Below, in pieces: positions 1-64,000 of a DNA stretch of 64,000 nucleotides (positions are counted from its first letter, which is position 1; each line of letters opens with the position of its first letter). This stretch comes from Rhodobacter sp. Lineage in GTDB: Bacteria; Pseudomonadota; Alphaproteobacteria; Rhodobacterales; Rhodobacteraceae. The notes under the pieces are model-generated. The model was not told the DNA's origin. It did no database searches and was given only the letters and a program-made list of their open reading frames with translations. Both the position numbers and the translations under genes were made by a program. The stretch spans positions 1 to 64,000 of the forward strand of contig JASJDP010000025.1 of NCBI GenBank assembly GCA_030065095.1. Direction: 5' to 3'.

Positions 1-839
1 TCGCCCTGGTCGATGCGGTTGCCGTCCTTGTCGAGGATGCGGCCATAGTCCGCGTCCATAAAGGCGTAGGATCCGCATTGAAGCTCATTGTAGACGCCCG
101 AGTTCGACTCGAAATAGTAACTGCCGGTGCCACCGCCGCCGACGATGTCGCAGTCCAGCCCCTCGGCCTTCAGCGTGTCCACGGCGTCCTTCACCATCGC
201 GACCGCCGTTTCGATCTTTTCCTTCCGGTCGTTGTAGTCGTCCATGTGCTGCATCGCGCCCTGGTAGGCCTGGATGCCGGCGAATTTCAGCCCCGGCGCC
301 GCATCGATCGCCTTGGCGATCTCGACCACTTCCGGGGTCGTGGTCACGCCGCAACGGCCTGCGCCGCAGTCGATTTCGACCAGACATTCGATCTCGGTGC
401 CATGCTCGACCGCCGCCGCCGAAAGATCGCCCACGTTGGCGGGATCGTCCACGCAGCAGATCGTGCGGGCACCCAGCTTCGGCATCCGCGCCAGCCGGTC
501 GATCTTGGCCGGGTCGCGGACCTGGTTCGAGACCAGCACGTCCTTGATGCCGCCGCGGGCAAAAACCTCGGCCTCGCTGACCTTCTGACAGCAGACACCG
601 ACAGCCCCGCCAAGGTCCATCTGAAGCTTGGCGACATCCACCGACTTGTGCATCTTGCCGTGCACCCGGTGACGCATCCCATGCGCCGCGGCGTAATCGC
701 CCATTTTCTTGACGTTGCGCTCCAGCGCGTCGAGGTCCAGCACCAGGCACGGCGTCTGGATATCCGCCTCATCCATGCCGGGCAGTGCAGGGACGTCGTA
801 GCCGACCTCGAGGTCGTTGAAATTCACCATGTCTTTCAT
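1..839 (-). CDS. bhcC: beta-hydroxyaspartate aldolase BhcC (3' end beyond window)
   Basis: PLP-dependent aldolase of the D-threonine aldolase / alanine-racemase-N fold. In the beta-hydroxyaspartate cycle it joins glycine and glyoxylate to erythro-beta-hydroxyaspartate. 279 codons are visible from ATG 837-839 and the frame is open to the left edge. Seen: an N-terminal DIQTPCLVLDLDALERN segment, then HRVHGKMHKS, whose Lys is the expected Schiff-base residue of this fold, then VEIDCGAGRCG and a glycine-rich DIVGGGGTGSY near the end. A GAGGGG Shine-Dalgarno stretch precedes the ATG, and the gap from the bhcB stop is only 12 nt, so it is the third gene of a bhcABC operon. The family alone would also fit a D-threonine aldolase; the neighbours bhcA, bhcB and bhcR make BhcC much more likely. 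The reductase gene bhcD would be expected just beyond position 1. Confidence 0.9.
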   Translation of the reverse strand, partial: MKDMVNFNDLEVGYDVPALPGMDEADIQTPCLVLDLDALERNVKKMGDYAAAHGMRHRVHGKMHKSVDVAKLQMDLGGAVGVCCQKVSEAEVFARGGIKDVLVSNQVRDPAKIDRLARMPKLGARTICCVDDPANVGDLSAAAVEHGTEIECLVEIDCGAGRCGVTTTPEVVEIAKAIDAAPGLKFAGIQAYQGAMQHMDDYNDRKEKIETAVAMVKDAVDTLKAEGLDCDIVGGGGTGSYYFESNSGVYNELQCGSYAFMDADYGRILDKDGNRIDQG

Positions 840-851
840 GACTTTATCCCC

Positions 852-1820
852 TCAGCTCTTCATCCATGGCAGCTTGTCGAGGTCGACATTGCCGCCGGTC
901 ACGATCACGCCGACCCGCTTGCCCGCGAACCGGTCCCTGTTCTTCAGGATGGTGGCCAGCGGCACCGCGCAGCTGGGCTCCATCACGATCTTCATCCGCT
1001 GCCAGGTCAGCTTCATCGCGTCGACGATTTCCTCTTCGCTGGCCGTCAGGATATCGGTCACGTAGTTCGACACGAAATGCCAGGTCAGTTCCTTCAGCGG
1101 AACCTTCAGCCCGTCCGCGATGGTCTGCGGCGCATCGTCGGCGATGATGCGGCCCGCCTTGAAACTGCGATAGGCGTCGTCGGCCTGCTCGGGCTCGGCC
1201 GCGATGATGTCGATCCCCGGCGCGGCGTGGCTCAGCGTCAGGCAGGTGCCGGAAATCATGCCGCCGCCGCCGATCGGCGCGATCATGATGTCGAGATCCT
1301 CGACCTGATCGAGAAGCTCGCGCGAACAGGTGGCCTGACCGGCGATCACCCGCGGGTCGTTGTAAGGGTGCACGAATTCGGCCCCGGTCCTGGCCTGGAC
1401 CTCGGCAAAGACCGCTTCGCGCGACGAGGTCGAGGGCTCGCATTCGGTGATGATCCCGCCATAGCCCCGCACCGCTGCCTTCTTGGCCTCGGGCGCCGTG
1501 CGCGGCATCACCACATGGCAGGGAATGCCCCGGCGTCCGGCCGCATAGCTGAGCGACAGCGCGTGGTTGCCGGAGCTGTGGGTCGCGACGCCCTTCTCGG
1601 CCATCGCGTCGGACAGCCCGAACACCGCGTTTGACGCACCGCGCACCTTGAAGGCGCCCGCCTTCTGGAAGTTCTCGCACTTAAAAAACAGCTCGGCGCC
1701 GGTTAGCTCATTGAAATAGCTCGAGGTCAGCACCGGGGTGCGGTGGATGTAGGGGCGGATCCGGTCATGGGCCGCCAGCATGTCGTCATAGGTCGGGAGG
1801 GTCAGGGCCATATCCTTCAT
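852..1820 (-). CDS. bhcB: beta-hydroxyaspartate dehydratase BhcB
   Basis: Fold-type II PLP enzyme of the serine/threonine dehydratase family, 322 aa. In the beta-hydroxyaspartate cycle it removes water from erythro-beta-hydroxyaspartate to give iminosuccinate. Seen: KAGAFKVRG with the PLP Lys at about residue 58, the substrate loop SSGNHALS, the phosphate-binding glycine loop PIGGGGMISG, and EPSCAVPLA near the C terminus. Length is typical of a single-domain dehydratase without an ACT regulatory domain. Start choice: ATG 1818-1820 has GGAG 8 nt upstream. A GTG at 1827-1829 overlaps the bhcA stop but has the GGAG directly against it, so it is less likely. The start region repeats the Met-Lys-Asp-Met word also found at the bhcC start. 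Without context it could be called threonine dehydratase. Confidence 0.92.
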   Translation of the reverse strand: MKDMALTLPTYDDMLAAHDRIRPYIHRTPVLTSSYFNELTGAELFFKCENFQKAGAFKVRGASNAVFGLSDAMAEKGVATHSSGNHALSLSYAAGRRGIPCHVVMPRTAPEAKKAAVRGYGGIITECEPSTSSREAVFAEVQARTGAEFVHPYNDPRVIAGQATCSRELLDQVEDLDIMIAPIGGGGMISGTCLTLSHAAPGIDIIAAEPEQADDAYRSFKAGRIIADDAPQTIADGLKVPLKELTWHFVSNYVTDILTASEEEIVDAMKLTWQRMKIVMEPSCAVPLATILKNRDRFAGKRVGVIVTGGNVDLDKLPWMKS

Positions 1821-1825
1821 GTCTT

Positions 1826-3013
1826 TCACTCCGCTGCCAGCGCCGCCGCGCCGGTCCCGTGCCGATAGTAATCCTGCGCTGCGGCCACGCCCGAACCGAG
1901 CTGGACCGGCAGGCCCAGGTCAGCCATCGCCATCTCTGCGGTCGCGATGCCGGACAGGGCCATGACATCGGTCATCGCGCCCAGATGCCCGATGCGGAAC
2001 ACCTTGCCCGCGACCTCTCCCAGTCCCACGCCAAAGGCGACGTCATAGCGGTCGGCGGCATGGGTCACGATATCGGTCGCATTGAACCCTTCGGGCGTCA
2101 GGATCGCCGTCACCGTGTCCGAGTAGAGATCGGGCGACTGGGCGCAGGGCCGCATCCCCCAGGCGAACACGGCCCGGCGGACGCCTTCCGCAATGCGGTG
2201 GTGGCGGGCAAAGACCGCGTCAAGCCCTTCATCCAGCAACATATCCGTGGCCAGTTTCAACCCGTTCAGCAGGCCGACGGCGGGGGTGTAGGGGTAGCCG
2301 CCCGAGGCATAGCTTTTCAGCATGTCGCGAAAGTCGAAAAAGGTGCGGTGCAGCGTCGCCGACGCCGACGCTGCCAAGGCTTTGGGGCTGACGCCGACGA
2401 TGGCCAGGCCGGCCGGCAGCATGAAGCCCTTTTGCGAGCCGGTCACGGCGACATCAACGCCCCATTCGTCCATCCGGAAATCCATCGAGCCGATGGAACT
2501 GACGCCGTCCACCAGGAAAAGCGCGGGGTGGCCGGCTGCGTCTATCGCCTTGCGGATGCCGGCGATGTCACTGCGGACGCCGGTGGCCGTTTCATTGTGC
2601 GTCGCCAGCACGGCTTTGATTTCATGGGTCTTGTCGGCCGTCAAAACCTGGAGGTATTGGTCGACCGGACAGCCTGCTCCCCATGGCGCTTCGATGATCT
2701 GAACGTCCAGCCCGTGGCGCTGGCACAGGTCGATCCAGCGATGGCTGAACATGCCGTGCCGCGCGGCCAGCACCTTGTCACCGGGCGATAGCGTGTTGGA
2801 AATCGCCGCCTCCCAGCCGCCCGTGCCGGATGCGGGGAAGATGACGATCTCGGCCTTCGTCGTCTTGAGCACCTGCTTCACACCTGCCACGGCAGGGCCG
2901 AAGATATCGGCGAAGGCAGACGAGCGGTGGTCCAGCGTGGCCATATCGCAAGCCTTGCGGATCGCGTCCGGCATGTTTGTGGGTCCGGGAATGAATACCG
3001 GGTTCTGGGACAT
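1826..3013 (-). CDS. bhcA: aspartate-glyoxylate aminotransferase BhcA
   Basis: Class V (fold-type I) aminotransferase, 395 aa. In the beta-hydroxyaspartate cycle it transaminates glyoxylate to glycine with aspartate as donor, giving oxaloacetate. Seen: the N-terminal IPGPTNMPDAIR typical of serine-glyoxylate / alanine-glyoxylate aminotransferases, ASGTGGWEAA contacting PLP, LVDGVSSIGS with the cofactor Asp, and TGSQKGFMLPAG with the Schiff-base Lys at about residue 195. The ATG is preceded by GAGGAGG at good spacing. First gene of the leftward bhc operon, divergent from the IclR gene bhcR across a 179-nt AT-rich spacer. By family alone it could be a serine-glyoxylate aminotransferase; the operon settles it. 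Confidence 0.92.
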   Translation of the reverse strand: MSQNPVFIPGPTNMPDAIRKACDMATLDHRSSAFADIFGPAVAGVKQVLKTTKAEIVIFPASGTGGWEAAISNTLSPGDKVLAARHGMFSHRWIDLCQRHGLDVQIIEAPWGAGCPVDQYLQVLTADKTHEIKAVLATHNETATGVRSDIAGIRKAIDAAGHPALFLVDGVSSIGSMDFRMDEWGVDVAVTGSQKGFMLPAGLAIVGVSPKALAASASATLHRTFFDFRDMLKSYASGGYPYTPAVGLLNGLKLATDMLLDEGLDAVFARHHRIAEGVRRAVFAWGMRPCAQSPDLYSDTVTAILTPEGFNATDIVTHAADRYDVAFGVGLGEVAGKVFRIGHLGAMTDVMALSGIATAEMAMADLGLPVQLGSGVAAAQDYYRHGTGAAALAAE

Positions 3014-3070
3014 CGCCGCCTCCTCATCGGTGTCGATGCGGTTGGATAGCCTTGTGCGGAGCTACATGCA

Positions 3071-3110
3071 ATTTTTTCGAATTATTTTTTCATAATGCGG
3101 AAAATTCATC
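3071..3110. promoter_or_regulatory. AT-rich repeat/palindrome block in the bhcA-bhcR spacer
   Basis: The divergent spacer carries repeated TTTTTTC words at 3072-3078 and 3085-3091, and again at 3138-3144. An ATTAT...ATAAT inverted repeat lies at about 3081-3095. It stands out from the GC-rich surroundings and lies about 60-100 bases upstream of bhcA. Likely promoter plus IclR-type operator for the bhc operon; the exact site is inferred. Confidence 0.45.
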
Positions 3111-3158
3111 TTTATCAATATCCATCAACCAGTTAGGTTTTTTCACGATATGATTTTG

Positions 3159-3176
3159 TTTTTCGGAATCGAAAAA
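3159..3176. promoter_or_regulatory. candidate BhcR operator (perfect inverted repeat)
   Basis: TTTTTCG-GAAT-CGAAAAA is a perfect 7-bp inverted repeat with a 4-nt centre, 16 nt before the bhcR start. IclR-family regulators bind short AT-rich palindromes and often repress their own gene, so this is a candidate autoregulatory site. The assignment to BhcR is inferred from position. Confidence 0.5.
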
Positions 3177-3192
3177 AGGGGGCGGACACAGC

Positions 3193-4020
3193 ATGGCGGG
3201 AAAGCCAAATCGCCAACGGGGCCGGCCCAAGGCGTTCCACGACAAGACCGAACAGAACACAATCCAGTCGCTGGATCGGGCGATGAACGTCCTGCAGGCG
3301 CTGGCCGCGCACGAGGGGATCTCGCTCAGCCAGCTCTCCGACACCATGGAGCAATCCCCCGCCACGCTCTACCGGGTGCTGACAACTCTCGCACAGCACA
3401 GGATCGCCGAGTTCGATGAGGCCGCTCAGCTTTGGCACGTTGGAAGTGGCGCGTTTTCAATAGGGTCCGCGTTTCTGCGCCGCACCTCGGTGGTCGAACG
3501 CGCCCGCCCCGTCCTGCGGCAGCTGATGCAGGACACCGGCGAGACGGCGAATCTCGGCGTGGAGAGCGGCGAGCAGGTGATGTTCGTCAGCCAGGTCGAA
3601 ACCCATGCCACCATCCGCGCCTTCTTTCCGCCCGGCACCCTGTCGCCGATGCATGCCAGTGGTATCGGCAAGGCGCTGCTGGCCTTTTTCCCTGAGGATA
3701 GGCTTCGGAAATGGCTGCGGAATCATACACTTGAGCGCTTCACCGGCACCACCATCGTGGCCGAACCCGCGCTGCTGGCAGAGCTGCGCTACATCCGCGC
3801 ACGGGGGATCGCCATCGACAACGAGGAACGCAGCAGCGGCATGCGCTGCGTCGCGGCGCCGGTGTTCAACGTCTTCGCGGAACCGGTCGCGGGCCTGTCG
3901 GTCTCGGGTCCGGTCAGCCGGATGGACGACGCCACGGTGGCCCGGTTCGGCGGGCTGGTGCGCGACGCGGCGGCGCGGCTGTCAGAGGCCGTCGGGGGCC
4001 GGAAGCCGCAATCGGAATAG
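3193..4020 (+). CDS. bhcR: IclR-family regulator of the bhc cluster BhcR
   Basis: Transcription regulator, 275 aa, with an N-terminal winged helix-turn-helix (about residues 20-85; ALAAHEGISLSQLSDTMEQSPATLYRVLTTL region) and a C-terminal IclR effector domain (about 90-260; the SPMHASGIGKALLAF and AAPVFNVFAEPVAGLSVSGP segments are hallmarks). BhcR homologues sense glyoxylate and control bhcABCD; the divergent position next to bhcA is the usual arrangement. ATG 3193 follows a GGGGGCGG stretch. A highly basic first 15 residues precedes the HTH. Assignment as BhcR rests on family and synteny. Confidence 0.9.
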   Translation: MAGKPNRQRGRPKAFHDKTEQNTIQSLDRAMNVLQALAAHEGISLSQLSDTMEQSPATLYRVLTTLAQHRIAEFDEAAQLWHVGSGAFSIGSAFLRRTSVVERARPVLRQLMQDTGETANLGVESGEQVMFVSQVETHATIRAFFPPGTLSPMHASGIGKALLAFFPEDRLRKWLRNHTLERFTGTTIVAEPALLAELRYIRARGIAIDNEERSSGMRCVAAPVFNVFAEPVAGLSVSGPVSRMDDATVARFGGLVRDAAARLSEAVGGRKPQSE

Positions 4021-4048
4021 CGTCGGACCCCGGTCGGACTCTGGCGGT

Positions 4049-4426
4049 TCAGCGCGGGGTCAGCTTGTCGAGCGCGGTGCCGTCGGCCCAGGTGCCGTGC
4101 AGCTCGCCGTCCTGCATCACGACATAGACCACCGGCGTGGGCTCACCCCAGTCGACGGTGAGAACGCGACCGTCGAGCGTGCCGGCGCCGCGGAAGGTGC
4201 TGCCGTCGATCACCCAGGTGATCTCGACGGCGTCGCCCTGCTGGGTGATCTCGGCGCGACCGCGATAGGTGGAGCCGTCGGGATTGCGGCCCTGGCTGGC
4301 ATAGCGGCCGTCGATGCCGATCAGGCGGGTCATGTCGTCGCCACCGGCGGATTTCTTGCCCTGGGCGGCGGCCGGAAGGGCGAGTCCGGCAAGCAGGCCG
4401 GTGAGGATGAGACGGCGGGTTTGCAT
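4049..4426 (-). CDS. small exported protein of unknown function
   Basis: 125 aa. A signal peptide (MQTRRLILTGLLAGLALPAAAQ, cleavage after about residue 22) is followed by an approximately 100-residue beta-rich domain. The repeating pattern YRGRAEITQQGDAVEITWVI / GSTFRGAGTLDGRVLTV resembles small periplasmic domains in proteins loosely labelled fibronectin-binding, but I do not recognise a firm family. A longer open frame extends to 4627; ATG 4424-4426 is chosen because a strong AGGAGG lies 6 nt upstream and the signal peptide begins exactly there. It converges with bhcR. No pathway can be inferred. Predicted to act in the periplasm. Confidence 0.75.
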   Translation of the reverse strand: MQTRRLILTGLLAGLALPAAAQGKKSAGGDDMTRLIGIDGRYASQGRNPDGSTYRGRAEITQQGDAVEITWVIDGSTFRGAGTLDGRVLTVDWGEPTPVVYVVMQDGELHGTWADGTALDKLTPR

Positions 4427-4623
4427 GGCGGTCCTCCTGTTTGAAGGAAGTGTGGGGGAAATGACGTGGCGTTGGCAATCCTCATGTGTCCCGATGGGGA
4501 CAGGGGCGTAAGGTGTTGGTTTCACATGAAATAGCGACAAGTGGCGATTGGGCCGTGAGAACTGCTTGTGCGGCAGCCGGTGCGCGATGAATGTGAACCA
4601 CAATACGGCCTGCTGCGGCTCGC

Positions 4624-5280
4624 TCACACGGAGTTAATTGCGAAATTTATTACAAAATAGAAACTACCAATAAGGAGAATAATTGGAAAAATTAGATATA
4701 CCCAAAAAACAGAGAACCTTGAATTGCGATACTTTTTGTCCGCATTCGATATGTCTGGATGAGGGATATCCAATCCATCAAGCTTTTCCCGGTTTAGCCA
4801 TTGTGCGTATTCGGAATCGGTTATGCTGTCGATCAAGCCATATCGGGATACTATCGAGTTTTTCTCGTCCACGATTCTTCTGAGTTCAGAATCGTTTTTT
4901 GGCGCCTCCATATGGTTGATTTCGTCATAGAGACAGCGCATCGCCGCCGCGCTCTTTTCCATTCGAAACGACTTCTCGGAATAATTCTTCGAGTTCTCAA
5001 GGTTATCGACAATCATCGAATAGATCGTAGCGAAGATCGTTGCACATCCCAATACGGTAATCCCCGTGACTGTAAGGCGATCCGCAAAGACTAGGGCGAT
5101 AATTGATGTGCAAATGATAAAGAACGAAGTGAGATTTATCGCAAGTTTTGAATAGGTTCTCAAAACAAGGATTCTGCGATGGGCGGCTTCGCGCCCAGAC
5201 GTTTCGATTAAAAGCTCGGCTTTCAGATCGCCAAACTGAACCTTTCTATCCGCAATATCTGTCAATTTGCCCTCACCCAT
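4624..5280 (-). CDS. SLATT-like 3-TM membrane protein, AT-rich, coupled to carB
   Basis: 218 aa. Two adjacent N-terminal membrane helices (about 46-66 and 70-91), a charged cytosolic stretch (about 92-188) rich in E/K/R heptads, and a C-terminal membrane helix (about 189-213). The two-helix hairpin followed by a helical cytosolic part that includes SEKSFRMEKSAAAMRCLYDEI resembles SLATT domains (SMODS- and SLOG-associating 2TM effectors), which occur as putative pore-forming effectors in nucleotide-signalled immunity. This is recognition by eye, not by search. The ATG lies 1 nt after the carB stop, so translation is probably coupled. Base composition is clearly more AT-rich than every neighbour, which suggests horizontal acquisition. 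No SMODS/CD-NTase or SLOG gene is adjacent. It may instead be an unrelated orphan membrane protein. Confidence 0.6.
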   Translation of the reverse strand: MGEGKLTDIADRKVQFGDLKAELLIETSGREAAHRRILVLRTYSKLAINLTSFFIICTSIIALVFADRLTVTGITVLGCATIFATIYSMIVDNLENSKNYSEKSFRMEKSAAAMRCLYDEINHMEAPKNDSELRRIVDEKNSIVSRYGLIDSITDSEYAQWLNREKLDGLDIPHPDISNADKKYRNSRFSVFWVYLIFPIILLIGSFYFVINFAINSV

Positions 5281-5281
5281 T

Positions 5282-8200
5282 TCACCCCTGCAACGACCGT
5301 ACCCCGATCTCCCCCTCGACCCGCGCCTTCATCGCCAGCGCGGCAGCATGGCTCGCCGCGGCGGTGGTGTAATACGGGATCTTGTCGGTCAGGGCGACGC
5401 TGCGCATGCTGCGCGAGTCCTCCACCGCCTGGGCGCCTTCGGTGGTGTTCATCACCAGGTCGATCAGCCCGTCCTTGATGATGTCGACGATGGTGCGGCC
5501 GCCCTCGTAGGCCTTGTTGACGACCTGCGCCTCGATTCCCTCGGCCGACAGGAACGCCGCGGTGCCGCGGGTGGCGGTGATCGCAAAGCCGAGATCGGCA
5601 AGGATACGGGCGGTCTCGGCCAGCTCGGGCGTCTTGTCGGCGTCCTTGATCGACAGGAACACCGTGCCCGCGCGCGGCAGGTCGGTGCCGGCGCCGAGCT
5701 GGGCCTTGAGGAACGCGCGCGGGAAGGACCGGTCCCAGCCCATGACCTCGCCGGTCGACCGCATTTCCGGCCCCAGCAGCGTATCGACGCCGGGGAAGCG
5801 GTTGAAGGGCATCACCGCCTCCTTGACCGAGAACCACGGCATGTTCGGGTCGGCGAGCGTCATCGGATCGGCCAGCGGCAGCGTGGTGTCGTAGGTGGCG
5901 TTCGCGTCGTAGGCCGGGCGTTCGGGAAAGTTCGACAGCGGCTCGCCGGCCATGAGACGCGCGGCGATGGAGGCGATGGCCGAATCGGTGGCCTTGGCGA
6001 CGAAGGGGACCGTGCGCGATGCGCGGGGGTTGACCTCGATCAGGTAGACTTGGCCATCCTTGACCGCGAACTGGACGTTCATCAGACCGACGACGTTGAG
6101 AGCCTGGGCTAGGGCCACCGCCTGGCGTTCAAGCTCGGCGATGATGTCGGCGGAGAGGTTGTGCGGCGGCAGGCAGCAGGCGCTGTCGCCCGAATGCACG
6201 CCGGCCTCTTCGATATGTTCCATGATGCCGGCGATATGGACGTTTTCGCCGTCGGAGAGGCAGTCGACATCGACCTCGGCGGCGCCGGCGAGGTAACTGT
6301 CGAGGAGCACCGGGCTGTCGCCAGAGACGACGACGGCCTCGGAAATGTAGCGTTCGAGCTGAGCGTGGTCGCGGACGATTTCCATGGCGCGGCCGCCGAG
6401 CACGTAGGACGGGCGGATCACCAGCGGATAGCCGATGGCATCGGCCGCCTGCAGCGCCTCGGCATCGGTGCTGGCGATGGCATTGTTCGGTTGGTGCAAG
6501 CCCAGTTCCTGCACGAGGGACTGAAACCGCTCGCGATCCTCGGCGAGGTCGATGGCGTCGGGCGACGTGCCGAGGATCGGAATGCCTGATCCATGCAAGG
6601 CATTGGCCAGTTTTAGCGGCGTTTGACCGCCGAATTGTACGATTACGCCATGCAGGGTGCCATTTTCCCGTTCGCGGGCCAGGATCTCCATCACATGTTC
6701 GAATGTGAGGGGCTCGAAGTAGAGCCTGTCGGATGTGTCATAGTCGGTGCTGACCGTCTCGGGGTTGCAGTTGACCATGATCGTCTCGTAACCCGCGTCG
6801 GACAGTGCGAAACAGGCGTGGCAGCAGCAATAGTCGAACTCGATACCCTGGCCGATGCGGTTGGGGCCGCCGCCGAGGATGACGACCTTTTTCGCCTCCG
6901 TCGGCCGGGCTTCGCATTCGACCTCGCCCATGACCGGGGCCTCGTAGGTCGAGTACATGTAGGGTGTCTGCGCCTCGAACTCGGCGGCGCAGGTGTCGAT
7001 GCGTTTGAAAACGGCGGTGACGCCGAGATTGCGGCGGGCGCGGCGGATGTTTTCCTCGTCCCGGCCGGTGAGGTTGGCCAGGCGTGCGTCGGTGAAGCCG
7101 AGCATCTTGAGCTGGCGGAGGCCGTGTTCGTCCAGCGGGAGGCCATTCTTGCGAACCCCGTCCTCGGCGTCGACGATTTCGCGGATGCGGGCGAGGAACC
7201 AGGGATCGAAATGGGTGACGGCCTGGATCTGGTCGTCGGTGAGGCCATGGCGCATGGCCTGGGCGATGCGGCGCAGGCGGTCGGGGTGCTGGGCCGAGAT
7301 GAACTTGATCAAAGCGGCCGGGTCCTCGCCGAGGTCCGGGACCTCGATCTCGTCGAAGCCGGTGAGACCGGTTTCCATCGAGGCGAGCGCCTTTTGCACC
7401 GACTCGTGAAAGGTCCGGCCAATGGCCATGGCCTCGCCGACGGATTTCATTGCCGTGGTCAGGTGCGGCTCGGCGCCCGGGAATTTTTCGAACGCAAAGC
7501 GCGGGATCTTGGTGACGACATAATCTATGGTGGGCTCAAAGCTGGCCGGCGTGACCTTGGTGATGTCGTTGTCGAGCTCGTCGAGCGTGTAGCCCACGGC
7601 AAGCTTGGCGGCGATCTTGGCGATCGGAAAGCCGGTGGCCTTGGACGCCAGCGCCGAGGACCGCGACACGCGCGGGTTCATTTCGATCACGATCATCCGG
7701 CCGTCGGCGGGGTTCACCGCCCACTGGACGTTCGAGCCGCCGGTTTCGACGCCGATCTCGCGCAAAACGGCGATCGAGCCGTTGCGCATGATCTGATATT
7801 CCTTGTCGGTCAGGGTCAGCGCCGGGGCGACGGTGATCGAGTCGCCGGTATGCACGCCCATCGGATCGACGTTTTCGATGGAACAGACGATGATGGCGTT
7901 GTCGGCCTTGTCGCGCACCACCTCCATCTCGAATTCCTTCCAGCCAAGCAGGCTTTCGTCGATCAGGATCTGGGTGACGGGTGAGGCGTCGAGGCCGGTC
8001 TTGCAGAAATGCTCGTATTCCTCGCGGTTATAGGCGACGCCGCCTCCGGTGCCGCCAAGGGTGAAGGCCGGGCGGATGATCGCCGGCAGCCCGACCTCTT
8101 CGATGGCGGCCATCGCTTCGTCCATCGAGTTGGCAATCGTGGCCCTGGGGTTTTCCAGGCCTATGCGCGTCATCGCCTCGCGGAACAGCTTGCGGTCCTC

Positions 8201-8578
8201 GGCCATTTCGATGGCCTCGCGCTTGGCGCCGATCATCTCGACCCCGAACCTGTCGAGAACGCCCATTTCTTCGAGCTTCAGCGAAGTGTTGAGGCCCGTC
8301 TGGCCGCCCATGGTCGGCAAGAGCGCGTCGGGGCGTTCCTTTTCGATGATCTTGGCGACGATCTCGGGGGTGATCGGTTCGATATAGGTCGCATCCGCCA
8401 GCCCCGGATCGGTCATGATCGTCGCGGGGTTCGAGTTCACCAGGATGACGCGGTAGCCTTCCTCTTTCAGCGCCTTGCAGGCCTGGGCGCCGGAATAGTC
8501 GAACTCGCAGGCCTGGCCGATGATGATGGGCCCGGCGCCGATGATCATGATCGACTGGATGTCGGTTCGTTTCGGCAT
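5282..8578 (-). CDS. carB: carbamoyl-phosphate synthase large subunit
   Basis: ATP-grasp enzyme making carbamoyl phosphate from bicarbonate, ammonia (from CarA) and two ATP, for arginine and pyrimidine synthesis; cytosolic. 1098 aa from ATG 8576-8578, the usual length for alphaproteobacteria. Seen: N-terminal [20 protein letters not shown] and the internally duplicated [20 protein letters not shown], marking the two CPSase halves; ATP-grasp segments FTLGGTGGG and [30 protein letters not shown] and [17 protein letters not shown] metal/ATP loops; C-terminal MGS-like allosteric domain (about 960-1098; FLSIKDADK...). An upstream in-frame ATG at 8593 would add [11 protein letters not shown] is the usual family start. 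carA is not in the window. The SLATT-like gene follows directly. Confidence 0.97.
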
Positions 8579-8722
8579 GCCTGCGCGCCCCATCTTTTAC
8601 GGACTGGCGCGGCCGGGAAGGGGAGTCGCGCCCAAATTGCCGCGGTTATAGTGAGGTGAGTGGGGGGTGCAAGCCCGCGCGGGGGGTCGAATGTGCCGCC
8701 CGAACGCCTATCTTTGCCGGCA

Positions 8723-9397
8723 ATGACGGATCAAGCGAACAGACCGGCCCGGCGGGCCATCCTCGGTCGGCGGCGGGCGGAGTTTCTGGCGTTCTATCTG
8801 GCGGCACCGGTTTTGATGGCGGTCGTTCTGCCGCCCTCGGCGATGTTCCCGGTGCTGTTTGCGGTGACCGCGGTGGGTCTGGTGCTGCTGCATGTCACAG
8901 AGGGCTTTGCATGGCGCGACCTGTTTGCCGGGGCCGGGCGGATCGACTGGCGGTTTGTGGCGCTGTTTTCGCTGGCGACCGTGGCTGTGGGCACGGTGGT
9001 GATTCTGACGTTTCGGCCCGAGGCCTTCGGATTCCTGATCCGTCAGAATCCGGGCCTGATGCTGATGATCGCGCTTCTTTACCCGGTGCTTTCGGCGCTG
9101 CCGCAGGAGGTGGTCTTTCGGCCGTTGTTCTTTCGGCGCTACGCGGCGGTGCTGCCCGAGGGCGTGACGGCACAACTGCTGCTGAATTCTGCGGTCTTTT
9201 CCTTCGCGCATCTGATGTACTGGAGCTGGATCGTCGCCGCGATGACGTTTTCCGGCGGTCTGGCATTTGCCTGGGCCTACCGGGTGCGGGGGAATTTCCC
9301 CGAGGCCGTCGTCCTGCATTCTCTGGCAGGCGTGATCGTCTTTGCGCTTGGGCTGGGTGTATATTTTTATTCGGGCAACGTTGTGCGACCGTTTTGA
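8723..9397 (+). CDS. CPBP-family intramembrane metalloprotease-like protein
   Basis: 224 aa, mostly hydrophobic, with about six membrane helices. The CPBP/Abi core is visible: PQEVVFRPLFFRR (motif 1, normally EExxxR, here QExxxR), FSFAHLMYW (motif 2, FxxxH) and HSLAGVI (motif 3, HxxxB) near the C terminus. Known members include Rce1-like proteases and phage/bacteriocin-resistance proteins. Loss of the first Glu could weaken metal-assisted catalysis, although the second Glu, Arg and both His are retained. ATG 8723 is chosen over an in-frame GTG at 8660 because the intervening residues look non-coding and precede the first helix. Divergent from carB; single-gene unit as far as seen. The substrate is unknown. 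Confidence 0.75.
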   Translation: MTDQANRPARRAILGRRRAEFLAFYLAAPVLMAVVLPPSAMFPVLFAVTAVGLVLLHVTEGFAWRDLFAGAGRIDWRFVALFSLATVAVGTVVILTFRPEAFGFLIRQNPGLMLMIALLYPVLSALPQEVVFRPLFFRRYAAVLPEGVTAQLLLNSAVFSFAHLMYWSWIVAAMTFSGGLAFAWAYRVRGNFPEAVVLHSLAGVIVFALGLGVYFYSGNVVRPF

Positions 9398-9561
9398 CGC
9401 GCCACGCGTGTGGGGGGAATCATGGAGTCGTTTTCGGAGCTTGCGCGGACATTACCGGCTAGGTAACAAGCCGCGCGGGGTGACGCCAGATCCGCGACAG
9501 GCCAAAGGCGGCAGCACGCGGTTCCAAGGGATTCCGCCAAACTCATACCGCTCTGAAGCCG

Positions 9562-10131
9562 CTATAAACGTGTGATGACCCGCGCATCGACCTCGCGCAG
9601 GCCATCGTCGACCAACCCGCGTTCGTCATGCGCCAGAACCTGGCTTCGGGAATAGATCGGCGCGACGCGGTCGTCGAGGATCGGGGCATCCCAGCCATCG
9701 GTGGTCTCGAAAAATCGCCGCACGCCATGCTCGCCGAATTCGCGAAAATACCCCTGCACGACCACATCGATATAGCTGAGCAGTACCGGGTGGGTTTCGT
9801 CCGGCACCCCGTGCTTGCCGTGCGGGATCGAATAGACCTGCACATGAATCGGCCGCGGAACGGCATGGTCGGTCAGGTCAGTGACATGGGTGCGGTCATA
9901 GGCGCGCTCGCGCTCGTCCAGCGCGACCCAGTCGTCGCCCGGCACATGGGCGACGAGTCCCTCGATCTCGTGGCCCTCGGCCGGAACCGCGGTCAGGAAC
10001 GCAAGCTTGCGCAGCCTCGTGTGGCGCCACGCCCGGCGCCAGCCGCAAAGACGTGCGGGATGGGCATCTTCGAAGTCATGAGTGGCGCGGTTCACAAGCG
10101 AGCCGTAGCCAAAGAAGAACGGGTCTGCCAT
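9562..10131 (-). CDS. gamma-glutamylcyclotransferase-like protein
   Basis: 189 aa with the GGCT/AIG2-like start FFFGYGSLVNR, whose YGSL loop binds the gamma-glutamyl group, followed by CGWRRAWR typical of ChaC-type proteins. A possible acidic catalytic residue lies in the ALDERERAYDR region; in this family a Glu acts as general acid/base. A role in glutathione or gamma-glutamyl peptide turnover is probable but not certain. The open frame extends upstream to 10287, but the extension would run into the riboswitch leader, so ATG 10129-10131 (MADPFFFGYGS) is taken. Divergent from the gcv operon with about 80 nt to the start of the riboswitch, so the two leaders share one short promoter region. 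Confidence 0.75.
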   Translation of the reverse strand: MADPFFFGYGSLVNRATHDFEDAHPARLCGWRRAWRHTRLRKLAFLTAVPAEGHEIEGLVAHVPGDDWVALDERERAYDRTHVTDLTDHAVPRPIHVQVYSIPHGKHGVPDETHPVLLSYIDVVVQGYFREFGEHGVRRFFETTDGWDAPILDDRVAPIYSRSQVLAHDERGLVDDGLREVDARVITRL

Positions 10132-10210
10132 GGGGACCGATGTGGCGTGGCGGCGCGGTGAAGACAACCCCTTGCACCCGACGCATACCATGGCGTACCG
10201 TATATAAGTC

Positions 10211-10379
10211 AGCGCAGGGAGAATCCGGGCCCGCCTGCGGCGCCCGGTGCCGAAGGAGCAACCGCCCCGGTAAACTCTCAGGCCCACGGACCTGCGGCGG
10301 ACAAAGAACTCTGGAGAGATCCCGGATCAGGCCCGGGGCGCCGAAGGGATAACGATCTCAGGCGAAAGGACAGAGGGGG
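10211..10379 (+). ncRNA. tandem glycine riboswitch (two aptamers) upstream of gcvT
   Basis: Two consecutive copies of the glycine aptamer core are visible. Aptamer 1 has GCCGAAGGAGCAA (about 10248-10260) followed by CTCTCAGGC (about 10275-10283). Aptamer 2 starts with CTGGAGAGATC (about 10310), has GCCGAAGGGATAA (about 10340-10352), then CTCAGGC and the closing GGACAGAGGGG (about 10368-10378). A TATATA box at about 10200 may be the -10 element. Position directly 5' of gcvT matches the classical arrangement that activates glycine cleavage when glycine is abundant. The gcvT Shine-Dalgarno lies about 60 nt downstream. Confidence 0.95.
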
Positions 10380-10451
10380 CATCGTTCGGCGGAGCATCCG
10401 CCGTAAGCGGTGCCGGTGCGCTTGACCGACCGGCTGGAGCGAGGGGGCGGC

Positions 10452-11582
10452 ATGGCCGATCTGAACCGGACCTGTCTGTACGACCTGCATGTGGACCTCG
10501 GCGCCAAGATGGTGCCGTTCGCCGGATATGAGATGCCGGTGCAATACCCCATGGGCGTGCTGAAGGAACATCTGCACTGCCGCGCCGCGGCGGGGCTGTT
10601 CGACGTCAGTCATATGGGTCAGGTTCTGCTGCGGCCGAACTCGGGCGACGTGGCGGATGCCGCCCTTGCGCTGGAAACGCTGGTGCCGGTGGACGTGCTC
10701 GGGCTGAAAGCGGGGCGGCAGCGCTATGGGCTGTTCACCAATGACACGGGCGGAATTCTGGATGATCTTATGATCGCCAATCGCGGCGACCACCTGTTTC
10801 TGGTGGTGAACGCCGCCTGCAAGGCACAGGATCTGGCGCATATGCAGGCACACCTGGCGGATCGCTGCGAGGTTGCCGAAGTCACGGACCGCGCCTTGCT
10901 GGCGCTGCAGGGCCCGGCCGCAGAGGCGGCGCTGGCCGGACTCGCGCCAGGCGCCGCCGGGATGAGGTTCATGGATGTCGCGGTGCTGCCTTCGGTCTTC
11001 GGGGATCTGTGGGTGTCGCGGTCGGGCTATACCGGCGAGGACGGGTTCGAGATTTCGGTGCATCAGGCGCAGGCGCGCGGCCTGGCGGAGTCGTTGCTGG
11101 CAAATGACGCTGTGGACGCCATCGGGCTGGGCGCGCGGGATTCGCTGCGGCTGGAGGCGGGGCTGTGCCTTTACGGATCCGATCTGGACGAAACGACGAG
11201 TCCGGTCGAGGCGGCGCTGGAATGGGCGGTGCAGAAGGTGCGCCGCGCCGGCGGCGCCCGCGCCGGTGGCTTTCCGGGGGCCGACCGCATCCTGCGCGAA
11301 TTCGGCGCCGGCGCCGCACGCCGCCGTGTCGGGCTGTTGCCCGAGGGGCGCGCGCCGATGCGGGCCGGGACGGTTCTTTACGCCGATGCGGACGGCGGTG
11401 AACCTGTTGGCACGGTGACCTCCGGCGCCTTCGGCCCGTCGATCGAACGGCCCATGTCGATGGGGTATGTCGCCACTGGCCATGCCGCCGATGGCACCAC
11501 GGTCTTCGGAGAGGTGCGCGGCAGGCGTCTGCCCGCCACGATTGCCCCGATGCCGTTCCTGCCCGCATCCTACAAACGCTGA
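10452..11582 (+). CDS. gcvT: glycine cleavage system T protein (aminomethyltransferase)
   Basis: 376 aa. Transfers the methylene group from aminomethyl-lipoyl GcvH to tetrahydrofolate and releases ammonia. Seen: [24 protein letters not shown] at the N terminus, [11 protein letters not shown] (folate/active-site loop), [31 protein letters not shown] in the middle, and [21 protein letters not shown] in the C-terminal beta-barrel. The open frame begins at 10410, but ATG 10452 has AGGGGGCGG just upstream and matches family starts. First gene of gcvTHP under the glycine riboswitch; the product acts with GcvH, GcvP and the lipoamide dehydrogenase encoded elsewhere. Confidence 0.97.
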
Positions 11583-11601
11583 AACCCGAGGGAGTCGAAA
11601 C

Positions 11602-11961
11602 ATGAAATTCACCGAGGAACACGAATGGCTGCGCGTCGAGGACGACCTTGTCGTCGTCGGCATCACCGACCATGCCAGCGAGCAGCTGGGCGATGTCGTC
11701 TTTGTCGAATTGCCCGAGGTCGGGATCGAGGTGGCCAAGGATGACGAGGTGGCGGTGATCGAGTCGGTCAAGGCCGCGTCCGACATTCTTGCCCCGGTCG
11801 ACGGCGAGATCGTCGAGGTGAATGGCGCCATCGTCGAGACGCCCGGACTGGTCAACGAGGATCCCACCGGCGAGGCCTGGTTCTTCAAGATGAAGGTCGA
11901 GGATCTGGCGGTGCTGGACGACTACCTCGATGAGGCGGCGTATAAGGAGTTGATCGGATAG
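11602..11961 (+). CDS. gcvH: glycine cleavage system H protein
   Basis: 119 aa lipoyl carrier of the glycine cleavage complex. It shuttles the aminomethyl group from GcvP to GcvT. Seen: [13 protein letters not shown] start, [22 protein letters not shown], then [11 protein letters not shown] with the lipoylated Lys at residue 57 in the canonical ESVKA context, and [14 protein letters not shown] at the C-terminal part. Starts 19 nt after gcvT with a GAGGGAGTC Shine-Dalgarno. An upstream open frame exists but overlaps gcvT. Confidence 0.97.
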
Positions 11962-12033
11962 CGCCGGAACGGCGGGACGAATTTTCGCCGAGAATTCGTG
12001 CCTGCGGGGAACAAGAAAGCTTCGGAGACGCCC

Positions 12034-14883
12034 ATGCCCTTTACGCCGACCCATTACCTTCCCTACGACTTCGCCAACCGCCGGCACATCGGCCCGTCAC
12101 CGTCCGAAATGGCCGAGATGCTGGAGGTCGTCGGCGCCAGGACGCTGGACGACCTGATCGATCAGACGGTGCCGGCATCGATCCGGCAGGCCGAGCCGCT
12201 GGATTTCGGCAAGCCCAAATCCGAACGCGAGCTGTTGTGGTATCTGCGCCAGGTGGCCAAGCAGAACAAGCCCTATACCACGATGATCGGCCAGGGCTAT
12301 CACGGCACGGTGACGCCGCCGGCGATCCAGCGGAACATTCTGGAAAACCCCGCCTGGTACACGGCCTACACGCCCTATCAGCCCGAGATCAGCCAGGGCC
12401 GGCTGGAGGCGCTGCTGAATTACCAGACGATGATCTGCGATCTGACGGGGCTCGATATTGCCAATGCGTCCCTGCTGGACGAGGCGACCGCGGCGGCAGA
12501 GGCGATGGCGATGGCACAGCGCGTGTCGAAGTCGAAGGCGACAGGATTCTTCGTCGACGAGAACTGCCACCCGCAGAACATCGCGGTGATCCGGACGCGG
12601 GCCGCGCCGCTGGGCATCGAGGTGATCGTGGGCGATCCGGCCGCGATGCAGCCCGAGGGGCTGTTCGGGGCGGTGTTCCAGTATCCCGGCACCTATGGCG
12701 AAGTGCGCGATTTCACCGACCAGATCGCGGCGCTGCATGGCGTCAAGGCGCTGGGCATCGTGATCGCCGATCCGCTGGCGCTGACGCTGCTGAAGGAGCC
12801 CGGCGCCATGGGGGCGGACATTGCCGTGGGTTCGACCCAGCGGTTCGGCGTACCGATGGGGTTCGGCGGCCCGCATGCGGCCTATATGGCATGCCACGAC
12901 GCGCACAAACGCGCGATGCCGGGGCGGATCGTGGGGGTGTCGATCGATGCACGCGGGAACAAGGCCTACCGGCTGAGCCTGCAGACACGCGAACAGCATA
13001 TCCGGCGCGAAAAGGCGACGTCGAACGTCTGCACCGCGCAGGCGCTGCTGGCGGTCATGGCGTCGTTTTATGCCGTGTTCCACGGGCCCGAGGGGCTGAA
13101 GGCCATCGCCCAGCGCATCCATCGCAAGACGGTGCGCGTGGCCCGCGGGCTGGAGGAGAAGGGATTCGTGGTCGAACCCGAGGCGTTCTTTGACACGATC
13201 ACCGTCGATGTCGGCCCGCTGCAGGGCGCGATCATCGACGAGGCGGCGCGGCAGCGAATCAATCTGCGCCGGATCGGGACCACGCGGATCGGCATCACCC
13301 TGGACGAGACCACGCGGCCCCAGACGGTGGAACGGCTGTGGCATGCCTTCGGCATCAACGACCGCAAGGCGGGGCTGACCGAGGAATACCGGGTGCCCGA
13401 GCGTCTGCACCGGCAGACCGAGTACCTGACCCACCCCGTCTTCCACATGAACCGGGCCGAGACCGAGATGATGCGCTACATGCGCCGCCTGGCCGACCGC
13501 GACCTGGCGCTCGACCGCGCGATGATCCCGCTGGGATCCTGCACGATGAAGCTGAACGCGGCGGTCGAGATGATGCCGATCACCTGGCCCGAGTTTGCCA
13601 ATATCCACCCCTTTGCACCCGCCGACCAATGGCAGGGCTACCGCGAGTTGCTGGACGATCTTTCGGCCAAGCTGTGTGCGATCACCGGCTATGACGCGAT
13701 GTCGATGCAGCCGAACTCGGGCGCTCAAGGCGAATTCGCAGGGCTCTTGACCATCGCCGCCTACCACCGGGCCAATGGCGACACGCACCGCAACATCTGC
13801 CTGATCCCGATGAGCGCGCACGGCACCAACCCGGCCAGCGCGCATATGGCCGGGATGGACGTCGTCGTGGTCAAGTCGGCCGAGAACGGCGATATCGACC
13901 TGAACGATTTCCGCCAGAAGGCCGCGCAGGCGGGCGACAACCTGGCCGCCTGCATGATCACCTACCCCTCGACACACGGCGTGTTCGAGGAGACGGTGCG
14001 CGAGGTCTGCGACATCACCCACCGCTATGGCGGGCAGGTCTACCTCGATGGCGCGAACCTCAACGCGCTGGTCGGCCTCGCCAAGCCCGGCGACCTGGGC
14101 AGCGATGTCAGCCACCTGAACCTGCACAAGACCTTCTGCATCCCCCATGGCGGCGGCGGCCCCGGCATGGGGCCCATCGGCGTCAAGGCGCATCTGGAAC
14201 CCTATCTGCCCGGCCACCCCGAGACCGGCGCGGGCGAAGGCCCGGTCAGTGCGGCCCCCTATGGCTCTGCCGCCATCCTGCCGATCAGCTGGGCCTATAT
14301 CCTGCTGATGGGCGGCGCGGGGCTGACCCAGGCGACGAAGGTGGCGATCCTGAACGCCAACTACATCGCCAAGCGGCTGGAAGGCGCCTATGACATCCTC
14401 TTCACCGGCAAGGCGGGGCGCATCGCACATGAATGCATCCTCGACACGCGCCCCTTCAACGAGGCGGCGCAAATCACCGTCGACGACATCGCCAAGCGGC
14501 TGATCGACAACGGGTTCCACGCCCCCACGATGTCCTGGCCCGTCGCGGGCACGCTGATGGTCGAGCCGACGGAATCCGAAACCAAGGCCGAGCTTGACCG
14601 GTTCTGCGACGCCATGCTGGATATCCGCGAAGAGATCCGGGCCGTCGAGGCGGGCGAGATCGATGCCGAGAACAACCCGCTGAAACGCGCGCCGCACACG
14701 GTCGAGGACCTGGTCGGCGATTGGGAGCGGCCCTACAGCCGCGAGCAGGGCTGCTATCCCAAGGGCGCCTTCCGGGTCGACAAGTACTGGCCGCCGGTCA
14801 ACCGGGTCGACAACGTCTGGGGCGACCGGCACCTGGTCTGCACCTGCCCGCCGCTGGAGGAGTACCTGGAGGCAGCGGAATAG
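12034..14883 (+). CDS. gcvP: glycine dehydrogenase (decarboxylating), single-chain P protein
   Basis: 949 aa fused P protein (alpha and beta halves in one chain). A PLP enzyme that decarboxylates glycine and loads the aminomethyl group onto GcvH. Seen: [13 protein letters not shown] start, [23 protein letters not shown], the first-half PLP-like fold (GGPHAAYMA), then the second-half catalytic [21 protein letters not shown] with the PLP Lys at about residue 699. ATG 12034 follows GGAG 6 nt upstream; the open frame from 11998 has no such signal. Last gene of the operon; a stem-loop follows at 14910-14931. With the bhc enzymes nearby, the window offers two routes that consume or make glycine from glyoxylate. 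Confidence 0.97.
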
Positions 14884-14909
14884 GATCCGCGGAACACCTG
14901 CGATGTGAA

Positions 14910-14931
14910 CCTGGGGCATGTGCGCCCCAGG
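14910..14931 (+). terminator. stem-loop at the gcvP / nucleotidyltransferase convergence
   Basis: CCTGGGGC and GCCCCAGG form a perfect 8-bp stem with a 6-nt loop, 26 nt past the gcvP stop and 4 nt past the stop of the convergent gene. There is no U-tract on either strand, so it may be a bidirectional barrier rather than a classical intrinsic terminator. Confidence 0.5.
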
Positions 14932-14934
14932 CCA

Positions 14935-15741
14935 TCATTCCGGCTGGTACGGACGCTCGATTGCCAGCGTTTCGCCCAACTTCGTCCACGTCGCGGTCTC
15001 AAAACGCTCCGGCCATTCCACCCCCCAATCGGGGGCCAGTTTCCGGGCCCGCGGCAAATAGGCCCTGGCATAGGCGAGATGCGCCGAGATCATCGCGTCG
15101 CGCTCGGGGATCGCCGGCGGCAGACCGCCCAACACCCGCCTCTGCTCGTCGGACAACAGCCGGTTCAGGTGCAGGACTCCGCCGCGATGTGGCGCAGCCG
15201 TTTCTTCGATCATGAGATCGACCAGAAGGTTTCGGAGGTGAAACACGCCCAGAACCCCATTGAGGTACTCTTCCCGACCCACCGCCAAGTGCAGCAGGCC
15301 GAGTATTTTGATGAATTCCTCGATCTGATATCTGACCCGCTCAGGGTCCGGAGGCTTGACGCCAACGCCGTCTGCGAGGGTTTCGTAAATTCGGTCGTGA
15401 TCGAAAAGCGGCTTCAGGGCAGATCGGATTTGGCCGCCCACCTGGTCGGGTCTCAGTATCACCACATCGGTGCGCGTCCAGTCGGCGGTGATGGCGTTGA
15501 TGAGCATCGCTCTGGTGGTGCGATCCCACCAAAGCACAATCTCACCGGTTCGGCCGATCGCGTCGCGCCACAGCTCTGCAACGGCATCGGTCGCACCGTC
15601 GGTGGCCACCAGCACAAAGTCGATATCGCTATAGGCATCGGCCAACCCGTTTCCGAAACTGCCGCTGAGATACAGCGCACGGACCTCGGGTGCGTCCTGC
15701 AGCGCGTTTGATATGATGGCGATGACGTCGTGATGGTGCAT
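14935..15741 (-). CDS. nucleotidyltransferase-fold protein
   Basis: 268 aa. The N-terminal domain (about residues 1-100) has the polymerase-beta/NTase signature LSGSFGNGLADAYSDIDFVLV: GS followed by DxD (SDIDF), which binds Mg-NTP. A helical C-terminal domain (about 110-230) includes EEFIKILGLLHLAVGREEY, reminiscent of aminoglycoside nucleotidyltransferase-like families. The substrate cannot be told. An open frame reaches 15813, but ATG 15739-15741 has AGGGCGG at proper distance and begins the conserved domain. Single gene, convergent with gcvP and divergent from ppsA. Not obviously paired with a HEPN antitoxin-type partner. Confidence 0.75.
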   Translation of the reverse strand: MHHHDVIAIISNALQDAPEVRALYLSGSFGNGLADAYSDIDFVLVATDGATDAVAELWRDAIGRTGEIVLWWDRTTRAMLINAITADWTRTDVVILRPDQVGGQIRSALKPLFDHDRIYETLADGVGVKPPDPERVRYQIEEFIKILGLLHLAVGREEYLNGVLGVFHLRNLLVDLMIEETAAPHRGGVLHLNRLLSDEQRRVLGGLPPAIPERDAMISAHLAYARAYLPRARKLAPDWGVEWPERFETATWTKLGETLAIERPYQPE

Positions 15742-15857
15742 GTCTGCCGCCCTGGGTCCGGTTTTGCGCCTCAATGATCTATTGCTCCGCCCCGGACGTT
15801 CAAATCTCGCCATCCCCGACCCCCCAATGCGGGATCGTTTGCCGTTGCTGCGAGAGC

Positions 15858-15871
15858 TTGACCAAGATCAA
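15858..15871. promoter_or_regulatory. CRP/FNR-type box upstream of ppsA
   Basis: TTGAC-CAAG-ATCAA, two near-consensus half sites with 4-nt centre. The box centre is about 76 nt before the ppsA ATG. A GATGTTA element at about 15894-15900 sits where a -10 would be for a box at -41.5. Confidence 0.6.
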
Positions 15872-15940
15872 CGCCGCCCCATCCCGAATCACCGATGTTA
15901 GCGCCCGACAGAGACCTCATGCGGACAGGAAGGGCTGATT

Positions 15941-18337
15941 ATGGCTGCGGATACCTTGGTTGACACGAAGGACGTCATCTTTTTCGAGAAATTGCGGCGC
16001 GAGGATGTGGCGCTGGTGGGCGGCAAGAATTCCAGTCTTGGCGAGATGGTCCAGACGCTCGGAGCGGTGGGCGTCGACGTACCGCCGGGCTTTGCCACCA
16101 CCTCGGACGCGTTTCGCGGCTACATTACCTTCAACGGGCTCGATGATCTGATCCGGGACAAGACCGAGGCGCTGGCAGCGGGAAAGATCACCCTGCACGA
16201 ATGCGGCGACACGGTGCGCAAGGCGATCGCCTCAGGCGACTGGCCGGACCATCTGCGCGCCTCGATCGCTGCGGCCTACAAGGAGTTGTCGGCGCGCGCC
16301 GGGCAGGACGCGCTGTCGGTTGCCGTGCGGTCATCGGCCACCGCCGAGGATCTTCCCGACGCCTCCTTTGCGGGCCAGCAGGAAACGTATTTGAATGTCG
16401 TCGGCGAGGCCGCGCTGCTGGAGGCGTGCCGCAAATGCTATGCGTCGCTCTTCACCGACCGGGCGATTTCCTACCGCACCGTGCAGGGCTTCGACCACAC
16501 CGAGGTGGCGCTGTCGATCGGCGTGCAGCAGATGGTGCGGTCGGATATCGGCGGCTCGGGCGTGATGTTCTCGATCGACACCGAATCCGGGTTCGACAAG
16601 GTGGTGCTGATCAACGCGGCCTGGGGTCTGGGCGAAAACGTCGTGCAGGGCGCAGTGACGCCGGACGAGTTTCAGGTCTACAAGCCGTTTCTCGACCGCG
16701 ATGGCTGCAAACCGATCCTGGAAAAGCGGCTCGGCGCGAAAGAGAAGAAGATGATCTATTCGGCGGCCGGCGGCGCCGAGCCGGTGAAGAACGTGCCGAC
16801 CTCGAAGGCCGAACGCGGACGGTTCGTGCTGAGCGATGACGAGGTGGTGGAACTGGCGCGCCAGGCCAATGAGATCGAGAAACACTATGGCCTGCCGATG
16901 GACATGGAATGGGCCAAGGATGGGATCACCGGGCGGCTTTACATCGTGCAGGCGCGGCCCGAAACGGTGGAAAGCCGCAAGGATGCCGGGGCGCTGAAAT
17001 CCTACAAGGTAAAGAATGCGGGCGAGGTTCTGGTCAAGGGCATTTCGGTCGGGGCTGCGGTGGCCACGGGCCATGTCAGCCTGATCGAAGACGTCAAGGA
17101 TATCGACAGCTTCGTCGACGATTCCATCCTGGTGACCAGCCAGACCGATCCCGACTGGGTGCCGATCATGAAACGCGCCCGCGCCATCGTCACCGACCAT
17201 GGCGGGCGCACCAGCCATGCCGCCATCGTCAGCCGCGAGCTGGGCGTGCCGGCGATCGTCGGCTGCGGCGACGCCACGCATCACCTGCATGACGAGCAGG
17301 AGGTGACGGTCAACTGCGCCGAGGGCGACGAGGGTCTGGTCCATTCCGGCACCGCCGACGTCGAGACCGAAGAGCTGCGGCTCGACAGCCTGCCCGAGAC
17401 CAAGACCAAGGTGATGCTGAACCTGGCCAATCCGGCGACGGCGGCGCGCTGGTGGCGGTTGCCGACCGACGGTGTTGGGTTGGCCCGGATGGAGTTTGTC
17501 ATCATGAACTCGATCAAGGTTCATCCCCGGGCCCTGATCCATTTCGACACGCTGCCGGACGATGCCGAAAAGGCCGAGATCGCCGAACTGACCAAGGACC
17601 ACGACAACAAGGCCGACTACTTCGTCGACCATCTTGCGATGGGCCTCGCCCGGATCGCGGCGTTCTGCTACCCCAAACCGGTCATCGTGCGGATGTCGGA
17701 TTTCAAGACCAACGAATACGCCGACCTGCTGGGCGGGCGCCGGTTCGAGCCGCATGAGGAAAATCCGATGCTCGGCTGGCGCGGCGCGTCGCGCTACTAC
17801 GACGACGGCTATCAGGATGGGTTCGAGCTGGAATGCCAGGCGATCAAGAAGGTCCGAGAGGAGCTGGGCTTTGACAATGTGATCGTCATGATCCCGTTCT
17901 GCCGCACGCCGGAGGAGGCCGACCGGGTGCTGGAGGTCATGCGGGACCAGGGGCTGGAGCATGGCGTCGGCGGTATGGAGATCTATGTGATGTGCGAGGT
18001 GCCCTCGAACGTCATCCTCGCCGAAGAGTTCTGCAAGCGTTTCGACGGGTTCTCGATCGGCTCGAACGACCTGACCCAGCTGACGCTAGGCATCGACCGG
18101 GATTCCGACAAGCTGGCAGGGCTTTTCGACGAACGTCATGCCGCCGTCGTGTGGATGATCAAATCGATCATTGCCCGGGCTCATGAAAACGGCTGCAAGG
18201 TCGGGCTTTGCGGGCAGGCGCCATCGAATTACCCCGAGTTCGCCAAGGTGCTTGTCGAGGCCGGGATCGACTCGATCTCCTGCACGCCCGACAGCTTCTT
18301 CGACGTCAAGAAGAACGTCGCCGAAGCCGAGGGCTGA
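15941..18337 (+). CDS. ppsA: phosphoenolpyruvate synthase
   Basis: 798 aa, the usual PEP synthase length (pyruvate phosphate dikinase is longer). Converts pyruvate + ATP + water to PEP, AMP and Pi for gluconeogenesis. Seen: N-terminal ATP-binding domain with LVGGKNSSLGEM, VRSSATAEDLPDASFAGQQET and YRTVQGFDHTEVALSIGVQQM; central phospho-His domain DHGGRTSHAAIVSRELGVPAIVG with the swivelling His; C-terminal PEP/pyruvate barrel with IGSNDLTQLTLGIDRDS and KVGLCGQAPSNYPE. An FNR-type box lies upstream. It could supply PEP from pyruvate made by malic enzyme or amino-acid breakdown, complementing the oxaloacetate-producing bhc route. Confidence 0.93.
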   Translation: MAADTLVDTKDVIFFEKLRREDVALVGGKNSSLGEMVQTLGAVGVDVPPGFATTSDAFRGYITFNGLDDLIRDKTEALAAGKITLHECGDTVRKAIASGDWPDHLRASIAAAYKELSARAGQDALSVAVRSSATAEDLPDASFAGQQETYLNVVGEAALLEACRKCYASLFTDRAISYRTVQGFDHTEVALSIGVQQMVRSDIGGSGVMFSIDTESGFDKVVLINAAWGLGENVVQGAVTPDEFQVYKPFLDRDGCKPILEKRLGAKEKKMIYSAAGGAEPVKNVPTSKAERGRFVLSDDEVVELARQANEIEKHYGLPMDMEWAKDGITGRLYIVQARPETVESRKDAGALKSYKVKNAGEVLVKGISVGAAVATGHVSLIEDVKDIDSFVDDSILVTSQTDPDWVPIMKRARAIVTDHGGRTSHAAIVSRELGVPAIVGCGDATHHLHDEQEVTVNCAEGDEGLVHSGTADVETEELRLDSLPETKTKVMLNLANPATAARWWRLPTDGVGLARMEFVIMNSIKVHPRALIHFDTLPDDAEKAEIAELTKDHDNKADYFVDHLAMGLARIAAFCYPKPVIVRMSDFKTNEYADLLGGRRFEPHEENPMLGWRGASRYYDDGYQDGFELECQAIKKVREELGFDNVIVMIPFCRTPEEADRVLEVMRDQGLEHGVGGMEIYVMCEVPSNVILAEEFCKRFDGFSIGSNDLTQLTLGIDRDSDKLAGLFDERHAAVVWMIKSIIARAHENGCKVGLCGQAPSNYPEFAKVLVEAGIDSISCTPDSFFDVKKNVAEAEG

Positions 18338-18683
18338 CCTTCAAAAGCACCCCGGGGCCGGCTGGAGCAGAAATAGGGTTGTTGCAAAGGCGTTTGACCG
18401 GTGCTGGGGGGTGGACGTTTACACTCTGTGTTCAGGCGCGGACTCAAGGGGCGAAACCTACGCCTGCGATTGCCGCTGGGACCGCCATAACGGGATGGCA
18501 CCGCAAGGTGTGGGGTTCGAGACCTCGGCCCATCGCCGAGGGACAACGACACCACGCAGTCGCGGCTGTTGTGCCGAAACCGCCCGATGCCGAAAGCCAA
18601 GGGTTCGATTCTCCGCCCGGCTGCCGCGACGGCACGGGCACTTCTTGACATGGATTGGCAAACCGATCACATAAACGCCCGTT
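18338..18683. other. gap with tRNA-arm-like debris, no gene recognised
   Basis: 346 bases between ppsA and tRNA-Ala. No credible ORF. Two T-arm-like words are present: GGGGTTCGAGACCTCG at about 18512-18527, and GGGTTCGATTCTCC at about 18600-18613. Neither can be folded into a full tRNA by eye. A perfect 7-bp hairpin CCTCGGC-CCATC-GCCGAGG lies at 18523-18541. Possibly remnants of tRNA genes or an unrecognised structured RNA. Confidence 0.5.
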
Positions 18684-18759
<76 letters not shown>

Positions 18760-19067
18760 CTTCAGAATCGCACTCGGAAACACCCGCTAAGACCTTGATG
18801 GGTAGGGTCAAATCTGCAGTTTCTTGATCTTGACCTCGAGACGGAAACCCTTGCGTTTCGGCTGCAGTCTGCGCGACGGAAACCGGCTGGATCGCCGGTG
18901 GCATGGACGGTGAATGCAGCGCGCTTCGCGGTCGTGCAACATAATCCGTGGACCGGAAACCGCACGCGGCCCGGGACGGTGTGTCGTCAGCCGCTTGATC
19001 AAGATCATTCACCGAGACCGGCACTCCGTGCTGAGTTCGCCGTAGTTTCAGCGTGAAAGGGCATAGC
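18760..19067. other. leader region between tRNA-Ala and the Lon-like gene
   Basis: 308 bases without a convincing gene. It holds the FNR-type box at 18995-19008 and presumably the promoter of the downstream operon. No copy of the tRNA 3' end (attachment-site-like repeat) was noticed here. Confidence 0.5.
18995..19008. promoter_or_regulatory. CRP/FNR-type box upstream of the Lon-like protease
   Basis: TTGAT-CAAG-ATCAT, one mismatch from the palindromic TTGAT-N4-ATCAA. The centre is 66.5 nt before the ATG, the same spacing as at hsp20 (67.5) and ftsH (65.5). Confidence 0.6.
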
Positions 19068-21518
19068 ATGACCCCATTGCCAGCCGATCGGTTGCGCAGG
19101 CAATGCGATCCCGCAAAGCTGCCGTTTCGGTCCACGGACGAATTGGAGGGCGTCAGCGGACTGATCGGGCAGGATCGCGCGCTGGATGCCATCCGCCTAT
19201 CTGCGCAGATCGCTCACCGTGACTTCAACCTGTTCGTGCTCGGGCCACCGGGAACCGGACGGCATTCCGCCGTCAAGCAGTTGCTTACCGAACAGGCCGC
19301 CCGGCGCCCACTGCCGTCGGATTGGGTTTATGTCAACAATTTCGAGGCAGCGCACAAACCCAAGGCCCTGCGCCTGCCGCCCGGCACAGCGGCGGCCCTG
19401 AGGCGCGAAATGGAAAATCTGGTCGATGACTTGGCCAATGAAATTCCGGCGCTCTTCGAGTCAGAGGAATATCAGACCCAACGGCGCGCGATCGAGCAAG
19501 AGCTAGGCGAGGCGCAGGAGTCCGCCATGGCGGACTTCGCCGATCGCGCCAAGGCCGAAGATGTGGCGCTCGTGCGTACACCGATGGGCTTTATGCTAAG
19601 TGCCGTCCGTGATGGTCAACTGGTGAAATCCGAGGACTATCAGAAGCTGGGCAACGCCGAGCAGGCCGAAATCGACGAAAAGATCGAGCGGTTGCAGGAA
19701 GATCTCGCCGCCGTTCTGCGCCAGGCCCCCAAATTGGAGAAAGAGCACCGCAAACGCATCGAAGAACTCAATGCCGCTATGGCCGAACGCGCCGTTTCCG
19801 CGCGTGTCGCCGAGATTTCGGGCAAACTTCAAGAATTGGAGCCCGTATCGGAATATCTTGAAGCGGTGCGCCAGGACATCATCGCCAATGCCGAATTGTT
19901 CCTCCAGGCGGCGGCGAAAAAGAACGAGGGCCCATTTCCCGAAGCGATCCGGAAGTACCACAAGGAACCAGCCTTCGACCGCTACGTCGTCAATGTCATG
20001 GTCTCGCAGGACAACGATGCTAGCACAGGCGCTCCGGTGCAGGTCGAGGATCTGCCGACACTCAACCGGCTCAGCGGGCGCATCGAGCACATCTCGCATA
20101 TGGGCTCTCTGGTCACGAACTTCACCATGATCAAGCCCGGTGCGCTGCACCGCGCCAACGGCGGTTTTCTGGTGATGGACGCACGCCGCGTCTTGTCCGA
20201 GCCCTTCGCCTGGGACGCGCTGAAGCAAAGCCTGAAAAGCCAGTCGATCACGATCACCTCGATGGCGGAGCGGCTGAGCCTGGTCTCGACCACCTCGCTG
20301 GAACCAGATCCAATTCCGCTCGATGTTCGGGTCGCGTTGGTCGGCGACCGGTTTCTGCATGCGCTGCTGGTGCTGCTCGACCCCGATTTCAGCGAGCTGT
20401 TCAAAGTGCAGGCGGACTTCGACGATGAGGTCGAGCGAACCGACGACACTTTGATCCTGTTCGCCCGTCTGGTCGGATCCTACGCCGCACGCGAGGGGCT
20501 GCGCCCGATCAGTGCCGCGGGTGTGGCGCGGTTGCTCGATGAGGCGACCCGGCTCGCCGACGACAGCCAGAAACTGTCGCTGCGTCTGGGCGCGGTGTCG
20601 GACCTTTTGCGCGAGGCCGACCACTATGCCGCGCGCCGCGGCAACAGGCATATCGACGACGGCGACGTCACGCAGGCGGTCCGGGAAAAGGACCGTCGCG
20701 CCGGGCGGATCAAGGACCGCATGCAAGAGGCGATCGCGCGCAAGACCGTGTTGATCGACACCGAGGGCGCCGCCGTCGGACAGATCAACGGCCTGTCGGT
20801 GGTCGGCCTTGGCGACTACAGCTTCGGCCGCCCATCTCGGATCACGGCGCGGGCCCGGATGGGCGCCGGCAAGCTGGTGGACATCGAGCGCGAGGTCGAA
20901 CTCGGCGGCCCGCTGCATTCGAAAGGCGTCATGATCCTGGCAGGCTATCTGACATCCCGCTATGCGCTCGACGTGCCGTTCTCGCTGCATGCCAGCCTGG
21001 TCTTCGAACAGAGCTACGGTGGCATCGACGGCGACAGCGCGTCTTCCGCCGAGCTCTATGCGTTGCTGTCGGCGCTCTCCGGCCTGCCGATCCGTCAAGG
21101 TCTCGCGGTCACCGGCTCGGTCAACCAGACCGGCGAGGTGCAGGCCATCGGCGGGGTCAACGAGAAGATCGAAGGATTCTTCGAGACCTGTGCCGCACGG
21201 GGCCTCACCGGCGACCAGGGAGTTCTGATTCCGAAATCCAATGTCGATCACCTGATGCTGCGATCCGACGTCGTCGAGGCAGCCAAGGCAGGGCAATTCC
21301 AGGTGATCCCGGTGACCGGCATAGATGACGGCATCGAGATTCTGACCGGCACCCCGGCTGGCGTTCGAAACGCCGACGGCGCCTTCCCGGATGGCTCGGT
21401 CAACGCTCTGGTCGAGGCCCGGCTGCGGGCCTACGCCGAAACCCGGAAAGCCTTTGCGCGGTCCGCGTCCGGCGACGGCAACGGCAACGGCAACGACGAA
21501 GACAGGAAAACCGTATGA
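19068..21518 (+). CDS. Lon-like (LonB/YcbZ-type) ATP-dependent protease
   Basis: 816 aa. AAA+ module in the first half, interrupted by a long coiled-coil insertion (about residues 125-260, rich in E/K/R/A), and a C-terminal Lon protease domain. Catalytic dyad: Ser in GDSASSAEL (about residue 657) and Lys in GGVNEKIEGF (about 700), 43 residues apart as in Lon. The P-loop reads GPPGTGRHS (59-67), with Arg where Walker A normally has Lys. It lacks the classical Lon N domain. The last 15 residues are a low-complexity Gly/Asn tail. Start: ATG 19068 has AAAGGG upstream; a GTG at 19053 is in frame. The stop overlaps the next ATG, so it is coupled to the Usp gene. Likely degrades damaged proteins in the cytosol under redox/oxygen stress. 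Confidence 0.85.
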   Translation: MTPLPADRLRRQCDPAKLPFRSTDELEGVSGLIGQDRALDAIRLSAQIAHRDFNLFVLGPPGTGRHSAVKQLLTEQAARRPLPSDWVYVNNFEAAHKPKALRLPPGTAAALRREMENLVDDLANEIPALFESEEYQTQRRAIEQELGEAQESAMADFADRAKAEDVALVRTPMGFMLSAVRDGQLVKSEDYQKLGNAEQAEIDEKIERLQEDLAAVLRQAPKLEKEHRKRIEELNAAMAERAVSARVAEISGKLQELEPVSEYLEAVRQDIIANAELFLQAAAKKNEGPFPEAIRKYHKEPAFDRYVVNVMVSQDNDASTGAPVQVEDLPTLNRLSGRIEHISHMGSLVTNFTMIKPGALHRANGGFLVMDARRVLSEPFAWDALKQSLKSQSITITSMAERLSLVSTTSLEPDPIPLDVRVALVGDRFLHALLVLLDPDFSELFKVQADFDDEVERTDDTLILFARLVGSYAAREGLRPISAAGVARLLDEATRLADDSQKLSLRLGAVSDLLREADHYAARRGNRHIDDGDVTQAVREKDRRAGRIKDRMQEAIARKTVLIDTEGAAVGQINGLSVVGLGDYSFGRPSRITARARMGAGKLVDIEREVELGGPLHSKGVMILAGYLTSRYALDVPFSLHASLVFEQSYGGIDGDSASSAELYALLSALSGLPIRQGLAVTGSVNQTGEVQAIGGVNEKIEGFFETCAARGLTGDQGVLIPKSNVDHLMLRSDVVEAAKAGQFQVIPVTGIDDGIEILTGTPAGVRNADGAFPDGSVNALVEARLRAYAETRKAFARSASGDGNGNGNDEDRKTV

Positions 21519-22288
21519 CCGGGGTTCAAAAACCCTCGCGGCGCATTTTGATCGGCGCCGGCAGCTATGCCGAGGCCCGCACCGCGTTGCGCCTGGCAGA
21601 GCGGCTCGCCGGGACATTGGCAACAGATCTGGGCGGCATGCTCGTCGAAGAGACGATATGGGCCGACCTCGCCGGTCTGCCGAAACAGCGCGTCATCACG
21701 TCGAGCGGAACGTTCATCGTCGCGCCGTCCCGCCGCCAGATCAAGACCGTCGCCGAAAGCGACGCAAAGGCGTTCCGTCAGACCCTTTCGGCGTTGGCGC
21801 CGCAAGAAAACTGGTCCTTCGAGCGGCGGCGCGGTGAGCTGATCAGCGGGCTCTGCGAGGCGGCCAAGGGGTGGGATCTGCTGCTGCTCGGATATCGCGA
21901 AACGCACCGGCTCGTGGGGCAGATCGTTCTGATCGAGCCCCCGGCTGATGCGGAACAGGAGGCACGCGTCCTGGCGGATGACCTGGCGCACGCCTTGGGG
22001 ACCGGTACGCTTGCCATGACACTGGGTTCCGCGCCCCAAGGCGGGGGCGTTGGACCGCCGGACACCGAGCACTTCAGCAGCGAAGATCTGCTCTTGGCGC
22101 GCATTGCCCGCCTCCACGCCTCTGCGGTCGTGCTCGACCTCTCGGCGGGCCCGCTGCGGACCTACGATCAATTGCGCCGGCTGTTCGCTGCCGCACGCTG
22201 CCCGATCGTCGTGGTCGGGGCTGGACGAGGCGAGCCCTCGCTGGAACACAGCTCGCAAATCCCACCCGCGCCGGAAGCCGCAACTTGA
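21515..22288 (+). CDS. UspA-like stress protein
   Basis: 257 aa with an RRILIGAGSYAEARTALRLAERLAGTL start typical of UspA folds, followed later by WDLLLLGYRE and a second alpha/beta part ending AARCPIVVVGAG. This suggests a degenerate tandem Usp. The canonical ATP-binding G-2x-G-9x-G-S/T loop is not clearly present, so nucleotide binding is uncertain. ATGA overlap with the Lon-like gene shows one transcription unit. Usp proteins commonly accompany FNR-controlled stress loci. Confidence 0.65.
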   Translation: MTGVQKPSRRILIGAGSYAEARTALRLAERLAGTLATDLGGMLVEETIWADLAGLPKQRVITSSGTFIVAPSRRQIKTVAESDAKAFRQTLSALAPQENWSFERRRGELISGLCEAAKGWDLLLLGYRETHRLVGQIVLIEPPADAEQEARVLADDLAHALGTGTLAMTLGSAPQGGGVGPPDTEHFSSEDLLLARIARLHASAVVLDLSAGPLRTYDQLRRLFAAARCPIVVVGAGRGEPSLEHSSQIPPAPEAAT

Positions 22289-22298
22289 TCTGAGACAA
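22285..22298. promoter_or_regulatory. imperfect CRP/FNR-type box upstream of the aminotransferase operon
   Basis: TTGAT-CTGA-GACAA, one mismatch in the second half site. The centre is 88.5 nt before the GTG start; it overlaps the end of the Usp gene. Confidence 0.35.
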
Positions 22299-22379
22299 GG
22301 CACGCCCGGCACATTCACGTAGGCTGGTTGTCCTCAGAAGACGTTGGAAATTCTGGAACACCGAAGTTGGGAGGCCGGC

Positions 22380-23573
22380 GTGGACCAGACGGCAACCGCA
22401 TGCAAGGGCCCGGTCGCGCGACGGTCACGGCACCTTGCGATGTCGGCGATCAAGGAAATGTCGATCCGTTGCGCACAGGTGCCAGGGGCTGCGTCGCTGG
22501 CGTGGGGGCTGCCATCCTTTCGCACCCCGGAACCGATCCGCGCCGCCGTGACCACGGCGCTGAAGGAGGACGCCAAGATCGGTATGTATGCCCTGCCCGG
22601 TGGCCTGCCGAATCTGTGCGCCGCCGCGGCGCGAGCACATCAGCGGCGCACCGCGATCAAGGTCGACGCATCGACGCGGGTGATGATCTCGGCGGGCAAT
22701 ATGGAAGGCCTTCAGACGCTGTTTCATGCAATCGTCGATCCGGGCGACGAGGTCATCGTCACCGATCCGGGCTTTGTCTCTCATATCAGCCAGATCGAAT
22801 TCAACGGCGGCGTTCCGGTATTCTGGAAGATGGACGAAGCGGGCGGCTGGGACCTTGATGTCGGCGCCCTGCCCGGGCTCATCGGTCCGCGCACCAAGGC
22901 CATCGTTCTGGTCAATCCATCGAACCCGACGGGCGCGATCCTTTCGGAGCGGGCGTTGCGTTGCGCGGCCAGCGTTGCCCGCGACAACGGCCTGCTGATC
23001 GTCATCGACGACCCCTACAGCCATTTCACCTATGACAACCGCGGCCGGTTTTTCGATCTCGCCGCGGATCCCGAATTCGCCGATCACATCGCCTATCTTT
23101 TCACCTTCTCAAAGGCCTACGCGATGAGCGGCTGGCGCGTCGGCTATATGGTTGTTCCGGAATGGCTGCGCGCCGAGGCCGTCAAGATCCATGACCTGAC
23201 AATGATATGCACACCGCGGATCAGCCAGGTCGCCGCCTTGACGGCGCTGGAAACCGAGCCTGTCCACCTGGCAGAGTTCGAACGGATCCTCGACCGCCGC
23301 CGCAGCCTGATCTGCGAACGCCTCGACCGCCTGCCGCATGTCTTCCGATACGTTCCCCCGCAGGGCGCCTATTACGTCTTCCCGCGCATCGTGGCGGCAC
23401 ACGAGAACGCGGTGCAGTTCGCCCACGACCTGCTCGACCGTGCGCGTGTCGCCGTGACACCCGGCAGCGCCTTCGGGCCGTCGGGCGAGGATCATGTTCG
23501 TCTGGCCTATTGTGTCGAGGACGATGTGATCGACCTGGCCTTCGACCGGATGGAGGCGCATTTTGGCACCTGA
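22380..23573 (+). CDS. PLP-dependent class I/II aminotransferase
   Basis: 397 aa, fold-type I. Seen: SLAWGLPSFRTPEPI at the N terminus, GNMEGLQTLFHAIVDPGDEVIV, NPSNPTGAI (pyridine-contacting Asn), IDDPYSHFTYD, and FTFSKAYAMSGWRVGYMV with the Schiff-base Lys. Class I/II enzymes of this shape transaminate aspartate, aromatic or branched-chain substrates. Start: GTG 22380 has GGGAGG 8 nt upstream; a TTG at 22344 in the same frame lacks one. First gene of a coupled operon with acyl-CoA synthetase and a 2-oxoacid dehydrogenase, so it probably makes the 2-oxoacid that the dehydrogenase oxidises (inference). Confidence 0.85.
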   Translation: MDQTATACKGPVARRSRHLAMSAIKEMSIRCAQVPGAASLAWGLPSFRTPEPIRAAVTTALKEDAKIGMYALPGGLPNLCAAAARAHQRRTAIKVDASTRVMISAGNMEGLQTLFHAIVDPGDEVIVTDPGFVSHISQIEFNGGVPVFWKMDEAGGWDLDVGALPGLIGPRTKAIVLVNPSNPTGAILSERALRCAASVARDNGLLIVIDDPYSHFTYDNRGRFFDLAADPEFADHIAYLFTFSKAYAMSGWRVGYMVVPEWLRAEAVKIHDLTMICTPRISQVAALTALETEPVHLAEFERILDRRRSLICERLDRLPHVFRYVPPQGAYYVFPRIVAAHENAVQFAHDLLDRARVAVTPGSAFGPSGEDHVRLAYCVEDDVIDLAFDRMEAHFGT

Positions 23574-25254
23574 CATCCCAAGCTACCTGCACGGCGTCTC
23601 GGACACGCCGCTGATGGGCCTGACCGTCGGCGGATTGCTCGACCGGACGGCCGACCGCCTTCCCGAAAGCCCGGCGTTGGTCGTCCCCTATCAGAATGTG
23701 CGCTGGAGCTATCGGACGCTGAAACGAAAGGCGGATGAGGTCGCTGCCGGACTTCTTGGCCTTGGGCTTGACCCCGGTGACCGCATTGGCATCTGGGCAC
23801 CGAACCTGGCCGAGTGGGTCGTGTTGCAATTCGCAACCGCCAAGGCGGGGCTGATCCTGATGAACATCAACCCCGCCTACCGGCTCTCCGAGTTGGAATT
23901 TGCGCTCAACCAGGTTGGCGTGAAGGCGCTGGTCACGGTGCCCAGCTTCAAGACCAGCGACTATCTGGCGATGCTGACCGAGTTGATGCCGGAGTTGCCG
24001 ACTGCGGAACCCGGCGCCTTGGACGCGGCCCGCGTCCCGAGCTTGCGCTGGATCATTACGCTTGGCGATGCCGCCCCCGGCACGCTGTCCTTCGGCGCGG
24101 TGACGGGCGCGGCGACGCAAGAAACCCGGACCCGCCTTCGAGACTTGAAGGCCGAACTGCAATTCGACGACCCGATCAACATCCAGTTCACCTCCGGCAC
24201 CACCGGCCGCCCCAAGGCCGCCACGCTGACCCACCACAACATCGTCAACAACGCCTGGTTCACCGGCCTGCAGATGAAGCTGACCAGCGCCGACCGCATG
24301 TGCATCCCGGTTCCGATGTACCATTGCTTCGGCATGGTGCTCGGCACGCTTTGCTGCGTGGCCCATGGCGCGGCGATCGTCTTCGCCGCCGCCGGATTTG
24401 ACGCCGAAGCGACGATGCAGACGGTCGAAACGGAACGCTGCACCGCGCTTCACGGCGTGCCGACGATGTTCATCGCCGAGTTGGACACGCCGGGGTTTGC
24501 CGACCGCGACCTCACTTTCCTGCGCACCGGCATTATCGCCGGGGCGCCGTGCCCCGCCGAGCTGATGAAGCGGATCATGGGCGAGATGCACCTGGACCAG
24601 ATCACCATCGCCTATGGAATGACCGAAACCGGCCCGGTCAGCACCCAGACCGGCGTTGACGATCCCGTCCACAGGCGCGTCGAAACCGTCGGCCGCGTTC
24701 TGCCGCATACGGAGATCAAGATCACCGACGACAAGGGCCGCATCGTGCCGCGCGGGGTGCCCGGAGAGCTCAAGACCCGCGGGTATTGCGTTATGCCGAA
24801 GTATTGGAACGACCCGCAGAAGACCGCCGAGGCCATCGACGAGGCGCGCTGGATCGCCTCGGGCGACATCGCGGTGGTCGATACCGAAGGCTATTTCCAG
24901 ATCGTCGGGCGATCGAAGGACATGCTGATCCGTGGTGGCGAGAACATCTTTCCGCGCGAGATCGAGGATTTCCTCTATACCCACCCGGCCATCGAGCAGG
25001 TCGAGGTGATCGGCGCGCCGGACGAGAAATACGGCGAAGAGGTCTGCGCCTGGATCAAGCTGCGCGACGGGTATGAGGTGACCGAAGAGAACATCCGCGA
25101 TTTCTGCCGCGGCCGGATCGCGCATTTCAAGATCCCGCGCTACGTCAGGTTCGTTGACGCATTCCCGATGACGATCACCGGCAAGGTCCAGAAGTTCGAG
25201 ATGCGCCGGATCATGACCGAGGAACTGGCCGCAGCGGAAACCGAACATGCCTGA
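23563..25254 (+). CDS. acyl-CoA synthetase (AMP-binding family)
   Basis: 563 aa ANL-superfamily ligase. Seen: ATP-binding FTSGTTGRPKAATLTH (P-loop-like), VPMYHCFGMVLG, IAYGMTETGPVS (adenylate motif), SGDIAVVDTEGYFQIVGRSKDMLIRGGENIFP (hinge and A8), and the catalytic Lys in TITGKVQKFEM. Sequence style is that of medium/long-chain or branched acyl-CoA synthetases. The TTG start at 23563 overlaps the aminotransferase stop and has GGAGG just upstream; no nearby ATG fits. Likely activates a carboxylic acid related to the 2-oxoacid/acyl-CoA chemistry of the operon; the substrate is not determined. Confidence 0.88.
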   Translation: MAPDIPSYLHGVSDTPLMGLTVGGLLDRTADRLPESPALVVPYQNVRWSYRTLKRKADEVAAGLLGLGLDPGDRIGIWAPNLAEWVVLQFATAKAGLILMNINPAYRLSELEFALNQVGVKALVTVPSFKTSDYLAMLTELMPELPTAEPGALDAARVPSLRWIITLGDAAPGTLSFGAVTGAATQETRTRLRDLKAELQFDDPINIQFTSGTTGRPKAATLTHHNIVNNAWFTGLQMKLTSADRMCIPVPMYHCFGMVLGTLCCVAHGAAIVFAAAGFDAEATMQTVETERCTALHGVPTMFIAELDTPGFADRDLTFLRTGIIAGAPCPAELMKRIMGEMHLDQITIAYGMTETGPVSTQTGVDDPVHRRVETVGRVLPHTEIKITDDKGRIVPRGVPGELKTRGYCVMPKYWNDPQKTAEAIDEARWIASGDIAVVDTEGYFQIVGRSKDMLIRGGENIFPREIEDFLYTHPAIEQVEVIGAPDEKYGEEVCAWIKLRDGYEVTEENIRDFCRGRIAHFKIPRYVRFVDAFPMTITGKVQKFEMRRIMTEELAAAETEHA

Positions 25255-26287
25255 GCCGCTCGCATTCCTCGATGCCGCGGGCCGGGTCGTCGGCGACCTC
25301 CCCGATTTTGCCCGCGACGGCGACACGCTGCGTGCGCTTTATACCGCCATGGTCCGCGCGCGCGCCTTCGATACCAAGGCCATAGCCCTGCAGCGCACCG
25401 GCCGGCTCGGCACCTACGCGTCGAGCCTGGGGCAAGAAGCGATCAGCATCGGCCTGGCGAGCGCAATGACCGAGGACGATGTTTTTCTACCCTCCTTCCG
25501 CGAACACGGCGGCCAGCTCTGGCGTGGCGTGACGCTGGAGGAGCTGTTCCTGTACTGGGGCGGCGACGAGCGCGGCAACGACTTTGCCGGGCCGCGCCAG
25601 GACTTTCCGGTTTGCATTCCCGTCGCATCGCAATTCCCCCATGCCGCCGGCGTGGCTTTGGCGTTGCAACGGAAGGGCACGCCGGGCGTCGCGGTCACGG
25701 TTGGCGGCGATGGTGCCACGTCGAAGGGCGATTTCTACGAGGCGCTCAATGTCATCGGCGCCTGGATGCTGCCCGCGGTTTTCGTGATCAACAATAACCA
25801 ATGGGCGATCTCGATGCCGCGAACCGAGCAAACCCACGCGGAAACCCTCGCCGACAAGGCGATTGCCGCAGGGGTACCGGGCGAACAGGTGGACGGAAAC
25901 GACGTGGTGGCCGTCCGGGCGGCCGCCGAGCGTGCCTTGGCCCGTGCACGCGCCGGCGAAGGCCCTGCGTTGATCGAATGCGTCAGCTACCGTTTGGGCG
26001 ATCACACCACTGCCGACGATGCCAGCCGCTACCGTGACGAGGCCGAGGTCAGCCCGCACTGGAAGGCGGAGCCGCTGATCCGCCTGCGCAACCACCTTGT
26101 GGTCGCACATGGCTGGGGCAAGCGGGATGAAGAGACGGTGCTGCGGTCCTGCGACGCCGAGGTGGACGCGGCGGCCGAAGCCTATCTTGCCATCGCTCCC
26201 GAACCGCCCCGCGCGATGATTACCCATCTCTTTGCCACGCTGCCGGCCGATCTCGCGGCCCTGGCCGAGGACCTTGCCGATGGCTGA
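25247..26287 (+). CDS. 2-oxoacid dehydrogenase E1 alpha subunit
   Basis: 346 aa thiamin-diphosphate subunit of a pyruvate / branched-chain 2-oxoacid dehydrogenase type complex. Seen: LGTYASSLGQEAISIGLASAM, the ThDP/Mg motif GGDGATSKGDFYEALN ending in INNNQWAIS, and the phosphorylation-loop-like YRLGDHTTADDASRYR. The YRLGDHTTADD form and overall length fit the branched-chain type (or PdhA of Gram-positives) better than the single-chain AceE. Overlaps the previous gene by 8 nt and the next by 8 nt: tight operon. Confidence 0.9.
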   Translation: MPEPLAFLDAAGRVVGDLPDFARDGDTLRALYTAMVRARAFDTKAIALQRTGRLGTYASSLGQEAISIGLASAMTEDDVFLPSFREHGGQLWRGVTLEELFLYWGGDERGNDFAGPRQDFPVCIPVASQFPHAAGVALALQRKGTPGVAVTVGGDGATSKGDFYEALNVIGAWMLPAVFVINNNQWAISMPRTEQTHAETLADKAIAAGVPGEQVDGNDVVAVRAAAERALARARAGEGPALIECVSYRLGDHTTADDASRYRDEAEVSPHWKAEPLIRLRNHLVVAHGWGKRDEETVLRSCDAEVDAAAEAYLAIAPEPPRAMITHLFATLPADLAALAEDLADG

Positions 26288-27260
26288 GCGCACAATGATC
26301 GAGGCGATCCGCATGGCCCTTGGCCGCGCCCTCGCGGACGATCCCGACGTGATCCTTTTCGGCGAAGATATCGGCATCGACGGCGGCGTGTTCCGCGCCA
26401 CCGACGGGCTGATCCAGCGCTTCGGATCGGGACGCGTCCGCGACACGCCGCTTTCCGAAACCGTGATCGCCGGCATGGCCGTCGGCGCCGGCGCTACGGG
26501 CTTGAAGCCCGTCGCCGAGATCCAGTTCATGGGCTTTCTGTATTCCGCCATCGATCAACTCGCCAACCACGCCGCGCGCCTGCGCAACCGCACCCGCGGG
26601 CGGCTGACCTGCCCGATCGTTCTGCGCGCACCCTATGGCGGCGGCATCAAAGCGCCCGAGCATCATTCGGAAAGCGCCGAGGCGATGTTCGCCCACATCC
26701 CCGGCCTGCGCGTGGTGATCCCAAGTTCGCCGGGGCGAGCCTATGGCCTGCTTCTTTCCGCGATCCGCGATCCCGATCCTGTTCTGTTTCTTGAACCCAA
26801 ACGGCTTTACCGCGCGATCAGCGAGGAGGTGCCGGACGACGGGCGCGCTTTGCCCATCGACCGGGCGATCGTGCTGCGGGAGGGCGCGGACGTCACCCTT
26901 GTCAGCTGGGGCGCGATGTTGACAGAGACCCGGGCTGCGGCGGAAACCTTGGGCGAAGAGGGGATTTCCACCGAACTCATCGACCTGTCCTCGCTGAAGC
27001 CCATCGACCGGCCGACGATTCGCACCTCTGTCGCAAAGACCGGCCGCTGCGTGATCGTGCACGAAGCCCCTTTGACCGCCGGTCTCGGAGCCGAAATCGC
27101 CGCCGATCTGGCCGAGCATTGCCTCACCGGCCTGCTCGCCCCGGTCAGGCGCGTCACGGGCTACGACACCGTGATGCCCTATCCACGGATCGAACATCAC
27201 TACATGCCCTCGACCGACCGCATCGCCGGCGCGGTTCGCGACGTGATGGCCTTTGCATGA
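26280..27260 (+). CDS. 2-oxoacid dehydrogenase E1 beta subunit
   Basis: 326 aa partner of the E1 alpha subunit. Seen: MIEAIRMALGRALADDPDVILFGEDIGIDGGVFRATDGL, DTPLSETVIAGMAVGAGATGLKPVAEIQFMGF, and C-terminal transketolase-C domain with DLSSLKPIDRPTI and HEAPLTAGLGAEIAADL. ATG 26280 overlaps the E1 alpha stop; a longer frame from 26232 overlaps E1 alpha and is ignored. The pair makes the decarboxylating E1 heterotetramer. Confidence 0.92.
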   Translation: MAERTMIEAIRMALGRALADDPDVILFGEDIGIDGGVFRATDGLIQRFGSGRVRDTPLSETVIAGMAVGAGATGLKPVAEIQFMGFLYSAIDQLANHAARLRNRTRGRLTCPIVLRAPYGGGIKAPEHHSESAEAMFAHIPGLRVVIPSSPGRAYGLLLSAIRDPDPVLFLEPKRLYRAISEEVPDDGRALPIDRAIVLREGADVTLVSWGAMLTETRAAAETLGEEGISTELIDLSSLKPIDRPTIRTSVAKTGRCVIVHEAPLTAGLGAEIAADLAEHCLTGLLAPVRRVTGYDTVMPYPRIEHHYMPSTDRIAGAVRDVMAFA

Positions 27261-28318
27261 CCGTGTTCCGGCTGCCCGACCTCGGCGAAGGCCTGTCAGA
27301 GGCCGAAATCGTCACATGGCATGTGACCGAAGGCGATCACGTGACCGCGGATCAGCCGCTTGTGTCGGTCGAAACCGACAAGGCCGTTGTCGAGATTCCG
27401 GCCCCCTATTCCGGCACAATCGCCCGGTTGATCGCGCGTGAGGGCGAGATCGCCAAGATCGGCGCGCCGCTGGTCGAGATCGAGACCGGCAGATCCGAGG
27501 ACACCGGCGCGATTGTCGGCGAGCTTCAAGGCGCCGGCGAACGCACGCCGAAACCGCCAACCAAGCCGTCCAGGTCGGTCAAGGCGAGCCCGGCTGTCCG
27601 TCGCCTGGCCCGCGAGATGGGCGTCGACCTGGCCACTCTGACCGGCAGCGGTCCGGGCGGCGCGATCCAGTCGCGCGACGTCGAGGCCGTGGCTGCCGGG
27701 TTTCAGGGCGAAGACCTGCGCGGCGTGCGACGTGCGATGGCCAAGGCGATGGCGGCATCGCACGCAGTCGTCGTGCCGGCTACCGTGACCGACCGCGCGG
27801 ATATCTCGCCCTGGGACGACACCGATCAGCCGATGCCGCGCCTTGTCCGCGCCATCGCCAGGGCCAGTGCAATCGAGCCTTCGTTGAACGCCTGGTTCGA
27901 CGGGCGGCGGCGGCAATTGCACGACCATGTGGACCTCGCCGTCGCGATGGACACGCCCGAGGGTCTCTTTACGCCGGTACTGCGCGACGTCGGTGCCGCC
28001 GGGGATATCGAGGAGCAGATCGAAAAGCTGCGACACGCCGTCGAGATCCGCACTATCGGGCATGCGGACATGAAGGGCGCCACCTTCACTCTGTCAAATT
28101 TCGGGATGCTGGGCGGTGAGTTCACGGCCCTCGTCGTGACGCCGCCGCAAGTGGCGATCCTCGGTGCGGGGCGGATCGTCGAGGCATGCCTGGCTATCGA
28201 TGGCCGCGCCACCGTTCGGCGCGTCCTGCCGCTGTCTTTGACCTTCGACCACCGGGCGGTCACCGGCGGCGAGGCGGCTCGATTTCTGGCAGCGATCAAG
28301 TGTGACCTGGAGTCATAG
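27257..28318 (+). CDS. 2-oxoacid dehydrogenase E2 (lipoyl acyltransferase)
   Basis: 353 aa. One lipoyl domain (about 1-75, lipoyl Lys in [12 protein letters not shown]), a peripheral-subunit-binding domain (about 112-150; [25 protein letters not shown]), and a catalytic domain (about 155-353). The active-site segment reads [11 protein letters not shown], so the His is present but the Asp of the usual HxxxDG motif is Thr. This is seen directly and may mark a substrate subfamily. Overlaps E1 beta by an ATGA. No E3 (dihydrolipoyl dehydrogenase) gene is in the operon; E3 must come from elsewhere. Confidence 0.9.
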
Positions 28319-28337
28319 ACATGGGAACCGAAAAAAC

Positions 28338-29444
28338 ATGACCGAGATTTTTCAGATGACCGACGATTTCGGTCCGGAAAAGGTCGTCCATATCAGCGAC
28401 CACGCGGCCGGGTTGCGGGCCATCGTGGTGATCGACAACACCGCCATCGGCCCCTCGGTCGGCGGCGTGCGCATGGCCCCCGACGTCACGCTCGAGGAAT
28501 GCGCGCGGCTGGCGCGGGCGATGAGCCTGAAGAACGCCGCGGCCGGCCTGCCCCACGGCGGCGGGAAATCCGTGATCACGGCGGATCCGGCGATGCCATT
28601 GCCGGAAAAGGCGGGGCTAATCCGCGCCTTTGCTCAGGCAATCGCCCAGCTCACCGACTACGTGCCTGGCCCGGACATGGGCACCAATGAAACCTGCATG
28701 GCCTGGATCCGCGACGAAATCGGCCGTGCCCTTGGCCTGCCGCGCGTGGTCGGGGGCATCCCATTGGATGAAATCGGGGCGACCGGCCTCGGCGTGGCGG
28801 CCGCGGCAAACGTGGCCGAGGAATTCACCGGCATCGCGCTGGACGGCGCGCGCGTGGCGATCCAGGGCTATGGCGCCGTCGGGCGGCATGCAGCCCGCTA
28901 CCTTGCGCAGGAAGGGGCGCGCATCGTCGCCGTGGCCGATTCCCGTGGCACCGCGCACCAGCCAGAGGGGTTCGACCTCTCACGCCTCGACGCATTGAAG
29001 GCCGACGGCCGAGCCGTGATCGACTACGCCGGTGCCGAGGCCGCCGACCGGGACGCCGTGATCACGGCCGACTGCGATATCCTCGTCCCCGCTGCCAGGC
29101 CCGACATCATCGACACCTCAAATGCCGGCGCGATCCGCGCCAAGCTGATCGTTCAGGGCGCCAATATCCCTGCGACGGAAGAGGCAGAGGCCGAGTTGCA
29201 CGACCGTGGCGTCATGGTGATTCCGGATTTCATTGCCAATGCGGGCGGCGTGATCTGTGCCTCGGTCGAGTATCGTGGCGGCACCGAGAGCCAGGCGATG
29301 ACGACGATCGCCGAGAAGATCCGAAAAAACACGCAAGAGGTTCTGAACGAAGTGCGCGCGCATGGGACCTTGCCGCGAGCCGCCGCCAACGCACTGGCCG
29401 AGTCGCGGCTGCGCGAGGCCATGGCGTTGCAGCGTGCATTCTGA
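28338..29444 (+). CDS. Leu/Glu/Phe/Val-type amino acid dehydrogenase
   Basis: 368 aa NAD-dependent dehydrogenase. Seen: RAIVVIDNTAIGPSVGGVRM, KNAAAGLPHGGGKSVI with the catalytic Lys region, GPDMGTNETCMAWI, the Rossmann motif IQGYGAVGRHAARYL, and NAGGVICASVEY. The length (368 aa, not about 450) and motifs fit leucine/phenylalanine/valine dehydrogenases rather than classical glutamate dehydrogenase. It follows E2 by 19 nt. It could deaminate branched-chain amino acids to feed the E1/E2 complex, duplicating or balancing the aminotransferase. ATG 28338 is chosen; an in-frame start at 28302 overlaps E2. Confidence 0.85.
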   Translation: MTEIFQMTDDFGPEKVVHISDHAAGLRAIVVIDNTAIGPSVGGVRMAPDVTLEECARLARAMSLKNAAAGLPHGGGKSVITADPAMPLPEKAGLIRAFAQAIAQLTDYVPGPDMGTNETCMAWIRDEIGRALGLPRVVGGIPLDEIGATGLGVAAAANVAEEFTGIALDGARVAIQGYGAVGRHAARYLAQEGARIVAVADSRGTAHQPEGFDLSRLDALKADGRAVIDYAGAEAADRDAVITADCDILVPAARPDIIDTSNAGAIRAKLIVQGANIPATEEAEAELHDRGVMVIPDFIANAGGVICASVEYRGGTESQAMTTIAEKIRKNTQEVLNEVRAHGTLPRAAANALAESRLREAMALQRAF

Positions 29445-29515
29445 CGCAAACTGCGTCCCGGCGAGATCCCTATGGCGGGAATACGGCGGATTTGACAGCG
29501 AAAAGGCCGCAGGTG

Positions 29516-31027
29516 ATGGATCAGACCGAGTTGGTGGAGTTTCTGAGCGATCCCTCGACACACGGATCGGATGCGCCCGTCGAGGTGATCACGACGCATT
29601 CGGCGCATGTCTTTCTGGTCGGCGACATCGCGTACAAGATCAAACGGGCGGTCAAGTACAACTACCTCGACTTCACGGCCCCGGAAACGCGCCGCGACAT
29701 CATCAAGCACGAACACAACCTGAATGCGCCGGCGGCACCCCGGATCTATGACCGGGTTGTCGCGATCACGCGCGAACCCTCCGGCGAACTGGCCCTGGAA
29801 GGCAGCGGAGAGCCAATCGAGTATGCCTTGCGGATGCACCGGTTCCCGCGCGAAGCCGAACTGACCTGGATCGCGGATGCCGGCAATCTGACAATCGAAA
29901 TTGCCGAGAAGCTCGGCACCACCACCGGCCGCTATCATGCCGCGGCCGAGACGCGCACGGCCGACGGCGCCGTCCTGATCAAGGAAATCGTCGAGGAACT
30001 GCACGAGGCCTTTACAGGCATGAAGGCCACGCTGGGCCACGACAGGCTGGCGGAGTATTTCGCGCGTACCGGGCGGATGTTCGAACGCGTCGCTTCGCTG
30101 CTGACCGAGCGCACCAAGCAGGGTTTCGTCCGGCGATGCCACGGCGATCTGCATCTGAAGAACCTCGTCATGATCAACGGCGAGCCGGTTCCGTTCGATG
30201 CTCTGGAATTCGACGAAAGGCTCGGGACCTGCGATGTCGCCTACGACCTTGCGTTCCTTGTCATGGATCTGCTGCACCGGGATTTGGACAACCAGGCGAA
30301 TGTCGTTCTGAACAGCTACCTTCGAACGACCACCGACTTCGCCGGTCTCGCTGCAATGCCGCTGTTCTTGAGCATTCGTGCCGCGATTCGATCGATGGTC
30401 GCGGTGCAGACCATGTCAGGCTCTGTGTCCGAAGAGATTGCAGAAGACGCGCGGAATTATCTTGATCAGGCGACTCGATTTCTCACGCCGGCGCCGCCGC
30501 GGCTCGTCGCTGTGGGCGGGGTATCGGGTACCGGAAAGACCACGGTCTCGGCGATGATCGCCCCGATCCTTGGCCCGGCCCCGGGGGCAGTACATCTGCG
30601 CAGCGATCTCGAGCGCAAGGCGCTCTTCGGTGTCGATCCGCTGGAGAAGTTGCCCGATGACGCCTATGCGCCGGATGTGAACGAAAAGGTCTATGCCCGG
30701 GTTCTGAGCCACGCCGAGGAAATCCTGCGGGCGCATCACAGCGTCATCGTCGACGCCACCTTTCTCGCGGAAGAACAGAGCGCCGCGATTCGTGCGCTCG
30801 CAGAGCGATCGGCTGCCGCGTTCGACGGTATCTGGCTTAGCGCAGATCCGGATATACTCGCGCGCCGGGTCGCGGACCGCACCGGCGATGCCTCGGATGC
30901 CGACGTCGCCGTGTTGCGCAAACAGCTGGACCGGCAAAAAAAGCCCGCGCTCTGGCAGGAAATCGACGCCGGCGGCGATCCGGAGACGGTCTTTGCCCTT
31001 GTCGAGGCCTGTCTCTTCACCGTCTAG
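29516..31027 (+). CDS. APH-like phosphotransferase fused to P-loop kinase (BAPAF-type)
   Basis: 503 aa two-domain protein. N-terminal half (about 1-320) is aminoglycoside phosphotransferase-like with the Brenner-type motif RRCHGDLHLKN and DALEFDERLGTCDVAYDLAF. C-terminal half (about 340-503) is a P-loop kinase with GGVSGTGKTTVS (Walker A), a lid LRSDLERKALFG, and VIVDATFL. Proteins of this architecture are widespread in Proteobacteria, often near stress genes, and have no settled substrate. ATG 29516 is chosen; a TTG at 29492 is possible. It follows the dehydrogenase by 71 nt, perhaps in the same transcript. Confidence 0.8.
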   Translation: MDQTELVEFLSDPSTHGSDAPVEVITTHSAHVFLVGDIAYKIKRAVKYNYLDFTAPETRRDIIKHEHNLNAPAAPRIYDRVVAITREPSGELALEGSGEPIEYALRMHRFPREAELTWIADAGNLTIEIAEKLGTTTGRYHAAAETRTADGAVLIKEIVEELHEAFTGMKATLGHDRLAEYFARTGRMFERVASLLTERTKQGFVRRCHGDLHLKNLVMINGEPVPFDALEFDERLGTCDVAYDLAFLVMDLLHRDLDNQANVVLNSYLRTTTDFAGLAAMPLFLSIRAAIRSMVAVQTMSGSVSEEIAEDARNYLDQATRFLTPAPPRLVAVGGVSGTGKTTVSAMIAPILGPAPGAVHLRSDLERKALFGVDPLEKLPDDAYAPDVNEKVYARVLSHAEEILRAHHSVIVDATFLAEEQSAAIRALAERSAAAFDGIWLSADPDILARRVADRTGDASDADVAVLRKQLDRQKKPALWQEIDAGGDPETVFALVEACLFTV

Positions 31028-31131
31028 CCGATCTCGCGGCCGGTTTTGGACGATGACCTTTCAGCCAGTCTGCACGGATCGATTGATCATCCAGCCTACG
31101 GCTCCGGCCGGGACCACCGGTCAGAACCGGA

Positions 31132-31968
31132 TCAGGCCAGCACGGCGCTGGCGTATTTCGCCAACGATTCGACCAGCAGGTAATGGTCCTCGTCCACCGA
31201 ATAGACGACCCCGTCCGGGAACTCCTCCCAGGGGTCGCCGGAAATCGGTTCCGAGGCGATCTCGACGGCACGGTAGTCCGTGCCAACCTCGTGATGCACA
31301 TGGGTCCGGCCGCAGATTTCGCAGGTGTAAACCTGCTCGCGCCGCAGATGCCACAGCGACCGCCCGAACCGCGACCCCGCCAATTCTTCGCCATCGGTCA
31401 GCACGATGTTCAACCCGATCCGCGCCCGCGGGTCCACGGCTTCGCACCATTGCCGAATCCGGTTCAGCCCGACCGCGACCAGCTCGCGCAGGTCCCTATC
31501 CGGGTGCCGCATCCTGAGCGACAGCAGAAAGTAGAACACGTGCTCGCTGTCGGTCGTCCCCTTGATATCGTTCTGAAAGAGCGGATCGATCTGCGGCATC
31601 ATCTGATCGCGCACGTCCAGAAAATGCGGAACCGTGCCGTTATGGGCAAAGATCCATTTGCCGTGGTGGAACGGATGGGTGTTCTCGATCGACGTCCCGC
31701 CGACCGTGGCGCGCCGCACATGGGCGACCACGGTATGGGCATAAACCCGCGCTGCCGTCTTCTTGAAATGCTCGCCGTGGAAGGCCGCCCAGGTCTGCTT
31801 TTCGATCAGCGGCAAGCCGTCGCGGTAATCGGCGACGCCCCAGCCGTGGCCGTTTGGCAGGCCTTCCTGATCCTCCTGGCTTTGTAGCATCAGCGCGTTC
31901 TGTGCATGAACCAGGCTGCATTCGACCCGCGTCGGTTCATTGGCGCTCATCGCGAAAAGGCGGCACAT
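31132..31968 (-). CDS. class II glutamine amidotransferase (YafJ-like)
   Basis: 278 aa. MCRLFAMSANEP exposes the N-terminal nucleophile Cys2 after Met removal, as in all Ntn-type glutaminases. HVRRATVGGTSIENTHPF and WIFAHNGTV are the glutamine-binding Arg and Asn-Gly oxyanion segments. TYTCEICGRTHVH-like CxxC near 215-225 may bind a metal. ATG 31966-31968 is fixed by the need for Cys2 and by GGGAG upstream. Divergent from the ATP-grasp-like gene with an FNR-type box exactly midway. YafJ-type proteins have no settled acceptor substrate. Converges with the kinase fusion. Confidence 0.85.
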   Translation of the reverse strand: MCRLFAMSANEPTRVECSLVHAQNALMLQSQEDQEGLPNGHGWGVADYRDGLPLIEKQTWAAFHGEHFKKTAARVYAHTVVAHVRRATVGGTSIENTHPFHHGKWIFAHNGTVPHFLDVRDQMMPQIDPLFQNDIKGTTDSEHVFYFLLSLRMRHPDRDLRELVAVGLNRIRQWCEAVDPRARIGLNIVLTDGEELAGSRFGRSLWHLRREQVYTCEICGRTHVHHEVGTDYRAVEIASEPISGDPWEEFPDGVVYSVDEDHYLLVESLAKYASAVLA

Positions 31969-32023
31969 GAAAGAACTCCCTTGAGACCGCACTTACCTTA
32001 GCGCCTTGGCGCAAGCCGGCACA

Positions 32024-32037
32024 TTGAGTGATATCAA
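32024..32037. promoter_or_regulatory. CRP/FNR-type box between amidotransferase and ATP-grasp genes
   Basis: TTGAG-TGAT-ATCAA. Its centre is 62.5 nt from the ATG of each flanking gene (31968 leftward, 32093 rightward), so one site could serve both promoters. Confidence 0.6.
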
Positions 32038-32092
32038 GGCGCAGCCAAACGATCGGACGCATAAAGGGCTGTCCAACGACGCGCAGAAGGGC

Positions 32093-33640
32093 ATGGCCAG
32101 ACCAGGGGAAATTCAACGCTTCAACACGCCCGAGGCTGCGGCATGCGGATCCGCCTTGAAGATCCGGCAGCGACGGCATCCGGAAATCAGCCCTGGCAGG
32201 CGGCGCCAGATCGATGATCTGGCAGTTGAAATCCGGGGCACCGAGCCGAAACTCGACGATCTCGGAGTGTTCGGGCCGGACGTCGCGAAAGGCTGTGGTC
32301 CTGGCCCGGGTGTTTGGTTCGGCGACACCGTGGAAATCCCACTGATGTCGCATGCGCCGGACAAGCGCTTTGATTATCGGATGGGATGGCTTGCAGGCCC
32401 GCAGGACGTCGTCGTCATCGGCGGGCCGGACTGCCCCGCGTTCGAAGCGTATCAGAGGACTGTCACCGGCAGCGTAGGATTGACCTACCTGAACGTCGAT
32501 CCCGCCAACGCCATGCCGCGCCGTGCGACGACGGCGATCTGCCTGCGCGATGTAAACTCCTTTGAGCGTCTGGAGGGCGTGGTGGCTGGCCGCATGGGCA
32601 CGACGCTGCACGCCCATTTGACCACCGGCACCATCTGGGCGCTTGCCTCGCGCCTTGCGCAAAAGATCCGAACCAAGGTGTTTGTTGCAGGCCCGCCGCC
32701 CCTGTTGTCACGGCGCTGCAACGACAAACTCTGGTTCGGGGGGGTGGTGAAGCGCCTGCTCGGGGCCGGCGCCACGCCGCCGAAACGTGCCGCCTTTTCC
32801 GCCGCGGCCCTGACCCGGCAGGTCGCGGACCTGGCAAAAAAATGGGACCGAATCGTCGTCAAGGTGCCCGACAGCGCAGGTTCGGCGGGCAATTTCGTCA
32901 TCCATGCGCACGATGTCCGGGACATTGGCGCGCGTGCCCTGTTCAAACGATTGCGGGACGCCCTTCCGAAAAACGGCCGCGCGCCACGCTTCCCGATGCT
33001 GGTCGAGGTCTGGGACGCCAACGTGCTGACCAGCCCGTCCGTGCAGACCTGGATCCCATCGCCCGAGGATGGGCCGCCGATCATCGAGGGCGTCTTCGAA
33101 CAGATCCTGAGTGGCGAAACGGCCGCCTTCGCGGGCGCGGCCGAAGCGGATCTTCCGCGCCACATCGACGACTCGTTGAGTACCGGTGCGATGGAGCTTG
33201 CCATGGTGCTGCAACGTCTTGGCTATTTCGGCCGCTGCAGCTTTGATGCACTGGTAACGGGCGCCAACAGCCATGTCGGCGCCATTCACTGGATCGAATG
33301 CAATGCGCGCTGGGGCGGTGTTTCGGTCCCGATGTCTCTGGTGAACCGGCTGGCCGGAGCGGACCGGGCGCCGCCGTTCGTGATCGTTCAAAACGACAGC
33401 GATCCGTTTCGGCCGTTTCCCTTTGCTGCGGCCGTACAGGAATTCTCGAACCTCGCGCCGGCGCCCGATCTTCGGTCCGGTGTGCTGTTCCTAAGCCCGA
33501 ACCTAATGGAAGCCGGGACCGGGTGCCACTTTCTATCCTTCGGAACAGACGCAAAGGCGGCTGAACGACAAGCCAAGGCCGCGCTGCACCGGCTGTCTTG
33601 CTCGGAGCGATGTACGGCGCCCACGCGGGCGAGAACGTGA
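32093..33640 (+). CDS. ATP-grasp-like ligase of unknown substrate
   Basis: 515 aa from ATG 32093. The C-terminal two thirds look ATP-grasp-like: a lysine-containing strand WDRIVVKVPDSAGSAGNFVIHAHDV, a later PIIEGVFEQIL, and the metal-binding end GRCSFDALV...HWIECNARWGGVSVPMSL, where E and N are the expected Mg ligands. The preceding segment (LAGPQDVVVIGG...) resembles the pre-ATP-grasp domain of PGM1-like peptide ligases. The first about 80 residues are not recognised. The frame is open from TTG 32006, but the FNR-type box at 32024-32037 implies a start downstream, and another ATG lies at 32345. Together with the divergent amidotransferase this suggests amide/peptide-bond chemistry on an unknown small molecule (inference). 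Confidence 0.65.
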   Translation: MARPGEIQRFNTPEAAACGSALKIRQRRHPEISPGRRRQIDDLAVEIRGTEPKLDDLGVFGPDVAKGCGPGPGVWFGDTVEIPLMSHAPDKRFDYRMGWLAGPQDVVVIGGPDCPAFEAYQRTVTGSVGLTYLNVDPANAMPRRATTAICLRDVNSFERLEGVVAGRMGTTLHAHLTTGTIWALASRLAQKIRTKVFVAGPPPLLSRRCNDKLWFGGVVKRLLGAGATPPKRAAFSAAALTRQVADLAKKWDRIVVKVPDSAGSAGNFVIHAHDVRDIGARALFKRLRDALPKNGRAPRFPMLVEVWDANVLTSPSVQTWIPSPEDGPPIIEGVFEQILSGETAAFAGAAEADLPRHIDDSLSTGAMELAMVLQRLGYFGRCSFDALVTGANSHVGAIHWIECNARWGGVSVPMSLVNRLAGADRAPPFVIVQNDSDPFRPFPFAAAVQEFSNLAPAPDLRSGVLFLSPNLMEAGTGCHFLSFGTDAKAAERQAKAALHRLSCSERCTAPTRART

Positions 33641-33654
33641 AACGCGGATTGCCT

Positions 33655-33668
33655 TTGACGTGAATCAA
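33655..33668. promoter_or_regulatory. CRP/FNR-type box upstream of hsp20
   Basis: TTGAC-GTGA-ATCAA, centre 67.5 nt before the Hsp20 ATG. A TTTGAT element at about 33696 would be a fitting -10. Confidence 0.6.
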
Positions 33669-33728
33669 TGCGCTGGCCGGTGTCCGGTGCAAGTCTTTGA
33701 TGCTTGAACGAAACTGGGAGACCGCAAG

Positions 33729-34214
33729 ATGGATTACCGGGATTGGCTGCCGACGTCCTGGCTGGGCGACAAGGACGACGAAGACACTCCGTTCGGCGCA
33801 CTGCGCAAACAGATCGACACGCTGTTCGAGGATTTCGACAAGGGATTTCCGAACCGGGCGGGATCGTTCAGCGTGCGCTCGAACGTCAGCGAGACCGGCG
33901 ACGCGGTCTGCATCACGGCCGAGCTTCCCGGGGTCGAGCTTGACGACATCGACGTCTCGGTGACCGGGAACCGGATCACCGTCAAGGGCGAGAAGAAGTC
34001 GGAGAAGGAGGAAAAGGGGGAAGAGGAAGGCCGGCAGTTTCACCGGGTCGAGCGTAGCTCGGGCTCGTTCTTCCGGTCGATGACGCTGCCGTTCGACATT
34101 GATCCCGACTCGGTGCAGGCGGACACGAAGGACGGTGTGCTGACCGTGACCGTCCCGAAGCCACCGGAAGCCGTTCAAAAAACCAAGAAGATCGCGATCA
34201 CGAAATCCGAGTAG
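33729..34214 (+). CDS. Hsp20 / alpha-crystallin small heat-shock protein
   Basis: 161 aa ATP-independent holdase chaperone. Alpha-crystallin domain about residues 45-150: FSVRSNVSETGDAVCITAELPGVELDDIDVSV, a lysine/glutamate-rich loop (KKSEKEEKGEEE), RSFFRSMTLPFDID-like segment, and the DGVLTVTVPK signature. The C-terminal IxI-like anchor reads KKIAITKS. The ATG has GGGAG upstream. No ROSE-like thermosensor leader was noticed; instead an FNR-type box precedes it, so control by oxygen/redox state is more likely than by heat alone. Confidence 0.93.
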   Translation: MDYRDWLPTSWLGDKDDEDTPFGALRKQIDTLFEDFDKGFPNRAGSFSVRSNVSETGDAVCITAELPGVELDDIDVSVTGNRITVKGEKKSEKEEKGEEEGRQFHRVERSSGSFFRSMTLPFDIDPDSVQADTKDGVLTVTVPKPPEAVQKTKKIAITKSE

Positions 34215-34275
34215 ACCGGCGATACCACATCATCGCCGCCGGACCGCGCGTCGCAAAGCAGCGAAAGGACAGCCC

Positions 34276-34995
34276 ATGTGCTGGAATGCGACCGCCTCGG
34301 TGGCGATGGTAGGCTTTGGCGGCGCCGCGGTTGCCGTTGCCGTGATGCGGCGAGAGCCCCGGGCGATCTGGCTGACGCTGGCCTATTTCACGGCGATGGA
34401 GGGGCTGCAGGCTTCGGGCTATGCCGTCATCGACGAGTGCGGGACCCTGGGCAACCGGACGATCACGCAGCTCTCGTACCTGCACATCGTGTTTCAGCCG
34501 CTGATCCTGAACGGCTTCGCCATGGCGATCGCGCCCGCGCCGGTTTCGTGGCGCGTGCAGCGCCGGGTCTATGGCGTGGCGGCGGTCTGCTCGGCGCTGA
34601 TGCTCCTGCGGCTCGTGCCCTTCGACTGGGCGGGACCGTGCATCGCGGGGACCTCGCTTTGCGCAGAGGCATTCTGCACGGTGTCGGGCAATTGGCACAT
34701 CGCCTGGCAGGTGCCGCTCAACGGGCTTTATCGCCCGCTTTCCGCTCTGGCGGGCATGCCAGTCGAATTCCCAGACTACTTCATCGCGGTCTTCGTCCTG
34801 CCGCTTTTTTACGGCGCCTGGAGGTTCGCCCTGCTGCACCTGCTGGCCGGGCCGGTCCTGGCCTGGACACTGACATCGAATCCCGACGAGATGCCGGCCG
34901 TCTGGTGCCTGTTCTCGATCGGCATCCTGCTGATCGGCCTCAGCCCTTTCATCCGGCACCAGGTTATGGGCGCGCATCGACCCGCGGTGGCCTAG
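34276..34995 (+). CDS. DUF5765-like integral membrane protein
   Basis: 239 aa, about seven membrane helices, starting MCWNATASVAMVGFGG, a very characteristic N terminus of a conserved family of unknown function (DUF5765 by memory). Conserved cysteines lie in VIDECGTLGN, GPCIAGTSLCAEAFCT. Histidines in SYLHIVFQP and GNWHIAW could bind metal or heme, but nothing proves this. 61 nt after hsp20 and convergent with ftsH; probably in the hsp20 transcript. Confidence 0.7.
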   Translation: MCWNATASVAMVGFGGAAVAVAVMRREPRAIWLTLAYFTAMEGLQASGYAVIDECGTLGNRTITQLSYLHIVFQPLILNGFAMAIAPAPVSWRVQRRVYGVAAVCSALMLLRLVPFDWAGPCIAGTSLCAEAFCTVSGNWHIAWQVPLNGLYRPLSALAGMPVEFPDYFIAVFVLPLFYGAWRFALLHLLAGPVLAWTLTSNPDEMPAVWCLFSIGILLIGLSPFIRHQVMGAHRPAVA

Positions 34996-35030
34996 CGCTG
35001 ACGAATAGACCCAGGCAATCGCGGCACCGT

Positions 35031-36935
35031 TCACCGCACGGGCGGTATCTTGCCAACTCCGCTGTTTGGCCGCTTCAGCGGCGTCACCTTGCTGTCGGGA
35101 TCGAGACAGCGCTGGATTTCCTCGAAGTCGAGGGTCTCCTTTTCCTCGAGGCGGGTGATCAACGCCTCGACGCGCGGCCGGTGATCTTTCAGGATCTTCG
35201 TGGCCTGTACCTCGGCTTCCTTGAGCAGATCGATCACCGCCGTGTCGACCAAAGCCGCCGTCGCATCGGCGAAATCCCGCGGCTGCGCAATCGACTGGCC
35301 GAGGAACGGATGTTCCTGGCTTTGCCGCAAGTCGATCGGTCCCAGATCGTCGGTCATGCCCCATCGGGCCACCATCGACCGCGCCAGGTCGGTTGCGCGC
35401 CGGATGTCGTCATCGGCACCTGAACTGACAGTCCCCACGAACAGGCGTTCGGCCGTCCTGCCTGCAAGAAACGTGACGAGTTGTCCGCGCAGATAATCCT
35501 CGTCAAGCGTATGCCGTTCGCTTTCCGGCAGCATATGCGTGCCGCCAAGCGCGTGGCCCCGCGGAATGATCGTGACCTTGTGGAGCGGATCGGCACCGGG
35601 CGTGTAATAGGCCGCCGCCGTGTGCCCGGCCTCGTGAACGGCCAGCCGGTGCTTTTCCTCCGGCCTGATCGCCAGCGAGCGAACCGTGCCCATCATCACC
35701 TTGTCGCGCGCCTCTTCCAGATCGTCGCGGATTATCAATGTGCCGTCGCGCCGCGCTGCGGTGATCGCCGCCTCGTTCAACAGGTTCTTCAGATCGGCGC
35801 CGGAAAACCCCGGCGTGCCCGCAGCCATCGCGTCGAGATCGCCGGTATCCTCCAGTGGCAACTCTTTGGCATGGATATCCAGGATCGCGCGGCGGGCCTT
35901 CCTGTCCGGTAAGTTGAGCGTGACATGCCGGTCGAACCGTCCGGGGCGCAACAGGGCGGGATCCAGCACGTCGGGCCGGTTCGTGGCCGCCAGCACCACC
36001 ACCGCCTCGCGCCCACCGAACCCGTCAAGCTCGGCCAGGATCTGGTTCAACGTCTGCTCGCGCTCGTCATGCCCACCGCCCAGGCCCGTGCCGCGCGTGC
36101 GGCCGATGCTGTCGAGTTCGTCGATGAAGATGATCGAGGGCGCCGCCTTGCGCGCCGCCTCGAACATTTTGCGCACCCGACCCGCACCGACGCCGACGAA
36201 GATCTCGATGAACTCGGACCCGGAGGTGGAGAAGAAGGGCACGTCGGCCTCCCCTGCCAGCGCCTTGGCAAGCAAGGTCTTGCCCGTGCCCGGCGGGCCG
36301 ACCAGCAGAACGCCATGCGGCACCTCTGCGCCGACGCGGTGGAACCGTTCCGGATCGCGCAGAAAATCAACGAGTTCCGCTACCTCCCGCTTGGCTTGGT
36401 CCTGCCCGGCAACATCGTCGAACGTCACCTTCTGAGCCGGTGCGGTGGGTTTGGCGAACCGCCCGCCAAGCAGCCCGCCGGTGACGCCGCCCGGGCCGCC
36501 GGCAATGCCGCCCATCATCCGCCGCTGCAGCCAGAGATAGAAGCCGAGGATCAGGATCCATGGCAGGATGTAGGCCAGTATCGAGACATCCGCCGGCTCC
36601 TGCGCGCGAACTTCGACGCCCTGCTGTTCCAGGAGGCTCAGCAACTCCGGATCGCCCTGTGCGGGGATCACCGCGCGAAACGACGTTGCGCCCGTCTCGT
36701 CGGACGCCTCCGTCGTCACAACAACCGCATGTTCCTCGAATTCGGCCGAGACGACAGCGCCGTCCCGGATCATTTGCTTGATTTCGCTGTATGGCAGCTG
36801 CGACTGACCCGCCTCCGGATCCACCAGAAGGCCCATCGCTGCGATCGACAGAAGAAAGGCCGCGATCAAAGCCCAGATCGCCCATTGCGGCCCGTTCGGA
36901 CCTCCGGTTCGGTCAGGTTCGCGGTTCCTGGGCAT
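35031..36935 (-). CDS. ftsH: FtsH-type membrane AAA+ zinc protease
   Basis: 634 aa. N-terminal membrane helix (about 18-37), a periplasmic domain (about 40-115), second helix (about 117-137), AAA+ domain with Walker A GPPGTGKT (213-220), Walker B IIFIDELDSIG, arginine-finger region LLRPGRFDR, then the metalloprotease HEAGH (434-438) with the third ligand Asp in the GADDDIRRATDLA region. A Gly-rich linker GGIAGGPGGVTGGLLGG follows helix 2. Its setting among stress genes and an FNR-type box rather than next to tilS/hpt suggests an accessory second FtsH copy (inference). Acts on damaged membrane and cytosolic proteins. Confidence 0.93.
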   Translation of the reverse strand: MPRNREPDRTGGPNGPQWAIWALIAAFLLSIAAMGLLVDPEAGQSQLPYSEIKQMIRDGAVVSAEFEEHAVVVTTEASDETGATSFRAVIPAQGDPELLSLLEQQGVEVRAQEPADVSILAYILPWILILGFYLWLQRRMMGGIAGGPGGVTGGLLGGRFAKPTAPAQKVTFDDVAGQDQAKREVAELVDFLRDPERFHRVGAEVPHGVLLVGPPGTGKTLLAKALAGEADVPFFSTSGSEFIEIFVGVGAGRVRKMFEAARKAAPSIIFIDELDSIGRTRGTGLGGGHDEREQTLNQILAELDGFGGREAVVVLAATNRPDVLDPALLRPGRFDRHVTLNLPDRKARRAILDIHAKELPLEDTGDLDAMAAGTPGFSGADLKNLLNEAAITAARRDGTLIIRDDLEEARDKVMMGTVRSLAIRPEEKHRLAVHEAGHTAAAYYTPGADPLHKVTIIPRGHALGGTHMLPESERHTLDEDYLRGQLVTFLAGRTAERLFVGTVSSGADDDIRRATDLARSMVARWGMTDDLGPIDLRQSQEHPFLGQSIAQPRDFADATAALVDTAVIDLLKEAEVQATKILKDHRPRVEALITRLEEKETLDFEEIQRCLDPDSKVTPLKRPNSGVGKIPPVR

Positions 36936-36993
36936 GATGGCGACTCTCGTCTTGCGATTGATCCATCTCTAGTGGCAGGCGCGGCTTCGGTCG

Positions 36994-37007
36994 TTGACGC
37001 AAGTCAA
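36994..37007. promoter_or_regulatory. CRP/FNR-type box upstream of ftsH
   Basis: TTGAC-GCAA-GTCAA, perfectly symmetrical half sites. The centre is 65.5 nt upstream of the ftsH ATG. Confidence 0.6.
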
Positions 37008-37200
37008 TAGCGCCGGCGCGTTGAGCGCCGCGAAACCCGCTCGACGCGAGTTGGGCACGACGGCCCGGACACGGCCCGGCGGACTGTTGGCATTGGCTTG
37101 CGCAAGAAGTCGCCATGCCGGCGCAGCACGACATCCGGGTCCAGCGCGTCATTGCGGTGTCCGAGACTGCGACCGTGGAGGACGAGCACCTCACCGCACT

Positions 37201-37214
37201 TTGCGCGACATCAA
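37201..37214. promoter_or_regulatory. degenerate CRP/FNR-type box upstream of the small acidic protein
   Basis: TTGCG-CGAC-ATCAA, two mismatches in the first half site, but the centre is 66.5 nt before GTG 37274, the same spacing as the better sites nearby. Confidence 0.35.
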
Positions 37215-37273
37215 GGTGTATCGGCACCACCGGTGGTAACCTGAAAATTGAAGACTGCGGCGCATAGGAGGTA

Positions 37274-37507
37274 GTGTTGAAGCCTACGGAAGAAGAAGTA
37301 AGACGCATCTTTGGCGACATCAGTGACCACATGATTGTGGAGATCCTGTCGAGCGGCGCAAATATAACCGATCTGCAGGAGGCGGCGGCACATCTGGCCC
37401 AGGAGACCGACGTGATGGGCGAGTTGGAGCGCCCACTGACAGGCGCCGCGCTGACGATCTACAACATGCTGCAACGGGAAGAGGAGGCCTGGGACGAGGA
37501 TCGATAG
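37274..37507 (+). CDS. small acidic conserved protein
   Basis: 77 aa, rich in Glu/Asp and Leu, predicted helical: LKPTEEEVRRIFGDISDHMIVEIL, then ANITDLQEAAAHLAQETD. No family name is known to me. GTG 37274 or TTG 37277 may start it; GGAGG ends 4 nt before the GTG and 7 nt before the TTG. 94 nt upstream of the cytochrome c gene, likely co-transcribed, with a possible FNR box upstream. It could be a regulator or adaptor; no function is claimed. Confidence 0.7.
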   Translation: MLKPTEEEVRRIFGDISDHMIVEILSSGANITDLQEAAAHLAQETDVMGELERPLTGAALTIYNMLQREEEAWDEDR

Positions 37508-37601
37508 GTCCGCGGGAGGCTTTGCTGAACGGTCATTCGCAACCGGCCCGTATGCCGATCGAGCCTTCCTCGATGACGCAACAACAAGGGAGGACAAGGC
37601 A

Positions 37602-37931
37602 ATGAGACTGCTGATTTCGGTGGTATTTTCCCTGTCGCTCGGACTCATTCCGGCTGGGCCGGCGATGGCCCAGGGGGATGCGATGACAGGGCAGAACCTG
37701 GCCAAGGATTGGTGCGCGCGATGCCACGACATCTCTGCCGATGGGCCATTCAAGCAGACACCGCCGAGCTTTGCCTCCATCGCCGTTTACCGGGCGGCCG
37801 ACGACATACACTGGCGCATCCAGTTCCCGGCCGAACATGCGAACATGCCCCGTCTCGGCTATTTCCTGGATAGAGAGGCTCTCGACCATCTGGTGGCGTT
37901 CATCCTCTCGCTCGAAAAGCCCGGCGACTAG
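37602..37931 (+). CDS. small periplasmic class I cytochrome c
   Basis: 109 aa. Signal peptide (about 1-23, ending GPAMAQ), a single heme motif CARCH (WCARCHDIS), and an axial Met candidate in NMPRLGYFL. Mini cytochrome c of about 85 mature residues. Strong GGGAGG Shine-Dalgarno. Probably an electron shuttle in the periplasm; its partner is not in the window. Its neighbours' FNR-type boxes fit a low-oxygen respiratory role (inference). Confidence 0.88.
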   Translation: MRLLISVVFSLSLGLIPAGPAMAQGDAMTGQNLAKDWCARCHDISADGPFKQTPPSFASIAVYRAADDIHWRIQFPAEHANMPRLGYFLDREALDHLVAFILSLEKPGD

Positions 37932-37954
37932 GGAAGGATCCGCAGAACGGGGCA

Positions 37955-37968
37955 TTGATTTCGATCAA
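37955..37968. promoter_or_regulatory. perfect FNR-type palindrome before the BMP transporter operon
   Basis: TTGAT-TTCG-ATCAA, the exact FNR/FixK consensus, 24 nt after the cytochrome c stop and 144 nt before the next ATG. This is farther than at the other genes, so a long 5' leader or another target is possible. Confidence 0.55.
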
Positions 37969-38105
37969 GACGTGAAATTGCCGTCTGACGTAGCCTGATT
38001 GCCGACGCCTTCGGTGTTTGCGCAGTACCGCGGTAGCGGTGGCGGGCCTTTCGCGAGGCAATCGAAGGTGGACAGCACCTTTGGAGCTGATTGGGAGGAG
38101 CCCTT

Positions 38106-39131
38106 ATGAAACATCTGAGATCGAACTTGATCGCCACGACCGTGGCTGCCGCAGTCACATTGGGCGCGGCGGCGACGGCAAGTGCGTTCACGGCCTGTCA
38201 GGTTACCGATACCGGCGGGATCGACGACAACAGCTTTAACCAGACCGCCTGGAAGGGCGTGCAGGACGCCGAGGCCCAGCTCGGGATCGACGGGCGTTTT
38301 CTGGAATCGCAGGCCGAGACCGACTACGAGGCGAACATCAACTCGCTGCTCGGCGAGTGCGACATCATCCTGACCATCGGCTTTCTTCTCGGCGACGCGA
38401 CCCAAACCGCGGCAGAGGCGAACCCGGACCAGAAGTTCTCGATCGTCGATTTCGCCTACGATCCCACCATCCCGAACGTCCTGGGCCAGGTTTATGCGAC
38501 CGACCAGGCGGCGTTCCTTGCCGGCTATCTTGCCGCAGGCATGAGCGAGACCGGGATCCTTGGCACGTTCGGCGGCATCAACATCCCGCCGGTGACGATC
38601 TTCATGGACGGATTCCACGCCGGTGCCATGTACTACAACGAACAGAAAAGCGCCGACGTGCAGGTACTGGGCTGGAATCCGGAGTCCCGCGAAGGTCTTT
38701 TCACCAACAACTTCGAGTCGCTCGACGATGGCCGCGCCTTCGCCCAGAACCTCTATGACGAGGGCGCCGACATCGTGCTGCCGGTGGCTGGTCCCGTCGG
38801 ACTTGGCTCGGCCGCGCTGGCGGACGAGCTTGGCACCGACGCGCTGAAGATCATCGGCGTCGACGCCGACCTGTATCTGACCGACCCCGAGAAAGGGCAT
38901 GTCTACCTCACCTCGATCATGAAGAACATGGATTCGACCGTGTTCCAGGTGATCCAGTCCGCCAAGGACGGCACCTTCGAGGGCGGTGTCATCGTCGGCA
39001 CGCTTGAAAGCGGCGGGGTGGGCCTTGCCCCCTATCACGACATGGACGCCATTGTCTCTGATGAGTTGAAGGCCGAGATCGACGCCATCAAAGCCGGTAT
39101 CATCGACGGTTCGATCAAAGTCGGCATGTAG
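38106..39131 (+). CDS. BMP-family ABC transporter substrate-binding protein
   Basis: 341 aa. Signal peptide (about 1-27, ending ATASA), then a BMP/PnrA-like domain: TDTGGIDDNSFNQTAWKGVQDAE is the family hallmark, followed by DYEANINSLL, TFGGINIPPVTIFMDGFHAGAMYYN and KIIGVDADLYLTDP. BMP proteins bind nucleosides (PnrA, BmpA). No lipobox cysteine at the cleavage site. Strong GGGAGG upstream of ATG 38106. First gene of a five-gene operon that ends with nicotinate phosphoribosyltransferase; a stem-loop after it probably keeps its expression above the rest. Confidence 0.92.
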   Translation: MKHLRSNLIATTVAAAVTLGAAATASAFTACQVTDTGGIDDNSFNQTAWKGVQDAEAQLGIDGRFLESQAETDYEANINSLLGECDIILTIGFLLGDATQTAAEANPDQKFSIVDFAYDPTIPNVLGQVYATDQAAFLAGYLAAGMSETGILGTFGGINIPPVTIFMDGFHAGAMYYNEQKSADVQVLGWNPESREGLFTNNFESLDDGRAFAQNLYDEGADIVLPVAGPVGLGSAALADELGTDALKIIGVDADLYLTDPEKGHVYLTSIMKNMDSTVFQVIQSAKDGTFEGGVIVGTLESGGVGLAPYHDMDAIVSDELKAEIDAIKAGIIDGSIKVGM

Positions 39132-39142
39132 GCCGATCCGGC

Positions 39143-39167
39143 GGGCGTCCGTTTGGGCGCCCGTTTT
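39143..39167 (+). terminator. attenuating stem-loop between binding protein and ATPase genes
   Basis: GGGCGTCC-GTTT-GGGCGCCC (8 bp with one G-U) followed by G and TTTT: an intrinsic-terminator-like hairpin inside the operon, 12 nt after the binding-protein stop. Such partial terminators set a high binding-protein to permease ratio. Confidence 0.65.
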
Positions 39168-39192
39168 CAGCGGGCTGTGGGGGCGGTTGATC

Positions 39193-40700
<1,508 letters not shown>

Positions 40701-40704
<4 letters not shown>

Positions 40705-41846
40705 GCGATCGCACAAATCTCGACGACGTCACGGCCAAGCTTTTGGAGCGGGCGGCCCCCGGGCGGACCCAGTTCGAAGATCTGGTCGTGGTGCCGGTTT
40801 TCGCGGTGATCGCGGCGCTCTTCCTCGGGGCATTGACGATGCTGGCGACGGGTGTCGATCTGCCGACTATCGGCCGCTCGTTCATCGCACTCGGCGTCGG
40901 CTCGTTCGGGTCGCTCAACGCCATCTCCGAGACGCTGACCGCCGCTGCGCCGCTGACGCTTGCAGGGCTGGGCCTGGCAGTCGGGTTCCGCACCGGGCTG
41001 TTTAACATTGGCGCCGAGGGGCAGATCGTCGTCGGCGGCCTCGCCGCGGTCATTGTCGGCTTCAGCCTGCCGGGCCTGCCGTTCGCAGTCCTCATGCCGC
41101 TCTGCCTGTTGGCCGGCGCGCTGGTGGGCGCCGCCTATGCCTCGATCGCGGGCGGTCTGCGCGCCGCAACCGGTGCGCATGAGGTGATCTCGACGATCAT
41201 GCTGAACCTGATCTCGTTTCGCCTGCTCGACTACATGCTGCGCCGGCCCTGGGTGCAGAAAATCGGACGAGACGACCCGATCTCGAAATCCGTACCCGAG
41301 AATGCCGAGTTGCCCAAGCTGCTCGACTGGATCGATCCGAACCTGCGGGTGCATGCGGGCATCTTCCTGGTGCTGATTGCCGTTTTCGTCGTCTACTGGC
41401 TTCTCTTCCGGTCGAAGATCGGGTTCGAGTTCCGGGCAAGCGGCGCCAATCCGGATGCGGCGCGCTATGCCGGCATGCATTCGAAGCTGATCATCGTGGC
41501 GGCCATGGCGACGGCCGGAGCGCTGGCTGGGCTTGCCGGTGCCAATCAGGTCCTGGGGGTGCTCGGCCGCGCCACACCCGGATTCTCTTCCGGCATCGGG
41601 TTCGACGCCATCGCGCTTGCTCTGCTGGGCCGCTCGCACCCGGTTGGCGTGCTATTGGCGGGGCTGCTGTTCGGCGCGCTCGAGGCAGGCGGGCGGCAGA
41701 TGCAGGTCGACGCCGGCGTCAGCATCGACCTGATCGGCATCATCCAAGCGCTTATCATCGTCTTCATCGCCGCGCCACTTCTGGTGCGCGCGATCTTCCC
41801 CTGGGGGTTCCGGAAGCCCGTCAATAAAGCGGGAGGCCGGTCATGA
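40701..41846 (+). CDS. ABC transporter permease (YufP-like)
   Basis: 381 aa, about nine to ten membrane helices. Conserved GFRTGLFNIGAEGQIVVGGL and HEVISTIMLNLIS segments, the coupling region of BMP-type (branched-chain-permease fold) permeases. ATGA overlap with the ATPase gene. Forms the inner-membrane pore with the next permease. Confidence 0.92.
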
Positions 41847-43114
41847 CCGATCTGACCAACACCGGTGCGACACAGGGCGAGAAGATCGACACTGGCCAGC
41901 AACGCCAGGCGCGGATCACCGGCGGCGTGCTGCTCGGGCTGGCGGTGTTCACCGTCTTCGTCTTCGGTTTCGACGCCGCGGGCGACGCGACGTTCCGCCT
42001 GTCGCGCCCGCGCGATCCCTTCGCATTGCCGAACCTCGTCGTACCGTCCGGTCCGTTCCTGTACATCGCGGCCGCGGTCCTGGCGTTCCTCGGCGCCCGG
42101 CAATTCGTGCGCGGCGGCACACGCTGGACCGCCCTGTCCCTTGGTATCGGTCTTGCGGTTCTGGTGGCCGCCTTCCTGGTCTGGGCCACAGCCGGCAAGG
42201 CGTTTTCCCTGACGGGCATGCTGCAGGCCACGATGGTGCGCGCCGTTCCGATCGCGCTTGGCGGCCTTGCCGGCGTCCTGTGCGAGCGTGTCGCCGTGAT
42301 CAACATCGCCATCGAGGGCATGCTGCTGGCCGGCGCGTTCACCGGTGCGCTGATGGGCTCGTTGATCGGCGGCTGGGGCGGGCTCTTGTCGGCTGTGGTG
42401 ATCGGCGGTTTGTTCGGCTTTATCCTGGCCGCCCTTGTCGTCACCTACCGGATGGACCAGATCATCGCCGGGGTGGTGATCAACCTCTTCGTGCTGGGGC
42501 TGACCAGTTACGTGACTTCGCAGGTCTTCGCCGAGCACAGGTTTCTCAACAACGCACCCGTCTTCCGCGCCTGGAAGGTCCCGGTCCTTGGCGACCTCCC
42601 CGTGATCGGCCCGGTGTTCTTCAACCAGAACATCTTCGTCTACGGCGCACTCGTCCTGGTCGCGACCGCGACCTACTATCTGTTCCACACCCGCAGCGGC
42701 CTGCGCGCGCGGTCGGTCGGCGAACACCCGCGCGCGGCGGACACGCTTGGCATCAATGTCTACCGCACGCGCTATATCCACGTGACGCTGGGCGGTATGG
42801 TCGCGGGCTTCGGCGGCGCCTGGTTCACGCTCGGCTCGGTCGGACGGTTCGATGAGAACATGACCGGCGGGCGCGGGTTCATCGGACTGGCCGCCATGAT
42901 CTTTGGCCGCTGGCACCCGGTGGGGGCGCTGATGGCGGCGCTGGTCTTCGGCTTTGCCGACTCGCTGCAACAGAAGCTGGCCCTTCTCAACACACCGATC
43001 CCGTCGGAATTCCTGGCCATGTCGCCTTATATCGCCACGATCATCGTGGTCGCAGGGCTGATCGGACGCGCCCGAGCGCCCGCTGCAGACGGCAAGCCCT
43101 ATGTCAAGGAATAG
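41843..43114 (+). CDS. ABC transporter permease (YufQ-like)
   Basis: 423 aa, longer than usual because of an about 90-residue N-terminal extension with two extra hydrophobic stretches. Core: RAVPIALGGLAGVLCERVAVINIAIEGMLLAGAF and TYRMDQIIAGVVINLFVLGLTSY, then GRGFIGLAAMIFGRWHPVGAL. ATGA overlap with the previous permease and 14-nt overlap with the nicotinate phosphoribosyltransferase gene. Confidence 0.92.
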   Translation: MTDLTNTGATQGEKIDTGQQRQARITGGVLLGLAVFTVFVFGFDAAGDATFRLSRPRDPFALPNLVVPSGPFLYIAAAVLAFLGARQFVRGGTRWTALSLGIGLAVLVAAFLVWATAGKAFSLTGMLQATMVRAVPIALGGLAGVLCERVAVINIAIEGMLLAGAFTGALMGSLIGGWGGLLSAVVIGGLFGFILAALVVTYRMDQIIAGVVINLFVLGLTSYVTSQVFAEHRFLNNAPVFRAWKVPVLGDLPVIGPVFFNQNIFVYGALVLVATATYYLFHTRSGLRARSVGEHPRAADTLGINVYRTRYIHVTLGGMVAGFGGAWFTLGSVGRFDENMTGGRGFIGLAAMIFGRWHPVGALMAALVFGFADSLQQKLALLNTPIPSEFLAMSPYIATIIVVAGLIGRARAPAADGKPYVKE

Positions 43115-44510
43115 GCCGGCTGCCCCAGGGCTTCGCGGCGAAGCCCGACCGAGGGATCCCGGCAAAAGCTTCCTTCTCACCGACCTCTACCAACTCGCCA
43201 TGATGCAAGGCTATCTCGAGACCGGCGAGACGGACACTGCGGTGTTCGAGTTCTTCGTCCGAAAGCTGCCGAAGAACCGGAACTTCTTTGTCGCAGCGGG
43301 TCTTGAACAGGTGCTGGATTTCCTGGAACACCTGCATGTGCCCGCAGACGAACTGGCGTGGCTCGGCGCGTCAGGACATGTCAGCGACGACCTGATCGAC
43401 TATCTGAGCGATTTCCGGTTTACCGGCGACGTGCATGCGATGCCCGAGGGCACGGTGTTCTTCCCCAACGAGCCGGTCATCCGCATCACCGCGCCGCTGC
43501 CGGAGGCGCAATATGTCGAAACGCGGTTGATCAACATCCTGCATTTCCAGACCCTGATCGCCTCCAAGGCCGCGCGGATGGTGATGGCCGCAGAGGGGCG
43601 AACGCTTGTCGATTTCGGATTGCGCCGCGCCCATGGCGCCGAGGCTGGTCTGATGGCCGCCCGCGCGGCCTATCTGGCTGGTTTCGACGGGTCCGCGAAT
43701 GTGCTGGCAGAGCGCCTCTATGGCGTGCCGGCCTTCGGGACCATGGCGCATTCCTTCGTGCAGGCGTTCGACACCGAGACCGCTGCCTTCGAGGCCTTCG
43801 CCCGCGCGCGCCCGGAACGGCTTGTGCTGTTGATCGATACCTATGACACCGAAGAAGGCGCACGCAGGGTCGTATCGCTGGCGCCGCGGCTGAAGGAAAG
43901 CGGGATCGGCATCAGTGGCATCCGTCTCGACAGCGGCGACATGGCGGCGCTGTCGAAATCGGTGCGGCGGATCCTCGATGACGGCGGCCTGCCGGATGTC
44001 ACGATCTTCGCCAGCGGTGGACTTGACGAGGCCGGAATAGGCGAGCTGATCGCATCGGGCGCCGTGATCGACGGGTTTGGCGTGGGCACCAGCTTGACGA
44101 CAGCCTCGGACGCCCCGGCATTGGATTGCGCCTACAAACTGCAGGAATACGCAGGAATTCCACGCCGCAAGCGGTCGGAAGGAAAGGCCACATGGCCGGG
44201 CCGGAAACAGGTCTGGCGCCGGTTCGACAAGACGGGGCGTATGGTGGGAGATATCATTTCAGTGCATGACGACGATCTGGACGGCAGCAAGATGATCGAC
44301 TGCGTCATGCGGAACGGGAAACGTCTGGCGCCGCCCCGCTCCCTAGACGAGATACGCGGTCACATGTCCACACAAATCAACACTCTGCCAAAAGACTTGG
44401 CTGGTCTCGGTGCCGCAAGGCATTATCCCGTCAGCGTGGCCGAGGCACTGACGGACCTTGCAGCCAGCGTGGATCGCCGCATCGACCGATCCCTCTGCAG
44501 GGCGCCCTGA
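43101..44510 (+). CDS. pncB: nicotinate phosphoribosyltransferase
   Basis: 469 aa. Makes nicotinate mononucleotide from nicotinate and PRPP (Preiss-Handler NAD salvage). Seen: LLTDLYQLAMMQGYLETG, TVFFPNEPVIRITAPLPEAQYVETRLINILHFQTLIASKAARM, DFGLRRAHGAEAGLMAARAAYLAGFDGSANV, the autophosphorylation-type His in FGTMAHSFVQAF, and IRLDSGDMAALS, ASGGLDEAGI, DGFGVGTSL. Its start overlaps the permease gene, so it is co-transcribed and probably coupled. This links the BMP transporter to uptake of an NAD precursor (inference). The paralogous shorter family is PncB1; either name is possible. Confidence 0.92.
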   Translation: MSRNRPAAPGLRGEARPRDPGKSFLLTDLYQLAMMQGYLETGETDTAVFEFFVRKLPKNRNFFVAAGLEQVLDFLEHLHVPADELAWLGASGHVSDDLIDYLSDFRFTGDVHAMPEGTVFFPNEPVIRITAPLPEAQYVETRLINILHFQTLIASKAARMVMAAEGRTLVDFGLRRAHGAEAGLMAARAAYLAGFDGSANVLAERLYGVPAFGTMAHSFVQAFDTETAAFEAFARARPERLVLLIDTYDTEEGARRVVSLAPRLKESGIGISGIRLDSGDMAALSKSVRRILDDGGLPDVTIFASGGLDEAGIGELIASGAVIDGFGVGTSLTTASDAPALDCAYKLQEYAGIPRRKRSEGKATWPGRKQVWRRFDKTGRMVGDIISVHDDDLDGSKMIDCVMRNGKRLAPPRSLDEIRGHMSTQINTLPKDLAGLGAARHYPVSVAEALTDLAASVDRRIDRSLCRAP

Positions 44511-44605
44511 AAGAACCGGATTTCAGGTCCTGCGGCCATGGGCGGGTGTCCAATCCGACCAAAGCGGCCTTGCAGCCGCATTGGCGGAACAGGCCGGGGC
44601 AGCGA

Positions 44606-45262
44606 TTACTCGGCTGCGGGCTTCAGGCTTGCCATCAGGTCCTGGAACCTCGCACCCTGTACCGCAACGTGCGCGCGTACCGCTTCGGCTGCGGCGGCTG
44701 AATCGCCATTTTCCAGCGCGGCAACGATGGCTTCGTGCTCTGCCATCGACTGGGCCATTCTGCCACGCAGGCGCAACTGCACACGCCGGTAGGGCTTCAG
44801 GCGCCGATGAAGACGCAGGCATTCCTGTTCCAGAAACCCGTTTCCGGACTGACGGTAGAGAATAAGGTGAAACCGCTCGTTCTCGCGATAATAGGCATCC
44901 GCATCCTGGGACTGAACCGCCGCACTGCACCGCGCGTTGGTCTGCCGCATTTCTTCCAGTGCGGTATCGCCGATGCGGCGCGCTGCGAGGCGGGCGCAGG
45001 TGGCCTCGAGCTCTGCCATGACCTCGAACATCTCCATCAGTTCGACCGGACCGGGCTGGCGGACGAACACGCCCCGCCGGGGAATCTGTTCGATCAGGCC
45101 GGATTGCGCCAGGCGCTGAAACGCTTCGCGCAGCGGCGTGCGCGACACACCGAATTGCGCGGCCAGCCGGATCTCGTCAAGCCGGTCGCCATCCGCGAAT
45201 GTCCCGTCGAAGATCTGTTCTTCAAGGGCTTCGGCAATTTTGTCGGCACGGCGTAACTCCAT
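44606..45262 (-). CDS. GntR (FadR-type) regulator of the malonate operon
   Basis: 218 aa. N-terminal winged HTH (about 5-72; ADKIAEALEEQIFDG...RLDEIRLAAQFGVSRTPLREAFQRLAQSGLI) and a C-terminal helical FCD ligand domain (about 80-210) with the metal-binding Asp/His pattern RENERFHLILYRQSGN, ...MAEHEAIVAALENGD. Divergent from a TRAP/malonyl-CoA operon with a TTGTATACAA palindrome between them. MatR of rhizobia has the same family and context, so the ligand is likely malonate. The frame extends to 45319; ATG 45260-45262 is used because MELRRADKIAEAL is the family start and the extension would cover the operator. Confidence 0.85.
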   Translation of the reverse strand: MELRRADKIAEALEEQIFDGTFADGDRLDEIRLAAQFGVSRTPLREAFQRLAQSGLIEQIPRRGVFVRQPGPVELMEMFEVMAELEATCARLAARRIGDTALEEMRQTNARCSAAVQSQDADAYYRENERFHLILYRQSGNGFLEQECLRLHRRLKPYRRVQLRLRGRMAQSMAEHEAIVAALENGDSAAAAEAVRAHVAVQGARFQDLMASLKPAAE

Positions 45263-45309
45263 GGCTTTTGTATGTAGCAGAGCCCGAAAAGAATTCAAAA
45301 AGAAAAATC

Positions 45310-45319
45310 TTGTATACAA
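45310..45319. promoter_or_regulatory. candidate GntR/MatR operator
   Basis: TTGTATACAA, a perfect 10-bp palindrome in the divergent spacer, placed directly upstream of a TTGACT (45325-45330) / 17-nt / TGTTAT (45348-45353) promoter for the TRAP operon. A half-site TTGTATG lies at about 45268-45274 near the regulator start. FadR-type regulators bind short palindromes of this kind. Confidence 0.6.
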
Positions 45320-45398
45320 AATGCTTGACTTCTCATACTCCGTTCCATGTTATGCGCTGGTCCGGATCAAGCCGGGCACATTCATTCGGGAGGAACCC

Positions 45399-46385
45399 AT
45401 GAAGTCAGCTTTGATCTCCGCCGTCGCCGGGATCGCGCTTGCCGCCGGAACTCTGGCCGCGAATGCGGCCGAACTGCGCCTGTCGCACCAGTGGTCCACC
45501 AAGGACGTGCGCCACCAGGTGGCCCAGATTGTCGCCGACGAGGTGGCCGCGGCCGACGTCGGCCTCGAAATCAAGATCTTTCCGTCGAAATCCCTGTTCA
45601 AGCCGCGCGAACAGTACAAGCCGCTCAGCCGGGGCCAGCTCGACATGACGGTGTTTCCGCTCAGCTACGCGGGCGGTCAGCAGCCGGCCTTCAACCTGAC
45701 ACTGATGCCCGGGCTCGTCAAAAACCACGATCACGCCGCCCGCCTGAACCAGAGCGAATTCATGCAGGCGCTGGAAGAGAAGATGGCCGACGACGACGTC
45801 ATGGTGCTGGTGCACGGCTATCTGGCCGGCGGCTTCGTCGGCAAGGACAAATGCATCACCGGGCCCGACGACGTGCAGGGTCAGCAGACCCGCGCCGCCG
45901 GCAAGGCGTTCGAACAGATGCTGGCCGGCGCAGGCGCCTCGATCGCCTCGATGGCCTCGTCCGAGATCTACAACGCCATGCAGACCGGCGTTCTGACCGC
46001 GGCCAACACCTCGTCCTCCTCTTTCGTCAGCTACCGGATCTATGAACAGGTCGCGTGCTACACACCGGCCAGCGACTTTGCTCTGTGGTTCATGTACCAG
46101 CCGCTTTTGATGAACAAGTCGACCTTCGACGGGCTGAGCGCAGAACAGCAGAACGCCTTGCTGGCCGGCGCGGAGAAGGCTGAAGCCTTCTACCTCGAAG
46201 AGGCCAAGAAGCAGGACGCGAACTCGGCCAAGGTCTTTGCCGACAACGGTGTCGAGATTGCCCAGATGAGCCAGGAAGAGTTCGACGCCTGGCGCGCGCT
46301 TGCGCAAGAGACGTCCTATAAGGCCTTCGTCGACGAGGTGCCGGACGGCCAGGCGCTGCTCGATCTGGCGTTGTCGGTCGAATAA
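45399..46385 (+). CDS. dctP: TRAP transporter substrate-binding protein (DctP family)
   Basis: 328 aa. Signal peptide 1-23 (ending AANA), then the DctP fold: ELRLSHQWSTKDVRHQVAQIVADEV, SRGQLDMTVFPLSYAGGQQP, and a conserved carboxylate-binding Arg in the QQTRAAGKAFEQM region. ATG 45399 has a strong GGGAGG; the longer frame from 45138 overlaps the promoter. Context (malonyl-CoA decarboxylase and synthetase) points to malonate or a close dicarboxylate as ligand (inference). Confidence 0.92.
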   Translation: MKSALISAVAGIALAAGTLAANAAELRLSHQWSTKDVRHQVAQIVADEVAAADVGLEIKIFPSKSLFKPREQYKPLSRGQLDMTVFPLSYAGGQQPAFNLTLMPGLVKNHDHAARLNQSEFMQALEEKMADDDVMVLVHGYLAGGFVGKDKCITGPDDVQGQQTRAAGKAFEQMLAGAGASIASMASSEIYNAMQTGVLTAANTSSSSFVSYRIYEQVACYTPASDFALWFMYQPLLMNKSTFDGLSAEQQNALLAGAEKAEAFYLEEAKKQDANSAKVFADNGVEIAQMSQEEFDAWRALAQETSYKAFVDEVPDGQALLDLALSVE

Positions 46386-46394
46386 CCGCCGGTT

Positions 46395-46415
46395 GGGGCG
46401 GCCATGCGCCGCCCC
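46395..46415 (+). terminator. stem-loop between dctP and dctQ
   Basis: GGGGCGGC-CATGC-GCCGCCCC, a perfect 8-bp stem with a 5-nt loop starting 10 nt past the dctP stop. No U-tract; more likely an mRNA-stabilising or attenuating structure that favours the binding protein. Confidence 0.6.
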
Positions 46416-46447
46416 GCCCATCATTCACGAAACGACAGGGGGCGGAT

Positions 46448-46996
46448 ATGGCCGGACACGCCAGCGCGACGGCATCGCAGACCGGCAACAACCCGTTTCT
46501 CAGGGCCGTTGCCGCCATATCCACGCTTGCGGGATGGGCCGCGGCCGGGATGATCGTTGCCGCCGTCGCCATCACCTGCCAGATGATCTTTATCCGCTTC
46601 GTGCTGAATGGCTCGACGATCTGGCAGACCGAGGCGGTCATCTATCTGGTGATCGCCGCGACGCTGGTCGGGTTGCCCTACGTCCAGCGCCTGCGCGGGC
46701 ATGTCAACGTGGATCTCGTGCCGCTCTCGCTGCCGCGCCGTGCAAGGTTCGCCCTGTCCGTCGTCACCCTGGGGGTTTCCGCCCTGATCGTCGCGGTCAT
46801 GCTGTACTACGGCTACGACTACTGGCATTTCGCGTGGGAACGCGGCTGGCGGTCCGACACGGTCTGGGGCGTGCGGCTGTGGATTCCCTATCTCTCGATT
46901 CCCGTCGGCTTTGGCCTGCTGCTGTTGCAGATCGTCGCCGACCTGGTTGCGGTGGTCACGGGCGTCGACAAACCCTTCGGTCTGGAGGACGGCTGA
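46448..46996 (+). CDS. dctQ: TRAP transporter small permease (DctQ)
   Basis: 182 aa with four membrane helices (about 32-52, 65-85, 105-127, 150-172). ISTLAGWAAAGMIVAAVAITCQMIFIRFV and IWQTEAVIYLVIAATLVGLPYVQRLRGHVNVDL carry the DctQ signature. The start follows a GGGGGCGGAT stretch; the stop overlaps the dctM start as TGATG. Works with DctM and DctP as a Na+-driven uptake system. Confidence 0.92.
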   Translation: MAGHASATASQTGNNPFLRAVAAISTLAGWAAAGMIVAAVAITCQMIFIRFVLNGSTIWQTEAVIYLVIAATLVGLPYVQRLRGHVNVDLVPLSLPRRARFALSVVTLGVSALIVAVMLYYGYDYWHFAWERGWRSDTVWGVRLWIPYLSIPVGFGLLLLQIVADLVAVVTGVDKPFGLEDG

Positions 46997-48312
46997 TGGA
47001 CCCGCTGCTCTTGGGCGCGCTGGTCGCCATCGCCACGGTCCTGGTTCTGTTTTCCGGCGTGTCGGTCGCCATCGGGCTTCTGATCGTCTCCGCCGGCTTC
47101 CTGATCGTCTTCGACGGGATGCGGTCGCTGGAACTGATGCCGGAAATCCTGTTCGGCAAGCTCGACAACTTCGCGCTTCTGTCGATCCCGATGTTTATCA
47201 TCATGGGCGCGTCCATCGCCTCGACCCGCGCAGGCGCCGACCTCTATGAGGCGTTGGAGCGCTGGCTGACCCGGGTTCCCGGCGGCCTTGTGGTGTCGAA
47301 CCTTGGCGCCTGCGCACTTTTCGCCGCGATGAGCGGATCCAGCCCGGCAACCTGTGCCGCGATCGGCAAGATGGGCATCCCCGAGATGCGCAAACGCGGC
47401 TATCCCGACGGCGTCGCCGCGGGATCCATCGCCGCCGGCGGCACGCTGGGCATCCTGATCCCGCCCTCGGTCACCATGATCGTGTACGGCATCGCCACCG
47501 AGACCTCGATCGGCCGTCTGTTCCTGGCCGGCGTCTTCCCCGGTCTCCTCCTGGTCGGGCTCTTCATGGCCTGGTCGCTCTATTCGACTTGGCGGTCGGG
47601 CGACGCGGCGCTGCTGTCAGCCCGGACCTATAGCTGGACCGAGAAATTCGAGATCCTGCCGCGCGTCCTGCCTTTCCTCGCGATCATTCTGGGGGTGCTC
47701 TATGCGATGTACGGAGGCGTCGCGACGCCGTCGGAGACCGCCGCCGTCGGCGCGCTCTTGTGCCTGTTGATCGCCATGGTGATCTACCGGCTGTGGAACC
47801 CTGCCGATCTGTGGCTCGTGCTGCGCGACTCGACCAAGGAATCGGTGATGATCCTGTTCATCATCGCCGCAGCGGGCGTGTTCAGCTACATGCTGTCGTC
47901 GCTCTTCATCACCCAGTCGATCGCCGAGTGGATCGGCACGCTGAACGTCAACCGCTGGGTGCTGATGGGAGCCGTCAATGTCTTTCTGCTGATCGCCGGT
48001 TTTTTCCTTCCGCCCGTCGCGGTGATCCTGATGGCCGCACCGATCCTCTTGCCGATCATCACCGCCGCCGGATTCGACCCGATCTGGTTCGCCGTGGTCC
48101 TGACCATCAACATGGAAATCGGCTTGATCAGCCCGCCGGTCGGCCTGAACCTCTATGTGATCAACGGGATCGCGCCGGACATCTCTCTGAAGACGATCCT
48201 CACCGGATCTCTGCCCTTCGTCGCCTGCATGGTCATCGCCATCGTGCTGCTCTGCCTCTTCCCCGGTATCGCCACCTGGCTGCCGACCGCCGTCATGGGG
48301 CCGGGGATATGA
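46996..48312 (+). CDS. dctM: TRAP transporter large permease (DctM)
   Basis: 438 aa, about twelve membrane segments. DctM hallmarks: LLSIPMFIIMGASIASTRAGADLYEALERW, AMSGSSPATCAAIGKMGIPEMRKRGYPDGVAAGSIAAGGTLGILIPPSVTMIVYG, and MEIGLISPPVGLNLYVINGIAPD. The frame is open further upstream over dctQ and dctP, but ATG 46996 matches the family start and the TGATG junction. Overlaps the malonyl-CoA decarboxylase start by ATGA. Confidence 0.94.
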   Translation: MDPLLLGALVAIATVLVLFSGVSVAIGLLIVSAGFLIVFDGMRSLELMPEILFGKLDNFALLSIPMFIIMGASIASTRAGADLYEALERWLTRVPGGLVVSNLGACALFAAMSGSSPATCAAIGKMGIPEMRKRGYPDGVAAGSIAAGGTLGILIPPSVTMIVYGIATETSIGRLFLAGVFPGLLLVGLFMAWSLYSTWRSGDAALLSARTYSWTEKFEILPRVLPFLAIILGVLYAMYGGVATPSETAAVGALLCLLIAMVIYRLWNPADLWLVLRDSTKESVMILFIIAAAGVFSYMLSSLFITQSIAEWIGTLNVNRWVLMGAVNVFLLIAGFFLPPVAVILMAAPILLPIITAAGFDPIWFAVVLTINMEIGLISPPVGLNLYVINGIAPDISLKTILTGSLPFVACMVIAIVLLCLFPGIATWLPTAVMGPGI

Positions 48313-49550
48313 GCCTGCTTGCCGATCTGCTGTCGACGGTTTTCGAGCGCCGGTACCGCGCCGAGGCCGCGGATTGGGATGGACGCCCGATCGAGGAACT
48401 GGCCACTACGCTGATCGGCACGCTTGACGAAACATCGGGCGGTTCGCTGGCCTGTCAGATCCTCGACCGGTTCGAGGCGATGGCGGATGACGAGAAGCTG
48501 GATTTCCTGCGCCATGTCGCGCGAAAGATGAACATCGACCCTGCGGCGGTGCGCGAAACCCTGGCCGAATACGAGGCCGAGCCGACGAGGGCGAGTTACC
48601 GCGCCTTCATGGCCGCGGCCGAACCCGCCCGACAGGAGCTCATCCGGCGGCTCAACCAGGTGCCCGGCGCCACGGGCCGTCTCGTGCGGATGCGCGCCGA
48701 CCTCTTGCGCCTTGGACAGGATATGCCAGAGCTTCAGGCGCTGGACCTCGACTTCCGGCATCTGCTGTCGTCCTGGTTCAACCGCGGGTTTCTGGTGCTG
48801 CGGCCGGTGAACTGGAAAAGCCCGGCCGATATTCTCGACAAGATCATCGCCTACGAGGCGGTGCATGCCATCGACAGCTGGGACGATCTGCGCCGCCGGC
48901 TGGCACCGCCCGACCGCCGCTGTTTTGCCTTTTTTCATCCCTCGATGCCGGACGAGCCGCTGATCTTCGTCGAGGTCGCGCTGACCCGGGGCGTTCCCGG
49001 ATCGATCCAGACGCTGCTGGCCGAAGACCGCGCGCCGCTCGCCTCGGATCAGGCCGACACGGCGGTATTCTACTCGATCTCGAATTGCCAGGACGGGCTT
49101 GCAGGCATCTCGTTCGGCAATTCGCTGATCAAGCAGGTGGCCGCCGATCTCGCGGGCGAGCTCGCAGGATTGAAGACCTTTGCCACCCTTTCGCCGATCC
49201 CCGGCCTGACGCGCTGGCTGGACGACGCCGGACTCCCGTACCCCGACGACGCCGAAACCACCCGCCGCGTTGCCGCCGCCTATCTGCTATATGCAAAACG
49301 CGGGGACGGACTGCCCAGCGATCCGGTGGCGCGTTTTCATCTTGGCAACGGGGCGCTGATCCATTCGGTGCACAGCGATGCCGACACCTCGGCAAAGGGC
49401 ATGCAACAGTCGCTCGGGGCCATGGTCAGTTACCATTACGACCTCGCGCAAATCTCGCAAAACCACGAACGGTTCGTGTCGGCCCATGATGTTGTTGCCT
49501 CGGCAGAGGTGCAGGCTTTGGGAGCCGCCTACGAAAAGACAGCAGCCTGA
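48309..49550 (+). CDS. matA: malonyl-CoA decarboxylase (MatA/MCD type)
   Basis: 413 aa. Converts malonyl-CoA to acetyl-CoA and CO2; cytosolic. Seen: N-terminal helical MCD_N region (about 30-170; FLRHVARKMNIDPAAVRETLAEYE), then the acetyltransferase-like catalytic domain with CFAFFHPSMPDEPLIFVEVALTRGVP, VFYSISNCQDGLAGISFGNSLIKQVA, FATLSPIPGLTRWL (catalytic Ser region), and HLGNGALIHSVHSDADTSAKGMQQS (catalytic His). Start ATG 48309 overlaps the dctM stop; the frame before it is antisense-free overlap only. Confidence 0.94.
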   Translation: MSLLADLLSTVFERRYRAEAADWDGRPIEELATTLIGTLDETSGGSLACQILDRFEAMADDEKLDFLRHVARKMNIDPAAVRETLAEYEAEPTRASYRAFMAAAEPARQELIRRLNQVPGATGRLVRMRADLLRLGQDMPELQALDLDFRHLLSSWFNRGFLVLRPVNWKSPADILDKIIAYEAVHAIDSWDDLRRRLAPPDRRCFAFFHPSMPDEPLIFVEVALTRGVPGSIQTLLAEDRAPLASDQADTAVFYSISNCQDGLAGISFGNSLIKQVAADLAGELAGLKTFATLSPIPGLTRWLDDAGLPYPDDAETTRRVAAAYLLYAKRGDGLPSDPVARFHLGNGALIHSVHSDADTSAKGMQQSLGAMVSYHYDLAQISQNHERFVSAHDVVASAEVQALGAAYEKTAA

Positions 49551-49561
49551 AGGTCCCGCCG

Positions 49562-51082
49562 ATGGCAAATCCATTATTCGACCGCCTGTTCGCCCGGCAC
49601 GCCGGCAAACCAACACCGTTTCTGCACCTGCCTGACGGCACGGTCGTCACCCATGACGCCTTTCTGCGGCTGGCCGCACAATTCGCGCATGCCATTACCG
49701 CACAAGGCCTTGTCCCCGGCGACCGGCTTGCCGTTCAGATCGACAAGTCACCCGAAGCGCTGGCGGTCTATGCCGCCTGCGTGCAGGCGGGCGTGGTCCT
49801 TCTGCCGCTCAACACCGCCTACACCGCCGCCGAGACCGACTATTTCGTCGAGAATTCGGGCGCCAAGCTGGTTTTGTCCTCGGACACTGCGCAGGACGCC
49901 ATGGCACCCATCGCCGGAAGATACGATGCGGCGCTGCTGACGCTCAACGCCGACGGCAGCGGCAGCTTGTCCGACGCGGCGCGCGGCCTGCCCGAGACGT
50001 TCGACACCGTCGCACGGGCCGAAGACGACCTGACCGCCCTGCTTTACACCTCGGGCACCACGGGCCGTTCCAAGGGCGCGATGCTGACGCAGGGGAACCT
50101 TCTGGCAAATGCCGAAGTGCTGACGGATTGCTGGCGGTTCACCTCGGACGACGTGCTGTTGCACGCGCTGCCCATCTTTCACACACACGGTCTGTTCGTC
50201 GCCACCAACATCCTGCTGCTGGCCGGCGGGTCGATGATCTTTCTGCCGAAATTCGACCTGGACGCCATGATCGCCCAGATGCCGCGCGCGACGTCGATGA
50301 TGGGCGTGCCGACATTCTATACCCGGCTGCTGGACGACCCGCGATTCACCCGGGACCTGACGGCGCATATGCGGCTTTTCGTGTCGGGATCGGCGCCGCT
50401 TCTGGCGGAAACCCACACGCGGATGGAGGCCCGAACCGGCCACCGCATCCTGGAACGGTACGGTTTGACCGAGACCAGCATGAACACCTCGAACCCCTAT
50501 GACGGCGACCGCCGCGCCGGAACGGTCGGGTTCCCGCTGCCGGGGGTCGAGCTGAAGATCACCGATGCGGCCTCTGGCGAGGCCTTGCCGGATGGCGAGA
50601 TCGGCCAGATCGAAGTGCGCGGACCGAATGTGTTCAAGGGCTATTGGCGGATGCCCGAGAAGACCGCTGCGGAGCTGCGGTCGGACGGTTTCTTCATCAC
50701 CGGCGATCTCGGCCGAATCGACGCCGACGGGTATCTTCACATCGTCGGGCGCAACAAGGATCTGATCATCTCGGGCGGCTACAACATCTATCCCAAGGAG
50801 ATCGAGCTGGTGCTCGACGCCCAGCCCGGGGTCCTGGAAAGCGCCGTGATCGGCGTGCCGCATGCCGATTTCGGCGAAACCGTCGTCGGCGTCATCGTCG
50901 AAGAGCCCGGTCGGACAGCGGATCTCGAGGAAATCTCGCGCGCGGCCGGCAAGGCGCTCGCCCGGTTCAAACATCCACGAAGGCTGATCGTGCTGGATGC
51001 CCTGCCCCGCAACACGATGGGAAAGGTTCAAAAGAACCTGCTGCGCGAGCGGTTGAGCGACCTGTTTGCGCCCGCAGGCTGA
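49562..51082 (+). CDS. matB: malonyl-CoA synthetase (MatB)
   Basis: 506 aa ANL-superfamily ligase forming malonyl-CoA from malonate, CoA and ATP. Seen: P-loop-like TSGTTGRSKGAMLTQGN, LPIFHTHGLFVATNI, the MatB substrate-pocket segment PRATSMMGVPTFYTRLL, RYGLTETSMNTSNPYDGDRRAGTVGFPLPGV, ITGDLGRIDADGYLHIVGRNKDLIISGGYNIYPKEIE, and the catalytic Lys in LPRNTMGKVQKNLL. 11 nt after matA. Last gene of the malonate operon dctPQM-matA-matB, which would turn imported malonate into acetyl-CoA. Confidence 0.94.
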   Translation: MANPLFDRLFARHAGKPTPFLHLPDGTVVTHDAFLRLAAQFAHAITAQGLVPGDRLAVQIDKSPEALAVYAACVQAGVVLLPLNTAYTAAETDYFVENSGAKLVLSSDTAQDAMAPIAGRYDAALLTLNADGSGSLSDAARGLPETFDTVARAEDDLTALLYTSGTTGRSKGAMLTQGNLLANAEVLTDCWRFTSDDVLLHALPIFHTHGLFVATNILLLAGGSMIFLPKFDLDAMIAQMPRATSMMGVPTFYTRLLDDPRFTRDLTAHMRLFVSGSAPLLAETHTRMEARTGHRILERYGLTETSMNTSNPYDGDRRAGTVGFPLPGVELKITDAASGEALPDGEIGQIEVRGPNVFKGYWRMPEKTAAELRSDGFFITGDLGRIDADGYLHIVGRNKDLIISGGYNIYPKEIELVLDAQPGVLESAVIGVPHADFGETVVGVIVEEPGRTADLEEISRAAGKALARFKHPRRLIVLDALPRNTMGKVQKNLLRERLSDLFAPAG

Positions 51083-51538
51083 CAAGCTGTTGTCATCTTG
51101 AGGGGTCCGCGGACCGGGCGCCCGGCCGCTCGACGGATCGGCGCGCCGATCGAGGCGGCAGACCACCGCAGCGGCCACATGCGTGCGCCTGCAGGCCGGG
51201 CGCGTCGTTCGCAACGACCCTGGAAGCAGGGTTTGTCGGATCGGGCGAACCACATTCGACGGGATTGGCGGTCGCATCTTCCTCTGCAGCGTATACGTTC
51301 CGCACAGAAGGCACGGCCCCCGAATACGCACATCCGGCGCTTCGGACGGCTGCCTCACTTGCGGACAGGCACAAGGTGCGATCATCGCATCCCACCGCTC
51401 TCGGGCAAGACCTGCCCAGTGCCGGAAATCGACTCGACGTGTCTTTCGAATACAACGACGTATCACAAATGGGTTTGAAATCAGCAGCCTGCTGATGAAG
51501 GGACCGCGACGTGCGGTTCGTCTCGACACCGGGGACGC
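51083..51538. other. gap after matB, no gene recognised
   Basis: 456 bases between convergent matB and the diguanylate cyclase. No credible ORF. CCGGGCGCCCGG (about 51112-51123) is a strong palindrome shortly after matB and may help terminate; TCAGCA-GCC-TGCTGA lies at about 51481-51495. Nothing else was noticed. Confidence 0.5.
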
Positions 51539-52540
51539 TCAGTGCCTCGCCTCGTCTTCCCCCGGCGTGTCTCCGACGAAGGTGTGCTGCGCCCTGCCCG
51601 CATGTTTCGAGGCGTAGAGCGCCATGTCGACATCGTGCAGCATCTTTTCGGCGTCGGGATCTGGGTAATCGTCGGAGACCGTGATGCCGATGCTGCCCGA
51701 GATCCGGCACGGTTCACCGCCGAACAGGATCGGCTCTTCCAGCCGCTCCAGCAAGCGGACGGCGATCGCCGACAACTGCTCGGACCGCGTGAGATTCCGA
51801 AAGATCATCAGGAACTCGTCACCTCCGAGGCGAACCACGGTGTCTTCGGCGCGCGTCTCTTCGATGAGGATCTTCGCCACCTCCTGCAATACGTGGTCGC
51901 CGGCGGCATGGCCCAGCGTGTCGTTGACGGCCTTGAAGTGATCAAGATCAAGATGCATCAGCGCGAAACTGTCACGGCGCCTGGCATAGCGACCCAGAAC
52001 CATATCCATCGCCCTGCGGTTCTTCAGCCCGGTCAACGTGTCGGTAAAGGACTGTTCCTCGGCGGCAATCCTGGCGCCCTGCAGGCGCTGCATCAGAGTC
52101 TGCGAAACCGCGTGCACCGCCGCGTTGGCCTCGACCAGATACAGCATTTCGACCGCCAGATCGGTGGCGGGGAAATCGCTGCTCGACAATTGATAGGTGC
52201 CGACAGCGTCGACCACGGCGATGCCGAAGGACAGATCGATCAGCAGCCCCTCACCCTGCAAGACCGCCGCCAACCCCCTAAGCGGTGTCTCCGGGGCGTC
52301 GCGGAACCTCAGGCTGAGCGGCGCGCCGGCCGCGGCGCACAGCCCGGCGATGGTCGTGACGTCGCGCGGACGCTTGAGTTCGAAGATCTCAAGGAACCGT
52401 GTGCCAAGCAGGCTCCGCTCAGGGCGCAGTTTTGCCAGTGTCGGACCCGCCTGAACGATATGGCCCGTGCGGCTGACCACCAGACTCATCGGCATCATCT
52501 GCGCCAAAGCATCTGCCGAAAGGGTCCACGCGGCATTCAT
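51539..52540 (-). CDS. HNOBA-GGDEF diguanylate cyclase, H-NOX partner
   Basis: 333 aa. N-terminal HNOBA domain (about 10-145; MPMSLVVSRTGHIVQAGPTLAKLRP and SSSDFPATDLAVEMLYLVEANAAV), a short coiled linker (QTLMQRLQGARIAAEEQSFTD), then a GGDEF domain with active site GGDEF (239-243) and a product-inhibition I-site RAED (230-233) exactly five residues before it. Makes c-di-GMP from GTP, presumably under control of the H-NOX protein encoded just upstream with ATGA overlap. The C terminus is a short charged tail. Cytosolic, no membrane helix. Confidence 0.9.
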   Translation of the reverse strand: MNAAWTLSADALAQMMPMSLVVSRTGHIVQAGPTLAKLRPERSLLGTRFLEIFELKRPRDVTTIAGLCAAAGAPLSLRFRDAPETPLRGLAAVLQGEGLLIDLSFGIAVVDAVGTYQLSSSDFPATDLAVEMLYLVEANAAVHAVSQTLMQRLQGARIAAEEQSFTDTLTGLKNRRAMDMVLGRYARRRDSFALMHLDLDHFKAVNDTLGHAAGDHVLQEVAKILIEETRAEDTVVRLGGDEFLMIFRNLTRSEQLSAIAVRLLERLEEPILFGGEPCRISGSIGITVSDDYPDPDAEKMLHDVDMALYASKHAGRAQHTFVGDTPGEDEARH

Positions 52541-53124
52541 GGCGCACGAAGCCCCAGCTCGAAATGGCGGCCTTTGGCAAAACTCATCTCGGCCAGCTCG
52601 ATGCCGATGATCTCGACGCCATCCTTGCGTCCCGCGTGATCCAGCAGCACCAGCGCGCCATAGTCGTCGGCCATCGCGCGCAGGATCCCCACTATGACGT
52701 GGCCGAATCCGGGCTGCGGATGGACAACGCTCAGCGACCAGGCCGACGCCCCGTGTTCGCGCAGTTCCAGCTGCGGCATCGTCAGGTCCGGGATGGCCAA
52801 CCGGGCGCGGTCGTGCAATTCGTCCAGCGAATGCAGGAAATCGACGAATGTCGCGCCGCCGAAACGCAACAGCCTGCGCACCGGCTGCGTGCCGGAATGC
52901 GACACCAGGTAAGTGCCCAGATCCTCCAGCAGCATGTCGCGCGGTTTCTCCAGATGCGCGGCAGCGCCCGCCAGCAGCCGGTCGGTGGATGCGTCTTCAT
53001 AGCTCAGCATCGCCTCGAACCCCGTTTCGTCGGCACCGGAGCGCTGGGCGATCCGCACCCAGGCCTCGGCCCCGTAGGTGTCCCGCAGAAAGCATTCGAT
53101 CGACCGGTTGATCAGCCCGTGCAT
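52537..53124 (-). CDS. H-NOX heme sensor with degenerate YxSxR motif
   Basis: 195 aa. The N terminus MHGLINRSIECFLRDTYG and the proximal heme His in HSLDELHDR (about His104) identify an H-NOX/HNOB domain, which senses NO (or O2) through heme. In the position of the heme-propionate motif YxSxR the sequence reads VVHPQ (133-137), so Tyr, Ser and Arg all appear replaced. The overlapping downstream gene is an HNOBA-GGDEF protein, the classical partner. The start has no strong Shine-Dalgarno. Whether it binds heme normally is open. Confidence 0.85.
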   Translation of the reverse strand: MHGLINRSIECFLRDTYGAEAWVRIAQRSGADETGFEAMLSYEDASTDRLLAGAAAHLEKPRDMLLEDLGTYLVSHSGTQPVRRLLRFGGATFVDFLHSLDELHDRARLAIPDLTMPQLELREHGASAWSLSVVHPQPGFGHVIVGILRAMADDYGALVLLDHAGRKDGVEIIGIELAEMSFAKGRHFELGLRAP

Positions 53125-53187
53125 GGCGCCGCCTCTTTCGGTTTGCGGCGTGCCTAGCGCGGCGAGGTTAAGAAACCGCTAGCGCCG

Positions 53188-54960
53188 TCAGGGCGCCACG
53201 ATGATCTCGGCACCGCCGAGGCGCAGCATCAGCAGGCCCGCGGGCGCAATCTCGGCGCCGTCCTCCTGCAGCGCATCGATAGCTGCCGGGGTCAGGTCGG
53301 CAAGCTGGCTGCCCGAAAGGAACCGCGCGCGCGGTCGGGTTCCGTCGTGGCCCGCGGGTGTGAGCACGGCAATGCTGGCCCGCCCGCTGCCGGTCATCCA
53401 CAGCATGATGAGTTCATCCCCCGGCGCCGAAGGCAGGAAATCGGCTATCAAGGCGACGCAACCCGGGCGTCCGTTTGGCGTGTCCATCTCGCAGCCCGTG
53501 TTCATGCTGCGCAGACGCGAAAGCGCTATGTCCTCGAAGGCTTCTGCGGAAACGGTTTCGGTTTCGGGCCACACCGCGGCACGGGAAAGGATGCGCTGAA
53601 TCAGGTCTGGAGCCGCGACGCCGTCTTCGGCGGAGGTGAACCTGTAGCGCGAATTCGATTCGCCGAGGCGCGCGATACGCGCGGCAAGTGCCTCTGCCTC
53701 GGGATGTTTCAGCGCGGCAAGGGCGTCGATGGCCGGTGGGCCGGCCACGCCCAGTTCACGGCCGATGAACCATAGATCAAGCGCATCGGCGCCCACCTTG
53801 CCCGTCTTGAACCTCGCAATCTGATTTTGCGCCGTCAGGCGTTCGGGGTTCAGCGCCGGGGTCAGCCAGAGGGCGCCGAGCCCGACGACCACCAGCGCCA
53901 TGGCGATGTTGGCGCCCCGGATGCGGGCCATCCAGTTACGCCGGGCAAGAACGGCGAGCGAATAAAGCACACCGTAACCCAGCATCACCGCGGCAGCGCA
54001 GGCGGCGGCAATGCGGTCGGGACTAAGTCCGTAATCCATGACCCTGAGCCAGATGGCATAAAGCGCCAGCGCCGCCAGCACCGGGATAGACAACGCCGAA
54101 AGCTGCGCCGAGGCGCGCAGTGCGACGGCGTCGGCAGCATCCTCGTCGGCGCGATCAAGCGCCGAAGTGATCAGCGTGGCGATGCCCAACGCCATCGCCA
54201 GCAGCGTGGCGGCGGCCGACAGACCGCCGAACAGGTTGGACAACCCGCGCAGGGGCAGAGCGATCAGGAAGACGGCAGTCACCACTAGAACGACAGGCAG
54301 GAGAAGCCGGAGAAGCCGCAGGATCAGAAAGGGCGAGACGTAGTCGGCAAGTTCCGTCACCACGCCAAGCGCCAGTCCAAGGACGGCCCCGGTCACGACA
54401 AAGGGGATCCACTCGATGTCCAGCAGGTCCTGAATGATCGTCAGGCCGACAAGACCAAAGAGTGCGTCCGACAGGAACACCACCGCCCACGTCACACCGG
54501 TGAACAGCCAGGCGGCGGCGTAGCGGACGACGATGTTCCAGGATTCGCGAAAGAGCGTCGGGTAGTGCCGCCAGCCGGCATCGGGCCGCAATGCCGCGAT
54601 CAGGAAGGGCAGCGAGATACCCACAATCAGGGCATAGGCGGCAGGCGCATGCAGCGTTTCGAGGAAATCCTCGACATCGTCGTAACGTGCGCTGGCCCAG
54701 GTCAGCAGCGCGGCTGCCGGAACCGCCGAAATGGCCGCCGCAAGGATCGCCTTCGCATAAGGCAAAGGCCCGGCGGCAGCGAGCAGCGCGGCGAAGAAGC
54801 CCCCCGTGAGAGTGATCGTGAACAGAAGCAAGCGTTCGTTCTCGACATAGTCGGGCAGCAGTTCAACCAGTGCATACGCCGCGAACCCGGCAAGGGCACC
54901 GAGCACGGTCATGACGATGCGGTCGCGGGCGCTGCTGCGACTGTCGGTCTCGGTCGGCAT
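53188..54960 (-). CDS. DUF4153 multi-pass membrane protein
   Basis: 590 aa. Ten or more membrane helices in the first about 370 residues (e.g., IVMTVLGALAGFAAYALVELL), then a soluble C-terminal part with a tetratricopeptide-like stretch (ALKHPEAEALAARIARLG). Recognised as DUF4153; function unknown. GGAGG lies 7 nt before ATG 54958-54960. A TTGAT-N4-GTCAA box sits upstream. The H-NOX gene follows 63 nt downstream on the same strand, so the three genes may form one unit. Confidence 0.78.
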   Translation of the reverse strand: MPTETDSRSSARDRIVMTVLGALAGFAAYALVELLPDYVENERLLLFTITLTGGFFAALLAAAGPLPYAKAILAAAISAVPAAALLTWASARYDDVEDFLETLHAPAAYALIVGISLPFLIAALRPDAGWRHYPTLFRESWNIVVRYAAAWLFTGVTWAVVFLSDALFGLVGLTIIQDLLDIEWIPFVVTGAVLGLALGVVTELADYVSPFLILRLLRLLLPVVLVVTAVFLIALPLRGLSNLFGGLSAAATLLAMALGIATLITSALDRADEDAADAVALRASAQLSALSIPVLAALALYAIWLRVMDYGLSPDRIAAACAAAVMLGYGVLYSLAVLARRNWMARIRGANIAMALVVVGLGALWLTPALNPERLTAQNQIARFKTGKVGADALDLWFIGRELGVAGPPAIDALAALKHPEAEALAARIARLGESNSRYRFTSAEDGVAAPDLIQRILSRAAVWPETETVSAEAFEDIALSRLRSMNTGCEMDTPNGRPGCVALIADFLPSAPGDELIMLWMTGSGRASIAVLTPAGHDGTRPRARFLSGSQLADLTPAAIDALQEDGAEIAPAGLLMLRLGGAEIIVAP

Positions 54961-55513
54961 GATATTTCCTCCGCTCCACCCGGCGATGATAAGATGGCTT
55001 CGTGCCGGGCGCCATCGTTCGGACAGCGACCCTGAAAGTTTGCCGTTGCCGGTGAAGCAGGGCCTTGATCGGCGTCAAGCCGGATCGTCACGGCGAGTGC
55101 CGGGGGAAAGTGTTCGCTTCGGCATTTGGCGGGGTATCCGCGCCGGGTTTTCCGAGAATCGCCAACCCGCGCTTGTGAGACGACCGCGACCGGCCGGATC
55201 ATGGTGAGATCAGACCGGAGCTCCGCGGAGTTTTGGCATGGAGCAGTACATTGTCGGCTGGGTGAAGAGCCGTGCGAGCGCCGGACCGTGGGCTAACGCG
55301 GCGACTCCTGTTCTGCGCGGTTTATGGCAGCAAAGTCCGAAAGAGATCAGAGCAAAGCGCGTGCGGCCGACAAAGCTCCAGACTGCCGGGACGGTCCGGC
55401 GCTCGGTCATCCACTGGTTGCGCGGACAAATGGCGCAACCAAGGACGACCGGGGCTGCGCCCCTTGAGTCGGCGCAGGGCGCATCAACGTCCGCTCAAGG
55501 CACGGGTGGCGCT
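54961..55513. other. spacer between DUF4153 and SPOR genes
   Basis: 553 bases. It holds an FNR-type box (55065-55078) and a perfect 8-bp hairpin GGTTGCGC...GCGCAACC (55416-55440), perhaps the end of the SPOR transcript. A rightward ATG at 55238 with GGAG upstream opens a frame, but that frame continues antisense through the SPOR gene and resembles no known family, so no gene is called. Confidence 0.5.
55065..55078. promoter_or_regulatory. CRP/FNR-type box upstream of the DUF4153 gene
   Basis: TTGAT-CGGC-GTCAA. The centre is 111.5 nt before the DUF4153 start, farther than the sites in the 15-37 kb region. It could place DUF4153, H-NOX and the cyclase under oxygen/NO control. Confidence 0.5.
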
Positions 55514-56833
55514 CTACTTGCGCGTATAGGCGTCCGAGAACCCGGCCCGCCGCACCGCGGCCAACCCGGCCCGCAGCGATCCCGCATCCCGGTACGGTCC
55601 CGCCACGACGATCCGATAGACCTTGCCCCCCCGCGAATAGCTGGCCAGTTTCGCCGGGACCCCCAGCGCCTTCAGCCGTGCCGCCGTGTTCCGTGCATTC
55701 GACTCGACCGAGAACGTGCCCACCTGCACATAGCGGTGTCCCGCATTCACCGGCTTCGTCGGTTTGGCCGGAGCCGTCACCCGCACCGGTGTCCGCTTCG
55801 GCGGCGCGGCCTGAGCCGGCGGCACAGCCTTGGTGGACACGCGAACATTGGCCGTTGCCGCCGGTGGCTGGTTCTTCGTCGACACAACCGGACCGTTGAC
55901 CGCCACATAACGCCGCTGCTGCTGCATGCTCACGAACGGATAACGCAGATTCGGGAACAGCTTGGTCACATCCCGCCCGGTAGTTCGATCGATCAGCCGC
56001 CGCGGCGTTCCGCTGGTCCACACCAGCCGCATCTGCACGAATCCCTCGCGGGTCTGCTGGCCGCGATAGGGATTGAACCGGTCCTGTTCGAAGGCGGGCT
56101 TGTAGCCCGGCGGTGGCGCGATTCTGGGCGGCGGCGCGACCCGGATCGCACCGGAGGCCGCCGCATATTGCGTACCGCCCGCCGTCGCATAGGCCCCCGG
56201 GTGATCCACCTGCGGTCCGCACCGCACCTTATGCCCGCCTCCGTTGCGCAGGTATTTCTGGCTCAACGCCGATCCGCCGGGGCAGGCGCTGGCCACCGTT
56301 GTCGTGCCTAGCGGTGCAGGCGCCGCGGTCTGGATCCGGACCGGCGCAGGCTTGACGCGCACCTGTGCTGGCGGCGCGGCCTGTACAACAACAGGTGCCG
56401 ACCGAGGCTTGTTCTGTACGACCACCGGGGTCGGTGCCGATGTCGGGCGCACCCGCGTCGGCGCCGGGGCTGGCGCGGGGCTCGGTTTGGGCGGCGCGAC
56501 CACCCGGACCGGGTCGGGTTTTGGCTTTGGCGGCACCGGTTTCGGCGCCGCAGCCACCTGCACCGGCGGTGCGGCGGCGGGCTTTGGCTTGGCCATGGTC
56601 GGCTGGAAGCCGCACAGCACCTTGCGGTTCCGCGTCACCCGCGGCACCCAGGTCACGGCCCCGTCAAACCCCGCCCGCACGAAGACGCATCCCTTGCTGT
56701 CGACATATTGCTTGCCGGTGAAGCTCGCAGGCGGAAACTCTGCCGGTTCGTCCGCGTTGCGCAGCGATTGGGCGTCCGCGGCACCGATGATCAGCACAAG
56801 CGCCAAAGCGGTCAGGGAGGTTGTTCTCAGCAT
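55514..56833 (-). CDS. exported Pro-rich protein with SPOR domain
   Basis: 439 aa. Signal peptide (about 1-21, ending GAADAQ), a small N-terminal domain with paired cysteines (KGCVFVRAGFDGAVTWVPRVTRNRKVLCGFQP), a long Pro/Ala/Val/Lys-rich disordered linker (about 75-190), a middle part with a Cys pair (ASACPGG...HKVRCGPQ), and a C-terminal SPOR domain (about 365-439; HRYVQVGTFSVESNARNTAARLKALG...YRIVVAGPY). SPOR domains bind denuded septal peptidoglycan, so a cell-division or envelope role is likely. M1 is taken as MLRTTS; an ATG five codons earlier is possible. Confidence 0.85.
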   Translation of the reverse strand: MLRTTSLTALALVLIIGAADAQSLRNADEPAEFPPASFTGKQYVDSKGCVFVRAGFDGAVTWVPRVTRNRKVLCGFQPTMAKPKPAAAPPVQVAAAPKPVPPKPKPDPVRVVAPPKPSPAPAPAPTRVRPTSAPTPVVVQNKPRSAPVVVQAAPPAQVRVKPAPVRIQTAAPAPLGTTTVASACPGGSALSQKYLRNGGGHKVRCGPQVDHPGAYATAGGTQYAAASGAIRVAPPPRIAPPPGYKPAFEQDRFNPYRGQQTREGFVQMRLVWTSGTPRRLIDRTTGRDVTKLFPNLRYPFVSMQQQRRYVAVNGPVVSTKNQPPAATANVRVSTKAVPPAQAAPPKRTPVRVTAPAKPTKPVNAGHRYVQVGTFSVESNARNTAARLKALGVPAKLASYSRGGKVYRIVVAGPYRDAGSLRAGLAAVRRAGFSDAYTRK

Positions 56834-56844
56834 TCTGTGGCCCC

Positions 56845-56860
56845 ACACAAGATGTTGTGT
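56845..56860. promoter_or_regulatory. inverted repeat in the SPOR gene leader
   Basis: ACACAA-GATG-TTGTGT, a 6-bp perfect inverted repeat 12 nt upstream of the chosen SPOR start. Could be an operator or an RNA hairpin in the 5' leader. Confidence 0.35.
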
Positions 56861-56903
56861 AAGAATGCCTCAGATGTCCCAACTCGTAAAGAGGGCGGTT
56901 CGC

Positions 56904-57536
56904 CTATTTTGTGCCGAACATCCGGTCACCCGCATCCCCTAGACCTGGAACAATATATCCGGAGTCATTCAGATAATCATCCACAGATGCTGTAACAATT
57001 GGAACGTCGGGATGCGCCTCCTTCATGCGCGCGATTCCCTCGGGCGCGGCCAGCAGGCACAGGAACCGGATGTCCCTTGCACCGGCGTCTTTCAGCAGAT
57101 CCACCGCCGCGGCGGATGAATTCCCTGTGGCCAGCATCGGATCCACCGCGATCACCAGCCGGTTTTCCAGCCCGTCCGGCACCTTGAAGTAATACTGTAC
57201 CGGTTCCAGCGTCTCTTCGTCCCGGTAAAGCCCGACGAATCCGACCCGCGCCGAGGGGATCAGTTCCAGAACCCCGTCCAAGAGCCCGTTCCCGGCCCGC
57301 AGGATCGACACCAGCGCCAGCTTCGGACCGTCCAGCACCGGTGCGTCCATCTCGCAAAGCGGGGTCTCGATCCGCTTGGTGGTCATCGGCAGTTCGCGGG
57401 TGATCTCGAACGCCAGAAGTTGACTGATCTCGCGCAGAAGCTGCCGGAAGGACGCGGTCGAGGTGTCCTTTTCCCGCATCAGGGTCAGCTTGTGCTGTAC
57501 CAGCGGATGTTTGACGACGGTCAGGTGATCAAGCAT
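56904..57536 (-). CDS. upp: uracil phosphoribosyltransferase
   Basis: 210 aa, typical length. Makes UMP from uracil and PRPP. Seen: [67 protein letters not shown], the PRPP loop [14 protein letters not shown], and the uracil-binding [20 protein letters not shown] at the C terminus. Last gene of the nucleoside salvage operon; its start overlaps the add stop by 8 nt. Confidence 0.97.
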
Positions 57537-58521
57537 CGGGAGCCTCCAAAATCTTCAACACCCGTGCCCGGGTCTCTTCATCACAGAATGCCGCGTTCGC
57601 CGCGGCAAGGTTGATCTGCCGAAAATCCTCTGCCTCCCAGCCGAAGGTTTCGGCCAGGCGATCGTACTCGACCCGCAGCGAGGTCTTGAAAAACGGCGGA
57701 TCGTCGGTCGACAGCGTAACCGGAACGCCTGCGTCTCGCAGCGTTTGGACGGGATGCGCCTCCCATGACGGGAACACCCCCAGAAACACGTTCGACCCGG
57801 GACACACCTCCAGCACGACCTGTTCTTGCGCCAGGCGCTCCACCACTGCCGGTTCTTCGATCGCCTGCACGCCGTGCCCGATCCGCGCGGGTCTCAGCGC
57901 TACCATCGCGTCGCGTACGCTGGCCGCACCGCCCCATTCGCCGGCATGGACCGTGATCCCAAGACCCGCCTCGCGCGCCATATCGAAGGCATAGCAGAAA
58001 TCCCCGGGCTTGCCCTTTCGCTCGTCGCCGCCCATGCCGAAACCCACCAGCCAGTCGCCCGCCGTTTCTGCGGCGCACAGCGCGGTTTCCTTGGCCTTTT
58101 CCGGTCCGAAATGCCGGATGCAGGTGACGATGCCGCGCAGGACGATTCCATCGCGCGCCTCGGCGATCCCGGCCGCCTCCTGGATCGCGTGCAGGTACTC
58201 GCGCCACGCCCCCAGGTCGCGCCCGCCGCAGAAATCGGGGCTCAGGAAGGTTTCGCAATAGACCACCCCTTGGCCCGCGCTTTCCTCCAGAACGGCCAGT
58301 GTCAGGCGATGATAATCCTCGGGTGTCTTCAGCGTCGAGGTCGCGGCCTCGTAAACCTCGAGAAAGTGCCAGAAATCGCGGTAGCTATAGCCGCCATCCG
58401 GGGCAAAGATGTGAGAAATGTCCAACCGTTTCTCGGCCGCCAGGCCGCGGATGAACCCCGGTGGCGCGGCGCCTTCCAGGTGCAGGTGCAATTCGACCTT
58501 CGGCAGATCGGCGACGCTCAC
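57529..58521 (-). CDS. add: adenosine deaminase
   Basis: 330 aa amidohydrolase with zinc ligands in [11 protein letters not shown] (HxH), HAGEWGG, and the Asp of [12 protein letters not shown], plus the catalytic Glu region. Deaminates adenosine/deoxyadenosine to inosine forms. GTG 58519-58521 overlaps the deoB stop (GTGA); the long open frame beyond it runs inside deoB and is not coding. The operon order cdd-deoA-deoB-add-upp supports nucleoside catabolism and salvage. Adenine deaminases are related, but the STDDPPFF form fits adenosine deaminase. Confidence 0.88.
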
Positions 58522-59714
58522 AGGAACGACCGCCCGGGCCCCTGCGCCGGCACCCCCAGATGCGTCGCGATCGAAGCGCCGACGTCGGAAAACCCGACCA
58601 ATCCGACCTCTCGCAGGCCCAGACCAAACCCCACCACTGGCACACGCTCGCGCGTATGGTCGGTGCCGTGCCAGGTGGGGTCGTTGCCATGGTCGGCGGT
58701 GAAAATCGCCAGGTCGCCGGGCCGCAGCGCGTCGACGAACCGCGGCACCAAAGCATCGAACCATTCCAGCGCCCGAGCGTAGCCGCTGACGTCGCGCCGA
58801 TGGCCGAATTTGCTGTCGAACTCAACAAAGTTGGCAAAGGTCAAGGAACCCTCCACAGCCCCGGCAGCGTAGTCCACCAAATGTTCGAAAAGCAGCGCAT
58901 CTTGCCCTTTTCGAACCTCCGAGATCCCACGCATCGAAAAGATATCCCCGATTTTGCCCACAGCGTACACAGGCCGTCCGGCCGATTTGACCCAGTCGCA
59001 CAAGGTCGGGCCGGGGGGCGCAATGGCGAAATCCCTGCGGTTCGCCGTCCGTTCGAATCCGCTGTCGGCCGAACCCACGAAGGGCCGTGCGATCACCCGT
59101 CCGACCTTCATCGCATGCAGCCGCGGCGCCAGCGCCTCGCAAAGCGCCAGCAACCGCTCCAGCCCGAAATGCTCCTCATGCGCCGCGATCTGGAACACGC
59201 TGTCGGCCGACGTGTAGCAGATCGGCCGACCGGTGCGGATATGCGCGGCCCCCTCCTCTTCGATGATCCGCGTTCCGCTGGCATGCCGGTTGCCCAGGAT
59301 AGCGTCGGTCCCCGCCAGCCGGCAGACCTCGGCCACCACGTCGTCGGGAAAGGCCGGGTCGGCGTCGGGAAAATAGTGCCAGTCCCAGGGGACCGGTACG
59401 CCCGCCAGTTCCCAATGTCCCGATGGCGTGTCTTTGCCGCGCGAAACCTCCGTCGCGGCCCCCCAAAGCCCCGACGGCGCGGCCGTCAGCCCCGGCACCC
59501 CTGCCCCGCTTGCCAGGCGCACGGCCGCCCCCAGCCCCAGCGCGTCCAGATGCGGCAGCCGCAGGGGGCCGCTCCGCCCCTGTTCGGCCCGGCCCGCGGC
59601 GCATTCCGCCGCGATGTGGCCCAGTGTGTTCGCACCCGCGTCACCGAAATCGCCGGCATCGGGCGCCCCGCCGCACCCCACCGAATCCAGCACCACCAGG
59701 AATGCCCGCGCCAT
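58518..59714 (-). CDS. deoB: phosphopentomutase
   Basis: 398 aa alkaline-phosphatase-fold enzyme interconverting (deoxy)ribose 1- and 5-phosphates. Seen: ARAFLVVLDSVGCGGAPDA (metal-ligand Asp), TPSGHWELAGVPV, the RTGRPICYTSADSVFQIAAHEE loop with the phosphorylatable Thr region, and ADHGNDPTWHGTDHTRERVPVVGFG (metal ligands). Overlaps both neighbours by a few bases. Confidence 0.95.
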   Translation of the reverse strand: MARAFLVVLDSVGCGGAPDAGDFGDAGANTLGHIAAECAAGRAEQGRSGPLRLPHLDALGLGAAVRLASGAGVPGLTAAPSGLWGAATEVSRGKDTPSGHWELAGVPVPWDWHYFPDADPAFPDDVVAEVCRLAGTDAILGNRHASGTRIIEEEGAAHIRTGRPICYTSADSVFQIAAHEEHFGLERLLALCEALAPRLHAMKVGRVIARPFVGSADSGFERTANRRDFAIAPPGPTLCDWVKSAGRPVYAVGKIGDIFSMRGISEVRKGQDALLFEHLVDYAAGAVEGSLTFANFVEFDSKFGHRRDVSGYARALEWFDALVPRFVDALRPGDLAIFTADHGNDPTWHGTDHTRERVPVVGFGLGLREVGLVGFSDVGASIATHLGVPAQGPGRSFL

Positions 59715-61021
59715 CAGGTTACGACCCGGTGCACCAGCGGCGGCGGCTCGACCTCGGTCTCGCCGATCTCGAACGCCGGCACCAGCGCGGCCACCGCCGC
59801 GTCGGCAGCGTCCTCGTCCGCGGCATGCACGACGGCCAGCACGTCCCCTGCGGCCACCTCGTCGCCCAGCATCGCGACATCCGACAAGCCCACCGACGGA
59901 TCGATCCGTTCGCCGGCGCGCATGCGCCCGCCGCCCAGCCGTACGACGGTCATCCCCATTTCATAGCCGTCCATCGCCGCAACGAACCCTGCGCGCGGCG
60001 CGGGCACCGGGCGTTCCACCGGAGCGGCAGGCAAACGGTCCCGCCAGCGCTCGACGAAGTCGCGGGGCCCGCCCTTGGCCGCCACCATGCGCCCGAAGCG
60101 TTCAGCCGCCGCGCCCGAGGACAACACCTCCTGCACTTGCGCGGCGCCCTGCGCGCGGGTCTCGGCCATGCCGGCCAGGCGCAAGAGCTCGCCGCCCAGC
60201 TCTGCGGTCAAAAGGCTCAGGATCGTGTCGGTGCCGTCCTCGGTCAACGACACCATCACCTCCATGATTTCCAGCGCATTGCCGACGGAAGGCACGCAGG
60301 GCTGGTTCATGTCGGTGATCAGGGCCGATGCCGGGCTGCCCGCGCCCTGGGCCGTCTGCACCAGCGACGCCGCCAGCGCCCCGGCGTCGTCCAGCGTGCG
60401 CATGAACGCACCGGACCCGGCCTTGACGTCCAGCATCAGGGGGGCGGCGCCGCCCGCCAGCTTCTTCGACAGGATCGACGCCGTGATCAGATCGATCGAT
60501 TCCACCGTCGAGGTGACGTCGCGGATCGCATAAAGCCGCCGGTCCGCCGGCGCGATATTCCCGCTTGCCGCCACCAGGGCGCAGCCCGCATCGCGCACGA
60601 TCCTGCGAAACGCCTCCTCGCCCAACTCGGTCGACAGGCCGGGGATCGACTCCAGCTTGTCCAGCGTCCCGCCGGTATGGCCCAACCCGCGCCCCGACAG
60701 CATCGGCATATACGCCCCAAGCGCCGCCATGGCGGGGCCCAGCGTCAAAGAGATGCAGTCGCCGATGCCGCCGGTGGAATGCTTGTCCACCACCGGCCCC
60801 GGCAGATCCCAGGTCATCACGTCGCCGCTGTCGCGCATCGCCAGCGTCAGCGCCACGCGCTCGTCCTCGCTCATCGGGTGGCAGCAGACCGCCATGGCGA
60901 ACGCCCCGGCCTGTGCGTCATCAACCGCGCCGCTTGCCAGACCTTCGGCGAACCAGCCGATTTCTGCCGGGTTCAGGCGGTCTCCGGTGCGCAATTTGGC
61001 CAGGATCGTGCGCGCGTCCAT
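59714..61021 (-). CDS. deoA: thymidine phosphorylase
   Basis: 435 aa. Cleaves thymidine/deoxyuridine with phosphate. Seen: GPVVDKHSTGGIGDCISL (phosphate-binding, family signature), SGRGLGHTGGTLDKLESIPG, ILSKKLAGGAAPLMLDVKAGSGAFM and the C-terminal PYNP_C-like domain ending near residue 435. ATG 61019-61021 follows the cdd stop by 2 nt; the longer frame overlaps cdd. Its stop shares a base with the deoB start. Confidence 0.95.
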   Translation of the reverse strand: MDARTILAKLRTGDRLNPAEIGWFAEGLASGAVDDAQAGAFAMAVCCHPMSEDERVALTLAMRDSGDVMTWDLPGPVVDKHSTGGIGDCISLTLGPAMAALGAYMPMLSGRGLGHTGGTLDKLESIPGLSTELGEEAFRRIVRDAGCALVAASGNIAPADRRLYAIRDVTSTVESIDLITASILSKKLAGGAAPLMLDVKAGSGAFMRTLDDAGALAASLVQTAQGAGSPASALITDMNQPCVPSVGNALEIMEVMVSLTEDGTDTILSLLTAELGGELLRLAGMAETRAQGAAQVQEVLSSGAAAERFGRMVAAKGGPRDFVERWRDRLPAAPVERPVPAPRAGFVAAMDGYEMGMTVVRLGGGRMRAGERIDPSVGLSDVAMLGDEVAAGDVLAVVHAADEDAADAAVAALVPAFEIGETEVEPPPLVHRVVT

Positions 61022-61023
61022 CG

Positions 61024-61416
61024 TCAGTTTTCGTCCATATGCGACTTGCGGAACGCGCCCGGCAGCAGTTCGGCCACCGTCGCCGTCGCCACTGCACCGG
61101 CCGTCGTCGCCATTGTCACAATTGCATCCGGCCCCGCGAATTCCGCCAGCTTCTGGCGGCATCCGCCGCAGGGCGACACCGGTTCGGGGCTCTCGGCGAT
61201 CACCGCCACCTCGGCAATCTCGGTTTCGCCTGCGGCGACCATCGCGGCGATGGCCCCGGCCTCGGCGCAGGTGCCTTCGGGATAGGCCGCGTTTTCCACG
61301 TTGCACCCGGCATGGACATGGCCTGCTTTCGTGCGCAGCGCCGCGCCGACCTTAAACCCCGAATAGGGCGCATAGGCGTTTTTTCGGATCTCTCTAGCGG
61401 CATCGAGCAACGACAT
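61024..61416 (-). CDS. cdd: cytidine deaminase
   Basis: 130 aa tetrameric-type cytidine deaminase. Seen: YAPYSGFKVGAALRTKAG, the catalytic NVENAAYPEGTCAEAGAI (zinc Cys and Glu), and the second zinc pair PCGGCRQKLAEF. Converts cytidine to uridine, feeding deoA and upp. ATG 61414-61416 is taken; a GTG two codons earlier (61422) is also possible, with GGAG 4 nt before it. First gene of the operon. Confidence 0.95.
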   Translation of the reverse strand: MSLLDAAREIRKNAYAPYSGFKVGAALRTKAGHVHAGCNVENAAYPEGTCAEAGAIAAMVAAGETEIAEVAVIAESPEPVSPCGGCRQKLAEFAGPDAIVTMATTAGAVATATVAELLPGAFRKSHMDEN

Positions 61417-61558
61417 CGGCACACATCTCCACGAGTCATCCCCAGACTGCGGCGCGGCGCGGGCCGATGCAAGGGGCGGCGGACCGCGCCTATCCAGACG
61501 GACAGGCCACTGCCAAGGTCGTCCAACGGCATTTCAGAAAAACGAGGGATTCCAAACC

Positions 61559-62725
61559 ATGCTTAGATTTGTTCCGTCCATTGTCGCCTTGTCCGTGCTG
61601 TGCGCGCCCACGCTTCACGCCCAGCAGACCGATCCGTCCAGCCCGCAGACCGAACGGCTGCGCGTGACGAACATGTGCGGCTACGAGATCTGGGTCGAGC
61701 AGGATTTCATTCACACGGTCCCGGGCGCGCCGATCGTGGTCAAGCTGCCCGACGGCAAATCCTATGATTATCCGATCCCGGATGCCGGGATCGCCGCCAC
61801 CCGGTTCTGGGCCAAGAATTCCTGCAACGAGCATGGCTATAACTGCGGCGTCGGCGAAAGCTCTGGCGTGCCAGAGGCGCAAGACAAGGGCTGGCAGACC
61901 AAACAGACCGTCTACGACGCACCGATCGACTCGAAATTCGAAGGGACCTTCGGATGCACCATCACTGGCGGCACCGGCTGCGCCACCAACCCCTCGAACG
62001 GCGAGCCCCTTGATTCCAGCACCTATTGGGATGCCTCCGCCGTCGATGGCTACACCTTCCCGTTCCAGATCAACGTCAAGAACGACGCCAGCGGCAGTTG
62101 CATGACGCAAAGCGACACCCCCAAACTGGTCAAGGAAATCACCTGCGGCAGCCTCGAACCGGAAAATTACTGCGGCAGCAACGATCTCAGCACGAATGGC
62201 AAATACGACACCGTTAACGGGGTCGATGTGACCAGCGTGATGATGAAATACACAGCTTACATGGACGACACCAAGGTCGTCGGCTGTTTCAGCCCCTGCA
62301 CCAAGATGACCTCCGGCTCGTGGAATGGCTGGATGGACAAGCTCGGCGGTCTTCAGCCGGCTTCGCCGGAATCGCAGATGTATTGCTGTCCGACGCCGCC
62401 GGTCAGCTCGGCCGCGTGCCGCGCCGGGCCCGCCGATACCATGCAGTACACCAAGGACGTGCATGAGGTCTGCGACAGCTACGCCTACGCCTACGACGAC
62501 GGTATCGGCCTGGTGAAATGCGACGGGACCGTGCGGTACGAGATGGTGTTCTGCCCCGGCGGCGCCGCGACCGCCCCGCCGCAGACGGCCCAGCGCCCGG
62601 CGAGCCAAGCCTTCTGCAACAGCACCGTCCCCGGCCAGATGTGCCGCGGCGACATCCCCTGCCCGTCGACCGTGGCAGCCTGCGGCGCGAACCCGGAAAT
62701 GTGCCGCTGCCCGTCGAACGGCTGA
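61559..62725 (+). CDS. exported thaumatin-like protein with Cys-rich tail
   Basis: 388 aa. Signal peptide about 1-21 (ending TLHA). Residues about 33-345 match the thaumatin/PR-5 fold: LRVTNMCGYEIWVEQ, TRFWAKNSCNEHGYNCGVGESSG, DASAVDGYTFPFQI, CFSPCTKM, MYCCPTPP, and the C-terminal signature VCDSYAYAYDDGIGLVKCDG...VFCPGG. The core holds exactly 16 cysteines, the number that forms eight disulfides in plant thaumatin-like proteins. A Pro/Ala linker (about 346-356) leads to a 36-residue tail with six more cysteines. Such proteins are common in plants, fungi and animals but rare in bacteria. Secreted or periplasmic; a glucan-binding or antimicrobial role is possible, unproven. Confidence 0.85.
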   Translation: MLRFVPSIVALSVLCAPTLHAQQTDPSSPQTERLRVTNMCGYEIWVEQDFIHTVPGAPIVVKLPDGKSYDYPIPDAGIAATRFWAKNSCNEHGYNCGVGESSGVPEAQDKGWQTKQTVYDAPIDSKFEGTFGCTITGGTGCATNPSNGEPLDSSTYWDASAVDGYTFPFQINVKNDASGSCMTQSDTPKLVKEITCGSLEPENYCGSNDLSTNGKYDTVNGVDVTSVMMKYTAYMDDTKVVGCFSPCTKMTSGSWNGWMDKLGGLQPASPESQMYCCPTPPVSSAACRAGPADTMQYTKDVHEVCDSYAYAYDDGIGLVKCDGTVRYEMVFCPGGAATAPPQTAQRPASQAFCNSTVPGQMCRGDIPCPSTVAACGANPEMCRCPSNG

Positions 62726-62780
62726 CCGCCGCCGCGCGCCGCCTTGCCGCGGCGCGCCCGTTCATGCGACGATTGCCTGA

Positions 62781-62802
62781 GCGCATATCCTGCGATATGC
62801 GC
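62781..62802. other. strong hairpin between the thaumatin-like gene and maeB
   Basis: GCGCATATC-CTGC-GATATGCGC, a perfect 9-bp stem with a 4-nt loop, 56 nt past the thaumatin-like stop. It may terminate that transcript (no U-tract) or be a second operator half of the maeB control region. Confidence 0.5.
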
Positions 62803-62812
62803 AGCCACATGG

Positions 62813-62832
62813 TTAGTTTAACGTTAAACTAA
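62813..62832. promoter_or_regulatory. perfect 20-bp palindrome upstream of maeB
   Basis: TTAGTTTAACGTTAAACTAA is fully self-complementary over 20 bp, AT-rich in a GC-rich setting, 25 nt before the maeB start. Placed to act as a repressor operator overlapping the maeB promoter/leader. The regulator is unknown. Confidence 0.6.
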
Positions 62833-62857
62833 ATCCTCGCACGAAAGGCCCGCGCCC

Positions 62858-64000
62858 GTGAACGACCAACGCCAGGAAACCTTCCGCCAGACCGCGCTGA
62901 CCTATCACGAGACACCGAAACCCGGCAAACTCGAGATCCGCGCCACCAAGCCGCTGGCCAACGGGCGTGACCTGGCGCTGGCCTACTCTCCCGGCGTCGC
63001 CGAGGCCTGTCTGGAGATCAAGGCCGACCCGCAGGCCGCAAGCCGTTATACGGCCAAGGCAAATCTGGTTGCGGTGGTCTCCAACGGGACCGCCGTCCTC
63101 GGCCTCGGCAACATCGGCGGGTTGGCCTCCAAGCCGGTGATGGAGGGCAAGGCCGTCCTGTTCAAGAAATTCGCCAATATCGATTGTTTCGACATCGAAC
63201 TGAACGAATCCGACCCCGAGAAAGTCGCAGACATCGTCTGCGCGCTGGAGCCCACCTTTGGCGCCATCAACCTCGAAGACATCAAGGCGCCGGACTGTTT
63301 CATCGTCGAAAAGCTGTGCCGCGAGCGGATGAACATCCCCGTTTTCCACGACGACCAGCACGGCACCGCCATCGTCGTCGGCGCCGCCGCCACCAACGCG
63401 CTGCACGTGGCGGGGAAGCGGTTCGAGGATATCAAGGTCGTATCGACCGGCGGCGGCGCGGCGGGGATCGCTTGCCTCAACATGCTGCTGAAGCTGGGCG
63501 TGAGACGGGAAAATGTCTGGCTGGTCGATCTGCATGGGCTGATTCACGAAGGCCGCACCGAGGACATGACCGAGCAAAAGGCCTGCTACGCGCAACCGGG
63601 CAGTGCACGGACGCTCGACGACGTCATCGAAAACGCCGACCTGTTTCTCGGCCTGTCGGGCCCCAACGTGCTGAAACCCGACATGGTCAGGAAGATGGCC
63701 GACCGCCCGATCATCTTCGCGCTGGCCAATCCCAATCCGGAAATCCAGCCCGAAGACGCCCGCGCCGCAGCGCCGGACGCGATCATTGCCACCGGCCGGT
63801 CCGACTATCCCAATCAGGTCAACAACGTCCTGTGCTTTCCCTTCATTTTCCGCGGTGCGCTGGACGCCGGCGCGACCGAGATCAACGACGACATGCAGCT
63901 TGCCTGCATCGACGGCATCGCCGCGCTGGCGCGCGCCACGACCAGCGCCGAGGCCGCCGCCGCCTACAAGGGTGAACAGCTCAGCTTCGGCGCCGAATAT
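62858..64000 (+). CDS. maeB: NADP-dependent malic enzyme (3' end beyond window)
   Basis: Oxidatively decarboxylates malate to pyruvate. 381 codons visible, open to the right edge. Seen: [37 protein letters not shown] (Tyr/Lys active site), [60 protein letters not shown] (metal-binding Asp pair), and the Rossmann region [14 protein letters not shown]. The malic domain without a long N-terminal extension matches the MaeB class, whose C terminus usually carries a phosphotransacetylase-like domain not visible here. GTG 62858 start with AAAGG upstream; no in-frame ATG is near. With ppsA it links C4 acids made by the bhc cycle to pyruvate/PEP. Confidence 0.9.

Follow-up and report, generated by a model that had tools for sequence, protein, structure and literature searches.

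The window analyzed here, a 64,000-nucleotide stretch of Rhodobacter sp. DNA, contains at positions 61,559–62,725 of the plus strand a real and intact gene of host-like character, which is preceded by a ribosome-binding site and codes for a thaumatin-like protein (TLP) of 388 aminoacids with a predicted Sec signal peptide. TLPs are almost invariably treated as defence proteins of eukaryotes; the most economical reading of the window protein is that of a secreted glycan binder, with beta-1,3-glucan as the first candidate ligand.

The gene and the fold of its product

The assignment of the coding sequence is based on the open reading frame, on a PF00314 match above cut-off and on GC3, and a Shine-Dalgarno-like GAGGGA (61,544–61,549, plus strand) is read from the sequence 9 nt 5′ of the ATG. 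GC3 is 0.838 in the gene and 0.842 in the neighbouring maeB, and thus there is no compositional sign of a recent or foreign origin. A chance reading frame was considered and rejected: antisense frames exist, but the plus frame has the ribosome-binding site, the family match and conserved columns. Contamination of the assembly is also unlikely, as the gene has the GC and GC3 of its neighbours, and synteny of the flanking genes with relatives is kept. Scans for promoters and terminators gave no match.

The N-terminus reads by eye as a type I signal peptide, MLRFVPSIVALSVLCAPTLHA followed by QQ; sequence pattern and hydropathy indicate a Sec signal at aminoacids 1–22 (61,559–61,624, plus strand), with likely cleavage between LHA and QQ, leaving a mature protein with a calculated mass of 39.0 kDa and pI of 4.5. 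The thaumatin domain, placed by Pfam, by alignment with 2AHN and relatives and by structure matches, spans approximately aminoacids 33–333 (61,655–62,557, plus strand) and comprises 16 cysteines and the residues of an acidic cleft; it is followed on the same strand by a Gly/Ala/Pro/Gln linker (aminoacids 334–352; 62,558–62,614) and by a tail with six cysteines (aminoacids 353–388; 62,615–62,722).

PF00314 (Thaumatin) is the sole Pfam match of the window protein (E-value 1.1e-10, 42 bits against a cut-off of 27.4), a profile result that bears out the thaumatin similarity proposed in the initial annotation; no PHROGs or NCBIfam model matches it. Plant thaumatins of the PDB give a weak direct sequence match (8e-4), and are matched clearly via relatives, namely the Comamonas protein (7e-10) and the viral L090 (2e-23). 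The AlphaFold model, built with 11 sequences, is of low-to-moderate confidence (mean pLDDT 56, pTM 0.59), being good over the first ~80 mature residues, weak in the remainder and unreliable in the tail; an earlier fold with 4 rows (mean pLDDT 40) was too poor for use. Foldseek retrieved 27 matches at E ≤ 0.001, all of the thaumatin type and one of them bacterial (7P22), the best having a value of 5.7e-10. With VIA-align, TLPs reached Z scores of 10–11.5, including the plant protein NP24 (Z 11.5 over 196 residues, rmsd 3.6) and the Amycolatopsis TLP 7P22 (Z 10.1). Within its low-to-moderate confidence, the model thus resembles plant thaumatins, with Z of about 11.

The GH64 enzymes gave weaker values (8.0–8.7; the beta-1,3-glucanase 3GD0, Z 8.7). 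It is highly doubtful that the window protein is itself a beta-1,3-glucanase, like some plant TLPs and the GH64 enzymes: PF16483 (GH64) does not match it and, in two viral and one Legionella relative, scores 11–14.5 bits against a cut-off of 27, so that the sequence similarity of the branch to GH64 remains below the cut-off.

Cysteines, acidic cleft and tail

The cysteines were located in a MAFFT alignment of 20 sequences, comprising the cherry TLP 2AHN, whose row was taken from printed PDB alignments, and bacterial and viral relatives. The domain has cysteines at 40, 89, 96, 133, 141, 181, 196, 205, 243, 247, 276, 277, 287, 305, 321 and 332; fourteen occupy plant positions, counting as such C205, which is one residue off its column. 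The sites of plant C71 and C77 have no cysteine, the nearest columns being A107 and W112 (for this numbering, as for the plant disulfide pairings, we assume what is generally known of thaumatin). C133 and C141 bound a lineage-specific insertion (61,955–61,981, plus strand; alignment columns 152 and 164), which follows the cleft glutamate E128, is missing in plant thaumatins and falls where plants have no cysteine. The “full 16-cysteine core” of the initial annotation is therefore right as a count, but it is not the plant set, C71/C77 being absent and C133/C141 extra; the typical large TLP of the PR-5 type has 16 conserved cysteines in eight disulfides, and 14 of these 16 positions are found here. 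By alignment, the domain combines 14 canonical cysteines with one lineage-specific pair, a disulfide having apparently moved with respect to plants.

The C133 column contains a cysteine in 17 of the 20 rows and the C141 column in 18; the plant row and L090 lack the two of them, and Comamonas lacks only the first. Neither the window protein nor seven of its eight Legionella relatives possess the plant C71/C77 pair; to judge by sequence motifs (PCPxxGC, DCKAGAKDC), a C71/C77-like pair occurs in L014, in Comamonas and in the viral proteins. The plant pattern is thus found unchanged in L090, both pairs occur together in most viral rows, and the window protein has C133/C141 instead of C71/C77. Since the cysteine columns are common to independent relatives at 31–49% identity, the pattern is not a product of chance; moreover, the viral L041 and L042 lack the counterparts of both C40 and C332, as would be expected of a bonded pair.

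In the same alignment the R-E-D-D-D cleft is complete (R82, E128, D158, D163 and, as the fifth, D313 or D314), E128 being tied to the plant glutamate through L090, since MAFFT gapped the plant row at this point. The D158 position is occupied by Asn in seven of the eight Legionella relatives, in Comamonas and in most viral copies.

The tail cysteines (353, 362, 368, 375, 382 and 384) stand behind the Pro/Ala/Gln-containing linker. This region gave no Pfam family match, no significant second copy in its own genome and no counterpart in the relatives compared; within everything searched, the early description of an extra six-cysteine tail beyond known thaumatins is thus upheld. Tails differ across the family, consisting of ~160–370 aminoacids of repeats or being absent in Legionella, absent in the viral proteins, and formed by the six-cysteine module in the window protein; as far as the sequences can tell, the family plan is that of a conserved head with changeable tails.

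Relatives, origin and genomic setting

Relatives of the window protein, with 46–51% identity (45–49% over the domain), are found in 8 of 140 Legionellaceae genomes, and 5 of 274 genomes in the sample of the class of Legionellaceae exceed the Pfam cut-off. The tree placed the window protein as sister to the Legionellaceae clade with support of 100/100. Long branches lead to three gammaproteobacterial proteins and to the plant protein, the one eukaryotic sequence taken into tree and alignment, so that their order is not trustworthy. Deep gammaproteobacterial thaumatin proteins (L016, L017, L019) have an extra N-terminal region, and in L016 and L017 a gene for an outer-membrane-like protein is located directly upstream. 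The plasmid collection contains one Comamonas plasmid with a relative (38% identity over the domain), and the phage collection no record. No other genome carried the gene in the samples of the order (1/391, profile search), class (1/289) and phylum (1/398), nor was a further copy found in 296 genomes of the family, it being understood that single-protein or Pfam searches of such samples may overlook distant copies. Sub-threshold Pfam matches in two same-family genomes (L003, L004) contain in-frame stops and were taken as chance.

In IMG/VR, profile and pattern scans identified at least 10 distinct contigs (38–298 kb), only part of them confirmed as true virus, with complete or partial relatives, and a lipobox is present wherever the N-terminus can be read; the complete copies thus look like lipoproteins, and L023, L024, L041–L049 and L090 are taken as thaumatin-like lipoproteins. 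On the L023 contig, genes for a phage Holliday-junction resolvase and an endolysin lie ~2.3–3.6 kb from the thaumatin-like gene, and on a second contig a RuvC-like resolvase and an endolysin-like gene fall within the fetched stretch. The Asp-Ala-Gly-rich linkers of these copies recall, as an impression, Myxococcota lipoproteins.

These phage-borne copies, and the phage genes on two of their contigs, speak for an alternative in which the window protein is a bacterial envelope or surface protein that interacts with a structure of bacteria or phages (own exopolysaccharide, peptidoglycan or a phage receptor), its family being spread by phages as a moron or exclusion lipoprotein. This appears unlikely, as the window protein has no lipobox and no adjoining phage genes, its nearest kin, the Legionellaceae proteins, are outside phage contigs, and its R-E-D-D-D set is complete.

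The closest relatives belong to bacteria that live in amoebae, and an action on protist grazers or on another eukaryotic partner has been suggested for Legionella thaumatin-domain proteins; thaumatin is counted among the eukaryotic motifs of five Legionella species (PMC4256840), and legT (lpg1328) of L. pneumophila, which has a thaumatin domain, is among the listed effectors (PMC2824747). The same role is rather improbable for the window protein, since both this protein and the relatives that could be read have Sec-type signals, which is not an arrangement for injection, and in one study LegT-GFP was not detectable in yeast (PMC2475511).

As to origin, the initial annotation had suggested either a eukaryotic donor or a little-known bacterial branch. 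The latter is favoured by the position next to Legionellaceae, within a set of bacterial and phage proteins, most of which, unlike the plant protein, have the insertion with its additional cysteine pair. Since the nearest kin found all come from bacteria or phage contigs, the searches give no support to a eukaryote as the direct donor, and the likeliest donors would be bacterial.

The gene lies between the divergent cdd (cytidine deaminase; 61,024–61,422, minus strand), which heads a nucleoside-salvage cluster (deoA, deoB, add, upp), and the 5′ part of a maeB-type malic enzyme gene (62,858–64,000, plus strand), the cluster genes and maeB being named by recognition. In four relatives (G003, G010, G012, G016) cdd and maeB are separated by 140–194 bp without a thaumatin-like gene, so that the gene was either gained here or lost many times, a gain being the simpler option. 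In G002 the interval is 765 bp, with no clear gene. In the same-genus G126 there is no thaumatin match; contig ends fall within cdd and immediately ahead of maeB in this genome, however, so that absence cannot be claimed. G005 has a different gene at this point (L029, 2355–3452), cupin-like by eye, suggesting an insertion-prone spot. A perfect palindrome, AGTTTAACGTTAAACT, occurs at 62,815–62,830 in the maeB promoter; its exact core is also present in G126 and G003, with near forms in several relatives, and it is likely a repressor-type operator. No carbohydrate-use genes were seen beside the thaumatin-like gene. At the other end of the window, positions 1–3973 are 73–75% similar to bhcA–bhcR on Rhodobacterales plasmids; the bhc genes belong to the beta-hydroxyaspartate cycle, for glycolate use, and this stretch is compatible with a life on algal products, without being proof of it. 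These plasmid matches are also the basis on which the bacterium is assigned, presumably, to the marine-type Roseobacter group (Rhodobacterales).

Proposed role and comparison with known systems

Taken together, the window gene may code for a bacterial TLP horizontally acquired as a single gene, exported by Sec and binding beta-1,3-glucan in its acidic cleft, a proposal to which we give slightly less than an even chance. The precursor would be cleaved after residue 22 and fold in the oxidising periplasm, forming eight domain disulfides (C40–C332, C89–C96, C133–C141 and five others, as presumed pairs) and up to three in the tail; the mature protein would then cross the outer membrane. As a stable glycan binder, it would grip a beta-1,3-linked glucan, and for a Roseobacter-group bacterium the target would most plausibly be a wall or storage glucan of algae, fungi or oomycetes, the small cysteine-rich tail possibly serving as an additional module for binding or stability. 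Glucan binding fits because of the thaumatin fold and of the complete cleft residues; many other activities are reported for TLPs, and the lipoprotein appearance of the phage-borne relatives does not point to an anti-fungal role.

More broadly, TLPs may be an old family of bacterial and phage surface proteins with a disulfide plan of its own, whose spread among distant Proteobacteria would in part be the work of large phages and of which the window gene would be an exported, tail-modified member; bacterial thaumatins would then not simply be stray eukaryotic defence genes. We regard this as possible, its being mistaken as the likelier outcome. Such a bacterial and phage branch, if coherent and with alternative disulfides, would provide natural variants for probing cleft ligands, and would allow the direction of transfer among bacteria, phages and eukaryotes to be tested; the window case itself is that of a rare single gene with a putative function.

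Among bacterial thaumatins, the literature search found none beyond Legionella; thaumatin domains of this genus (PMC4256840, PMC2824747) and an Amycolatopsis TLP with a solved structure (7P22) had been described before. Within the reach of the searches, novelty lies in the Roseobacter-group member, in its rearranged disulfide layout, in the tail and in the lipoprotein-like relatives carried by phages. Legionella thaumatin-domain proteins (e.g., L005 of L. impletisoli) share with the window protein the insertion with C133–C141 and the Sec-type N-terminus, and most lack C71/C77; they differ in their tails, made of beta-type repeats instead of a six-cysteine module (no tail in L015), and, in seven of the eight, in the Asn at D158. 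This comparison concerns the sequences L005–L015. The Comamonas endophytica plasmid “thaumatin family protein” (WP_231043898.1) is likewise a bacterial TLP, but it keeps the C71/C77-like cysteines, has another C-terminal end and shows Asn at D158. The Amycolatopsis rifamycinica 7P22, which matches the model, is from an actinomycete and was missed by the sequence search. GH64 beta-1,3-glucanases (3GD0, 7VTK) are related in fold by structure comparison, but they are larger. Plant PR-5 TLPs, represented by the cherry Pru av 2 (2AHN, 31% identity), have in common with the window protein the Pfam family, the predicted fold, the R-E-D-D-D residues and 14 of 16 cysteines, and the putative signal peptide of the window protein recalls the secretion of the plant proteins; the window protein differs in lacking C71/C77 and in having the C133/C141 insertion, longer loops and the cysteine-rich tail.
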